From: Anastatus disparis
Taxonomy: Eukaryota > Arthropoda > Insecta > Hymenoptera > Eupelmidae
Assembly (NCBI GenBank): GCA_017163975.1
Contig: JAFFSR010000220.1
Location: 18,804,001-18,868,000 of the forward strand
Direction of reading: 5' to 3'
DNA: 64,000 nucleotides
Each line of letters begins with the position of its first letter. Position 1 is the first letter of the stretch. Of this stretch, positions 1-64,000 are shown piece by piece. Position numbers and translations under genes: made by a program. The notes beneath the pieces were generated by a model. The model had not been told where the DNA came from and ran no database searches. It was given only the letters and a program-made list of their open reading frames with translations.

Positions 1-789
1 GATAAACAAGATTTTACAATTTAATTTTTTTTTCTCAAAACTTTTATTACTGCTTTTTAAATTACGCGTGAGAAGGTGAAGCGTTTACGTTTCCTTATGC
101 GCGCTGATAATTAATTAACCTTGCCGTAAACGTTAACGTTACACATCAACTATCAAATTAATATAATCCAACGTTAACTCTTTCTATTTAACTTCTCTTC
201 TTTACTGCAAAATTTATTATTTGATCACGTAAATAAGCTAATATATTTATAATAATTTTTGATAATATGCTTTTGAAATTAATTAGACTTTTTTTGAAAA
301 TTGAAGAAAAAGAAAAAAAATTTAATAAATAACCCGGATATTGAAATTTATTATTTGCACGCACTCGCTTGTTTGAATTTAATTTTTTTTCCCCACAAAA
401 TTACATATAATTTTTAAATATTTATTATTACCGGTCGACACTGTTGGTTTTCGTAATTATATTCACGCACTGATCAATTTTATCTAACGATTAAAAAGAT
501 TATTTTAAAAGATTATTTTTAGTGTGCTACACTACGCTTTGGGACACTTTATGTATTACTTAATTTCTACCTACCTGTTACAGTATAGAGTGAGCAGCAG
601 AATAAACACTCTCATTTCTTCGGATAATATTCTCGGATGTCCTTCCTTCCTTCCTTCCTTCCTCCTTCTTCTTGTTCTATTTGCTAAAAATCTATTTGCT
701 CGCTGTACAATTAATCAAATCACCTCTCTCTCTCTTTTTTCTCTAAAAAAACGCGCTTTAAGTTTATTTCTTAAAAAAATTTTATTTTT
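1..789. other. AT-rich flank and pyrimidine-rich stretch, no gene
   Basis: AT-rich DNA to about 600, then CT-rich sequence with the TTCC microsatellite. If the LTR remnant is read on the minus strand, 500-789 would be its leader or internal side, but no gag-like ORF is visible. Confidence 0.5.
641..664. repeat. (TTCC)n microsatellite
   Basis: Tetranucleotide run of about six units inside the pyrimidine-rich stretch 610-800. Confidence 0.85.
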
Positions 790-1130
790 TTTCTAAAACC
801 TCACTGCGTATCCCACACCGCTGCCACCAAAATGTTACGTGGGATTTTTGATACGCACTCCTATGGGGAGTGTGAGGATGTAAAATAATTACAAGAGAAT
901 TAATACAAGTTAACTGGTATTTATTGTAACCCAAAAATACAATGAGAGAGAGACTAGTTACTACTTTACTCTAACGCGTCCGGCGATGGTCTGTCGCTCG
1001 TCGTCGTCCAAAACGACGATGTAAGTTGCCCGCGACGAAGTGCCGAATCAGCACTTCGCGCATCGTGCGACTCTTGGTCCGGAAACTCGGAGTCGCATTT
1101 CTCTGAGTTTCTACCTTATTTTATGTTTTA
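790..1130 (-). mobile_element. End of an LTR retrotransposon (LTR plus primer-binding site), probably Ty3/gypsy type
   Basis: Read on the minus strand, an LTR-like sequence ends CCCACGTAACA at 833. After TTT it is followed by TGGTGGCAGCGG (about 829-818), a tRNA-primer-binding-site-like TGG motif, and then a leader (GGGATACGCAGTGAGG). AATAAA is at complement 925-920 and a TATA-like TATAAAACATA near 1125. The outer LTR edge is not defined. No gag or pol ORF follows, so this is a truncated remnant. The family call rests on layout only. Confidence 0.5.
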
Positions 1131-1382
1131 TATTATAATATACGTACAATATAATGTACGTAGCAATAGTAAAATTTCTCAATTATTTCTACAATATCTC
1201 GAGGAAAAAAACTTTTAACATTTAATAACTTAACTTTTTTCAACATTTGAGTTTTTATCTATCAATGCAAAAATTTTAAAAATTTTAACTTTAAAAACTT
1301 CTAGTTTCTATAAAAAGTTGAATATTTAAAAGTTGGATTAGATAAAAACATAAATATAAAAATTTTAAGATTTTTTTAATGA

Positions 1383-1407
1383 AATCTTGAATAATTTATT
1401 CAAGATT
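1383..1407. repeat. 25-bp palindrome AATCTTGAATAA/TTATTCAAGATT
   Basis: Two perfect 12-bp arms around a single central base in AT-rich DNA. No flanking element is seen. Confidence 0.6.
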
Positions 1408-1688
1408 TTGTTTGTTAATGTCAAGAATAGCTGATTTTATTTCTCGCTATCAATCCATCATACAGTGCATCAGTGCTCTTAATACCCTAAATAACAAATA
1501 GGATAATGTACTACGTGCATATTGCAAAAATGCACAATGGCATGCTTACGTTCCCGTGGACACGGTGAGCTCGTTTACGTAAACGTCAACGTTTTCCAGT
1601 GACGTTAGTTGCATATATTCCTTCGATCTCGATAGAAATACCCAAGCGAAACGAGTTGGAAAATGAAAAAGTCGAGAAAGAGATAGAG

Positions 1689-1708
1689 AAAGAGAGAGAG
1701 AGAGAGAG
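1689..1708. repeat. (GA)n microsatellite
   Basis: AG-rich run within a purine-rich segment. Confidence 0.8.
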
Positions 1709-1839
1709 TAAAAGCAAGAGTGAGTTAAATCCCATGGATAGTATGCAAAAGTTTTCTTCGCGGCTTAATTATGAAAGTTGCTCGTAATACAAACTCCAGC
1801 ATGGCCAAACCAAAATGGAAAGGAGTTATACACTGTGTT

Positions 1840-1840
1840 T

Positions 1841-1890
<50 letters not shown>
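1840..1890. repeat. (TA)n microsatellite
   Basis: About 50 bp of alternating TA with one interruption (TATAAATATA). Confidence 0.9.
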
Positions 1891-1891
<1 letters not shown>

Positions 1892-2315
1892 TCTTGAATT
1901 AATTAACGGAAAAGTCGCCGCGTGAGTTTGCTACGATTATAATGAACTTTTTGCCGCCTCCCATCTTGACTGTTAATCGCGATTAACGCGTATGCAATTT
2001 GGAATGTAACTCGTTGACTTTCAATTTTCTTTTTCTTTTCTCTCTGTATTTTTTTTTATTTTCGTCTGGAAATTAAATTTCATACTGTTGTGGTTTGCCG
2101 AACGTTATTTTTTTTTTCTTGAATTAGCACCTACCTTAATAAGTTTGGCCGGTTTTGCTAAACTGTAATTTCATACTTATCGGATGCTATGCTTGCATAC
2201 AATTAGTAAATTTAAAACAGTATAGTAGGTTTTTCATTGTTTAGTTGACTTTATTTCAATATATGATTTATTGAAATGTATTTATAAATGCATCACAAAT
2301 GCATTATGCATTTAA

Positions 2316-2705
2316 GGGGAGACACAAGTGAAACTGCGTTTTTTAACAAAAAAATGACGTTTATTATTTTTCATTTTTTAACCATAACACGTACAACACA
2401 ATCCATGCGTAATGTTGTTCAAAATTGTCTGAAAAATCTATAAAAAAATTATCAGTCGGGAATATTAAAAATTGTGAGACTAGTTCCATTTTAACTGCTG
2501 CTCGGTTTAGTGGTAAATGAGGCAGCAGCTAAAATGGAACTAGTCTGACAGTTTTTAATATTCCAGGCTGAAAATTTTTTTATAAATTTTCGAGATGATT
2601 CTGAACAACATTACGCATGGATTACGTTGCAGGTGCTATGGCTCAAAAATTAAAAATAAAAAACGTCATTTTTTTGTTGAGAAACACAGTTTCACTTGTG
2701 TCCCC
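2316..2705. mobile_element. 390-bp foldback element (MITE) flanked by TTAA
   Basis: Nearly the whole element is one inverted repeat. The ends are GGGGAGACACAAGTG and CACTTGTGTCCCC, with TTAA immediately outside on both sides (2312-2315, 2706-2709). The arms meet near GACTAGTTCCATTTTA. A TTAA duplication is typical of piggyBac-superfamily insertion, but the ends do not match a family I know. No ORF, so non-autonomous. Confidence 0.85.
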
Positions 2706-2827
2706 TTAAAAAGTTATCTATCACATATATATTAGTAAATTTCAATAAAAATATTAAAATTTACTAATGCATGCATTTCTAATAATTTTATTTACAAAGT
2801 AAACAAAACAAATTTTTCTAATTATTT

Positions 2828-2852
2828 ATTTTTCTTTTTGTTGCAGGTGAGT
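2828..2852 (+). promoter_or_regulatory. Candidate recursive splice site (ratchet point) 1
   Basis: A pyrimidine tract (TTTTTCTTTTTGTTGCAG) runs directly into GTGAGT. AG is at 2845-2846 and GTGAGT at 2847-2852. A strong 3' splice site fused to a strong 5' splice site with no exon between them is the defining form of a zero-length exon used for stepwise removal of very long introns in insects. No coding exon is seen nearby. Confidence 0.6.
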
Positions 2853-5062
2853 AAACACTGATCAATCATTCATATCTGTGTGATACCTTATGGTGAAAGT
2901 GTAAGACTTCATAAAATTTTCAAATAATTTTAAATTTATTGTTCGATGTATTAAAAAAATTACATGAAAATTTCGTTTACACGAATATAAATTAAGTAGG
3001 ATTGATTTCCAGTATTGAGAATAGTATAATTACACAGTTATAAATAATTTTGAATAGCTATAAACAATTGTGCATAGTTTAACGCAAACATTTTTTTCCA
3101 CTAGTGAATGAAGATTTTTTTTTTTAATTTTTTTATGCAAAACCTAAATAATTGAAAAATTACCAGAATTTAGTTTCTGAAAAGTTTCAAGACATATAAC
3201 CTATATAATTTGTTAAAAAGTTGCAAGTTTTTGTAAAATATAATTATTTTGCAAATTATTTAGTTGCATGAGATTTTGGTTGAAGATCTCACGTGAGATT
3301 ATATGAAATTTAAGTATAGGATCTCACGCGAGATCTCATAACATTTTTCGTTAGGGATGGTTAACTTTCGTTTAATTGATTAAAATATTTTTAGGAACTA
3401 AAGTTTGAATATTAAAGAGATAATGTATTTGCATTACAGTAAGGTTTATAAAAAAAAAAATAAACTATTTGATTAATGGATGTCTGTTTATCTAAAATAT
3501 GTAATGAGGAATTTCAAAATTTAGTTAAATTAGTAAAAATAAAATTCTCTTCTTTTACATAGAGAATACAATTTTACCTCGCAAATAATTCATTTCTAAA
3601 TATATTTTCAATATGAAAAAATGGAATTTGGTTTGATAAATAATCATACAAGTTTTTCTTATAATTTAAAATTTTTACTTTTCTTATAATTTTTGTTTTA
3701 GTTAGATTTTACATATTTTTAATTTTTGCGTCTGTTAATTTTAGGTATTTCAATCTCATCTTATTACATCTGCAATAGCATCTTACGCGCCTGAACGCAT
3801 CGATGAACTCCTCTCATTCTGTAGTGTCACACAAACTTTCTAAGAACTTATCGAAACTTGCTAACCACTAGCAATAAAGAGTGAAGAGGGCAGTAATGTA
3901 ACAGCCATTTTAAAAGTGAAAAACTAACCGTAATTAACATTTAAATCACCGTGATGTCGATATATGCAGAGGTTTTTACTATAATTTAACCAAAAAACTG
4001 ACCATGATTTTGACTCCAAATATGAGAGTCGACCTTTGAACCATTACGGCTTTGACTATTAAACTTATTATTATTATGCTCAAAATTATTGAGATTAAAG
4101 GAATCCATCCTTATTTTATTAAACACTGTGATGTTCAGTTCTAAATATTAAAGATTCGATGTTTTTTATTAAACAATTAAAAACTATCAGACTTCTGCAT
4201 CAACGTTTTCATCTAATGAACAACAATTCTTTTTTGCAGAATAAATTCCTGAAAAGCGTTCTTCAATATCATTTGTATTCATTATTCATCTTCATTTTAA
4301 CATTCTCGAACATCTCAAATCAAACGAAATTATTTCTGACAGGCATCATCTTTTTAACTTCATGAACATACAAAAAAATGTATATTCACAAAGTTCTAGC
4401 TCGACGAAAGAGGAAATAAGAAGAACGAAGTCTAGAAAATTTGTTTGCGCCATTTCAACAGTAACCTTTTTTCTTACATGTACATGTATGTATGTGTGTG
4501 TGTAAAACGCATGGGATATAACGAGCACAAGAATTTCTGGTATTCTTGTAGTAGACATGGTTGTTAAAGGATAAACATATGTACATTTACTTGTCCAGGG
4601 TATATATACTACTGAAATGTCTACATTAAAACGAAGTTGCAAAGTAGACATCAGATAGGAGCGAATATTTTGAAGTTGCAAGATATCAGAGTTAAATTGG
4701 ACAACACTCGTTATCTACCCTTAACATTTTTCTCTTTTTTCTTTTTAAATTTTCAGATATGAATTCATGAAGAATTTTGAATAATTAAAATTTTCGTGCA
4801 TTTTAATTAGTTTGAAAATAATTTTTTTTTGTTAATTATTCTTGTAAAAATATGATCCAAATTGTTTTTTATTTCAACGTTGTGTATGTAGTTTTATTTT
4901 TTTCAAAATATTATTTATAATATTTGTTTATAAGCTTTACATTTTTTATTTAAAAATAGTAATCAAATGTCAAAAATAAATATCGCAAATAAAATATAAA
5001 TAAATATTTTCCAGATAATGATTAAAAATTTATATAATGAATTGATCATTCCATTTGTCATA
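2853..5062. other. AT-rich non-coding DNA downstream of ratchet point 1
   Basis: No convincing exon. Holds the paired palindromes at 3286-3334 and an AG|GTATTT site near 3744 that is too weak at the donor to call. A 111-codon minus ORF at 4681-4346 has no recognisable features. Confidence 0.5.
3286..3334. repeat. Two copies of a 14-bp palindrome ATCTCACGYGAGAT
   Basis: ATCTCACGTGAGAT at 3286-3299 is a perfect palindrome containing the E-box CACGTG. ATCTCACGCGAGAT at 3321-3334 is the same with one change. Their starts are 35 bp apart, and the second copy runs on into GATCTCA. Confidence 0.55.
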
Positions 5063-5070
5063 ATATTTAC

Positions 5071-5291
5071 TTTTTTTTTTTTTTTTAACATCGCTATATT
5101 TATGCTATGCTATTTTTGCTATGCTAATCAGCGACGGAGCTTGTAAGTGTGTTTGTGAAAAAAGCACATGTAACGTACTACAGTGGTGCTTGTATCAATC
5201 GCGGCTGGCGAGAGCGGGATTCGAACTCAGAAACTCGAGATTACGAATCCAACGCTCTACCGACTGAGCCACTCATCGGCTCAGTCGTGAT
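5071..5291 (-). mobile_element. tRNA-derived SINE, copy 1, with target-site duplication
   Basis: Head with pol III box A and box B-like sequence, body with GCACATGTAACGTAC and CGACGGAG, and an A-rich tail (T-run on the plus strand). ATATTTACTTTT occurs at both edges (5063-5074 and 5292-5303), a 12-bp target duplication that fixes the borders. Its body tail (CTATGCTATTTTTGCTATGC) is slightly rearranged. Confidence 0.85.
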
Positions 5292-5303
5292 ATATTTACT
5301 TTT

Positions 5304-7917
5304 ATGTCATAAGGAAACTGCTTTTGTCAACGATATTTTTGAAGTTTTTATCAAGAGAAATTATATGCTATCGATCAAAATTTAAGTATTTCATATTACA
5401 TATAATTATACAATAAATTATTATTTTTTACAAAAAATTTTGCAGTTTTATTTCTTTATTGAATCAAAAGGTCTTTAAAATAACTGGCAATTTAAGAGTA
5501 GCAATCAAAAAAGTAAAAATAAGGAAAAAATTAATTAAAACTCATTTTTGCGATAAAATATAAAGCAATCCGATAGTGATCATATCATCAGAGAGCTGTG
5601 AACAAATCCTTTTAGCTTACTCGCGAGAAAATTCTTGTGCGCGCTTTTCGAGCTTTGCAATAACTCATGTCCAATAACCATTTCGCTCTAGAATTCGCTC
5701 GCTTACTACCACTTTATCTCAAGCTTTAAAAGAAAAAAAAAAGAGAAAGAAAAAAAAAGCTCGTTGTAGACTGAGAGAAAGTTGCGCGCGCTGAAATCGA
5801 TTTTTCTTTTTCATATACGCGACTACGACGACGACGACGACGACGTGTCGGTCGGTTGGAGCTGCAGACGAATATACACATCACGAAGTCATCCAAGTCA
5901 TTGACATCCACTGGTGTACGACACATCAAGTGTATATGCGCGCGCCTCGAGGTCGAGAGGGATGCACACAACCCTTTTTTTTTCCTTCTTCTTTTTTTTT
6001 TTTTTTGCACTTTCTCTTCATATATATATACGTATACATATCAACGTGTAGGTATGATGCACCAGACGACATTGTGCTGCATCGATGACTCGAGCAAAGG
6101 GAGCGTCTATGAGCGTGATATATAACGAATAAGGGAGAGATTCCGGTTGAGGAAAAAAAATATATAACGCGCTCTTTTGATTTTATGCATTCCACGTGAT
6201 TCCTCACTCTTGGGCGCATAAGTTTTTTATTTTAGTTTTTTTTTTTTGTTAAAGAGAGCGCGCTTATATCTTTCGTTTTGTAACTTTTGTCTATCAAAAA
6301 CCAACGCGTGTAGTTGAACGAGACAAGTTAAAGATAAACGAGATGAAGAATTTGCTTTTGTCTTTGCTAGTTTTTCAAGAATTTCAATGGTTTTTCATTG
6401 AGCTTTTCCTCGCAAAGATATTTTTCGAAATATTTTATTAAAGCTTTTGAGAAAAATTATGCAAAGATTTTACAGAAATTTTTACTGAAATTTATGAATT
6501 TCGCCACATTTTTATACAAGCTTTTCGCATAAGAGAAGTTTATAGAAAAATGTATACATAATTTTCTACTAAACATTATTACTTGCGAAAATCTTGCATA
6601 ATATCTTACGAAATTCAGAATTTTTCATAAAGATTTATTCAGAACTCATGTATTATTTGTGAAAAAATCTTTGAAAAACTTTGCGAAATTTATTTAACAA
6701 ACTGGGATTGTACGTGAAATTTGATATTTGGGGTAAAAAAATCGTTCAAAATTTTTTTCAATAGTAAATATAATAAAAATTTACGAACTTATTTTTATTA
6801 TAAGCAAATCTTCATGAACTGCTTAAATGAATATAATAAATTTTTTCTCATTTTGTATCTGAAATATTCTTCAATTTTTATTATTATAAGTATTCTAAAG
6901 TATTTACAGAAATATGCAAAAATATTCGAATTTAAATACAAAATTCAATAGCTGCTTTCATTGATATTAAAATTTATGGTGCATAATTTTTTCCACGAGC
7001 TAATAATACATATTTGTTTATGTATTCATCCATTGGTAAAATTCTGATAATTATCTGGCTAGTTACATACCGGGTTGCTTTAATTATCTATACGTTATCG
7101 ATCGAGCAGCGCCTTGGCAATGTGGTGTGTCTCTGATATTCCAATTTGACATATATGGTCATCGCCTTGTTAATAGAAGACGCGTTTATAATTACGTGTA
7201 TATACATGCGCGTAAAACGATGTAATGACAGAGACGAAATATTTCTTTTTGATAAGACGAACGGACTGGTTATGCGATTCATTTTGATATGAATTGCAAA
7301 TGGCGTTGATGTTGTTTTTTTAACGGTAGTAAAATTTCTGTATAAATATATACATGTATGATTAAACGTGTTTGGAGATAAGAATGTTGGTGAGGTACCT
7401 GTTACACGATAGACGATGAAGTGTCATATAATATATCGCTTATTTAGTCTGTTCATTTGGAATATTTTAATTATTGTTTTTTTATAGTTTATAAAAAATG
7501 TGCGAGCGTTTAGATTAGTTGATCTTCGAGTGATTCTTAATTTACAGTTTTATTTGCAAAACTTTATTAACACAGTTTTATTTTTACGCACAATCTTTTT
7601 TATTTCTATATGACTTGTTTTGTATTTGTAGAAGTTATTAACTTGTATAAGAGTTAGCAGAAGATTTATACATACATAATTTATTCAAATATTTGTAACA
7701 ACTTTCTATTTTTAGTTAAATAATGTCGTCATTTATTTGCATGTACACAGAGAGAATTTCCTTATAAATATTGTTCAGTAAATATAGGTGATAGCGGAAT
7801 GCCTTCTAGATACTTTCATCTACATTATTTTGAGAAAAAAAAAAATAATTTAACATTTTTATTTTAAGATAATAAACCATTTTTCTAATCGTCTCAGCCG
7901 AACAAGCAATATTTTTT
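5304..7917. other. GC-richer, GA/CT-rich island (about 5640-6300) in AT-rich DNA
   Basis: Purine and pyrimidine runs, CpG and TATATA tracts. All ORFs here are low complexity (Lys/Arg or Phe/Ser runs). Possible regulatory island; no gene supported. Confidence 0.4.
5822..5845. repeat. (ACG)n trinucleotide run
   Basis: About seven ACG units in a CpG-rich island. Confidence 0.85.
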
Positions 7918-8111
7918 CCTATTTTATTTAACGTCGTTGTATTTATGCTATCATTTTGATGGCAACTAACGACGGAGGTCGTCAATGTGTTTGTGAAAAA
8001 AGCACATGTAATATACAGTGGTGCTTTTATAAATCGACTGAGAGCGGGATTCGAACTCGGCACCTCGATATTACGAATCCATCGCTCTGTCGACTGAACC
8101 ACTGAAGACCT
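7918..8111 (-). mobile_element. tRNA-derived SINE, copy 2
   Basis: Same family: tail TTAAATAAAA (plus strand TTTTATTTAACG), body with GCACATGTAATATACAG, tRNA head with GCGGGATTCGAACTCGG and GACTGAACCACTGA. Box A has base changes. Sits in AT-rich DNA. Confidence 0.85.
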
Positions 8112-9168
8112 CCTTAATAAAATTATAATAGAATAATATTTTCAATGAATATAAATAAAAATAGTATATCAATTGAATCAAAATTTACTATTTTTATCAT
8201 CTTGTCAATTTTTGCTCAATAAAAGAGAAAAAAGTATTAAACGTATTTAATACTTTATTAAAATAATTTCATATTATAATTGATTTCAGATGGATAACCT
8301 ATTTTTATTGTAAACAGATAATGAATAATAATGTATTATTTAAATGATAATCATTAATATTCTCGTATCAAATGAATAAATATCAATAATTATCATTCAT
8401 TTATCGTATTATATTAAATTATTTGATGTTACAAAATAAGTTAATTAATAATATATCATGTGAAATAATTCTTAATGCCAATTTTATAAATAAAGTATTT
8501 AAAAGAATTTAATTATTATTGCTTTTGCATTTATTAACAATTAAATATATGGAATATATACATATAACAATAATTGATATTTTAGTTAAAGAAATATAAG
8601 TCATATAAATTTTTATGAAAATTTAAATATTTAATAGCAATTAAAAATATAGAATCACATTCTATTAGAATAAATAGTTAATTTTTAAAAATAATAGTGA
8701 ACTAATGTTATTTAATTAAAATTTATCGATCAAGTTTTTAAGAGATTTCAAATAAAATTGAAATTAAGTGTGTATGATTATCCCATCAGAGAAAGCAAAA
8801 TACAGTTTACGAATTATTTAACTCAACAAATTCATACAATAACTGTCTTTTCAGTCAGTATTTTTAAATTATTTAATAGAAATAATCTATTTAATAAAAA
8901 AATCCACCTGTTATTTACATGCTCATTTTTTGAATTTCATACTATATAATTATTAATAATGATAAGAACTGACAAACATTATATAAAAAATCATATAAAA
9001 ACAAATAAATGTTAACTAGAAATTATTTTTATCACACGATTTATATAAAACATTTATTTAGAAAAATACGGATTCATCTTACTGATTGTGGCATGGATGA
9101 AATCTATAAATTAAAAAAACAAAGAAAAAAACTAATATTTCCACAACTACATTTCTGATAAAGAAGAT

Positions 9169-9300
9169 ACTTACAGCAGGCTACCGTTTTCAATCTTGAT
9201 AAACTTGTGATCGGACTCTCGTTGTAGTGAACAAGCCGCAACAATCTCGTAACATACAAGCCTCTCTTATACACAAAGGTAAACGTTTAGTTTGTCTGCT
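9169..9300 (-). promoter_or_regulatory. Possible promoter and untranslated first exon ending at a GTAAGT donor
   Basis: On the minus strand a TATAAGAG motif (around 9270-9263) is followed by about 90 nt of mixed-composition sequence that ends at GTAAGT (9174-9169). The only ATG in between opens a short frame that closes after about 21 codons, so any exon here would be untranslated. No downstream coding exon was found. Confidence 0.22.
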
Positions 9301-12300
9301 CTACTGCACTCTGTCGCTCATACTACCCCATAAAGCTCAACTATTGTGTGTTTGTATTAAGTAGATTGTTTTAGGAAACCTTAATACTTGTCTTCTAACT
9401 CCCACATGTTGTTGATATGAAATTGTTGCTTACACGAAATTGTTAGTTCGCTAGTGATAGTTTAGTAGTTAATTTAAAGATATAATAAACTATTTTTGTC
9501 AAAAAATTATTTAATTGTGGAATTTACAGTTCTAAGTTTTTTCTATTTTTTTTAATTATGAAATTTATCTAATAAATAAGTCAAATTTTCATAAATTTTA
9601 TTTCATTAATTTATTTTTTATAATAAATTTTTTTACACTAAACAAAATTTAAACAAAATTATTCATAATAATTGCTAATTTGTTATTTAACAAGTTGATA
9701 TTCTTTTCAATAAATTATGTTAATATACAATAATTTAACAATATTTTTAAAAATCATGTTTTTTTAAAATTAAAAAATGTTATCAACAATGATAGCTGCA
9801 ATACAATCGTAATAATACTTGAACAAAGGTTTAAACATTAGGCAATAAAATCCGTTTTACCTTCCAGTGTAAAATCCATCGCGCTGTTTATTTTCATTTC
9901 CGATGGCCATTATAAAAAAAAAACTAAAGAAACAGCCAAAGACGTCAGTTGGTAACGACGAAAAGCGTGGTTATACGCAACTTGACTTTATGACGCGTGA
10001 ATATCTCTTCTCTTGCGAACACGCGAACGAACTTTTTTTCTTCTTCATCTTCTTCTTCTATCTTCGTCTTTAACTTTTCTGTTTACCGCTAAAGTCTTAA
10101 GACGTTGGTTTAGTGTAGCACGATATAACTAGATACTCAATGGATAACACTGCTTATTCTCTCTTCTTTTTTATGATGTTGCGCGACTTTGCTTCTTTAA
10201 CGTTTTCTTCTTTTTTCTCTCTCTCTCTCTCTCGTCGCTTCTTACTTTCATCAGCTTTTTTTTACTTTTTTTCTTTTACGTTGTCGTTCGTGTTCATAGT
10301 TAGAGAGAAGCTCGGAAGAAAGTGTTACGGTATCTCTTCGTCTTTTCATTGATAAAACTCGAAAGTATTCTTCTGAGTGGGTGGAAAGACGTGTGCTTTC
10401 TGTTAACCGACTCTTATTCTAAGGGTAAACGAACTAGAAAATAAACAAGTTTCAGTTTTTTTTTCTTTTTTAACGTTTATTGTTTACATGAAATCAGTTA
10501 TTGTAACAAATAAAAATAAATTATAACAAATAGCAGATTTTTTAATTAATTATTTGTTTCAAATTAAAAAGGAAATATATGAATGTAATCATATCAGTAC
10601 TAAGAGAAAATTCATTATTTATAATTACTATTTCATGTACCATTTAACTTGAAAATTTTAAAATTCTATTCAATCACAAATTAGAAAAATAAATAAATAA
10701 AATTAATTGACAATTTTTCTAAACTATTTTAAACTTTGATTAAAATACTCTAAAATAATTGATATCACAAATAAATTAGAAACATTAAACGTCCCGAGTG
10801 CATTTGTAAAATCAAAAAGCAGATATATATTTCACACTGAAAGCCACTCATTTAATAAACAGGAAATTGCTGGCTGATGTAGACTAGATGTCACTACTCT
10901 TTATTCATCATGAAAAAAAAATTTTTCTTTTTTTTTCTATTAACTAAATCAATTGACGGGCAAGTATTAATTATTTAATCAACGCAGTAGTACCTTTTTA
11001 TTTGTGAGTAATGTTTCCTGTATCAATTAATGCAGGAGCCGTGGTACGTTATCAAGTTACTATTTATTCGCTTGAATTATTATGCAAGTAGTCGTTTGCC
11101 GTGAGTAATTATAACTAGCAGAAGCCATTAATAGCTATCGTACTATAAACCTTTATTTAACAGTTAAATAAAAATTCAACTCTAAATTATGATTTAACAA
11201 CTAATGGGGAAATTCTATATAGCGATATAGATTAATGCTTGAATGAAAATAGTTTTTTATCAAATTTTTTTTTCATTTTTACGATATTTTTTTATTAATT
11301 TGAATAAATAGTAATTATTAAATGTCATCGTCGTGTAAAATCTGAGCTTGATTTATATCTTGAAGTATTTTAAATAAATTGTTAATGAGAGAATCATTTA
11401 TTAATTTTATATTAATAAAATATTCAACCAATTTTTCATGTAAGAAAACTTTTATATAATAAATTAAACCATATCGAGTCATTAAATTGAATAAATATTG
11501 AAAAATTTTATTTTTATCTCTTCGTTAATTAAAAATATCATTCTTAATAACTAGATTATTAGTGAATCCGATTCTGATGAGTTATGATAAATTTTCTGCG
11601 AGTTGCAATTTGTTTAAAACGTTTGTACTTTTAAAATAATGGTCGATCGATAAGTTACTTTAAAGAACGAAACATGTGATGAGAGACCGCATCATACAAT
11701 TTTATATAGTGCTGCGAAAAACTGCGTTTGAATTTACTTTTATAATCTAGAGTTTACTCTGCAGGGTGATGGTATTTAGTTTTTACTATTGCGGGTGACA
11801 AAGAGTCGGTTGCACTTCCTGGCACCTCTTCTTTCACAACTTGTTATTGGTTCTTTTGCTATACAGATTACGTTGATCTTAGCTGCGGAAATCCTGCCTA
11901 ACAGTTTTCTTCATCATTTTTTTTGAAATACTACGATGAGTCCCTTTTTTTTGTAGACTATGCGTAATCGCACCTTGAGGCATCGGTTATTTTTCGCTCT
12001 GATTTCTGCCACGTAATTATTAGCTGATCACCGGTCATCGGAATAAAAAGAAATAAGTCAATTCGTTTTTTAATCGCGATGCTGCGGTTTTTCACGTTTC
12101 TTTCTAACGCCTTCTCTTTGTCACGCCCACTACAACAATTACGCGCGTTATTCAAACCGCCAAACTAACCAACCTCTTATAACCAATATTTTACCTTTGC
12201 AAAATCTTAAAAGTGTACGAATTTATAAACTATTCATTTATAAATTATTAAATTGTTTATAAAATGATGAAAGAACTTTAAAAGAAAAATTTTATCTTCC

Positions 12301-14289
12301 ATTTGTAAATTGTTACATTAGAAATTAAATTGATAGAGCGCCTAATTGTACCAAATGAAGGCTTTTAGAGACACAAAAAGAATGTATTTGTGATTAGTTT
12401 TCCATCAAAGTAAAATTTTAATTGAAAACTAAATAATATTATTTTCCTGTAAGTAAACACTTCTTATTTTTTCAATAAAATTTTAAAAATAACTTTACAA
12501 TCAATGCATCTCAATAAATTTTTAGGTATTACAGAATTTAATGTAAAAAATAATTGAAAATCATAAAAGTTTTATATTATTACTGTACTTATTATACAAA
12601 ATTGAAAAGCTTTGGTAATGATATGAATGAATATAAAACTAAATAATTTCAAGTCTCGTAAAATATTTTACATCGTCAACTTTTTGTTTAATGAGGAATA
12701 CCAACCTCTTTTGATTTATAACCAATTTAAGCACAAATATCAGGTTAGTTGTTTCTAAATTTTAAGAACAGTCGTTAAACTACTCCCACAATTCTTCTCT
12801 GGGCATAAAAAAAAAATCTTCGGTTACCTGCAGCAAAAAAAAAATTCATAACCTTTAAATTATGAATATTTTTAAATCCTAAGAAATAATTTTTTATTAA
12901 AAAAATGAAACTTGCTATAATCAGCTTAAATATTTTAAATATAGTGAAAATCGTTAACAGTTTAATTCTATTTTTCTTAATATCGAAAGAATTTGTTATT
13001 TTTCGTTGTATCCATTTTTCTTTAATTTCATTAGTTTTACCTTTTTACAGCTTATCTCTCTCTCTCTCATTTCTTGTATAGCCGTTTTTTAGTTATTTCT
13101 CAAGCACGAGATAAGGATAAGGTTACACATTAAACCTTGGCTGTAGGTAACCATTTCAAGATGTAAAACGGTTTGTATTACTTCTAGTGAATTACATGAA
13201 ACTACTGCGGATTTTAAAATTAAGTACCTTTGGATGCTACTGTTATTGTTATATTATATTATCATATATTATGTTACCTAATTTTAATTATGAGCTTTTT
13301 TAAATATGATTATAAATTATAATTAATTTCGTGTTTAAGTCCTTCATCAAAATCAAGTATACTATTTCCAAATTATAAATAGAATCTTGCATATTTTTTC
13401 AAATATATGTTACTTCAAAAATATTCAAAGTAACTCAATTAGCCGTCAACATGTGAAAATTTATAAAAATATTTAAGTAAAAAAATATTAAATTAAATAA
13501 GATATATTATTAGATATTTATAGCGTTTTATGTAATTAAAAAATTAATCATTTAAAACATACTGACCATCACGAATAAAATGGTATTCGCTGTATAAACC
13601 TTTATCTGTTTGTCATAATTTTTCTGTTATCTGAATCAAAAAAGCCTAGGAAAAGAAGAATATAATCAGTAGAAAGGGGGGAGATTAATTCCTCCCTTCT
13701 TTTATTCTTATGAATAATTTGTTAACAATGCGTTGCAGCAAGATAACGTAATTACTGGTCAGTTTTAAATGTACTAGTGAAGTCTCTCCCTTAAATTCAG
13801 CAGTGATTTACTTGTCGGACTAAAGCGACGCATTTAATTGCTATATGGATGTGATAACGTATTTTGCACACACGCTTAGTCGCGCGTATAATTCATCGGG
13901 AGACTATCGTACCGAGAGATTTCGTGATAAAGTAGACTGATTTCCGTAAAACTTTGTCTATATAAGTTGAATAAAAATTAAAAGGGGCTTTGAAAAAAAA
14001 AATTATCTTATCGAATCTAAGTTAAATGAACAGGTGCATTGTATGTTGTAAGATACGCTATTCGTTCGCCCTTTATGTTTCTTACTTGTAATTTTCGTTT
14101 GATTACATGGATTACATGGTTGTTTTATAAATGCGATATTTGCATGATACTTGGAATTTAACTAACTACTTACTGATTCTAATGAAAATTTATTTTGTCA
14201 AAACTAAAATTTACTTTAGTTTTATTTAATTTACTAAATTTTTCTTCAATAAAAAAAGAAAGAATTGGAAATGGATCTATGACAGAATT
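9301..14289. other. AT-rich non-coding DNA with an island at about 9930-10380
   Basis: The island holds CT and TCT runs and CpG; its ORF at 10140-10352 is Ser/Phe low complexity. The rest is AT-rich, with a second weaker island near 11760-12170. No exon found. Confidence 0.4.
13672..13702. repeat. Small hairpin AGAAAGGGGGGAG/CTCCCTTCTTT
   Basis: Purine-rich left arm and pyrimidine-rich right arm around a short AT loop. No further context; could be chance. Confidence 0.3.
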
Positions 14290-14602
14290 TTTTTTTTATT
14301 TTATTTAACGTCACTGTATTTATGCCATCATTACGATGCTAATTAGCGACGGAGGCCTTCAGTGTATTTGTGAATATAGGGTCTGAGTCCCGGTTACTGT
14401 GCCTGAACCTAACTCTGTGCTTTCCATCTGAAATACATGTAAAGCACAGAGTTAGGTTCAAGCACAGTAACTGGGATTCAGACCCTAGCACATGTAATGT
14501 ACAGTGGTGCTTGAGTCAATTGGTTGCCGAGAGCGGGAATCGATCTCGAGACCTCGAGATTATGAATCCATCGCTCTATCGACTTAGCCACTGATCACCT
14601 TC
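14290..14602 (-). mobile_element. tRNA-derived SINE, copy 3, interrupted by a foldback element
   Basis: The full family layout is present but split by the 107-bp element at 14379-14485. The head box B region has changes (GGGAATCGATCTCG), so this copy is probably dead. Confidence 0.85.
14379..14485. mobile_element. 107-bp foldback element inserted in a SINE
   Basis: Two 45-bp arms (14379-14423 and 14441-14485) match with three mismatches around a 17-bp loop. The ends are GGGTCTGA and TCAGACCC, with TA on each side. The element interrupts the SINE between TTTGTGAA and GCACATG, so its borders are set by comparison with the other SINE copies. Confidence 0.85.
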
Positions 14603-17194
14603 GAAAATACTTATTCGTTCATTTAAAAATAATAATCATTATTAATTTTTTTATTCCATTGTTAATTTAAAATAAATTATTTCGGATTCAAATATAAACG
14701 AATTATAAAATGCGATGAGTATTTCTTTTATTTAAGAAAACGAATATATTTACAGTGAGATGGACTTATCAAAAAAAATCGTTAAGATGACGATTTTATT
14801 AAAAATTTTTTTAAATTTAAAATTCATTTCCGTTTTAGAAAATAATGTATGATTCATTCTTATTAATATTAAGCACATTAACAAAAATTAAATCAGCAAT
14901 CAAGCAATTTTTTATGAGTTTTATTAAAATAATTATATTTATATTTACATGTAAAACGATAGTAGTTATAACATTTTAATGTTATAACTAATATCGTTTA
15001 ATTATTGTAGTAAAAGTTACCTTGATAATTTATAAACGTTAAAAAAATAAATACATTTTTAATTAAGCGTTAGCATGATAGTTAGTTAAAAAATAGGAGC
15101 GATAAAATGGTATAACACATACATAAAACCGATAAAAGAATTACAGATGTAAAGAGAAAAAATATTATGAGAAAGAAGATAAAGAAAACAAATTGCTTCA
15201 AAATCCCTCGGGCTTTTTGCGGCCGTTGGTTAGTTGGTTTAGTTCTTCCCTTTGAACTGAAAAAAATGTGCGCGGGAAAAATAAATCCACGGAGAGAATA
15301 AATTTTTAGTATCTTTGCAATATCATAATTGAGGAAAACATAAATATATTATTTTAGTGTGAAAAATTTTATTTTATTCTTAAAATATAACAAATTTTGT
15401 ATTTAGTATATTTGTTTTACGAATATACGCAAAGATTAAATCTTAACATTTATTGTGTAATTACAATTTTAATTTTAAATTATTGAAATTTAGGTAAAAT
15501 TTTTATATTTTTATCAAAATTGTTAAGAAAAATTGATAATTTAAATAAATTCAAATTATATAAAAAGCAATCTTAATTTCTATTCATTATTATTACTAAA
15601 AATCCGTAAATTATCGTTTATTATTTATATTAAATTTTATATTTTATAATGTTTCTTACACAATTATTTTGAAATATTATATATTATTACATTTTCATGT
15701 TCTACAGTATTCTCATGCCGCAAATTATAAAAAATTATGTATTTATTTTGGCGGATGTATGAAATTTGAAAAATTACAATATGTAATATTTGTAAAAAAT
15801 TTTCCATTGTAATATTAACTTTGTTATTTTTAATAAATTATTTTAAAATTGTTTCAAAAAAGTTCTAAATTTTTTTACGTAATTCACATTGAAATAAAAT
15901 AAGTAAAATTGTTAAATGTTGAGAAACTATAATAAAATCCATTTTTTCCTCGGGAGAAATATGCAACTTTATTCCTTCGTTGTATAATGTACAATTATAT
16001 AAGAAATATCAAGGATTTTTTAAACTACAGTAAACAATCATAATCTTTTTTATTTATATAGTAAATGAGTGATAGAGTAGAAAAAAATTTAATGAAAAGT
16101 GATAATACAAAAGTTTTTATTTTCTTGTAGTAGATATTTGATATTAAGAATGAAATTATATTATTAATCTTCTTCACAGTTTTTTCTATATATTATCTTA
16201 TATAAAAAAAAACACGTGATTAATTAATAAGTAAATTTTTCTTTACATTACTGCAGAATTAAATAAATTTGTATCAAATGTCGGCTTTTGAAGTTGAAAA
16301 TAATTTTGATATTAATATAGACAGTAATTCGCCTTTAGAAGCTTTTACATTGTTCTGATTTTTTTTTTATTTTGATCATAATTTAGATGTTCGTAGGTGA
16401 AACGTTTAGAGCTCATATATTATGAAACAAGCTTGTCACTCGTTTATCTTTTCTATAGTGGTAGGGACATAAATAAGCGCAAAGCTTTCAGTAAAAATGT
16501 ATGTTCTAAGCATATTGCACTTAGTTTTAAATCAATGACCAAAGTGAGTGAAAAGTCAAATAAAATGTTGCGTAAGTGATTTTTTCTACAATCATTACAA
16601 TTGTCTCTTTTTGGAATAATTTTGTATCAATATTTTGATAATTATTCGATATTTAATCATTAAATTCAAACTAATTTTAATAAATGATTTAAAAAATCAC
16701 TCTAAATGTTTACTCCGTTTTTTACACTCTTTCTTTTATGGTAAACTGTGATTTATTTTAAGCCTCTTTCTTAAAATTAAGCAATACTTAAATATAATAC
16801 TTATATATCTTTAATATTAACAATAAATAACATATTTTTAAAAAGTGATGAAAATAATTCGTAATGATTTGAAAGGTGCAAAAAAAAAAAATAATTTCTA
16901 TATTATATATTTATTATTATAATTAATATATATACTTGAATAATTGGTAATTTTATATAGGTAAATAAAATAATGCCAATATTTAATTTTTTTGTAAGAT
17001 TGTTGTTATTAATTATTAAAAACATTTGTACTATTTATCATTTTTCAAAAAATCATGTAATTTATGATCTCTCAAAAGTTTTGCCTTTGATTTTAATAAA
17101 ATATCTCAATATTTTTATTAATTTATGTTGAAATTTTTTTAATGTAATAAAAATGAGTGAAGTACTAATAATATTATAAATTACTATTGTGATT
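14603..17194. other. AT-rich DNA upstream of the peroxidase exon
   Basis: Searched for a first exon with ATG and a phase-1 donor. The only nearby fit (ATG at 16848, ending before a weak GTGCAA donor) is not convincing. The true first exon may be here or further upstream. Confidence 0.4.
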
Positions 17195-17196
17195 AG

Positions 17197-17765
17197 GTTT
17201 TATTATACTTTTGAGCGTTTCTTTGGTTGTCGTTAACGCTGACGAAGCTTTCAACCAGGATACAGATTGGCAAAAGGCAGATACTATCTACCAATTTCAT
17301 GCTCAAACTATTGATGGCAAGGATGTTTCGTTTGAAAAATATCGCAATCGCGTTGTAATTGTTGTCAATGTGGCAAGTAATTGCGGCTTAACAAAGCCAA
17401 ATTACGAACAACTCCAGAGTCTTTATGAAAAATATGAAGGACAAGGCTTGAGTATCATGGGATTTCCAGCAAATGATTTCGCAAATCAAGAACCAGGAAC
17501 TGCTGAAGAAATTTCAAATTCTATGAAAACTCGCTTCGGTGTCACTTTTGATATGTATAATAAAGTTCAAGTGACTAAAGAAGAAAACTGTCACCCCTTC
17601 TGGAAATATCTTAAAACACGAGATACAGGATCAGGCAATTCCGGTAAAGAGATTGTATGGAACTTTACCAAATTTTTAGTTGATAGAAATGGAAAAGTAG
17701 TAGCAAGATTTGAGCCAGCAACTAAACCATTTGATATGGAAGATACTATAAAAAAATATTTATAA
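17197..17765 (+). CDS. Secreted phospholipid-hydroperoxide-type glutathione peroxidase, 3' (main) exon
   Basis: Glutathione-peroxidase fold enzyme, expected to reduce hydroperoxides with a thiol donor. The exon is open from 17193, follows an AG acceptor at 17195-17196, and enters in phase 1 (the first codon is split). No ATG lies in the open frame, so a 5' exon is missing. The exon begins with a hydrophobic stretch (FIILLSVSLVVVNA, then DEA) typical of a signal-peptide core and cleavage site, so the protein is probably secreted. Counting the TTG at 17211 as residue 1, the peroxidatic Cys is C58 in NVASNCGLT, the place of selenocysteine in vertebrate GPX4. Gln93 (NQEPG) and Trp150-Asn151 (WNF) complete the tetrad. 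FPANDF carries Ala where the family usually has Cys (FPCNQF). The helix after QEPGT (EEISNSMKTRFG) lacks the resolving Cys found in Drosophila-type enzymes. The only other cysteine is C127 in NCHPFW. Stop TAA is at 17763-17765. No AATAAA precedes the foldback element at 17961; AATATA at 17839 is a possible variant signal. Confidence 0.9.
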
Positions 17766-17960
17766 TTTGGAATTTATATGTATATCACAATTATCTTTGT
17801 CTTCTATACAGGATACCAGAGTTTGAGTCATAGATCTTAATATAACTTAGGAGTATTTTATAATATTCAAAATTATGAAGAAATTTCTATTCTGTTTGTC
17901 TAAAATTTAATTCTAAAATATTTTTTCTTCAATTGATATTAATCTCAACTTTCATTAGTA

Positions 17961-18127
17961 CACTGAGAAAAATTCTATAGAAAAAACTACTATTTTAGAT
18001 AGTAGCCATGGGACATACTTTATATGTATAAAAATTACTATTTGAAGTAGTAATTTTTGTACATATAAAGTATGTCCCATGGTTACTATATCAAATAGTA
18101 ATTTTTACGATAGAATTTTTCTCAGCG
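17961..18127. mobile_element. 167-bp foldback element with CACTGAG ends, TA-flanked
   Basis: Terminal inverted repeats CACTGAGAAAAATTCTAT and ATAGAATTTTTCTCAGCG, with a long inner inverted repeat containing CCATGGGACATACTTTATAT. TA flanks both ends (17959-17960, 18128-18129), suggesting a Tc1/mariner-type non-autonomous element. It starts about 195 bp after the peroxidase stop codon. Confidence 0.8.
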
Positions 18128-18268
18128 TATGTTATAGTTTAAGCCCACAAACTATCCTTTGGGCGTCATGTCAAAAAATACCAATTTTTTCCTAATTTTA
18201 GTTAGCAATAGCTATACATAAAACTATGACTCCAATTCCAAAATGTTTTCTTATGCATTTATAATAAA

Positions 18269-18360
18269 TATTTTTCGCCATACCCTGCCCGAAAGCACAA
18301 CTTTCGTCCCGGCACCGAAAAAGAAAAGTTGTATTTTCGGCCCGGGTATGGCGAAAAATA
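18269..18360. mobile_element. GC-rich hairpin element A
   Basis: Perfect 17-bp ends (TATTTTTCGCCATACCC and its complement GGGTATGGCGAAAAATA) with a further imperfect stem through ACAACTTT and AAAGTTGT. It is much richer in GC than the flanks and directly abuts hairpin element B. No target duplication was seen. Confidence 0.65.
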
Positions 18361-18494
18361 GCATACACACCACGGGAGGTAAAATGGCGAGCCCATAGCA
18401 CATATTTGCCACCTTCGCCTTCGGCTCGAGGTGGCAATTATATGTGCTATGGACTCGCCAGTACTTTACCTCCCTTGGGGTGTAATATACTATT
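18356..18494. mobile_element. GC-rich hairpin element B
   Basis: Long imperfect inverted repeat. The left arm GGGAGGTAAAATGGCGAG and CCATAGCACATA pairs with TATGTGCTATGG and CTCGCCAGTACTTTACCTCCC. The tip is TTGCCACCT and AGGTGGCAA around a TTCGCCTTCGGCTCG loop. The outer edges AATAGCATACACACC and GGTGTAATATACTATT still pair partly. Confidence 0.65.
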
Positions 18495-19562
18495 CCTCGT
18501 ATTTTTTGTTATTTAATATATATTCGAAGCTTAAATTGCAATGTCTACTGTTTAATAAAAACACATATTTTCCCCCTAAAGGATTTCACAAATAATTTTT
18601 TATAGTTTACATTCTTTTACAAAATAAAATAATTATTGAAAAATTTTAATTTCTTTTTTTTTTATTTATTTTACATAAATTTTTCATTGAATTATCTATA
18701 ATATAGCCAATAAAAGATAATACTTGAATATTTTTTAGTTTATTAAAATTTATGCTATATTAGTCAAGTCTTTACTTATGTTAATTATATCCAAGCCAAT
18801 AAAAAGACCATAATGATTTGTCACTTTTCTAATCATTATTTTACTATCATAGATCTATAATCAAAACTACTTTCATTTATTTATGAATATGTATTATACA
18901 GTTACAGAAATAAAAGGAATGATAAACAAAAACAGTTATTACGGACGAATTTGGAATCCTTCGTACGCAAGAGGTGCATGAATGATTTTATGTTAACAGA
19001 GGTCGAATGAGAAACTATATCCAAATCGACTAAAAATTTAACGGTTACATAATTTGCTTAAAAATAACAAAAAATTACTTTTGAGTTCTAAAATATTTCA
19101 ATGTTTGGACTTATTAGTTAATTAACATTTAAGTAGGGTAAGAAATTTATTTTAATTCTGAGTTTCGTATTTATTTTTAAAATTGAGATATGCTATTGAG
19201 TTATTTTTAAAAAATTGAAACGAAAAAAATTTTATTAGAAATTGTAATTTTTTTTGTGGAATGTTGATATGCTTTTATACATAATTATACAACTATCTTA
19301 ATGCATGTGTTCCATAGTTACGAATTGATCAATTCACAATGGCCAACTGAATTTCCGGTCGACAGAATTCTCGAGGCTGCAGCGAGCGGCATCGTTGCCG
19401 CGGCACGGAATCCAATTTCAATGCTGCATACACATACACTGTGTTTCATACGCTTTTGGTACTAGAACAAAGATAGAGAGAGAGAAAGAGAGAAGCACAG
19501 TAGCATAGCGTTAGTCGATTGGCAGTTTAAGGTCCCGCCGGCATGCAAACACTAATTTCCAG

Positions 19563-19766
19563 TTGCCTAAAGTTCTGATTGCAAATGTAGCAGATGCGGC
19601 ATCACTATGCTATACACGGTCAATTCAGGCAACGTCAGCTTATATCGAGCGAGACGCTACTGACCTTCGGTCAGTGAAAAATTTTCAGGCGGATTCTCGT
19701 AGCTCTTTGAGAGATTGCTGTGGACGCTCTCCAAACCGCAAATGCGTAAATTTGGTTAGGAGGAAA
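19563..19766 (+). CDS. Possible 204-nt internal coding exon (unrecognised)
   Basis: A block richer in GC than its surroundings, preceded by TTTCCAG (AG at 19561-19562) and ending at a consensus-like donor (AAA|GTGAGT, donor at 19767). The interval is exactly 68 codons and open in one frame, starting LPKVLIANVADAASL and ending CVNLVRRK. I recognise no domain. The acceptor has a poor pyrimidine tract, and the GA-rich run just upstream (about 19470-19495) would also suit a promoter and untranslated first exon ending at the same donor. It could also be a chance ORF in a CpG-rich island. Confidence 0.25.
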
Positions 19767-20006
19767 GTGAGTAAGGAAATTAAAGGATATCGGTTTATAG
19801 GGTCCGTTTTGAGTTTATTTTACTAACTTGATGTTTATATCGAAAGGCAATTTAGTGGGTCGATTTTGTTTGTGTTATATGGATTGTAGAGTAGTAAATA
19901 TACAATGGAGAACTTGAAATAAATAAAAAAAGTAAAAAAAAAAGATTTTATTTAAAATATGTTACAGATGAAAGATAATCACATGTAATTAATTGTCAGT
20001 ATATTT

Positions 20007-20202
20007 GAGGTCTCAGTGCTCATACGGTAGAGCGATGGATTCATAATCTCGAGGTCCCAAGTTCGAATCCCGCTCTCGGCGTCTGATTGATACAAGCACC
20101 ACTGTACGTTACATGTGCTTTGTTCACAAACACATTGACGACCTCCGTCATTAATTAGCATTGCAATAATAGCATAAATACAGTGACGTTAAATAAAAAA
20201 AA
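20007..20202 (+). mobile_element. tRNA-derived SINE, copy 4
   Basis: Sense orientation: head GAGGTCTCAGTGCTCATACGG, box B AGTTCGAATCCCG, body CAAGCACCACTGTACG and CATTGACGACCTCCGTC, tail CAGTGACGTTAAATAAAAAA. The D-arm is altered (GTGCTCATACGG against GTGGCTCAGTCGG). Confidence 0.85.
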
Positions 20203-20978
20203 TTTAAAAAGACTACAGAAAAAAGTACTGTGAGAAATCTCTCTTTTTTTTACACAATTCAACACAATATTTGTATTGAATTTGCACATCGCACGATTAT
20301 TTCCAAACATTTTTTAACATATAATAATATATAAAATAACCGAGAGAATATATAAATACCAGAATAAAGCACTAAGAAGGTCAACAAAAATGATTAATTT
20401 AAAATTAACAGAAATGTATAAGTCATATTTTTGTTCAAGGTGCCAAGCCTTGTCTAAACGTACAAAGCATGTATATACGGCGCGCATGCACGCATAGACT
20501 ATTACGAAGAAAGATGCGCGTTTACAAATTAAATGTCTTGTTTGAAATTTAGTTAAAAAAATTTGTGAATCATCAATAGTATTAACTGCGGTAAAGAAAC
20601 ATTTATATATTGTTGGGAAATATAAACTAGAAAAGAAGAAATTAAGGATTTGAAATTAATTTTGATCTTCTCGCTTCGCTCAGACGCTAACCGCACGCTG
20701 TCCAAAAAAGGACCACCTTGAGTCCGTGCATCGTAATATAGTATTAGTGAAAAACATAATACACTTTTGTTTATAAAATCTCAAGAAATTCTTAATTCGT
20801 AAAATTTGCAATTAATCATATATTAAGTAAATTTTTCAATTCGTTGTAAACAGCTATTAGATTTAAATTATCATTCTCACCATTAATAAAATCCATATAT
20901 TCGAACGGCAATCGAATACATGAAAAAAACCACTAAAAACTTCCACATACTCATACGATTGATCTCCGTTACTTTTTT
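20203..20978. other. Non-coding DNA with a CpG patch at 20450-20740
   Basis: AT-rich sequence with two short GC-richer patches (around GCGCGCATGCACGC and CTCGCTTCGCTCAGACGC). No ORF of note. Confidence 0.4.
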
Positions 20979-21206
20979 TTAAAACTCCCTTCGTCTCATA
21001 CATTCCCTGTAGGCTGACGTGTATATACGCCTATACCTTAACTCATATGTGAGCGCTTGCGCCATCGGCATGGCAAGAATTAACAATGCAACAGCTGCAG
21101 CCACGCGTGACGGATTCCGTCTGAAGTGCTTGAAAGGTAAAAAAAAGTCGGCAACTTTGCCGTGCTTAGGCTTTTCATAACACCAAAGCTTTTCATTTGT
21201 TTTCAT
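20979..21206 (-). CDS. Hypothetical ORF, 75 aa, with one hydrophobic segment
   Basis: A true ATG start (MKTNEKLWCYEKPKHGKV), then a hydrophobic stretch (VAAAVALLILAMPMAQAL) and a basic, Tyr/Arg-rich tail. It sits in a GC-richer island. The hydrophobic segment could be a membrane anchor, but it lies too far from the N-terminus for a normal signal peptide. No homology is recognised and no splice partners are seen. Confidence 0.15.
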   Translation of the reverse strand: MKTNEKLWCYEKPKHGKVADFFLPFKHFRRNPSRVAAAVALLILAMPMAQALTYELRYRRIYTSAYRECMRRREF

Positions 21207-21482
21207 TTTTTTTGTGTGATTTACGACATAAACACATGATTTTCTAAGCTCGTTTCATGTATTCATCAATTTTGATTATTATTGTATTCCAGTTTATTTA
21301 TTTTCACAACTAAAATCAAATATTGAAGCATTTAAAATTAATTAGAATATAAAAAAAATATCACACCAATTTAAAAAGTTATAAAAACATAATTTTTCTT
21401 AATTTTAAAGATTGTGATATTTGATTCGAGTAGAATTAAATAAATATAATAATCTGATCTTCTCTAGTGACTTTTATTCTGA

Positions 21483-21686
21483 AAAGATTTCTTCATTTTG
21501 TCTGTTATCTCAAACATCAAACAGCAGGAGTTTAATTTCGCGAACGAAAATGACAATCAATTGTGCCAAGATTTCAATTGTAACGATGAAACTTTTCCTA
21601 ATAATGCCTCAAAGTACTTCAATGTCTCTCTTTCATCTTACATTCGTAAAGCATCCTCGTTGTCGTCGTCATCACTTGCGCCTTAA
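21483..21686 (+). CDS. Hypothetical small ORF or exon, Asn-rich with two cysteines
   Basis: Open frame after a TGA at 21480-21482, with no ATG near its start. The translation is hydrophilic (QEFNFANENDNQLCQDFNCN, later IRKASSLSSSSLAP) and looks more protein-like than the low-complexity ORFs elsewhere. AG dinucleotides at about 21522-21525 could serve as an acceptor, but the tract before them is weak. No family is recognised and no partner exon is seen. It could be a chance ORF. Confidence 0.15.
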   Translation, partial: KDFFILSVISNIKQQEFNFANENDNQLCQDFNCNDETFPNNASKYFNVSLSSYIRKASSLSSSSLAP

Positions 21687-21788
21687 AAGCAAGCGTGTCA
21701 ATATTCACACCCTTTTTGGCACATAAGACAAAAGATATACATTTCGCGTAATGTACCTAAAAACATATATGAGAATCATTGACGATAG

Positions 21789-21974
21789 ATGAAGAAGAAC
21801 GTGAAATATAAAGTTGAAAGTTACTCGATGAATAAATCAACCGTAGAAAGACAGTTTTGCTCTGAGAGTTCTTCTACTTTTCATCATGTTATACTCTCTT
21901 TCTTATATGAAAGGCATGCTAATGCACATTTTTTTGGCAAAAATTCTTTCAAGTCCATCAAAATGATTGCGTAA
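21789..21974 (+). CDS. Hypothetical ORF, 61 aa, ATG start
   Basis: ATG to TAA, starting MKKNVKYKVESYSMNKSTVE. It has no signal peptide, membrane segment or recognisable domain. It lies about 100 nt after the ORF at 21483-21686 on the same strand. The length is not exceptional for random AT-rich DNA. Confidence 0.12.
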   Translation: MKKNVKYKVESYSMNKSTVERQFCSESSSTFHHVILSFLYERHANAHFFGKNSFKSIKMIA

Positions 21975-24900
21975 TTTTTATTCTTTTTTTTGTTTCTTGC
22001 TAGTTGCTCTTTAGATTTTTGAAAGCAAGGGTTAATTCTTGAAATTTACGAGTGACAAAAGATGTTACAATTTGCACAATGGTTCCTTGTTCTTTTTGAG
22101 CCCTAAACTTCGTTGGCGCTTACACATCAAAAGTCACCAAAAAGTCTATTGTTCATTGTATGGATTATGGTGGATCATTTTACTTTTACCATCAAACTTA
22201 TAAAAAAAACAAGATTAAAAAAATTAATTTTCTAAATTCATATACATTATAACCTGTCAATCTCGATCACTTATACGTCAAATTTAAAAATTCTGACATA
22301 AAAACGTATTTGATTTTCAATATTTAATTAAATTTCCGTCTATCTTCAAAATGATAAAATGTAGCTTTAAGCAGTTGCTTTCCAGCCAAAGCTTTATTGC
22401 TACAGACTGTTCTCCATTTTATTCCACCTTCACGCATAGCTTCCAACATTTTTCCTAGACATATACAATGAGGCGCTCAACCTTATTAAAAGTAATAAGA
22501 ATACACGAGCGAGTCATTAGCAAAGCCTCTTTAAAGCAAGATTCTACGGTGTATAAGAGAAAGAGAAAGCTTTACATTCATTTAAGGACACTGGAAAATT
22601 GAAGAAGATAGTTCAAGCGAGCTTTAGAGAAGAAAGGCGCATATATATCCGTAATGTAACGAAAAGCCTTTTGACGTTAGATGTACATGCATGTGCACAG
22701 GAAGGGCTGGCGAATACTTGAATTTCGATCGACGTGTCAATGCGTGGGGGTCACGGATGCATATGTGTTCATATGTGCATAACCAAACGTATGCATACGC
22801 GTCTCTATATTTTTTCTCGGTCTTTCCTCCCTCTTTGCACGTACGACTGCACTTTCAAGCTCTCCCTCATTTCTCTTTTTTTTTTAAATATTTTTCTCTA
22901 GGCAACTGTATTGATGGAATTTTCAGGGCTAAACTTATGTATGATATTTATGAGTTTTTATTTCAAACCACTGTATCTTTAATATTGGATTTTAAAAAAT
23001 TTAAATTATTGTATTAGAATAAAGCACATTTTTAAAAACGTTAAAGTATTATCTGTTCAATATTTCTATAGAATAAAATGCTACAAAAATATCAGAGCAA
23101 TTTATCTGTAATGCAAATTGACAAAAATACGAAGAATATTGGCATTACTTCAATAGTCATTTTTCAATAATATAAAAATGAGATAATATATTTTGATATT
23201 CTAATAAAATTGAAGTAATATTACAATTCAGAAGTATCGTTTGCCAATATCGTGAAGCAATATTGCTTCATTCCAACAAGTTTATTTAAAATTAAATTTT
23301 TAACATTTCTATAATATTCAGTACTGCAGAAAAAATATAATGCCATCATATTGCGGAAATTTTATTTTATCTTTTATCAGCTAATAATAAAAGTTTATTC
23401 AAGAAATTTCATTCACGAATTCTTTATCATTATAAGATCAAATCAATTTGATTATCTAAAGAATTGAAATCAATAAAAAACAAGTTTATTACGAATATTG
23501 TTAAGAAACAAAGTTTCTTTAAAATTCTTTCAGTCTACGTGTTTTGCTCGTAGACTTCTGACGTTTGCACTTGGTTGTAACGACGTTTGATGCATAGCAT
23601 GCATTCGCCTTCTTTCTTCCTCTTTTACCCTTACTACTTACACTTGCATAACTGCATCCATGTGAGCTTCTGCATCGCATGACTTTGTGCCACACGTACA
23701 TACCTATTTAAGAGAATGCATACGTACTCTCTCCATATGTATATAAACGTACGTGTGAGTGAGTTAAAGAGCCGGAGGTGTGGAACGAGATGAGGAGGAA
23801 GCTGAAGGGTAGTTTTAGGTGTATATATATACATACACGTATATATATATAGGAAGTAAGCGAAACAGAGTGTGTAGTGTAGGGTCGCAGTAGAGTAGGA
23901 GAACGTCTAGACAGACCAGAGAGGAGAGAGAAGAGAGGAGAATGCGCTTGGTTTGTACGCGTGGCGCGTTGCAGTTGCATGTATTGCACACTGGCTGCGC
24001 GCGCGCTCGCTCGTCACGACGTCGTTTTCAAAGCTTGAAGGAGGGTTCTCTCTCTCTTTATTTCTCACATACAAACAAGAAAGAGAAAGAAAGAAAATTG
24101 TATGCATCTTCTATGTTGTAATAGTGCAAGAGAGAGAAGGAGAGGGAAAAAATAAAGAAACTCGTTGTTTCTACTATGTCTTGGTATAAGTGAGCTACTG
24201 CAACTACTACTCTTACTCTTGTTCTCTTAAGCTCGTTTCTGGATGTACAGGCTAAGTAGAAAACTTTTAAATTTACAGAAGCTGTTTACGTGAGAGCTTT
24301 TTTTATATATTGATTTCAAATATCATTTTTATGATGAGATACGTAGGACCAATTACGACGCTATTATTTAGAATGTTACTAGGACTTCAGAATTAAAGTA
24401 ACACAGGATTGTCTATTTAATTTATTTAACATAATGTTAAAAATGTACCAAAACAATACTTTAAAAAATGTTAATTGCGATGAGTTTCACAAATTAAATG
24501 TATTATTTAACTATATATATATACAACCAATTTAGTTTGTCCACCCAGATGAAAATTTTAAAAACTAATTAGCTCTTTATTTCAGCCACATTAATGTTAT
24601 AATTATAGTCTTATGGCTAGAAGTCGATTCTATTATTGATACACATAATTACTTTGTGTAAATTGGAACTCAATTTTTTTTAAACTCAAATTATATCCTA
24701 TAATTAATCCTAAATACAATAGTAATGAAACAATCTTTAGTATAAAAAAATTATCGATCCAGATACAATGACAATAATAAAGACAATTTATGTTCAGCAA
24801 CCAATTTTTGACCGCGTGATTTTATTTCATCTTTTTTGTATTTAATTTTTTTCATGCTTAATTTCCACTGTATTTATATTCTAATTACATTTTATTTAAC

Positions 24901-26312
24901 ATATGACAAGATAAAGTAATGTTACAATCAAGTAAATTGTACTATGACAATATCTCATCCCTGATTTAGTTAATTGTATGAAAATTTAAAGCATATTGCT
25001 TCACTTTACTGTTACCAAGGACATTAGCTTCATTTAATTCCAGCTCAACAATTTCCGCAAACTATTTAATTTTAAAGTTGACTGTACGTCCGGAAAAAAA
25101 CTTAAGTGTAGAATAACAGACACACACTCACTCTTGCGCACGTAGTTACCTTATACACATATTACCATACATCGACAGAGCAAGCAGCTGGACAGTAGAC
25201 CGAGTTAGACAAAACTAGCCTGCTTTTTTTTTCACGAACGTTGGTTTGAAGGGAAGAATATGAAGCGAGAAAGGGAAGGGAAGCCCGTTTTTTTTTTATT
25301 TTCTTCAACGTTGCATGCCTGTAATGAGCGAGTGTATACGCTTACATTTCAAGCAAAGTTCCCGACAGCATGAAACGAGACACTGGAAATTTTTCTCTCA
25401 AGCGTTGAAGCTGGGATTATGAATTACGTCGCGGAATTGAGGAGAACAATTCTGTCTTGCTTTCTTCATATCTCTCCTATACTTTTCCTTATCATTTCTT
25501 TTTATTTTCATTCACGTTTTTGCTTTATTGTTCCTCGTCGGGATGCGTATTTGACGTAATTTAATTTTACATAAATTTATTAAAGAATGTTTTGTTCAAT
25601 TGTAACAATAAAATTTTTGTTCTTAATTGAAAAGTTGATTATTGTTTCTAATTGATTTAAAAATAACATATATCATTTAACTTCAGTATGTAAAATATAA
25701 TTGCTAAATATTTTTGTAACATTCTCTCAATATTAAAAACATTCTGTACTTTTAGCAATCTCGTATCAATTAGTTTCCTACTGTACAATTTCAGAGGTAT
25801 GTTCATTAAAAACTTTATACATGAATACTATTTCAAATTCAAGTCTATTATGAGAAATATGTTTAAAAAAAAATTGAAGCAAATTGTATCATACTGGGTA
25901 CATAAAATTATTTCAAATTAAATATAAAAAATATTTTCTTAATCTAAGAAGAGTCACTAATTTAATTTGCATTTATTAATGTTGATGTTGTTTATATTAT
26001 TATATAACCATAATATTTAATAAAATAATTATTTAGTTATCAGTAAATAATGTTTATTTTTTAATACTATTTTTGTAATTTTATTTAAAGATAAAACTGT
26101 AATCTATCATCCGATTTTCTTTCGGAAATCAATCTTCTCTTCTTCGTCTTTACCATATACAGCTCACCTCGCAAAGTTCTCTCAGTGAATCTATACCCTA
26201 CTTCGAGCACTTTCCTTAATCAAGGCTCCTAATCTTGCCTAGCCAACTAAAAATTTTCTATCCGTTCCTTCGCAAAATCTGTTCAAACTACAAGGAAATC
26301 GCGCGAGGCAGT

Positions 26313-26330
26313 AGCAGCAGCAGCAGCAGC
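26313..26330. repeat. (AGC)6 trinucleotide run
   Basis: Six AGC units. No convincing ORF crosses it, so a coding polyglutamine or polyserine tract is not supported. Confidence 0.85.
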
Positions 26331-26448
26331 TTGCACCTTTAACGTTGAGCTTTAATTAATTCCGTCCAGAAATTCGATTAAGGAAAACTTGCAGCCTTGA
26401 GTTTACGTCCCATGGATTTTACGGCTAGTCGATAGACACTCACATAAT

Positions 26449-26467
26449 ACACACACACACACACACA
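26449..26467. repeat. (AC)n microsatellite
   Basis: AC run, followed to about 26500 by ACGC/ATAC variants. Confidence 0.85.
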
Positions 26468-28127
26468 TATACGCACACGCATACCCACGCACACATATAC
26501 ATAAAGGAGTTTAATAGGTATAAAGCTACCGCGAAGACGAGAAGCCATTCTCCCTTTAGGGACTACCGTTTGTACCTTCCTTATACCAGAGTGAGGATAC
26601 CCAGGCTCAATAAAGGCTTAAGCTCTTGCATCTCATATTCGATTTCAAGTTTACTATATATCTGCTTCTGGCCAAACCTTGACAAAGCCTTGTGGATGCA
26701 TGAATATCGCCCGCTATATGGTTTATGGATGAAGGTGTTTGTTTTATGGAGAAAAAATATTCGATTAAGAGAAGATGAATGTGACTAAGATGAGTTTTTT
26801 TGTTGTTTTTACTCGGGAAGATGTAAGGAACTGAGATTGACGTTAACGCAACTTGATAGATCGGATTTTTTTTTGTTAGCTTTGATGGGTGTATTTTTCC
26901 TTAGATACCTAAGAGGGTTTTTTTTTTATTTTTTATCAAAGAGATCTTTCAAAGATGTATCGGTAATGTTCTGAAAAATACCTTTTGAATTGCAAATGAG
27001 ACTGTTGGTATAATTAGATTAAAATACATTTATTCATGGTGAATCATAAATTCATATGCGCAATAATAAACTCATCCATTAAATTATTCATTTGCTCCTC
27101 TGCAAACATTAATAATAAGTTTTCAAGAAAAGCATTCGACGCACTAATTTTCCAACATACTGAAATCTGTCCTTCTAATGACAAAATTTAACAGCTTTAA
27201 TAGAAACAACTTTTACGCGGTCGTTCGAGCAAATTTCTAAAAATCCTCTTTGCTTTTAGTAGTTTCGCGTCTAATTATAACGTACAACGTACAGGTACCA
27301 TCGCATGCGTGTTTTCATCCTGTACAGAAGAGCAAATTTCAAGGGGCTCAGCGAGAAAAGGAATATTAGTTAAAAGCGTTGGTAAAACGCATTTCTCGGA
27401 GACCTATATTTAATAACGCGCTGGAGAATAGCGGCGATTATGTGGTACCATTCTTAAACCCCCCCTGTCGTAAACTCGCAAGCGTATACGTAGTGTTTCG
27501 TTGCGCTTTTACTAAAATTCGTCCTATATAAGCTTGCATGATGCGCATTTGCGAATTGTCGGGATATGAAAGATGCTCTAACGTAGAGTTTTAAGAGAAT
27601 GCAAATTTAAAATGTATAGATTTAATTGAAAGATTCAAATTTAAAAGGAAAAGGAATTTGTTATTCAGTAGAAGTATATCAATTGATGTAAAACTAATTT
27701 GGTGTTATTAAGTTTTTTATTCATAACATTCATCTGTGTCTAATATATTTAATGGATGATGGTCAAGTAAACAATTTCGTGTCCAAAACGTATATACTGA
27801 TTAGAAAAGTTAAATGACTAAGGAACTGACTAAAAACTGGTTGCCACATAATATTACCAGAAACTAGCCATGAAATGAATATACGATACTCAAAATTCTT
27901 ACACACCTACTACATATGCGTATATTGTACGTGAATGCAAGCAATACTTTAATGTGGTCGACGGCAAGTATTGCAAACCCTAAAATATTAAGGTATAAAA
28001 ATATGAGATTTTAGTAGGTTATTTATCTTCATGATGTAAAGTATGTAATCTTAAATTTTTATTTCATTCCAGTAAAGGCAAACGATAATGTTACTTTGGT
28101 ATTTAAGGTTAAATTTGTAATACAAAT

Positions 28128-28240
28128 AGTAGCCAACAGTTGATCTTTACTATTTGTTAACCAAATTTCCTATATTCTTTAATATAGTAAAACTGGTTAT
28201 CGACCGATGCCTGCTTCGAACTGGTCATCTATTGGCTACT
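28128..28240. mobile_element. Short element with AGTAGCCAA inverted ends
   Basis: AGTAGCCAACAG at 28128-28139 is mirrored by CTATTGGCTACT at 28229-28240 (one mismatch in 12). Inside, ACTGGTTA motifs recur, and related ACTGGTT/ACCAG motifs occur within 400 bp on both sides. Probably an old non-autonomous element; the target duplication is unclear. Confidence 0.4.
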
Positions 28241-31200
28241 TAGACAATTCGACTGGTTAAATTTCTACCAGTTTCTTATTTCAACTATTTTGACATGACA
28301 TCTTTAATTAATATAGATCTGCCATTATTTAATGATAAGTTATTCTTTGAAAGTAACTTTTAAATTGCTTTTCACTCTTTATAATCAAGAAAGTTATTTA
28401 AAATAAATAAACATAAAAGAAATAAATTTTAAATTACAATAGAAATATATTAAAATAAATAAATAATAATTAATTGGTTTACATTATTTAAAATTTTGAA
28501 ATTCGCATTGTAAGTTATTTTAATATTTAGTGAAATGAGTTATTTTATTTTCAGGTTAAAATTAACTTACGTGAAAAAAAAAACATTAATGAAAAAGAAT
28601 AATGGCTCAGTATCGCGCGCAAAAGAAAATTGAGAAACAGAAAAAGGGAAAGCGTAACATAAATCGTAGGAAAAACACAAACAACGAAACTCATAGGAAA
28701 TGCTCACACGTACACATTTGTATGAAAATAAAAAGCCAGACCCCCATGCGTAACGCAACTACATTTCAGTGATTTAATTATTTTAAGGGTAACAAATTTA
28801 TTTACTTTCCCTTACCCTCCTCACTCTCCTCTGATAAAAAGCTTCGTGTACGGAAGAACGATTCGTTATGCAGATGCGTGTATAGGTGTGTACATAAATA
28901 TATATATATATATATACGCATATGTGTATGAATCCTTCCTTTTTCATATTTCAAGCCGTAATCTGAACGCATTCGCGAATGTGAAATTTCATTTCGTTAA
29001 GCTGAATTCACTTTCTCTCTTTCTCTGTCTCTCTTTTTCTCTCACTATGAGACTTCTTCCGCCGACGCCGACGCCCGTAGGCGATAACGAATGTTGGCGG
29101 CATAAGATTCCCAAGGGATGAGTCCCGCGAAACGTTGTCTAGGGATAAAATGATAAAATATAATAATAAAAAAAGAAATAATAATGCAAGAGAAAACTCA
29201 AGGTTCCGAGGAACGAACGAAAGTGAATTACGATAATTTTTATCAGAGTGCTGCTTTCTATTCTGTCTTTCTTTTGCTTTTGTCATTATCTAGAAATCAT
29301 GTTCTTTTTTTATTGTAGCTATTTGTTCAAATGGATATACAAAGAGTTTTTTTTTATTTTTAACGATAATGATTTGCTAATTAGCCATTAAATAATGGGA
29401 AACATAATACTTATTAAAGCTTAAATTAAGAGAATATAAAATATCGACATTACAGTTTTCTAGATTTTTTATTCTTAACCCTAAAGTTTTAAAAATATCT
29501 TTATATTACTTCCTTCCATTTTAACTAATAAAAAGCATAATATAGAGATATCTCAGAAAATATTTGAATAAAAATTGAAAATTTGGGAAACTGCAATGTC
29601 GATAACTATACATAAATCATACACCTTATTACTATCGCCTTAAAAAAAGGTAAAAATAATGTTATTAAATTTTTGTTTTTGTTTAAACGTCAATTTTGTA
29701 TCTATGAATCAATTACATTATATTTTTAATTAAAAAATCGATTTTATTTCTAATAAAGTAACACTTTAACTTATGAACGAATATGTATGTATGAAAATGT
29801 AAACAAGCATCAGCAGTTACAATGATCAAGTAATTTACAAGGTATACAAACCCGTTAAAAATTTCCTATCAATTTGATTGAATTTCATACAATTTCGATT
29901 TTGTCATTCGCTCGAGTGCTCGAAATTAAATGTTAAATTTCGAAACGAATAATTTTAATTATTTACTTTTCCCTTTTTTTCCAAGCCCAAATTTCATATT
30001 ATTTTGAAATAATTATTCACGTTAAAATATCAATTAATTTTACAATATAATAATAAAAGCACTTAAAATAATTTCGGAATCATATACTACGTCATTAAAA
30101 ACAACTATATGCAAATTCGTTCATTTTCCATATCAAAACACAAATGTTTGCATTACCTAAATGCATAAACATTCACATGGCTATTAAATATCATAGGTTT
30201 GAATAATAATTTATGTGTTTCTTTTTTATTTTCATTCATTTAATTGCATATTAGCTTGCTCTATAAAGTTAATTATTGTTTTATGATCTTTTGGCTTCTG
30301 GATTTCTAACAATTAAATACACCAAACTTAATTGTATCAATACTTTACAAATGTTAAATAATAATGGGAAAATAATATGTTTATATTTTATTGTCCCAAA
30401 TAATATTATTATATTTTATTTTGCCGTTATGTTTTTATTTATGTAATTTTCAACATGATCTATCTTTATTAGTTTATTAATTAATACTTAATGAGTGTAA
30501 TGATAATTATTATTTGTTTAAAAAACATTTTCTAACTACCATGCAACAAGTATTAATTAACAATATATGTTGCTCAAGAGCTGTATTTATTGATCTAACC
30601 CGAGTTAATACATAAAAAAAAATATTTTCCATTTAAATGTATCTCTTATAATGCAAATATATCAAAAAGAGGCGTGATAAAATTTCTATAACATCGTTAA
30701 AGTTTTAAAATGATCATATGGATAAAAAATAACCTTTTTGGCATATTAACTTATTTTCAATCAAAAAATTCTAAAAAATTTATCAAAGAGCAATAAAATT
30801 TTTTTATTTTAATAATTTACTTTCTTTGATCATTTTTCATTAACTTTTGATTTTAAAAATGTCTACGTTCATTTAGGTATTAAAAAGCAATATATTTTTA
30901 TACTGCATGTAAATTGTAACGAAAAAAAATTTTGATATATTAAACGCAAACACTTGCATTCTTGATTAAATTCATGTGCGCATGAATTATACTTTTCGTT
31001 TCATCCTAGCAATCTTAAGTATGAAAGAAAACGATGAGCCGGGCTGCAGACCTTATAAAACTGGCGTGCGCGTTAACCTTTATAGCGTGAAGAATGTTAA
31101 CAAGCCTAACTAAGCAAAAGGAGTTTTACCTTATATACCGGATATTCTTGTGGCGGTATATCCTTTTATTTTTTATTATTTATTTTTGTTTCATTTTCTT

Positions 31201-31653
31201 ATGTATATACTCTTACTCGTTCGGTTCACTACTATGCGCGTATACACAGGCAGCTTTAAAGTATTTTCACGCAGCCAAGCAACGATCGCATCAGAAGTTC
31301 TTAAGTAGGGGGATAATATAATGAGAAGTTACTGAGGGGAAAAAGGGGCCATACTGGATTAGGTAATAAGATAAGCTGAAGATGGCCTTCAAAACCCAGG
31401 AGAGATTTTTCACGCGATTCGTGTCTTTTTTTTTGATTTATTAAAAAAAAATTATATAATTTAATAAATTTGAAGATTATTTAATGTGTTTAAAACTATA
31501 ATTCAGTGCAGTGAAATTTTGACTTTTTAATATTTTTAAAAAACAAATATTTATCAGAGGTATATTAGCGTCTTGAATTTCAAATCTAAAATTCTTTGAT
31601 TAATTAATGCTTAGTTCATCTTGATAAAAGCCAATGCGTTAAATTGAGCTGTC
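28241..31653. other. Non-coding DNA with islands at about 28600-29260 and 31000-31380
   Basis: Same island style as elsewhere, with AT-rich DNA between. AG|GTTAAA at 28553-28556 resembles a joined splice site but has a poor donor. No gene seen. Confidence 0.4.
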
Positions 31654-31853
31654 GAGATCGTCAGTGGCTCGCTCGGTAGAGTGATGGATTCATAATCTCG
31701 AGGTCCCGAGTTCGAATCCCGCTCTCGGTGGTCAATTGATACAAGCACCGCTGTACGTTACATGTGCTTTGTTTACATATACACTGATGACCTCCGTCAC
31801 TAATTAGTATCGAAATGATAGCATGACTACAGTGACGTTAAATAAAAAAAAAT
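31654..31853 (+). mobile_element. tRNA-derived SINE, copy 5
   Basis: Sense orientation with near-intact box A (GTGGCTCGCTCGG) and box B (AGTTCGAATCCCG), and the tail CAGTGACGTTAAATAAAA. One of the best-preserved copies. Confidence 0.88.
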
Positions 31854-33371
31854 TAAATTCATTAATTTTAAGCGGAATGGTATTTATTTTTACAGTATAA
31901 GTTTTCAAGCTTTATGAGATGTCATTATAATAATTAAGAAAAAAATTTTTTTTTAACATTCATGTAGAATTTAATTGTGAATTTTATTGAATACCATTAT
32001 ATATGAAATACTATTTGTGAAACGCAATAATCTAAATAAAATAAAATATGATTGAACCATTTAAATTTTTGCATATTACAACTATATCTTTTTTCATTGT
32101 GAAATACAATCTGAATGCAATAAGAAAATAATCTATTATAACAAAATATTCATTGCGTTATGTTTTTCCATTTATTTCTGGAATGGAATTAATTTTATAT
32201 ACATTATTAAAACTAGTTATTTTTTCAAATTTTAGTTAAATTTTATGAAATTCAGTTTTATAAAGCAATTGTTGCTGAAAGATTAAAACGTTACGTTACA
32301 TTAAAACTTTACGCACCTCATAATGTTGTAACATTTTTTATGTTCCATAACTTGATTCACAAAAAGAAAATTTTAAAAGTCTTGCAAAAAAATAATATTA
32401 ATTAAATCATAGGTAAAGACGGCATTTGAATAGTTATTAAAAGATAAAAAATGCTTTGCAAAACATTTTTCACTTTTCTCTTTTAAAGCAGCAAAGGCTC
32501 GAAGGGTACGTGTCACGCTACGTATTATCAACGGTTATTAAAACAAAGGCATCGTGTTATACATTGTAGTCTCGGGACTTGTAATACCACGGTTGTATAT
32601 ATGCGCAACGTTACATCGCAAACTTTACGATGCGTGTCTGTTAATAGCAACGTATGAAGACATCATGTATATGCACGTCAAATATCGAGCGACGCTGTAA
32701 AAGTTACAAGGGAATATTGTTCACTGATTAATAGACGTAGTATTTTTTTTAAAGTTACGAGCTATTTGCTTTGTTTCAAACAGATTGAGAATTCTAATAG
32801 ATAAACATTGTGTTTAGTTCTGAAGAAGTCAAATTTAAAAAATGGAATTGGAATTTTTCATTATTTTTACTTTTATTTAGTCTTTACCTAGAGTAATAAA
32901 AATAGTACTATGTAATATTCACTTAATTTATGAAATTCTATGTAAAAATAATTAAATATACAAGGTAATACCAGAATTAGTTTATACCTTAGTTTTTTTA
33001 TGCAATCAATTTCTTCTACTATTTCAAAAGAAAATTTTTTTAGCAAATTTTAATATAAAAAATATTTTTTTAGAATCTTACGTGTTGGGAGAAAATTGAG
33101 TTGAGACTTCTACCCTGGGAACTATTAGAAAAGAAAGCAGACTTTTTTTAAAAAATATTTATACTAGAAAGATTTTTTTTGTTGAAAGATGCATGGTTTA
33201 ACTTTTTCATTGAAATCAAACGCTTAATAAAATAATTTTAAATATTATCAATCGTTTTATAAATGACAAAGTATAAACTAATTTTTGGACATCTTTGTAC
33301 ATTTATACAATTTTGTCTACTATGTTTGCAAATTTTACTTATTACTTATTTAAATATATATATCTAAATAT
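31854..33371. other. AT-rich non-coding DNA before ratchet point 2
   Basis: A small CpG-richer patch at 32500-32700. Nothing else supported. Confidence 0.4.
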
Positions 33372-33399
33372 TTCTTTTTTCTTTCTGTTTCAGGTAAGT
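33372..33399 (+). promoter_or_regulatory. Candidate recursive splice site (ratchet point) 2
   Basis: A pyrimidine tract (TTCTTTTTTCTTTCTGTTTCAG) is followed at once by GTAAGT. AG is at 33392-33393 and the donor at 33394-33399. It has the same form and strand as the site at 2846/2847, about 30.5 kb upstream. A second GTAAGT lies at 33433-33438, so a 39-nt cryptic exon (33394-33432) could be defined downstream, as described for recursive-splice exons. Confidence 0.68.
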
Positions 33400-33438
33400 T
33401 GCAATAAAAACTACATAGAGTTACCCTTTTAAGTAAGT

Positions 33439-36400
33439 CCAAACATAAGAGATACTTTTACTTTTTTTCAATAGAGTAATACAGACAATATTCGTAATGA
33501 ACATATTCTTAATCCATACATAAATTAAGTATCGTTTGTAAACAATTATTTCTTATTTACCGTAGTCTCGTAAATTTTGCTATAATAGCTATTTTTGTAA
33601 TAGAAAACTTCATTCACGTAAATAATTAATTTTCAAAATTCATCTAGGCACTGTCACCGATGGAATTTTTTCAACCCATTTTGATAATTTAAATAGCAAT
33701 TTATTTACCTGGTTCGAGGTTTTAAAAATAGAAAATCAATAAGTAATTTTGATTGACCTCAAAGTAATCCAAGGATATTCTACATTATATTTCCTGTCTT
33801 ACCCATCAAACTTGATAGGATTATTATACGGAAAAGGGCTTCCACGGTATGGTTTATCGAGAGCGTGTTCTAGCAGCTCATCAGAGAATCTCTGGGATGG
33901 CAACAAATTGGATGTTAAACGATGAAAATTGGTCGATTACGATATATAACAGCCAAAGCCCCGCTTTTCCATAAAACCAAAGTCTTCATTGCCTCTGAGA
34001 TTGTATAAAGTTAATCGATCACTTGTCGTTCCGCTCTTAGTTACCTAATAATGACAAAAAGATTAAAAACTCATTTTCATAGGGATCACAACTTATTCAA
34101 TTTAATAAATCTTATTTTATTAATTTGCTTATCTTATTATTACACTATTATCGTTTAATAATTTTATTAGTATTCAATATTGTAATCCTTTTATATATCT
34201 AGGACAATGAAATCTATAGAAAATAGGAATGAGAAATTTTAGAGTTTATTATACTTTTTATACATTTGAAAATTTTTATTTCATAGAAAATTAAACTAGC
34301 GGATATAGAAAATTTGAAAGTATAATAATTATTACAAAAATTTAGAAAATTATTTAAATATATAAACTTTAAAAATAACAATTTATTGTTTTTTCTACTT
34401 TTCATCTAAATAATATATTGTACAAATAAATAGGTTCATTTTTTTAAAATTAAAAAATAGTTTTGCTCGCATAGATTATTTAATATTAATTTATTCTCAG
34501 CCAACATTTTATTCAAAAGTTCAAGGATGTTCCTTTGAGAATTTTATTTTATAAAGATTAAATATTTTTTTACTTTCTTTCAACATTATTCAAATACATA
34601 TAAGCACTATATATGTGTAATTTTAATCAAAAAGTTTCATAAAGCACGAAGCTTTTTGACGACGATTACTATGCTTACTAAACCAAGAGTAAACTGTAAT
34701 CGAAATTCATGCTCGAATTTCTCATCCAGTACGATGTCTGATTAGAATATTGCTTACTATATATACAGAAAAGGAAAATGAAGTAAAAAAAAAAAAGGTA
34801 GATTCTAAAAGTAAGGACAAACCAGTTAACGACTTAATGATAGGCAAGCAGGAAAGAGGTTGTAAGGATGATCCTACTTTCTCTGAAAATCTTCATCTTC
34901 TCTTAAAGGTGTAAGGAGACAACGAGATTAGTGGCTAATGCGTTTAGGACGATGTGCATTAGGTTTCCTTGAGCGCTATAAGGAAAGGTACTCTTCTTCT
35001 TCTCTCTATATATATTAAGTCAGGAAGTGAATATAAGAGGAGAAAGTGGATAAGATAGTATTGAACGCGCTACGATTAACTTTCCTCCCTTTTTTTTTTT
35101 AAAGAGAATCTTGTATACCTATACGTACAGAGATGTATATAAAGTTTGAAGATAGGGTTTGCTGACCCTTTAGTGGAAACTTTCTTGGCCGGATGCTGCT
35201 CTAGCTAAGTCGAGACCGTTGATCTAAAGTGAAGTCAGTTGAAAAACTTGGGTAGGAAAGCTTTGACCCGTATATATTCATTACTAAGAGCATCAGCCCT
35301 TCATGTTTACAGTTTTTTTTCTCTCTCTCTTTTATCACGCTTGATGAAATACTAATTGAGCGTTAAAAAGCTGATATATTATTATATTGAGATACTTCCT
35401 ACCAAACTTGTAAATTAATTCTCGAATAGTTTTATTGAAATTAATTAAGAGTCTTTTTAAGAAATTTTATTAGTTTTTAAAATAACATTCATTAAAAATT
35501 AATCAAAGAAAAATCAAGTTATATTATTGAATTGAACGTCGCATCAATTCTTTAGAAAAACCATATAATAATAACATTTGTATCTCAACAATACGAAAAT
35601 ATACTTTTTGCCAATAAATTTTAAACAATACATTCAACGTTAAATGCAGCGATGCATCAAAATCAATTTTCTAAACTAAACAAAAGAAACATTCCTTTTT
35701 TTTTCTCTTTCATCCTATTTTATTTTATTTTTATTTTTATTTTTTTTTCAAAACGTCCATCGCAATGTACAATATCCTAAAGGTTCGCTAACGAAATTTC
35801 GCGGTACGATTGAGTCTGTTGAGAGAGAGAGTACATATAAAACACAAGAGTCAGTGGGTATGGTAACTCCCTCTACAAAATCCCCGCAGGAAACAAAGAA
35901 AAAAAAAAAAAAAGCCTCTGCACGCATTCGATTTTTCTTTTAACCCCTTTGCTCTCTTTTCACCAAACATACGTGAAAAATAAGTATATAGATAGAACTG
36001 CATGGTATTTGACGTTTACAAATAAAAAATAAAAAAAAGAGAGAAAGTTAGGGTTGCACAGACCACGCGTACAAAGAAAATGTCTACGCGTATACAGTAG
36101 TTAGACGTATTACGCGGGCCCTTCAATAGGTTTGGCCGTGCTAAAACGACGTGTTTCAGAAGCCGTCTGGGCTTTCCCTATTATAGATCCTTTTTACGTA
36201 CACGCTCTCTTGGCCCTTCTATTACACTTTTACACGCATATGTGTATATCCTTTATCTCTTCGTTATACACTTTTTTCTTCTTCTTTTTTTCCTCACTCA
36301 TTAACTTCCCTATGCTAAAAGTTACGCACAATGTAACTCAAAGGGTGAAAAGAGAGCGCCTTGGTCTGAAAATTTATTTTAGCCATCTCATTCCTTTTCG

Positions 36401-39400
36401 TAACGCGTAAGCGCGCTTCGTTACTCTCTTCGATACCTCGATGAAGGCAATTTTCCGGAGGAAAAGGTTTTTCCTTTTTTTTTCTTCCTTTTTTCGTTCA
36501 TTTTCTCTTTTTCTTTTTATGCTATCCCCAACGTGTGTTTTATCACAACGATGACGGTGTATGTCAACGGCCGAGTGCGCTTTTACGATCAAAAATTGCA
36601 TTCAGACGAAAAACTTTTCGTCCTGATGGCGTGTAAGAGAGAGAGAGAGTGAGAAATGCATCGGATATATACCATAGAGAGCAAAAGTATAACGCATACA
36701 CGCGCGTACAAGGATTGGAAATAAAGGAGCAAAAAAAAAAAATAGAAAGAAAAAGATTGGAAGAGAAAAGAGAGGAGAAGGGGAATGTATAAAGGCAACG
36801 ATCGACCTTTTGTCTCTTCTAGCTCGGACTTTGAGCGCGTAATTACTTCAGCGTGTGCAAGCATTTCAGTTCAAAAGTGGCGAATGCAAAAATTTTTTTC
36901 CTTTTTTTTTTTTCTATTTTTTATCATACTAACGTGCTCAGGGAGGCTTTTTATTTGTTTAAGGTTCGTTCGTTGCACATACGCGCATATACGCACGCAC
37001 CCACCCACACGTATGCATATGTATATATCTATATTTATATACACATAAAAGGTTCATGTGAACTTTGGAAAATATCTTGATGGCTTGGGGAAACGAAGGT
37101 ATGTGCCCGCTTGAATTTTCTAGGTAAAATTCAACGTTTGGAAATAGCTACGTTGAAAGCTATTGTTATTTTTTATTTGTTGTTTAAAAAACAAAAATAA
37201 ATGAAAGTTTTGTTGTTTTTAGAGTGTATATAAAAAAATTGCTTGGCCAATCTCTATGGAAATCCGTGGCACCTTCAATTTGCCATATAAAAGAATGTTT
37301 AAAATATTATAAAAAATATTTTATATATTTTTATTTTTAATCGTGCATTTGACTCGAGTAATTTGTTTGACTGAAACACTTTTATAATGAGTTAATTTAT
37401 GATAAAGGTTCCTCTGGCTTCACCTATTGGTAATTTTGAGACGTGTGAAAATTTTCTAATTATTTTTTTATCGGCAATCAGAATGTATCAATGTGAATAA
37501 TAAACCACTTATAATTTTAACATTTAAAATTCCATTAATTAAAAAAATAATTTGTAATATTATCAAACAGTTTATTAACAATTTTTTCAATGATAGAAAT
37601 ATGATTGTTTTAGAAAGAAAAATATTTTATAACCCATAATATTTCTTAGAATAAAGATATAAACAAATTTTCGTAAAAACGTAAATTAAAATAACAACTG
37701 TCGTTGGCATATGTAAAAATATTTTAATATTTCCATTTCAACTTTATCGCATAAAAAACACTGGCTCGTAAAACAGAAAAAGAGAAATAACATAACTCTT
37801 TATATTACTCTTATTTTTTTCTCCTTTTTTTCGTACATCAGAGTTGTTTTAATTATCGACAAGCCAGTAAAAGGAAAGCCAGGCAACAGAAGCGTTACCT
37901 TTTTTTTTTGTCTTTTTACCTTGACACCCAACGACAGATGATTGTTATGCAGCTAATTTATAATGGTCATCGTAAAACAGGATTTAACGTTATTTTCTAT
38001 CTCCCGACCAATGAAAATCTATATGTACGCTTGCATATATGCATCCAAAAGCCTATATAATAGTCTGCTTATATTAGCGTATAAGGCGTATGTAACTGGA
38101 GAAAGAGCGAGAGAGAGAGAGAAAGCAGTTACGGTTTTATAGTGTCTCTTGGGTATTAAAATTTTCACTGAATATCCCATTCCTCTACTTCTACCCCTTT
38201 CTATCTATCAAGATTCTCTTTTGCTTTACTTCTTCGTTTTTATTTGTCATTCGTTTTCTCGAAATTTTTTTTTTAACCAGATATTTTTAACATGCGTAGT
38301 TTGAGTTGGATCATGTCACAGGCAAATATATTTTTTACTTATTCCTTTTTTAATTTATGAATATTACTTAAACATATAATAAAAGTTCACTTCTAACTAA
38401 TGATCTTTTTCAGAAAAAATTGTTTTTTGTTTAAAAAAATTTTGAGAAAAAATTTTGTCTTTTGTTTTAAAAAATTAATGTATAATTATTTGAATATATT
38501 TTTCACGGAATTCCTTTTTATCCAATGATCAAACGAATTGTAAATTTAATTCTATAAGTAAACCATAATGTTTTTTTTTCTTTTTATATCAACTTTTATA
38601 TGATAAAGTTAGATATCCTTTTTTACAAAAAGATAAACTTTTGCAAAAGTAATCATACACTCATGATATCAAAAATTCCTAGTTCCTTTTTCATCATATA
38701 ATCAAGACTCTCTTTTTTAATAATACATATTTCATGCAAATAGTTATCGAACTTTCTCTCCTTCTTATTACCTAAGCAGTAAATTTATCTACATTAGTCT
38801 TTTACTTTCATGAACGAGAGAGAGCAACCCTCGTTTTTGCGGCTTATATATACTCACTTAATTTTCGACGATCAAGTGTGTTACTCTACAGACACACACA
38901 CACAGAGAGCCATACTATGGCTCTCATAAAAGAGTAGAATAGCCTTGGCGAGACCACGAATCGTCTCCGTCCGGTCCATCAGGGAATGGCGTCGATTGCC
39001 CACGTTCGACCATTCTACGGCGACAACTTCGTCAATTTGGCTACGGTTGAATGCCTCTCTTTTCCTTTACATTCTCAAGCTTCCAACTATTTTATACTCG
39101 CTCTCTCTTTCTCTCTTTTAGCCTCCTTTCTCTTTCTCTCAAAGAGGTTTCGTGTGCTTTACGAGTTTCAGGGAGAGCTCGTTGCAACATTCGCTAGGAA
39201 GAGAGTTGGACCGTGAGCACGGTCACGTGAGACTATTATACTTTTGCGTTGTAGCGTTGCCAATGACAGAGAGAAAGAGAGACTTCTTGTTTGGGGCTAA
39301 AAGTTCGTTAAGGTTCAATAGATAGCCAAGACTTTAATAGCTATTTTAAACGAATATCAAATAGAATCTTTTTTTTTGTCTTTGAAATATCAATGTTCTT

Positions 39401-39850
39401 AAATGCTTTATGAAAGAATAAATAATGCAAGATACAAGATTTGAAATTCTTTGTGTCATCATTTATATTGCAATTACATCCTATATAAAATTGTACCGAT
39501 CAAAGAGACTTTTTAAGTGATATTAGGAAATAAGTTTGAATCAATAACTTTTAAAATATGTATTGCTATTTCCTTTTTGCAGCTTTGAATTTTTGAAAAA
39601 TTTCAAAGGTCTACTGAAAATCCGCTTTACAGATTATGTATAGATTTCATATTGAGAACCTTATTCAAACAGAATCCAGTAATATATTTAAATTAAATCG
39701 TTTTTTATTTTAAAAATATTTATTTTTATCCAAAATTATCTTTAAATTTTATTATTATATAAAAGAATAATATAAAACAATAATACAAAAGAATAATATA
39801 AAAAAAAAAAATTGAATGAATTCACAAATCTCAAACATGCTGAAAATTTT
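33439..39850. other. Non-coding DNA with several GC-richer islands
   Basis: Islands at about 33780-34040, 34680-35330, 35740-37140, 37770-38260 and 38800-39300, with GA/CT runs, TATA tracts and CpG. The ORFs at 36132-37080 and 38986-39216 are low-complexity Phe/Ser products or lack splice context. Confidence 0.4.
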
Positions 39851-40039
39851 TTATTTTATTTAACGTCGCCATATTAATGCTATCATTCAGTTAGCGACGT
39901 AGGTTGTGTCATTGTGTTTGTAAACAAAGCACATGCAACATACAGTGGTGCTTGCATAAGTCAGATGAAAGCGGGATTTGAACTCGGAACCTCGAGATTA
40001 CGAATCCACCGCTCTACCGACTGAGCCACTGACGACCTC
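39851..40039 (-). mobile_element. tRNA-derived SINE, copy 6
   Basis: Tail TTATTTTATTTAACG on the plus strand, body GCACATGCAACATACAG, and head with GCTCTACCGACTGAGCCACTG, an intact box A on the minus strand. The body lacks a few bases around GATGCTAATTAGC. Confidence 0.87.
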
Positions 40040-42397
40040 TCTATTTCAATCTTCAAAATTCATAATTTTATTTATTTACTAGTCTATTTTGGTATACTCA
40101 TACATTGGCCTATTGTACTTGCAACTGATATTTAAAAATAAGAAATAAATAATAGTTTTTTTAATTAAATATATCAAATATCAGTATTATTTATTTAAAT
40201 TTACAAATAATTATTCTTAGGTAGTTACATTTTGACATTTTTAGTAAATAGTTACGAAATCCAAATAACATAAATTAAAATATTTATTAAAAATTAGTTA
40301 AAAAAATAATGTTTAAAAACTAAAATTTTATTTAAGAAATATAAAAGAAATTTAATCACATTAGCTGCAATTTATCCTATCTTAAAAGTTTCATAACTCG
40401 AATAACTTTTCTTTATTCGCATACATTTATTCTGATATATCTACTCATGAACCGAACTTCCGTGATTCTAAATTAATTAATCCATCTAACTTTTTTCCCG
40501 TACGGTGCCAGGCCTTTAAACTCTTAACTCTCAGATTTCATGCTTGGATATAAGTAATAATTAAGTCTGCTTATTTGACCGGTTTGCCGATCATCATTAA
40601 CGCCATTATCAAGAGTGAAATCACAAACGCAAAATCCAGCTGAAAAAAAAGGAGAAGAAAGGGGGGCAAGAGCTGAAATTGAAGCAACTTAGCCAGATAT
40701 TCGATGTAACCCTTATTTAACTTTAAAACGGCTAACCGACTAAAATATAATACGTTGGCCGTACGTACGTTAATCAGTCGTTTTTTTTCTTCTTCTTCTT
40801 ATTTCTTGCCGAATATGTGGATCGAGTTCAATCATCTTTTAAACACATAGGTTTTAAAATGAATTTTATCGAATATGGAAAGACGGAAGAAATCTTAAGG
40901 AAAAACGTTGATGCAAAAAAGAAGATAAAGGAAGTAAGTAAATTTAAATTTCTTGGAAACTTATTATACTGTTGATTAATGCAAGAAAGATTATTATTTA
41001 CGCAATTATGTACAATTATGTACTGTTAAGGCGGACTTCGCCGATTTTTAATAAAAATATAGAAAATTTAGTAAAAAATATTTAAGAAAAGTGTGAGTTA
41101 CAAGCTTTTTAAAGAAATTCGAGGTCATTGACCAAATTAAAGAGCAAAAATTCTAGAAATTTGGAAATGTAACATGGGTTCTTATAGAGAAAATAACACT
41201 TATACTTATAACTTGGTAATCAAAATATAGTTTTTAATGAATCAAAAATGAAATTATAGATTATTTCTTTGAAAATTTAAATTAATTATAAAAATAATAT
41301 GCTTTCGGTAAAAAAAATCCAAATTTAAAAAATTTACTAAGATTGTTATGAACAAAAAAAAATACAAGGAAGAAGTGTACATCAAATAAATGTCAGTTAT
41401 ATTAATACTCACTTCAGAATGATACATTACAAAGCATATGGCATATCACAAAAAGAACGATATTTTATCAGTTCTAAAAAGTTTATTTCTTCTCGTTTTA
41501 TAGAATTCTAAAACCTTTTTTTTCCGTCTTTTTTTTACATCGAACGAACTTATAAAGACTCACTTATCATCTCGTTTTTCCTCCTTATCAATCTTTGTAT
41601 TATCGACAAAATTTACTTTGTTTTTTTTAGTTCGAGTTTTCTTTGTTTTTGATTTTAAAAAGTTTTTCAGACTTACAAATGTACTGTGATCTATCAAACG
41701 TAAACTTTATTCCTCCTACTGATTTTTCATACCAAACTTATAATTTCAAATTTAAAAAAAAACTTCAGCTATCTAAAAGAATTCAAGAATGAAAATTTAA
41801 GATACAACTAAAATTCTACTATTTTACGTTAGATAAAATTTTTTAAACATTGAGTGTAACTGGAATAAAAATGAAAAAAAGCCCTTCTACTAATATTTGT
41901 AATGTTTTACGATGCAAGACACAAGAATGGTAGATTGAAAGTAGTAATAAAAACTATCCGCGCTAACATCGCATATATAACCCACAATCTTAAAATGTTG
42001 AAGAGTTTTAACAAGAGCAGTATAGCATAGTGGCACGAAGAAGAAGAAAAAAAAAATAAAAGTTTTTATAGGTTGTAAGATCAGACGACCATAGAAAGAA
42101 CAATATCCAATAAAGAGACAACGGCGAACAATAATAATAAAAAAAAAAATAGAATATAAATTTGAGATGCTAAGTGTATTTTACGCATCGATGCGCATGT
42201 ATGTATTGCGGTTTATCATTTTTAAGATGCACTGTAATAAAGTTATTCGATGAAATTGGAATAGTACTTGTAACTGGAATTAATCCGTAAGAAAAGTAAA
42301 AAAGAACATCACTGCTTTATGTTCTGGAGCACTTAATAATAAATATTTATAAATTAAAGAGAATACTAATTTATTGAAGTTATGTTTCTGTAGAATG

Positions 42398-42448
42398 GAT
42401 GATTCCTGATAATCTTTTTCGGAAAAAGATTTGTACTTTCGGGAATCA
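42398..42448. repeat. Near-perfect hairpin around AATCTTTTTCGGAAAAAGATT
   Basis: A 21-bp near-palindrome in the centre, with GATTCCTGA on the left and CGGGAATC on the right extending the stem. It may be a small foldback remnant. Confidence 0.5.
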
Positions 42449-42564
42449 CCAAAATAAAAACAATCAAAAAAAGGTTTTTAAAAATAGTTTGTAACGAACT
42501 GATATATCCTCAATCTCAATTATTTACTACACATAAATAAACACCTGAATCAGTTATAATAAAG

Positions 42565-42764
42565 AATAATTATTCATGCAATTTACTGAAATTTAATAAA
42601 CTTATACTTAAATAGTCCCTTATTTGATTAAAATAAATATTAAAATTAAGTAAATATTTATTTAAAATAAGTTTCTAAGCAAATGTTTACATTAATCAAA
42701 TAAATATTTGCTTACAGCTATTTAAGAATACGTTTATTAGATTTTAGTAAATTTTTTCTCAGTG
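42565..42764. mobile_element. Decayed foldback element related to the CACTGAG family
   Basis: The left arm 42581-42615 (ATTTACTGAAATTTAATAAA...) pairs with the right arm 42718-42752. Inner TATTTGATTAA and TTAATCAAATA also pair. The right end TTTTTTCTCAGTG matches the end of the element at 17961-18127; the left end is degraded. Confidence 0.6.
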
Positions 42765-43375
42765 TGTGAATTTTTTACCCTAAAGTGCACTGGCAGAATG
42801 ATTAAAAACAAAAATTTATAATTAGCGTAAATTATTAAATTTTTTTTTTAAATCTTATAAAAATATACAACTATAAATGAATTCATTATATTTTTTATTT
42901 AATATTATTCTTTATTTATATACGCTAAACTAATTTTACTATATTTTAAATAAATAAATTAACTCCAACTATTGTTGCGTTCAAAATTTCTCAGAATAGT
43001 TTAAATTGAAAGTAAAAGGATTTTGTGTGACAAAAAAAGTTAAAGTTGCAGCCACTAAACAGTATCACGAAATAAACCTTTGACCTCGTTAAAAATAGAA
43101 TAAAACACCGAAAATAAAGTTTGAAAAAAAAATAGCGAATGCCGAGAAAGGTTGAGTTATTTCTTTCAAAAAAAAAAAGAAAAGAAGAGAAGAGAAAGAA
43201 GAAAAAAAAAGTTCCGCAACATCATCTGGTTCGCACTATAAGAGACCAAGTAGTAAAAGCAGTAAAGGTAGAAGCTAAACAAGGATCTTGTTAGAAGGTA
43301 TATAACCCGTATATACACTACGGTGGCTTGTAAGTCTTCTCTTACGAAACATCCTGCGTGTATTTCCAGGGGCCA

Positions 43376-43408
43376 AAGTAGCAGCAGTAGCAGCAGTAAC
43401 AGCAGCAT
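43376..43408. repeat. Imperfect AGC/AGT trinucleotide run
   Basis: AGTAGCAGCAGTAGCAGCAG and similar. On the other strand it gives an artificial poly-Leu ORF, which I do not accept as a gene. Confidence 0.8.
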
Positions 43409-44535
43409 TGTTCTTAGACCGCGCGACCTTATGCGAAACTAAATACTCGGCATTCTATTGGATCCGATCGAAAGAGTTTAAAAAATAAAAAAAAAAGAGA
43501 AAAAAGTAAAGGATGAATAAAAATAAAAAAAAAGGAAAGCATTCTTAAGCGGATTTGAGTATCGCTCCATTGACTTTTAAAACGTAGAGTTTAGTTTCTC
43601 TGATATTCTTCAACAGTAACTTATATAGTAGTGGTAGCTGTGTTAAAAGGATAAATGTGAGAAAGTGCATTATGTAGAACAATGCTACTATTATTTCGGA
43701 TTTATTGGTAATGGATTGTATTAGATTTGGAACTAAGTAATTTTAATGCTTTTCTTTCAATTGGATTATGTAACGTTTTAGATGCTTTTTTTAAATCTTA
43801 TACAATTTGAATAAAACTATCTTCAAAATCTACTATAAGATTAACGTTTGCATTTTACAATTAAGGTAGTAAAAGTGTCTAATTATTCATAAGATTAGCA
43901 TTGTACCTACTATAAATGAGTAAAATTGAATTAAAATATCCATGCAAAATTCGTTACTAGGTTTATCCGTAATTCAAATGATAAATTTAAATTAGAAATT
44001 TTACATTTTTAACACAATATTATAATAATGAAGAAATAATTTTCAACATATAAAATTATTTTTATTCATCAAAAGTGTCTTTCTATCATTTTATCTTATA
44101 TTTAAAACAATGTTTATACGGAAATCTTTGAATATTTAAATTTAAATACAGATATTGTTAATAATTACAATTTTTTTTTCATACCGAAGCTCAAATAATG
44201 TAAAATTCAACATTGAAAATATTTTTTTGGTTAGCATTGATTAGTCTAGCTTTCATATTATTTTAACTGAAAGAGTAAAAAATGCAGATTATATTTGTTC
44301 TTGATTAGTAAAAAAGAAGGATTAGCATAAAATAAAATCACAAGAATAAGAAGAAGAATAAACGCAAGGTTTGCTTGGTATATTTTTTCGTTTAAGAAAA
44401 AAGTCGTATAACTTCGACTTTGTCCCTCTTATATATACGTATATAATAGAACTCTTTAACTTGAACGTTGGTATATCGCGAGCAAATAACAGCCGGAAAC
44501 AAAACAGACGGCCAAACAATGAGTCTCATATAGGA

Positions 44536-44548
44536 GGGGGGGGGGGGG
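44536..44548 (+). repeat. Run of 13 G
   Basis: An uninterrupted 13-G homopolymer, rare in this AT-rich window. Its length may be a sequencing or assembly artefact. Confidence 0.8.
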
Positions 44549-46868
44549 AAAGAAGAGTAAAGGGGCAAAACCTAAAGGCAATAAAATATGATAAACGTCA
44601 AGACCACTCTTCTCTCTTTTGTTCGGCTATGGTCCGTTAGCTCGACGATGTGCTGTGTAATGCAAGCTTGTGTATGTGTGCTCAGATTATATATATTATA
44701 TCTGTATTTATAACGAATGAATTCGACAATCGCACCCACCTTCGTAATACCTTTTTCGATTTATTGCATTGTTTACCTTTTTTTTTGCCCTACTTGCTGT
44801 ATGGTTGAATTAAATAAAAAAAAAAGAAATAATAAAGGATCAGATACTTGCATTGAGATAGGAATTATTGAATGCAATTAATTATGGCACGACTGGAGGT
44901 GTGATATTCATTTACAATCGAAATACCGTAATTAATAGCTCTTTCTCCGTTATATTAAAAATTTTTAATTTAATATATATTTTTTCAATACAGGAGAATG
45001 TCGATAATTAAAATTTATATCAATATTTCTATTTGTACATCGCACACTATATTTTTCGTATACAGGATGTTCCTGGTCATCCGCAATGCTCTTTTAAAAT
45101 AGGTAATTGATTGAAAAAAAGTATCTTAAAGTTAAAACATATACACTGAATTAGTAGTAACAGTTACAATTTTTTACTTAAACCGAAAATGAATTCTTTA
45201 ATCAAAAGATGTTTTTTTATCTGCATTTTCATTGCAGATTTAATAATTATAGACAAAATACAATTACCTTAAAATTACTTTCAAAATCGCTAAAATATTT
45301 TCTATATTTGATTTAAACCGAAAATGGGTCGTTTAGGTTAGGCGGAAAGTGCAAGTTGAGCAGAGAAAATATTCGTTGAATGTTATTTTTACTTTAAAAT
45401 GATTTTTAAAGTTTAACTTATTATGAATTGCGTAAATAACTTATAAAAACTTCAATAAAATGCTTTTTACACGAAATTGAACTTTTGTAGATGTTATTGT
45501 ATAAAGTTATTTTCAGCAGGAATCATTTTTTCAAACTTCTTATGAGCTTTCCAAATATTTCACACTGTGCTAAATTTTAAAGTCTTTTTTAATATCATAA
45601 TAATTTTTTCACATGATTTAAACTTACAATAAAAAAATATATTTTTTTTAATAAAAGTAATTACTGTTTGAATGATCCGCTTCTAGCTAAAATCCGAAGT
45701 TTAGAATATAAAAAGGTTATAATTATTTGCAAGAATTATTTACTTGTGCTTATAAGAGTTATGAGGTTTGTTAAAAATCCAACATTCACAGTCAAAATAC
45801 ATTCTCAAGAAAAATGTTTCTATTATATTTCGGTCCTTTTTCCATAGATTTAAGGTTTGCAATAAAAGTATTTATTTGTTATTTTAAAAAAATTAAGTGC
45901 CCATCAAAAAATCCATCTCTGGTTAAAACTTTAAAATACTTTTATAACTTGATTCAACAAATATTATTTTTAACATGAACAATTTAAATTTTTTATCACA
46001 AACAATCACTTCTGTTTTAAATGAACTGTATAGATGATCCAAAACATGTCTAAATTGATGGTTCAGTAATATAATGTGATAACTTGCCAATATTCCTTAG
46101 TATGTTTTATTTTGGCACGATAGAAGAAAGATTGTAGTTCCCAAAAAAACTTTTTGTACTAAAATTTTTATAAGCGACATTTTTAAACTATTGTCGCTAT
46201 GGGAATTTAATAATAGTTTAAAATTGAGCAAAAAATTTTTGAAATTTATTATTAAAACCTTTTTCATCATCCAATCGTCAATATAAGATATTGTACACTT
46301 TCTAGACTAGTAGTATGAAAATCGAAAATTTCTATTTCATGCCTGTTGTCAAATCTTAAATATGTTGTCTTCGAAAAAGTGTCGATTTATATATATATGT
46401 CCGTCTATGCACATCTGTTTCTACTTATCATTTATAATTTTTATTCTATATCCTTAACATTTTATGAATTAAACTTTCTTATCGACAATATTATATTAAA
46501 TCTAAAGTAGATAACTCAAACCAATGTTTAAAATCAATTTTTCAACCATGTTATATATATATAATAAAAAAAAATTGAAAAATTGAGCAATGAAAAAAAT
46601 TCCCTAATACTTCAGCGTAAAATAATGAGGCTAACCCCATAGCACTTGGGAAATAGCTCTAGCTCATCTCTCTTTATCTGCTAACCCGGCAGTAAATCTC
46701 AAAAGCAGCGATAGCAGTAGCGGGGCTATAGAGCCTTGGAAAACTATGTGCATGTGTGGAAGGCTAAAAGTTAACCCTTGGGAAAATCACTCATGCACTG
46801 GAGAGTATGTGTATCCTTTCTTGCACATTTTGCTACCAAGCTCACGTGCCGGATGTCCCGCGAATTCT

Positions 46869-46890
46869 AGAGAGAGAGAGAGAGAGAGAT
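46869..46890. repeat. (AG)n microsatellite
   Basis: About ten AG units. Confidence 0.85.
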
Positions 46891-48762
46891 AGTAAGAGAA
46901 GAAAATTTTGGCGCAGACGCGGGTTAGTTTGGGCCAAGAGTGCAAGCATGAGTCTTCCGTACTGACATTTTAAAAGGGTATGTAATTTACTCAGTTATCT
47001 TTTTTTTTTTTTATTTCATTGTTATCTTCATTTTGAAGAGTTAAACTTTAATGTTTATAGACTTTAAGGTTTAGTGATAAAATTATATAATCTAATAGTT
47101 AAATTTTTACTATTCACGTTACGTTGTAAAAAAAGTAAGAATAAATTAGCTCGTGAAATCGTCTTCATTTTGAGAAAATTAAAATTATCATACCACAAAA
47201 ATTTTCGTTAATTTTAAATAAAGTTAAAATAAAATTTTGTATCTTATTCAACGATAAATTCTCCATTAATGTTAAGTCACGTTATCCAAGACTTTTCAAT
47301 TTAAAGAAAAAATTAATAGCATCAGCAATCAAAGATCTAGTGATTTCTTTTTTTTTTTTTTACTCTATCTCTAAAATGTCCAAAGGGTCATTGTAAAACT
47401 AGAGTCGGTTTGCACGTACGAACGGAAAGAGTCAGGTAGGTTACGTACGCGGAACATAACGTACGAGGGTTGGAGCCTGGCCAGATACTATTTCACATTG
47501 GTGCAGCAACGCGGGGCCTTTCATAGTCTCTCTCTCTATCTCTCTTTTTTTTTGTCTATTACTCTCCTTTTCCTCTCTATCTATCTCTCTTTCATGGGCT
47601 TTCTTTCTCTTGGCTGACCAATGGAGCATAGGATAACCCAGCGACCGAGATCATCCGCTAGAAATATGCTTATGTCACGGTATCCACGGGTGTCCGCAAT
47701 CGCCAGTGAGATTACCACGCGTGACCTCGCACTCATATCTTTTTACTTTTAATTACCGAGAGATTCTGATGAGAATTTTTTTTAAATTCATAAGTTTTTA
47801 AAGTCTCGGAAAATATTTTTGAAAAATTTATAGATTTAATAAGAAGTTGGAAGGATAGTTAAATATTTTAAGGTAGCATTCTAATTCAGAAACACAATGA
47901 TTTTCATAGTTAAGTTATAAATAAACAATTCGAAATCACAATACAGATGATACAAAAACTTACTGTTTTGTACCTTATTAAATTTTGAGAAAATTTTACA
48001 AGAATGTTAAAAATTTTTTAAATCTGATAGAATCTATTTTATCAATGTAGTTATTATTTAAATTTTTGTAAATCAGCAGCTAGTTGGCACGTGTAATAAG
48101 TAACTAACATCTTATACACGATGTTGTATCAATTCATCTCCTCCTATATCTCTTATAAAATTGCATTTATTTCAGAGTTATGAGAAAAATATGAAAACTT
48201 TTGATCTAAACACAAATAAAAATTTTATTTTATTGTTATACGTTTTGTAGATCTGATTGAATAATCTCCTAAGATTATAAAATTTCTTCACATATCAATA
48301 AAAAAAGTTCTGCATTATAAAAAATAACGGCAATAGTATTTTACATTATAACAGTTTATTCTTATAATATAAAAAATACCATATTGTTTAAATCTTTGAA
48401 ATAATTTAAAAAATTTTAAAATTAAGATAGAAACTGTTACTCTTGTAAATTGCAGCAAAACCGGTGTTTCAGAGAAATTTTCAAAAGAAATGCCAACTTG
48501 GCGAATTTCCACAAAAGCAGTAATTTTCAACGACTATATCTTTAGTTCCACTTAAACGATTTGAACATTTATAAAAACAGACTTTCAACTTTTTTTTCCA
48601 AATAAAAATGTAACTTGAGCACTTTCCAACATTATTAACTGCATATTAGATAACGATTAAATATAATACAAAAAAATATTTTTACAAATTGTAATTTATC
48701 AGTTTTTTTATTAATAAAAACGTACATACTGCTATCAAAAATCAGTGACTTGCTTTTTTTTA

Positions 48763-48955
48763 AATTTTATTTAACGTCACTATACTTATGCTCTCATTGC
48801 GATGCTAATTAGCGACGGAGGTAGTCAGGGTGTTTGTGAAAAAAACACATGTAACATACAGTGGTGCTTGTACAAATCGGCCGAGAGCGGGATTCGAACT
48901 CGGGACCTGGAGATTACGAATCCATCACTCTGCCGACTGAGCCATTGACGACCTC
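48763..48955 (-). mobile_element. tRNA-derived SINE, copy 7
   Basis: Body and head match the family, including AATCGGCCGAGAGCGGGATT and CGACTGAGCCATTGACGACC. Box B is intact (GGATTCGAACTCG on the plus strand). Confidence 0.88.
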
Positions 48956-51900
48956 TTAATAATAAATTAATTAACTGATCGTTTAACAAATTTTCATTTT
49001 AAAAATTTTAAAAATAAAAGTTTAACAATAGTTTACACGCATGAATTTAAATAAAATAATTCATTATAGATCAAACTTTATTATTTAATTAATTTAATTA
49101 GAATTTAGCTCTACTAAAAAAATACAAACTATATCCCCCTTTTCTCTCGAGGAATTAAAATTTTACGCACGATACTCAAATGAACGACTAAAAATAAAAA
49201 TAAAAAAAAAGAAACGAAAAATATGCAAACTACTCGTTGGAAATTTAAACCATCAGCCACATAGGATCGTAAAGGAAAAACAGATAGAAAGAGAGAGAGA
49301 GAAAGAGGAAGGTCACATCGACTGGTAATTCAAGCGCTTTATTTTAAGTATCAAGAGGGCGCCCGCCGAAGAGCTAGTAACTACCGGCGCCGCTCGTAAA
49401 TAAAGTGCGTCGGCCACGAATGGGCGTTTCCATTTTCGCGCCTCTTAGAAATTTACCTGCAATATACACAACACCTTCTTTTTCTTCTTTTTTTTTCAGA
49501 AAAAAAAAAAGTTTTTCGAAGCTAATTCCGTTGATAAGAGTTAACTTATTAAATATAGTTGAACGAATATATGAGTTTGATGTTTTTTTTTTCCTTTTTT
49601 TTGGCAATCGTTATTATATGTTGAGTTTTAGGGGAGCAAAAAAAAAATGACATATGTGCTCGAGAGATGGGAAACATAAATATTTGAGGATGATGTGTGT
49701 TTGATGGAATCGAATTTTTTTTATTTTAGTAGTATATGCTCTGGAAATATTACTTTGTGTAAAATTAATGGCGTCTATATATATATATATATCCTAGACG
49801 GAAAGTGTATTTTGTTTTGTTTCAATTTCTGCATGAGGAAATTGATATTTTTCATTGAAACATCGGCTGTTTTATGTTTTTTAGTATATGAAAATAAAAT
49901 ATGATATTTTTAGTGCTAGTTTTTTAATAAAATTGTATCCCAAAATGTAATTTAGATTTTATGCAATGTTACGATTTCTTTTTTCTTATTTTAAAATATA
50001 AAAAAAAAAATATATAAGATATCATAATATTCATTTTATAGTTTTAAATATTTATAGTTAAATAAAATCATTTGTACAATAAGCTAATAAAGCAGTCATT
50101 TGAAGTAAATGTCTAACAAAGTAATAAAATGTCATTTGAAGTATTAACAATGCATAAACATGCTTATAATTCAAAAGCGAAGAGACTTTTGTACTCTCTT
50201 TGAGCGATCCGTTTCGCAAATAAAATAATTGAATGGCTTTACATTTTTATAATTAAATATGCATCTCTCTTCTATCCCCGAAAATTGTTTTATTTGCACT
50301 ACTGGGTTACAATACAGTACACAAACATCAGACTCTTTTTATCTTACGTAAGAAGCTTTTCCTTAAATATACCGAAAGGGTATAAAATTGTTGCTCTTTA
50401 AAGACGTTTTGTATATAGAATCTTAAAAAGGAATACGTTTAATGTTAAATTCATAGATAAGGATCGCTTCATATTTTTCCCCGGTCGCTTATACAGTCTT
50501 GCAATCTAACGGTTCTTATCAGAGAGCAAGCATCAAAAGCTTGTTCAGTTTTTGGTGTCCTCTTGTTTCTTCGTCTTCTTATTCTGCTGCTTCTTCTTCT
50601 TCGTCTTCTTAAGCTTGAAAAGAGAGGCTCTTTCCGTTACTATACGAAAACGAGCATGCTCGTTTTACTACTGTATAAACGTCGTCTCTTTCTACGTAAT
50701 TAGCCAAGGACGTTAATTTCGTAAATCGTGAATTTACCCTCAACGTGACTCTCTCTCTCTCTTTCTCTTTCGCTCTGTTTTCACGAGTAAAAGGCCCACG
50801 AAACAGGTCACTTTGATGCTTTGGTTCTTAGTACGAGCCAAAGTATGTAAACGCTGCACGTTTTGCTATAAGAATATTGGCCTAATTACATTTCTCTCCC
50901 AGTAATTTTACCGTGTTTCCTCTACTTTTAACGTGAAAGGTATGAAATTTTTAAATTTATAAAAATTGATTAGCTTATTATATTCTTTAAAAAAATATCT
51001 TTTTATTTAAACTGCAATGTAAATACTTCTTTTGTAAACAAATTGAATATCTATAATGTTTTAATATATACAAATTATTGTATTATTTGATCGAATAAAA
51101 AAAAAGAAAATGTTCATTAAGAAATTCATATATTTAAATCATACCATAGTAATATTTACATTATTAAGATTTAGAATTAAATAAAAATTTTTTCTACAAA
51201 AATATAGAAATTTCATATGTAACTAGGTCAACTAACTATCCATAATCTATCCTGTAAATAAATTTTTTTTTGTAAATGGCCACATTATAATATATACTTC
51301 ATATATCATTAAATATTTAGAAAAAAATCCAAGTTTATCAAAATTAAATTTTATCGAAAAAAATATTACTAAACGATTTCTTAGATAATGATAAAGTTAT
51401 TGATTTCCTTTCTAATAACATATTACTAAAGTTGGAAATTCAGTTTTAGTGAATACTTTCTCTAAAAATCATAGAAATGTATCAATTCAGTATTAAAATT
51501 GCACGAAGAAACCTTAAAAAATTAATAGCCGATTGAAGGAAGTTAACTTATAAACGTTTTATTTGATTCACCAAATGAAATTGCGTAAATTGGGAAGATG
51601 TCGTATATCTAGGAAGGCTTTTTTCCGGTCTGCAAGAACGAGGAACTCAAAGTATTCCTTATACGAATGCTGGAACGTATACAGAGTGAAAGAGAGAGGG
51701 AGAGAGAGAGAGAGAGAGAAAAGGGAAAGAAATAAAGATGGAAGAGACATTTTAAGTTAAGTCGGGTCCTTATGGACCAGTGCATGTCCTTGGCTTCTTC
51801 GCGTCGGCGAATTCTGATTAAATAAAATGTGTCGGATATGCTGGATTTAATTTAAAATAAGTAAGAGGGTGAAGGTGAAAGAGGCTCGAAAAGTTCACTT

Positions 51901-52271
51901 TATATTTTTTTTTTTAATGCTTTTCCAGAATAAATTGGAAATTATTGCTGAAACCCTTCGAATTGATCGAACACGTTCAATGAATAGAATGTATGTTCCT
52001 AAATTTTAATGTAATGATATAGTTTAAAGATTTATTATAAGTGCTTTGAAGTCTATTTAAAAGATTGCGGGACTTACTTTAATTTTTTTATTTCTTATTT
52101 TTTTTCAGCTAATTAAAAATGATAAGCTCGATGATTTATTATTTATAATAACATTTCTTGATCCTTTAAATGTCAAGAATAAAGATCTGGCAAGTTGAAA
52201 ATACCAAGATCTTTGTTCTAATCGCTCAAAGGGTTGAAAACTTACTGTCTCAATTATTTTAATTCAATATT
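48956..52271. other. Non-coding DNA with islands at about 49140-49480 and 50200-50940
   Basis: GA/CT runs and CpG patches; the ORFs are low complexity. Nothing else supported. Confidence 0.4.
51690..51720. repeat. (AG)n microsatellite
   Basis: AG run with one GGG interruption. Confidence 0.85.
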
Positions 52272-52580
52272 CACTGAAAAGGGAAGCGAACTGTGACTGT
52301 ACTCTACGGTACAATCGGTGTCATTTTTAGAATACAGTCAGCCTACGCGTCAAAATGCGAACTAGTAGTCTCTAGAGAAGACTCATTATTCTCTGAGCGA
52401 AGACCTGTTCATTTCTTCGAACAAAAAACATCGCGGAGAACACTCAAAACCTCGCAGAGAGCACTCATTATCCTCTAGAAAACACTAGCATCTCTCTCGT
52501 ACTTCAATGAATGTTCGCTATCGATACTAGCGCCACTCGCCGCCATAGAGTACAACCACTGTTCTAACCCCTTTTCAGTG
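52272..52580. mobile_element. 309-bp foldback element with CACTGAAAAGGG ends
   Basis: The left end CACTGAAAAGGG continues with GAACTGTG and TGTACTCTACGG, mirrored at the right by CCATAGAGTACA, CACTGTTC and CCCTTTTCAGTG. The interior holds about 20-nt subrepeats (GAGAACACTCA, GAGAGCACTCA, AGAAAACACTA). It is GC-richer than the flanks. No clear target duplication and no transposase ORF. Confidence 0.7.
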
Positions 52581-53001
52581 TTGACATTATTAAAATATTT
52601 AGAATAATTATTAATTTCAAGTAATTTAATCAAACGTACAATAAATGTTCCAACTCTTACTAAAATTTCAAAGAATATCAATAATTTTAACGCTAGGTAT
52701 CCTAAATGCGTTTAATGCAACTTGAATTAGAACATTTTACACTTGATAAATTACATGCTAATTTATAAATAGTATATTTAAAATTTTAAAACGAAATTAT
52801 ACATGTTTGGGTCTTATTTGGTTAAAAACTAATAGTTTTTTGCAGACTCTTCGCTATGTTGTTAGTTTGAATCATCTTAGAAAATGCTCTTCTTTTATAT
52901 AATCATTTATAAAATTAATAGTATTGATAATTTATAAAATGCTGTAAAGATATAAAAAAGAATAAAATAGATACAAATAGTCAATGCACTAATGTGAGTA
53001 T

Positions 53002-53194
53002 TTTTTTATTTAACGTCGCTATATTTATGCTATCATTATAATGCTAATTAGCGACGGAGGTCATCAGTCTGTTTGTGAACTGCAGCACATGTAACGTACA
53101 GTGGTGCTTGTAAAAATCGGCCGAGAGCGGGATTCGAACTCGAATCCTTGAAATTATGAATCCATCACTCTACTCACTGAGCTATTGAGACCTC
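53002..53194 (-). mobile_element. tRNA-derived SINE, copy 8 (extended-flank pair)
   Basis: Family body and head with GAGCTATTGAGACCTC at the 5' edge. About 100 bp beyond this edge (53195-53290) is shared with copy 9, unlike the other copies. Confidence 0.87.
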
Positions 53195-53290
53195 AAGAGA
53201 GAAACTTACAGAATCACAAAAATTACTACACTAAAAACATTATTACAATCGTGGTAAAATTTACTATGATAGTAATAATGTTTTCTATGC
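53195..53290. repeat. Flanking block shared with 59257-59352
   Basis: GAGAGAAACTTACAGAATCA, CAAAAATTACTACACTA, GGTAAAATTTACTATGATAG and TAATAATGTTT recur in order, with small changes, next to SINE copy 9. Either an older repeat that received the SINE before duplicating, or a 5'-extended SINE subfamily. Confidence 0.7.
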
Positions 53291-56200
53291 TAATAGCATA
53301 ATTTACTATAAGTATAAAAAATTTTTCTATGCACGGAAATTTTTTCAATATTTCATAAAACATTTTTTTCCGTGTAAAAGTAAGACAATTATTATGTTCT
53401 GATTAATCAAAATTAATTATTTTTTATATCTTAAATAATATAATAAAAAAAATAAATATCAGAAATATTAAAATACATGATTTGCATCCTTTTTGAAGGT
53501 GACAGGGAAATCCGATTACTCGAAAGACTTGTATTTGAAGGAAAATATGACTTCTTTGCGTAAAGCTTTTTCTACGGCTCTTCTTATTTTTTCTTTCCTC
53601 GTTCGTTTTCTCGTCTTTCTTCTTAAGCGTCATCTCTTGCGCACACCCTAAGGTATTCTGAAACGCATTCACCAGATGATCGATCACGACTGATTGCCGA
53701 TTCGGGAATTTCAAAACTCTCAGAGGTGTGTATATATGTTGGATGATAACACATCGTAATGCCAAGTTTAAATTTAGTACTCGAAATCGTAAATGTGCTT
53801 TTAAAAGAAAAATAAGTTAAAAATATGTAGCCAAATTTATTTTTATTATATAATTTTTGTTTATTTTCCAAATTTAAAAGAATAAATATTAAATTATTGA
53901 TGTTATTTCATTTTTAAACATTTCAGTTGCTTTACTTGTGTTATTAATGTTCTATATTTTGAAATACTGAATCTGAATTTATTAAATTGTCTCTATGATT
54001 AATTCAATTTTTGTTATGAACAATTTAATTAAAATGCTGTTAATCATGAAAATCAATACTTTATTGAAGCAAAACTGGTCTTTGTTAACATAAAAATTTT
54101 TTATTAATAATATATCTCTATCTTCGTTAAACCTAATCGGCTTACTTTAAATCTTGTCAACTTTATAATAATTTTATGATGATAAGATCTCTGAACATTA
54201 TTTTGAAACTAATAATAATTTATAGAAGTTATACAAAAATGGCCTTTTTATATTCGTCTTTAATATCCATTTTCTTTACTTAAATACAAAAAAATACATA
54301 AAGAATTTACTAAATTCGAAGCTATACGCATAAATAATTCGTATTTGAGTTTATTGAACATCATATTATAAACTTGAGATATTACAATTTTGTCTGGGTT
54401 TCATGAATTTTCTGTTAATGTTAAAATGAAAAATATACAAATTGTATTACTGCATAATTTCAATATGGGTAAATGGATAAGCACTATATTGCAATTCTTA
54501 CAACTTTGAATCCTGATAAATTTTTAAATTCATTAGAACTTCAACCAAAAACCTTTTACATTTAATTTTTCAAATCCTCAATAAACCTTTTTATCTAACA
54601 ATTGTTAAAATGGTATTTTTAAAAGTTTAGTAAATAGATTTCTTTGAAAAATAGTTTCGACGTTTCTCCAAGTTGTTTAAGCTCCAATAAAAGCACTTTC
54701 TGAATAATAGATAGACCAGAGGATTTTTAAAAGCTCCCAGTAGCATTATCTCCAAAAAGTTTTTTTTTCTCGCGTCATTTCACCAAATTCTAAAGCTTAC
54801 ATGTTGTACGTTTACTCATTTATTAAAGAGGTTATAACACCCCTTTTCCTCTCCGAAAAAAGTCTATTTAAAAGCAAAATACAAAACTACTATGGTGCAC
54901 GGGAAAATGTTGTTAAGACTGACAGGTCTCCCGGTATTGTGTGCAACACTGCTACAAAACCGCTAACGTCATTTCATTCGCTTTCGTAAGGTCACCCCCC
55001 TTAAACTCGCTGAAAATCTGGCAAATAAATTTAAACTGCTTTCCCTTAGGAAATTGCTAAAACTTAATTTGACTAATTTTGCAAAGAGCGTAGTATATAT
55101 AGACAAATTCTAAAGGTTCATACAGCTACTGCTTCCATTTTAAAGGATTTCATAGTTATTGTCGGATACGATAATGTTTAACATTAATGAAGAGAAGATA
55201 AAATTTTTTCATGGAAAAAAAAAATGTTTATCATTCGTTATTGTTGACTGAAAAGTGAGCAATTTCAGCATGATTACCCACGGGAAATCTTATTTTATAT
55301 GCGTTGAGATATGCGAGTCATTTTACATGCGTACATAGCGCGTACGAGGATAATACGTTATGATGTTGCATGCATACGTTGGCGCATGCATTATAATTTT
55401 GTAAGTGAAAATGCACTACATTGTAAATGAGTATATATTAAAAAGTTGGAAAAAAAAAAGTTGTAAAATATATCTCTCTTTTTTTCTAAAATATTGTATT
55501 CTTCGGTAACCTCTTCGGTATGTACGAAGAATTTCATGTAAATTTTTGCTATAGATATATACCGGAGTAGTTAAGTCAAAATTTAAATGGAAAATTCTGA
55601 TTTATAAAATAATCTCGTTTGCAGTTTGAAATTTAATCGTGATCATAATGAAATTTAAAAGCAATTTTAAAATTAATATAAGCTGAAATCAAAATGTTAA
55701 AATAATGTAATATTGAATATCGTTAGTTTATTTAATAAAAATTCCAATAATATATTTTATATTATTAATCGCTTAATGTTTAAAATCTTGAATTTTATTT
55801 AATTTCTTAAATAAATTGAAATTTATTTAATTTTTATTCTTTATCATAATTTTTATTTAATTAACATTTATTAATTTAATCAATATGTTACAAACAATCC
55901 TCTAAGATGATTTGTAGTGTTACTGACCTCAAAATTAAAAAAATCTCTATTTTTGTAATATATTGTAACTTAAGTTGGACCAAATCGAACGCAGAAAAAA
56001 GTCAAAACTTTTCTCAAGACAAAACGATAAGTGTTCGACATTTGTTTTTTTTCAAGTTTAAATAAGCTTATCATACAAGAAAAGGACGAAGAAGAGAAAA
56101 TAACTTGAGAAGAAAAAAAAAGAAAAGTAAGAACAATAAAAAAATTATTGACAAACTACGTTTTCCACGAGTACTGCGAGTTCTTCAAAAATATCTTTGT

Positions 56201-57949
56201 ACTTTTTTTTTTCCTTGCTGATATATTTTTATGATTATCCTCGTACTGAAATTTTCCAGGCTTATTTTCTTTTCTAGCGTCCAATATACTTGGCAATATA
56301 AGAGATATTCACTTATACTAAAGGAGTATATTGCATCTAAAACTAGATGGAGCGATATTTTCCTTCTGAATCTTTATGTCAAAAGTATTTTATGCGAATA
56401 ATAAAAAAAAATAAAATAGTGAGCCGTGAAAAAAAATATATTCATGTCTTATAACAAATAATATTAAAAAATATTTGCATAAACTAAAACTACAGTTTTT
56501 TAATATTTTTAGTCTAAAAATTTTAACTATATATTTTTTTTTTGTTTTTAATTTTTTAATACGATTAACTAAATTTTTTTATCTGAAACGAAATATCTTA
56601 TTGTGAGTAATAACTTTCTAATGCAACAATAATAGTAATAATAATGATAATAATAATGTAAAGTAAGTGCTTACTAATCAATAACAAAATAACATCTCCT
56701 CGATATTAGTTCATAAATTTAATAACGTATGCTTTCCCGATTTACCGATCAACGCAGATTATGCTAATGAGCAAATAATCCGATTAAGATATTAGTAACG
56801 GTAGGAGCATCTGGAGTTTGATCGGTAGCCAATTCTCTCTTTTCTTTTCTTCTGTCTTCCTCTTATAATGCCTTTATAAGTCTTTGGCTTATAAAAATTA
56901 TTCTTTTATCTTTATCTTCTTGTTTTTTTACATATAAATTTATTCTTTTTTTTTTAATAATAAATTTGTGAAAATGTTAATAATTTAATGTTAACATGTA
57001 TACGAACAAAAATTCCGATAATAAATTACAATCTTGTATGAGTTTTTATCTTTTTTTATTATTATTGATTATTTATTGTAAAATCACTTGTAATGACTAT
57101 TTTAACGTCTTATACCACTTATATATGTTTTTTATAAACATTTTTTACTTTAAATGAAATAAAACTTGAAATTTAAATAGAAATTTGACTAAAATAATAA
57201 AGTTACTTTTCAGTTATTTATATGGAAGAGTAAATATGCAAAAAGGAAAATACAGTTGTAATAATTAAGTCATTAACTTTGCTCTTATGGTAATTTTTAA
57301 TAATCATACCAAAGAAAGTGGAAACCATTAAAGTGCAGTAATATTAAAAGTACTAATATAATGAAAATATTTTCTGGAAATTTTTAAATTTTTAAGTGTA
57401 CTGATTTGATCTTTAATAGGACTGCCGATTATATTTCCCATATTAACTCTCTAGAGGTTTTATAATTGAAACAAACATTTTACTGAATGATAAAAGTTCG
57501 AAATCTGTAATTCTCGTAAATTTGTGATTAAGCAAAAAAAATTCAGTTGTGTAATTTTCATTTCGAGCAAATCAGCTAATTAAAAAAAAGTATATCGGTT
57601 TTATTTATTCAAATACTCAATATGTTCATGTAATCATTATTGTCATTAATTGTATACATGCGACATAAGCTCATAATTTCGAGGCGAATGGAAATTTTAA
57701 ATTTAGAATTACAAAGCTTTTCAATACGTTTAAATCGTATTAAAAATGTTCGTAATATCATAAAATTAATGTTACGAATATTTTTATAACATCAATGTTT
57801 TGATAGAAAAATGAACGGAAAGAAAAATAAATACATATAACGATGATAAAAATTTACTATCTACAGACTACAAATTACATAACTAATGATAAGATTTGAT
57901 GCTAATTATGAAAGAAATATTGACACAAATACATATGTTAAATAATAAT
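53291..57949. other. AT-rich non-coding DNA
   Basis: A GC-richer patch at 53490-53760 with overlapping minus ORFs that lack ATG or domains, a CACGGAAA/TTTCCGTG inverted pair at 53332-53374, and an ATG ORF at 54801-54989 with no recognisable features. Confidence 0.4.
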
Positions 57950-57955
57950 TTTATT
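57950..57955 (-). terminator. Poly(A) signal AATAAA for the four-cysteine peptide gene
   Basis: AATAAA on the minus strand, about 115 nt past the TAA of exon 3. It is the first canonical signal I see downstream of the stop. In a genome this AT-rich the hexamer also occurs by chance, so the support is positional. Confidence 0.45.
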
Positions 57956-58069
57956 AATGTAAATTACTTGTTATATTACAGTGCAGTAAAAAGGAATGAA
58001 TGATTTTTAATTATTTTACAGGAAAAATTTACAACTTTTGCTAATTGATTTGATGATATTTACTGGTTT

Positions 58070-60062
58070 TTATGAACCTCCTTCAACACAACTGAAAAAT
58101 AAAATAAAATATATCATTAATAATTTTTTAATCAATTAAAATATCAACGAAATTAATAGTTTTATCTATTTTTTATTTTATTATACTTATTAAATGATCT
58201 ATAAGTTATCAATAAATAATCATCATTAATACAAGTCAAATTTTTGCAATATTTGTTAAGTCAACAATGGATTATTTTAAAATAAAAAAATTATTACTAA
58301 TTATTAAATTAAAATAAAATTTTTCTCTTCAAATTAATTTGTGTCTACTAATATTTTTACACTTTTAGACGTGACAGGGAAGTCAATAAAATATTTTTAT
58401 CATCGAAAATGAGATAAAACGTATCTAATCATTATGTGTAACATTATTTTTTCATAATCATGTTTTCATAATAACGTTTTTTCAACTTGAAAATTGAGAT
58501 TTTAATTTTTATATATTTACGTAAGTAATTAAAATTCATTATCAATATGAAAATAATAAAACAGACTTACTCTATTCCGGTGACAGTTAGTCCATATGAT
58601 TGCTCGATGCATTGGTAATCTTTACATTTTTTACTTTCTTTCCTGGCTGTTTCGGCAACTTTTTCACAAGCAGCTTTATCCCAATCAGCTGGTGTAAGAT
58701 CTACTCCTATGAATTTTTTTAAAATTTTAATTAAACTCATTAAAATAAAAAAAATCTTCTGTTTAAATATTTATTAAATTTTTAGGGCTAATTTTTTTTT
58801 ATAATGAACATCGCTGTTTATTAAATTACTGATTATATGGAATTTCGATAATCATTGTTTCATTTAATTTAAGAAATCTTTTTATAATGCAAATTGAAAA
58901 TAGCACCATTTAAAAATATTAATACATCTTTTTTTTTTATATTTTAGTCCTATCAATCATTTTTAGAACAGTATCTAGAATAAAATATTATAATATTTAT
59001 TATTAATAAAAAAATGATGCACCAAATCCAACTAAAAAAAATACACTTTGGTGTCATTTGGTGCATCATTTTTTAAATATTTTTAATTTTTATTTAACGT
59101 CGCTAATTAGCGACGGAGGTTTCTCAGTGTGTTTGCGATCAAAGCACATGCATTGTATACAGTGGTGCTCGTACAAATCTTCCGAGAGCGGGATTCGAAC
59201 CCGAAACCCCGAAGATTACGAATCCACCGCTCTACCGACTGAGCTATTGAGACCTCGGGAGAGAAACTTACAAAATCACAAAAATTACTATACTACTAAA
59301 TAAAAACATCGTTACAATCATAGTAAAATTTAGTATAATTGTAATAATGTTTGTGGTAAAACACCATATTTATTAGAAAACTCAGACAAGAAAAAATTGT
59401 AGGAACAAAAAGAATCTTAATTGAAAATAACTTTTTTATTTGATTATATTTTCAATTATTATAAAACTTTGAAAATCTTTTATTAATTTTTCATTACACT
59501 CATTGTTATAATATTCGAATTATTTGAACAATTTTCGTTTTCTGAAATTGTAAAATTTACAGAAAGTGTTGATGGGTACGTAATGGGTAAAAATTATTGT
59601 TTTAATTTGAAATGTTTTTTTTTGTATTACAGAAAGAGTATTTTATAAATATTAATTGAAGTGTTCTTGCAGTTTTTTTTCAGTTTTTTCATACTAAAAT
59701 TTTCTGATATATTATATGCATTTATTTATTATTATATTTAATATTTACAACTGACTCCAAATACTCAAAAAGGAAAATAAATAGTGGATAATAACTACCT
59801 ATATAGTAAATATTTAATTAAAGTCTTATTTAAATAATTTAAAATTATTACAGTTTTTATAGAAACATTAATAACTAAAATATAGTACACGAAGTTTGAA
59901 AAAAATTTAAAGTACTCTTCATACTATATTATTAACAAATAATATAAAAACTGAACAAAATAATTAAAAAATAAAACAAAAAAACAAACCTCCGTTACTC
60001 GTTGGTTTACTCAAAACGCAAACGACGAGCGCCAGCGTCAAAAACACTATTGCGTATTTCAT
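58070..60062 (-). CDS. Three-exon gene for a small secreted four-cysteine peptide (76 aa), unrecognised family
   Basis: Exons on the minus strand: 60062-59990, 58706-58571 and 58091-58070, giving 231 nt with the stop. Exon 1 starts at ATG with good signal-peptide structure (MKYAIVFLTLALVVCVLS, likely cut before KPTSNG) and ends at donor G|GTTTGT, phase 1. Exon 2 follows acceptor ATAG|GA and encodes GVDLTPADWDKAACEK and then a lysine-rich segment (KESKKCKDYQC), ending at donor GA|GTAAGT, phase 2. Exon 3 follows acceptor TTTTTCAG|T and encodes DCVEGGS and TAA. The joined frame stays open through both junctions. The mature part has cysteines at residues 38, 52, 57 and 71, spaced 13, 4 and 13, which suggests two disulfides in a small, probably helical, extracellular peptide. 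Intron 1 (1,283 bp) carries a SINE and a hairpin; intron 2 is 479 bp. A TATA box lies about 70 bp upstream and AATAAA about 115 nt downstream of the stop. I do not recognise a family; venom, salivary, reproductive or immune secreted peptide are all possible. The splice model is inference from sequence alone. Confidence 0.75.
59009..59074. repeat. Hairpin AAAAATGATGCACCAAAT next to a SINE
   Basis: Arms of about 19 bp (ATGATGCACCAAAT and ATTTGGTGCATCAT plus A/T extension) around a loop of roughly 28 bp. It lies in intron 1 of the four-cysteine peptide gene, directly beside the SINE tail at 59084. Confidence 0.6.
59084..59256 (-). mobile_element. tRNA-derived SINE, copy 9, internally deleted (extended-flank pair)
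   Basis: Lacks about 30 bp between AACGTCGC and TAATTAGCGAC. The head is well kept (GCTCTACCGACTGAGC). It shares GAGCTATTGAGACCTC and about 100 bp of flank (to about 59352) with copy 8. Lies in intron 1 of the four-cysteine peptide gene, on the same strand as that gene. Confidence 0.87.
59257..59352. repeat. Flanking block shared with 53195-53290
   Basis: Partner of the block beside copy 8: GAGAGAAACTTACAAAATCA, CAAAAATTACTATACTA, AGTAAAATTTAGTATAATTG, TAATAATGTTT. It carries a short insertion (CTAAATAAAAACATC) relative to copy 8. Confidence 0.7.
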
Positions 60063-60130
60063 CTTGAAACGATAATAACAGCCACAAGTTTAACTTTACT
60101 TCTGTATGTCCCGTGAGGAGTTTCGACGAC

Positions 60131-60139
60131 TTTATATAT
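60131..60139 (-). promoter_or_regulatory. TATA box of the four-cysteine peptide gene
   Basis: The minus strand reads ATATATAAA here. A TCA initiator-like triplet lies about 25 nt downstream (around 60115-60113), which would give a leader of about 50 nt before the ATG at 60062. Spacing and order fit a TATA-type insect promoter for a highly expressed secreted product. Confidence 0.6.
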
Positions 60140-60382
60140 CCAACCAGTCTATTCACTTCTACAAGGCAAACTTCTTATTTTCAAGATAAGATTATCCTCA
60201 TCCCGCATAATATAATCAATAGCGATGTTACAACTAAACGATTTATTTACTATGTTTTGCCTCGATATTTTTTTTGCTTCAGTATTTATTTGGCCTTTTA
60301 ATGCGTCAATACTTTATTTATTTACATTATTTTTATTTTAGATTTATATTAATTAAAAAAAAAAAATATTTTGATGAATTTA

Positions 60383-60406
60383 ATATTATTATTATTATTA
60401 TTATTA
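60383..60406. repeat. (ATT)n microsatellite
   Basis: About seven ATT units upstream of the four-cysteine peptide gene. Confidence 0.85.
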
Positions 60407-61362
60407 CTAATTATCTACTCTGCTTTAATTTGTTTAAAAAAATTGTATTTTAAAATAATTTAGATAAATCAATACATATTAAATAAATTAAAGATTATTC
60501 TTTTTAGTGTCAATATTTCAAATAGTGAAGTAAATACTGCTAATGAAGTAATTTTTATAATTTATTTATTATATTATTACATTGTAAAATAAAATTTTCT
60601 TTATGCGAAGAATATTATAATTACATAAGATGAGGTAATCCGTGCTTATGTTAATTATATAAACGAGCATAATTTAAATAACAAAGCTATTTACTTTTGA
60701 TTTATATTTCAGTTTACTGTTAAGATGGCAAACAAATATCGGAAAAAAAGTATTTTTTTCTTCTAAATCTTAATTAAATGTATAATCGATTCTTTTTAGA
60801 ATTCTATTGAAGAGAATACATGAATATTAAATATTTTTATGAATTTACGTGTTGCTTAATATTAGACATGAAGTTAAGACGTTTAATTAAGCAGTTCTAA
60901 AAATAATTTTAAAAAATAGGAAAAAATAATGTCGCTGTGTTAATAATTTTAAAAATTATGACAAGCTCATCCTTTAAAAAACTAAATAAATGTATAAATA
61001 AAAATGAGGAAATATATTATTAAAAAATTCCATATGGCATTCCTTTAGCTTATGCCATTCGTCTTTGAAAATTTTCATTCTCTCTTTCTCGTTTGATTTG
61101 ATTTATCTCATGTAAGCTATATAAACGTCGTAGAGTGTACGCTTCGAAGGCAACTCGATTAAACTTATATACCCCTGGTGTATATAGACTGGTATAACAG
61201 CGTCGACGGTATATATCCGGTAACCGGTCAGAAAAGGGGAAGCTAAACACGCGCCACCTTACACTCAACTAAGTGTAATATATAATGGATTTTTTAGCCG
61301 GATGCTGCGAACTGTCCATACATCATCCAAGCCTACACTTCCGTCGTGTGGCCTTAGCCTTT

Positions 61363-61385
61363 CTACTACTACTACTACTACTACT
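61363..61385. repeat. (CTA)n microsatellite
   Basis: About seven CTA units in the 61.0-61.6 kb island. Confidence 0.85.
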
Positions 61386-61411
61386 GGCTATACGCGAAAA
61401 TACGCACGAAA

Positions 61412-61413
<2 letters not shown>

Positions 61414-61461
<48 letters not shown>
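61414..61461. repeat. (TA)n microsatellite, first of a pair
   Basis: Alternating TA with a single G interruption (TATGTATA). Confidence 0.9.
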
Positions 61462-61462
<1 letters not shown>

Positions 61463-61539
61463 CTCTGATTTATTTTATCATAACACGCGCTCCTTGCGTC
61501 TGACTATCCCGCGGTGCAGTATTATATGCGTGTCTATAT

Positions 61540-61546
<7 letters not shown>

Positions 61547-61584
<38 letters not shown>
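61547..61584. repeat. (TA)n microsatellite, second of a pair
   Basis: Alternating TA about 85 bp after the first run. Both generate false Ile-Tyr ORFs. Confidence 0.9.
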
Positions 61585-61588
<4 letters not shown>

Positions 61589-62174
61589 AACCCCTGTGCT
61601 TGTTTAATGTGTTTCCGTTTCGTTCATGTATTATATTGTACGATGTGCGTTTTAGTTTAATTTCGCATTATATCATCGTTGGACGTGCCCTTTTATAGAT
61701 TGAACGAATTTATCTTTTTCTTTGGTTTTCTTTTTATTTTTTTGTTTTAGAATTGGATTGGAAAAAAGTTAATCATACGAATGAGAAATGGAATGTAGTT
61801 TTGTAGATTGGATTGGTTATTTCAGATTTCTATCTCTTAATTGTTTAAAGAGAAATTATAGTTTTTAATATGGCTCGTCTAAAATAAATGTTTAATATTC
61901 TTTTTATCTCTTGCAATATATCTTCTGATCTCAAAAAAATAATAGATCAAAAGTGAAGCTTCGATTTATTTATATATTGACTTTGTTTTATAATACGAGA
62001 ATCTGATTGACTGATTAATTTAGTTTAATATAATATTCTCATTATTACTAGTTAAAAAAATTGATGAATAGAGTAATTTTTTTCATTTTTATGATTATGA
62101 ACACAGTTAAAGTAAGACAATTAGTCTAAACAGATAAATAAGCAAAAAGAATGTTGCACCTATTAAAAATATCG

Positions 62175-62375
62175 CTCTAGAATTTTCAATGAAAAACCGA
62201 ACAGATTGGATTCCAACTAAATTGAACTGGAATTTTCAATTGCAAACTCCATTAGATTAAAATTTTTATCTGAAAATTTTGTGAAACTGGAAATTTCGGC
62301 TAGAAATTTCATCATATCAAAATTTCCAGTTAGAATTCGGTCAATGAAACTGGAATTCCCAGTTAAAAATTATCA
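62175..62375. repeat. Cluster of AACTGGAAATTTC-type motifs in both orientations
   Basis: GAACTGGAATTTTCAAT (about 62224), GAAACTGGAAATTTCGG (62283), AAATTTCCAGTTAGAATTC (62320) and GAAACTGGAATTCCCAGTT (62346) recur with about 35-60 bp spacing, some as direct and some as inverted copies. Likely a decayed tandem or foldback repeat. Confidence 0.5.
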
Positions 62376-64000
62376 ATATGACGTTTTACTCAGCACAATA
62401 CGAGTAGCGCAATACGTGTTAAAAATAGCTTGCATAATAAATTTATAAAACTATTAACAACTTTAATGTTATTCTATAGTTTTTTATTCATACAAACATT
62501 TTTATGATAGTCATTAATAAAATTTTTATTAAATAAATACAAAGAGACTTTTTCAAAAAATTTCTGATTTATATTATATTGTTTCTAAAGTTTCTTAAAA
62601 AAAAATCAGCTGAGTAAATTTGAAACATGAGGTAATACAGTTTAAAAAATATAAATTATCAAAGAAGATAAAAATATACAAAAATAGATTGTGAACTTTC
62701 AATTTTTATAAAATATTAAAATATGACGAGACTTTATTAATCTTATGTTTAAATTCTATTTGTAAATCATCAATTTTTGTCCTAAATAAAATAATTTAAA
62801 ATAGTCGATGGACATTGATAAACCTAATTTAATATAGCTATATTTATTTTACAAAAAATAAGATTACAATATAGTCTTATAATATAATATAGTTATATTA
62901 AAAGACTTCTTTTAACATAAATTTTCCACCAATTAACTTTTTACGCACATTAAAATTTGTACAAATTTACAATTAAAAATCTTGTGTTAAAAAAAAACGG
63001 AGAAAAAAAGAAGGAAATAAGTATGCTCGTAAAAAGTAGCAGTGTAAATAAATTTATTCGTCCTTCGTGTCTTTCATTACACGAAGTGCACAGAATAAAC
63101 AAACTCTAAATCCAACTTTATATTTTCCGGCAGCGGAATGTGTATCCAGGTTAATTTAGTCGGTATCCCCATAGCCAAGTTTTCTAACATAAAAAAAGAA
63201 AGAAAGAAAGGAAAAAAAAAAGAATAAAGTTGTGTCCTCGGGCATGTTTCACAAAGAATCACTCGCGATTATCACGACTTCTCTTTGTCATTGTTAATTA
63301 ATGCCTCGGTGCCACTGAGATTCAATAAAGTTCCGCAAGTGTTGCTCTCCCTTTTGCACAAGCAAATATACATGTATATGCACAAAAGAAAGAATAGACA
63401 AGAAGAGTAAAAGTACAAGCTGTATGTGTATATACATATAGATATAAAGAAGAGTTTTCCCTTGATGCTACATCTTGGCGTGAAATACCAGACAGAAGCT
63501 CCGTGGGAATCACAAGAAATCTCTAACTAAAGAAAAAGAAAAGGAAAAAAAAAAAGTTTAAAAAAAAAAAAAAATAAAAGATTTGACGCTGAGAAAATTC
63601 GAGCGAGAAAATGAAGGAAAAAGAAAGTTTGTACACGCGCTCGTGCGTGTGTAACGAAGGAAACAGTACACGAAAAGAAAAATCAAGAAGATGAGAGAAA
63701 GAGAGAGAGGAGAGCTTGCAATTCTCTCACAGTAGGAGATATATACTTCGTATAGCGTATATAGCTGGGTGTCGCTATTTTTCATTAACTGCTTGATAGA
63801 ACATTGGGAGGCTCTTTTTTTTCTGCTTTTCTTTTCTTTTTCTTACGTTGGTATTTTATTTCGATCCTCTTCACTTTATTTGCCTCTTCTTGTCTCTATT
63901 TTCTTTTCATCTGTGCCCTATACACCTCTTGACTATTACGTTTTTTTTTTCCTTATTTTTTTTACTTTGTTCGAGCATTATCCGCGTGAATTTGGTGCCT

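What the first reader, a model, noticed from the sequence alone, without database searches (positions are those of the whole stretch)
58070..60062. Previously unseen three-exon gene for a secreted four-cysteine peptide
No single ORF reveals this gene. Joining a signal-peptide exon (60062-59990), a middle exon (58706-58571) and a tiny last exon (58091-58070) through GT-AG sites gives an open 76-residue protein with a TATA box, a poly(A) signal and cysteines spaced C-X13-C-X4-C-X13-C. The symmetric 13-4-13 spacing suggests a helical hairpin locked by two disulfides. I do not recognise the family; a lineage-specific effector such as a venom, salivary or seminal peptide is possible.
Basis: partly seen in the sequence, partly recalled or inferred. 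Interest (0 to 1): 0.82.

Follow-up and report, generated by a model that had tools for sequence, protein, structure and literature searches.

The report
Unknown small secreted wasp peptide gene
The sequence very probably holds a real but unrecognised three-exon wasp gene for a small secreted peptide with four cysteines; what the peptide does is unknown, and genes of this general kind are common in wasps.

Summary
Joining 60062-59990, 58706-58571 and 58091-58070 (minus strand) gives an open 76-residue precursor: signal peptide, then C-X13-C-X4-C-X13-C. It is the best-scoring signal-peptide three-exon model in the window (39.4 bits; best unrelated 22.0) and in 264 kb of its contig (best unrelated 27.6), once splice cut-offs are loose enough to admit its weak first intron. 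None of 600 simulated windows reached it; 6 of 1500 keeping local composition did. GC break points lie 1, 1 and 9 bases from three predicted borders. The genome is hymenopteran, perhaps chalcidoid. No homologue was found and exon 2 has no second match in the 939-Mb genome; distant relatives could be missed. Best reading: a taxonomically restricted, acidic, two-disulfide secreted peptide acting outside the cell; tissue and target unknown. A likeness to half an SVWC/Vago domain fails that family's eight-cysteine test.

The parts
60131..60138 (-). TATA-box candidate TATATAAA, 68 bases before the ATG
   Evidence: density 0.27 per kb per strand, so moderately unusual at this place; that it is the promoter is inference
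59990..60062 (-). exon 1: ATG, signal peptide (probable cleavage after S18, VLS|KPT by the -3,-1 rule), first base of a split codon (phase 1)
   Evidence: GC 0.45 against 0.18 in the following intron; change point 59989
58707..59989 (-). intron 1, 1283 bases, phase 1; holds a tRNA-derived repeat
   Evidence: donor 1.7 bits and acceptor -0.5 bits, both weak
59090..59300 (-). tRNA-derived SINE-like repeat inside intron 1 (approximate borders)
   Evidence: Rfam tRNA match 59187-59247, 33.8 bits; blastn finds 8 further places in the window
58571..58706 (-). exon 2: mature peptide core with C38, C52, C57
   Evidence: GC 0.40; change points 58707 and 58562; one match, itself, in the genome
58092..58570 (-). 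intron 2, 479 bases, phase 2, donor AGA|GTAAGT, acceptor TTTTTCAG
   Evidence: acceptor 4.7 bits; GC 0.17
58070..58091 (-). exon 3: last base of the D70 codon, fourth cysteine C71, VEGGS, stop
57950..57955 (-). AATAAA poly(A) signal candidate; ATTAAA at 58011 is another
   Evidence: AATAAA occurs 3.68 times per kb here, so weak evidence

Best explanation
A real hymenopteran gene, apparently without a close copy, with three coding exons. It is transcribed from the TATA box near 60138, spliced twice, and makes a 76-residue precursor. Signal peptidase removes about 18 residues, and an acidic peptide of 58 residues (6.2 kDa, pI 4.9) is secreted. A helix packs on a two-strand hairpin, stapled by two disulfides, most likely C52-C71 across the open end of the hairpin and C38-C57 between helix and hairpin. 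It works outside the cell by binding a protein partner, as a taxonomically restricted secreted effector (of venom, reproductive tract, saliva or haemolymph). Shown from sequence: frame, borders, signal-peptide pattern, cysteines, composition breaks. Inferred: transcription, splicing, cleavage, fold, disulfides, role.
For: Exact frame and GT-AG borders; best model in the window and in 264 kb; 0 of 600 and 6 of 1500 simulations as good; composition breaks at the predicted borders; codon-position GC 0.51/0.43/0.30, with the same falling order as the GPx gene of the window, 0.47/0.33/0.27; hydrophobic core 3.24 on the hydropathy scale with a fitting cleavage site; four cysteines in the mature part; helix-strand-strand model of exon 2, pLDDT 72.7, in which C52 and the place of C71 would lie opposite each other (my inference from the printed strand limits; no coordinates were read and C71 is not in the model); acidic pI 4.9.
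Against: No transcript, no relative and so no conservation test. Both splice sites of intron 1 are weak, and with strict site cut-offs the model is not found at all. The stricter null is reached by 6 of 1500. The fold covers exon 2 only, rests on one sequence, and the five models range from pLDDT 72.7 down to 47.8. The mature part holds the basic pairs RK and KK between the first two cysteines, so processing into smaller pieces is not excluded. No evidence bears on tissue or target.
Confidence: 0.6

Rival explanations
1. The gene is real but the reader's model is not its main product: exon 1 or the start of exon 2 differs (acceptor 58688, or another first exon), or intron 2 is often retained, giving a form with three mature cysteines.
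For: Weak donor 1 and acceptor 1; acceptor 58688 scores within 2.3 bits; the stop TAA overlaps donor 2, directly after the GAG codon.
Confidence: 0.2
2. [quoted passage not shown]
For: The stretch C-KDYQ-C-IEQSYGLTVTGID-C resembles a block of SVWC domains as I recall it; a strand hairpin there would fit. Both points rest on memory, not on a test.
Against: SVWC domains have eight conserved cysteines (PMC13115929, passages; PMC11169590, passages); here there are four, and no open stretch with three close cysteines lies within 2.6 kb downstream. No Pfam match to it at E 10.
Confidence: 0.1
3. Not a working gene: a chance arrangement, or a decayed gene, in AT-rich sequence.
For: 6 of 1500 composition-keeping simulations score as high; no relative and no transcript; weak intron 1.
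Against: 0 of 600 simple simulations, nothing comparable in 264 kb of real sequence, no stop or frameshift in the joined frame, composition breaks at the borders.
Confidence: 0.12
4. An antimicrobial peptide of the cationic kind.
For: Short secreted proteins are enriched among infection-induced genes of Nasonia (PMC3873987, passages).
Against: Net charge -2.3 and pI 4.9.
Confidence: 0.08

Closest known systems
Taxonomically restricted short secreted proteins of wasps (for example uncharacterised infection-induced Nasonia genes, PMC3873987, passages; two venom contigs of Torymus sinensis without similarity to known proteins, PMC7930282, passages)
   Same: Secreted, no recognised relatives, hymenopteran; short in the Nasonia set
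   Different: No expression data here, so no link to immunity or venom can be shown
SVWC/Vago-like proteins (PF15430)
   Same: Secreted; C-xxYx-C followed by a hairpin-like stretch and a cysteine (resemblance recalled, not a test)
   Different: Four instead of eight cysteines; no profile match
Cystine-stabilised alpha-beta peptides (defensins and relatives)
Alpha-hairpin peptides (recalled: two C-X3-C pairs)
   Same: Two disulfides, symmetric cysteine spacing
   Different: Spacing 13-4-13, not 3-n-3; the exon 2 model is not a helical hairpin

Membership tests
SVWC / Vago-like (PF15430) | Eight conserved cysteines forming four disulfides | tested here: not met
   Four cysteines in the mature peptide; family definition from PMC13115929 passages
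SVWC / Vago-like (PF15430) | Match to the Pfam profile | tested here: not met
   No match listed at E up to 10 with precursor, mature part, C-terminal part or exon 2; HMMER filters can hide weak matches
SVWC / Vago-like (PF15430) | Shared intron positions with SVWC genes of the same genome | not tested
   The genome search gave no answer in 18 tries with this family (first, last)
Secreted small protein | N-terminal signal peptide with fitting cleavage site | tested here: met
   Rule-based test inside the scan (charged n-region, 10-residue hydrophobic core 3.24, small residues at -3 and -1); SignalP was not available
Cystine-stabilised alpha-beta fold | C-X3-C helix joined to C-X-C strand (recalled) | tested here: not met
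   Cysteine spacing 13-4-13
Cystine-stabilised alpha-beta fold | Fold match | tested here: inconclusive
Chemosensory proteins | Four cysteines C-X6-C-X18-C-X2-C in about 100 residues (recalled) | tested here: not met
   Spacing and length differ; no Pfam match
ETRAMP (PF09716) | Score above the Pfam gathering cut-off 29.1 | tested here: not met
   14.7 bits, E 0.031, with the precursor; no match with the mature part
Venom, salivary or seminal peptide | Expression in the gland concerned | not testable with these tools
   No expression data

The most novel reading that the evidence does not exclude
The gene founds an undescribed family of two-disulfide helix-strand-strand secreted peptides of a wasp lineage, born recently in gene-poor, repeat-rich DNA and used as an effector on another organism or on the mate.
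Probability: 0.15. Interest if true: 0.5.

Novelty: new member of a known kind. Interest (0 to 1): 0.3.

Why it matters
Short multi-exon secreted peptides are easily missed by annotation, because no single reading frame shows them. A confirmed case with no relatives would add to the stock of wasp-restricted secreted proteins, among which immune and venom effectors are found. By itself it answers no open question.

Tried and rejected
Homologue searches: 5.8 billion proteins with the precursor and with exon 2 allowing longer proteins, both without a candidate sharing three 5-residue words; PDB sequences, none at E 10; Pfam and NCBIfam, only the sub-threshold ETRAMP row; phages by tblastn, 7 records at E 1 to 4, chance; IMG/VR, 11 stretches matched a pattern and none was confirmed. 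Pfam at E 0.1 on six frames of the whole window (alignments A1-A3, 30 of 30 chunks) found the GPx gene and its overlapping thioredoxin-like families only; short exons can be missed so. Fold search of the exon 2 model gave nothing significant. No paralogue was seen within 264 kb or for exon 2 in the genome. A search for a missing cysteine-rich second half downstream found nothing convincing; a half split over several exons would escape it. A strict splice scan did not find the gene. A 14-residue likeness to exon 2 inside intron 2 (58257-58216) is at chance level. Papers: four word searches for this peptide or its kind and one for SVWC; of four papers passages only were seen, of the others listings with abstract starts.

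Full report
What is there. On the minus strand the window reads ATG at 60062, a signal-peptide exon to 59990, GT at 59989, an AG before 58706, an exon to 58571, GTAAGT, TTTTTCAG, and a last exon 58091-58070 ending in TAA. Joined, these give 231 bases and the 76-residue precursor MKYAIVFLTLALVVCVLSKPTSNGGVDLTPADWDKAACEKVAETARKESKKCKDYQCIEQSYGLTVTGIDCVEGGS. Cysteines 38, 52, 57 and 71 are spaced 13-4-13; a fifth, C15, lies in the signal peptide. The mature part, if cut after S18, has 58 residues, 6183 Da, pI 4.9 and net charge -2.3.

Is it more than chance? The cause is intron 1: donor 1.7 bits, acceptor -0.5 bits. The same cut-offs on 600 order-2 Markov windows gave at most 22.4. On 1500 simulations that keep dinucleotide composition per 500-base block, and so keep GC-rich islands, 6 reached 39.4. 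In 264 kb of the contig the next unrelated model has 27.6 bits.

Further support. Exon GC is 0.45, 0.40 and 0.36; the non-SINE parts of the introns have 0.17-0.18. A change-point fit on GC alone, in stretches laid around the predicted borders, puts the breaks at 59989, 58707 and 58562, against predicted borders 59990, 58706 and 58571. Besides the repeat in intron 1 and one window near 56725, the only 136-base windows of the 56-60.6 kb stretch with GC of 0.397 or more lie at exon 2 and at exon 1 with its leader. The GC break upstream of the ATG was not clear (gain 1.9). The TATA box is moderately, the poly(A) signal hardly informative in such AT-rich DNA.

What organism. The GPx gene at 17211-17765 has its best relatives in chalcidoid wasps and ants (which genera are chalcidoid is my own knowledge); in a tree of 28 chosen relatives (of 608 found, 120 listed) its place is unresolved, with chalcidoids nearest by path and a long branch. 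The genome has 939 Mb in 399 contigs, and the window is C218:18804001-18868000.

Relatives. None in 5.8 billion proteins under the three-word rule, in the PDB, Pfam (ETRAMP below its cut-off), NCBIfam or IMG/VR. The protein database does hold many wasp proteins, so the absence says something, but the method misses diverged short peptides. In the own genome exon 2 matches itself only, as DNA and as protein. A whole-peptide search of the genome did not complete.

What it most likely does. A short, acidic, disulfide-stapled secreted peptide without known relatives fits the general class of taxonomically restricted secreted effectors of wasps. In Nasonia, 42.24% of infection-induced genes without homology evidence for immune function carry a signal peptide against 15.95% of non-induced, non-immune genes (PMC3873987, passages), and two Torymus venom contigs have no similarity to known proteins (PMC7930282, passages). 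The acidic charge speaks against a cationic antimicrobial. Basic pairs (RK, KK) lie between the first two cysteines, none near the ends of the mature part. I cannot choose between venom, reproductive, salivary and haemolymph roles.

SVWC idea. The C-terminal half resembles, from memory, part of the SVWC/Vago domain. The eight cysteines that define the family (PMC13115929, passages) are not met and no profile match was seen, so it is not filed there. The decisive comparison with this genome's SVWC genes could not be run.

Verdict. Real gene very likely, exact ends of exon 1 and start of exon 2 less sure, function open. Ordinary in kind; modest interest.

Noticed in passing
59090-59300 and 8 further places (near 5123, 7964, 14338, 20007, 31653, 39891, 48804, 53043): A tRNA-derived SINE-like repeat family, about 77-83% alike over the longer pieces, with a tRNA match in Rfam at 59187-59247 but none by ARAGORN; one copy sits in intron 1 of the peptide gene.
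   Followed up: partly
58216-58257: Inside intron 2, same strand, NKYCKNLTCINDDY resembles exon 2 SKKCKDYQCIEQSY (6 of 14 identical, C-X4-C-I kept); at chance level, frame closed just upstream. Decayed exon copy or chance.
   Followed up: partly
17193-17765: Glutathione peroxidase (PHGPx-like) gene with a cysteine in the NCGLT motif, a hydrophobic start and a long branch in the tree.
   Followed up: partly
58990-59093: Inverted repeat of 47-base arms, 77% complementary, 10 bases apart, next to the SINE in intron 1.
   Followed up: no
L013 (window coordinates about -6686 to -299) and L016 (about -39022 to -34013): Outside the window: gypsy-like gag-pol reading frames, and lipase-like frames (names from memory).
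   Followed up: no
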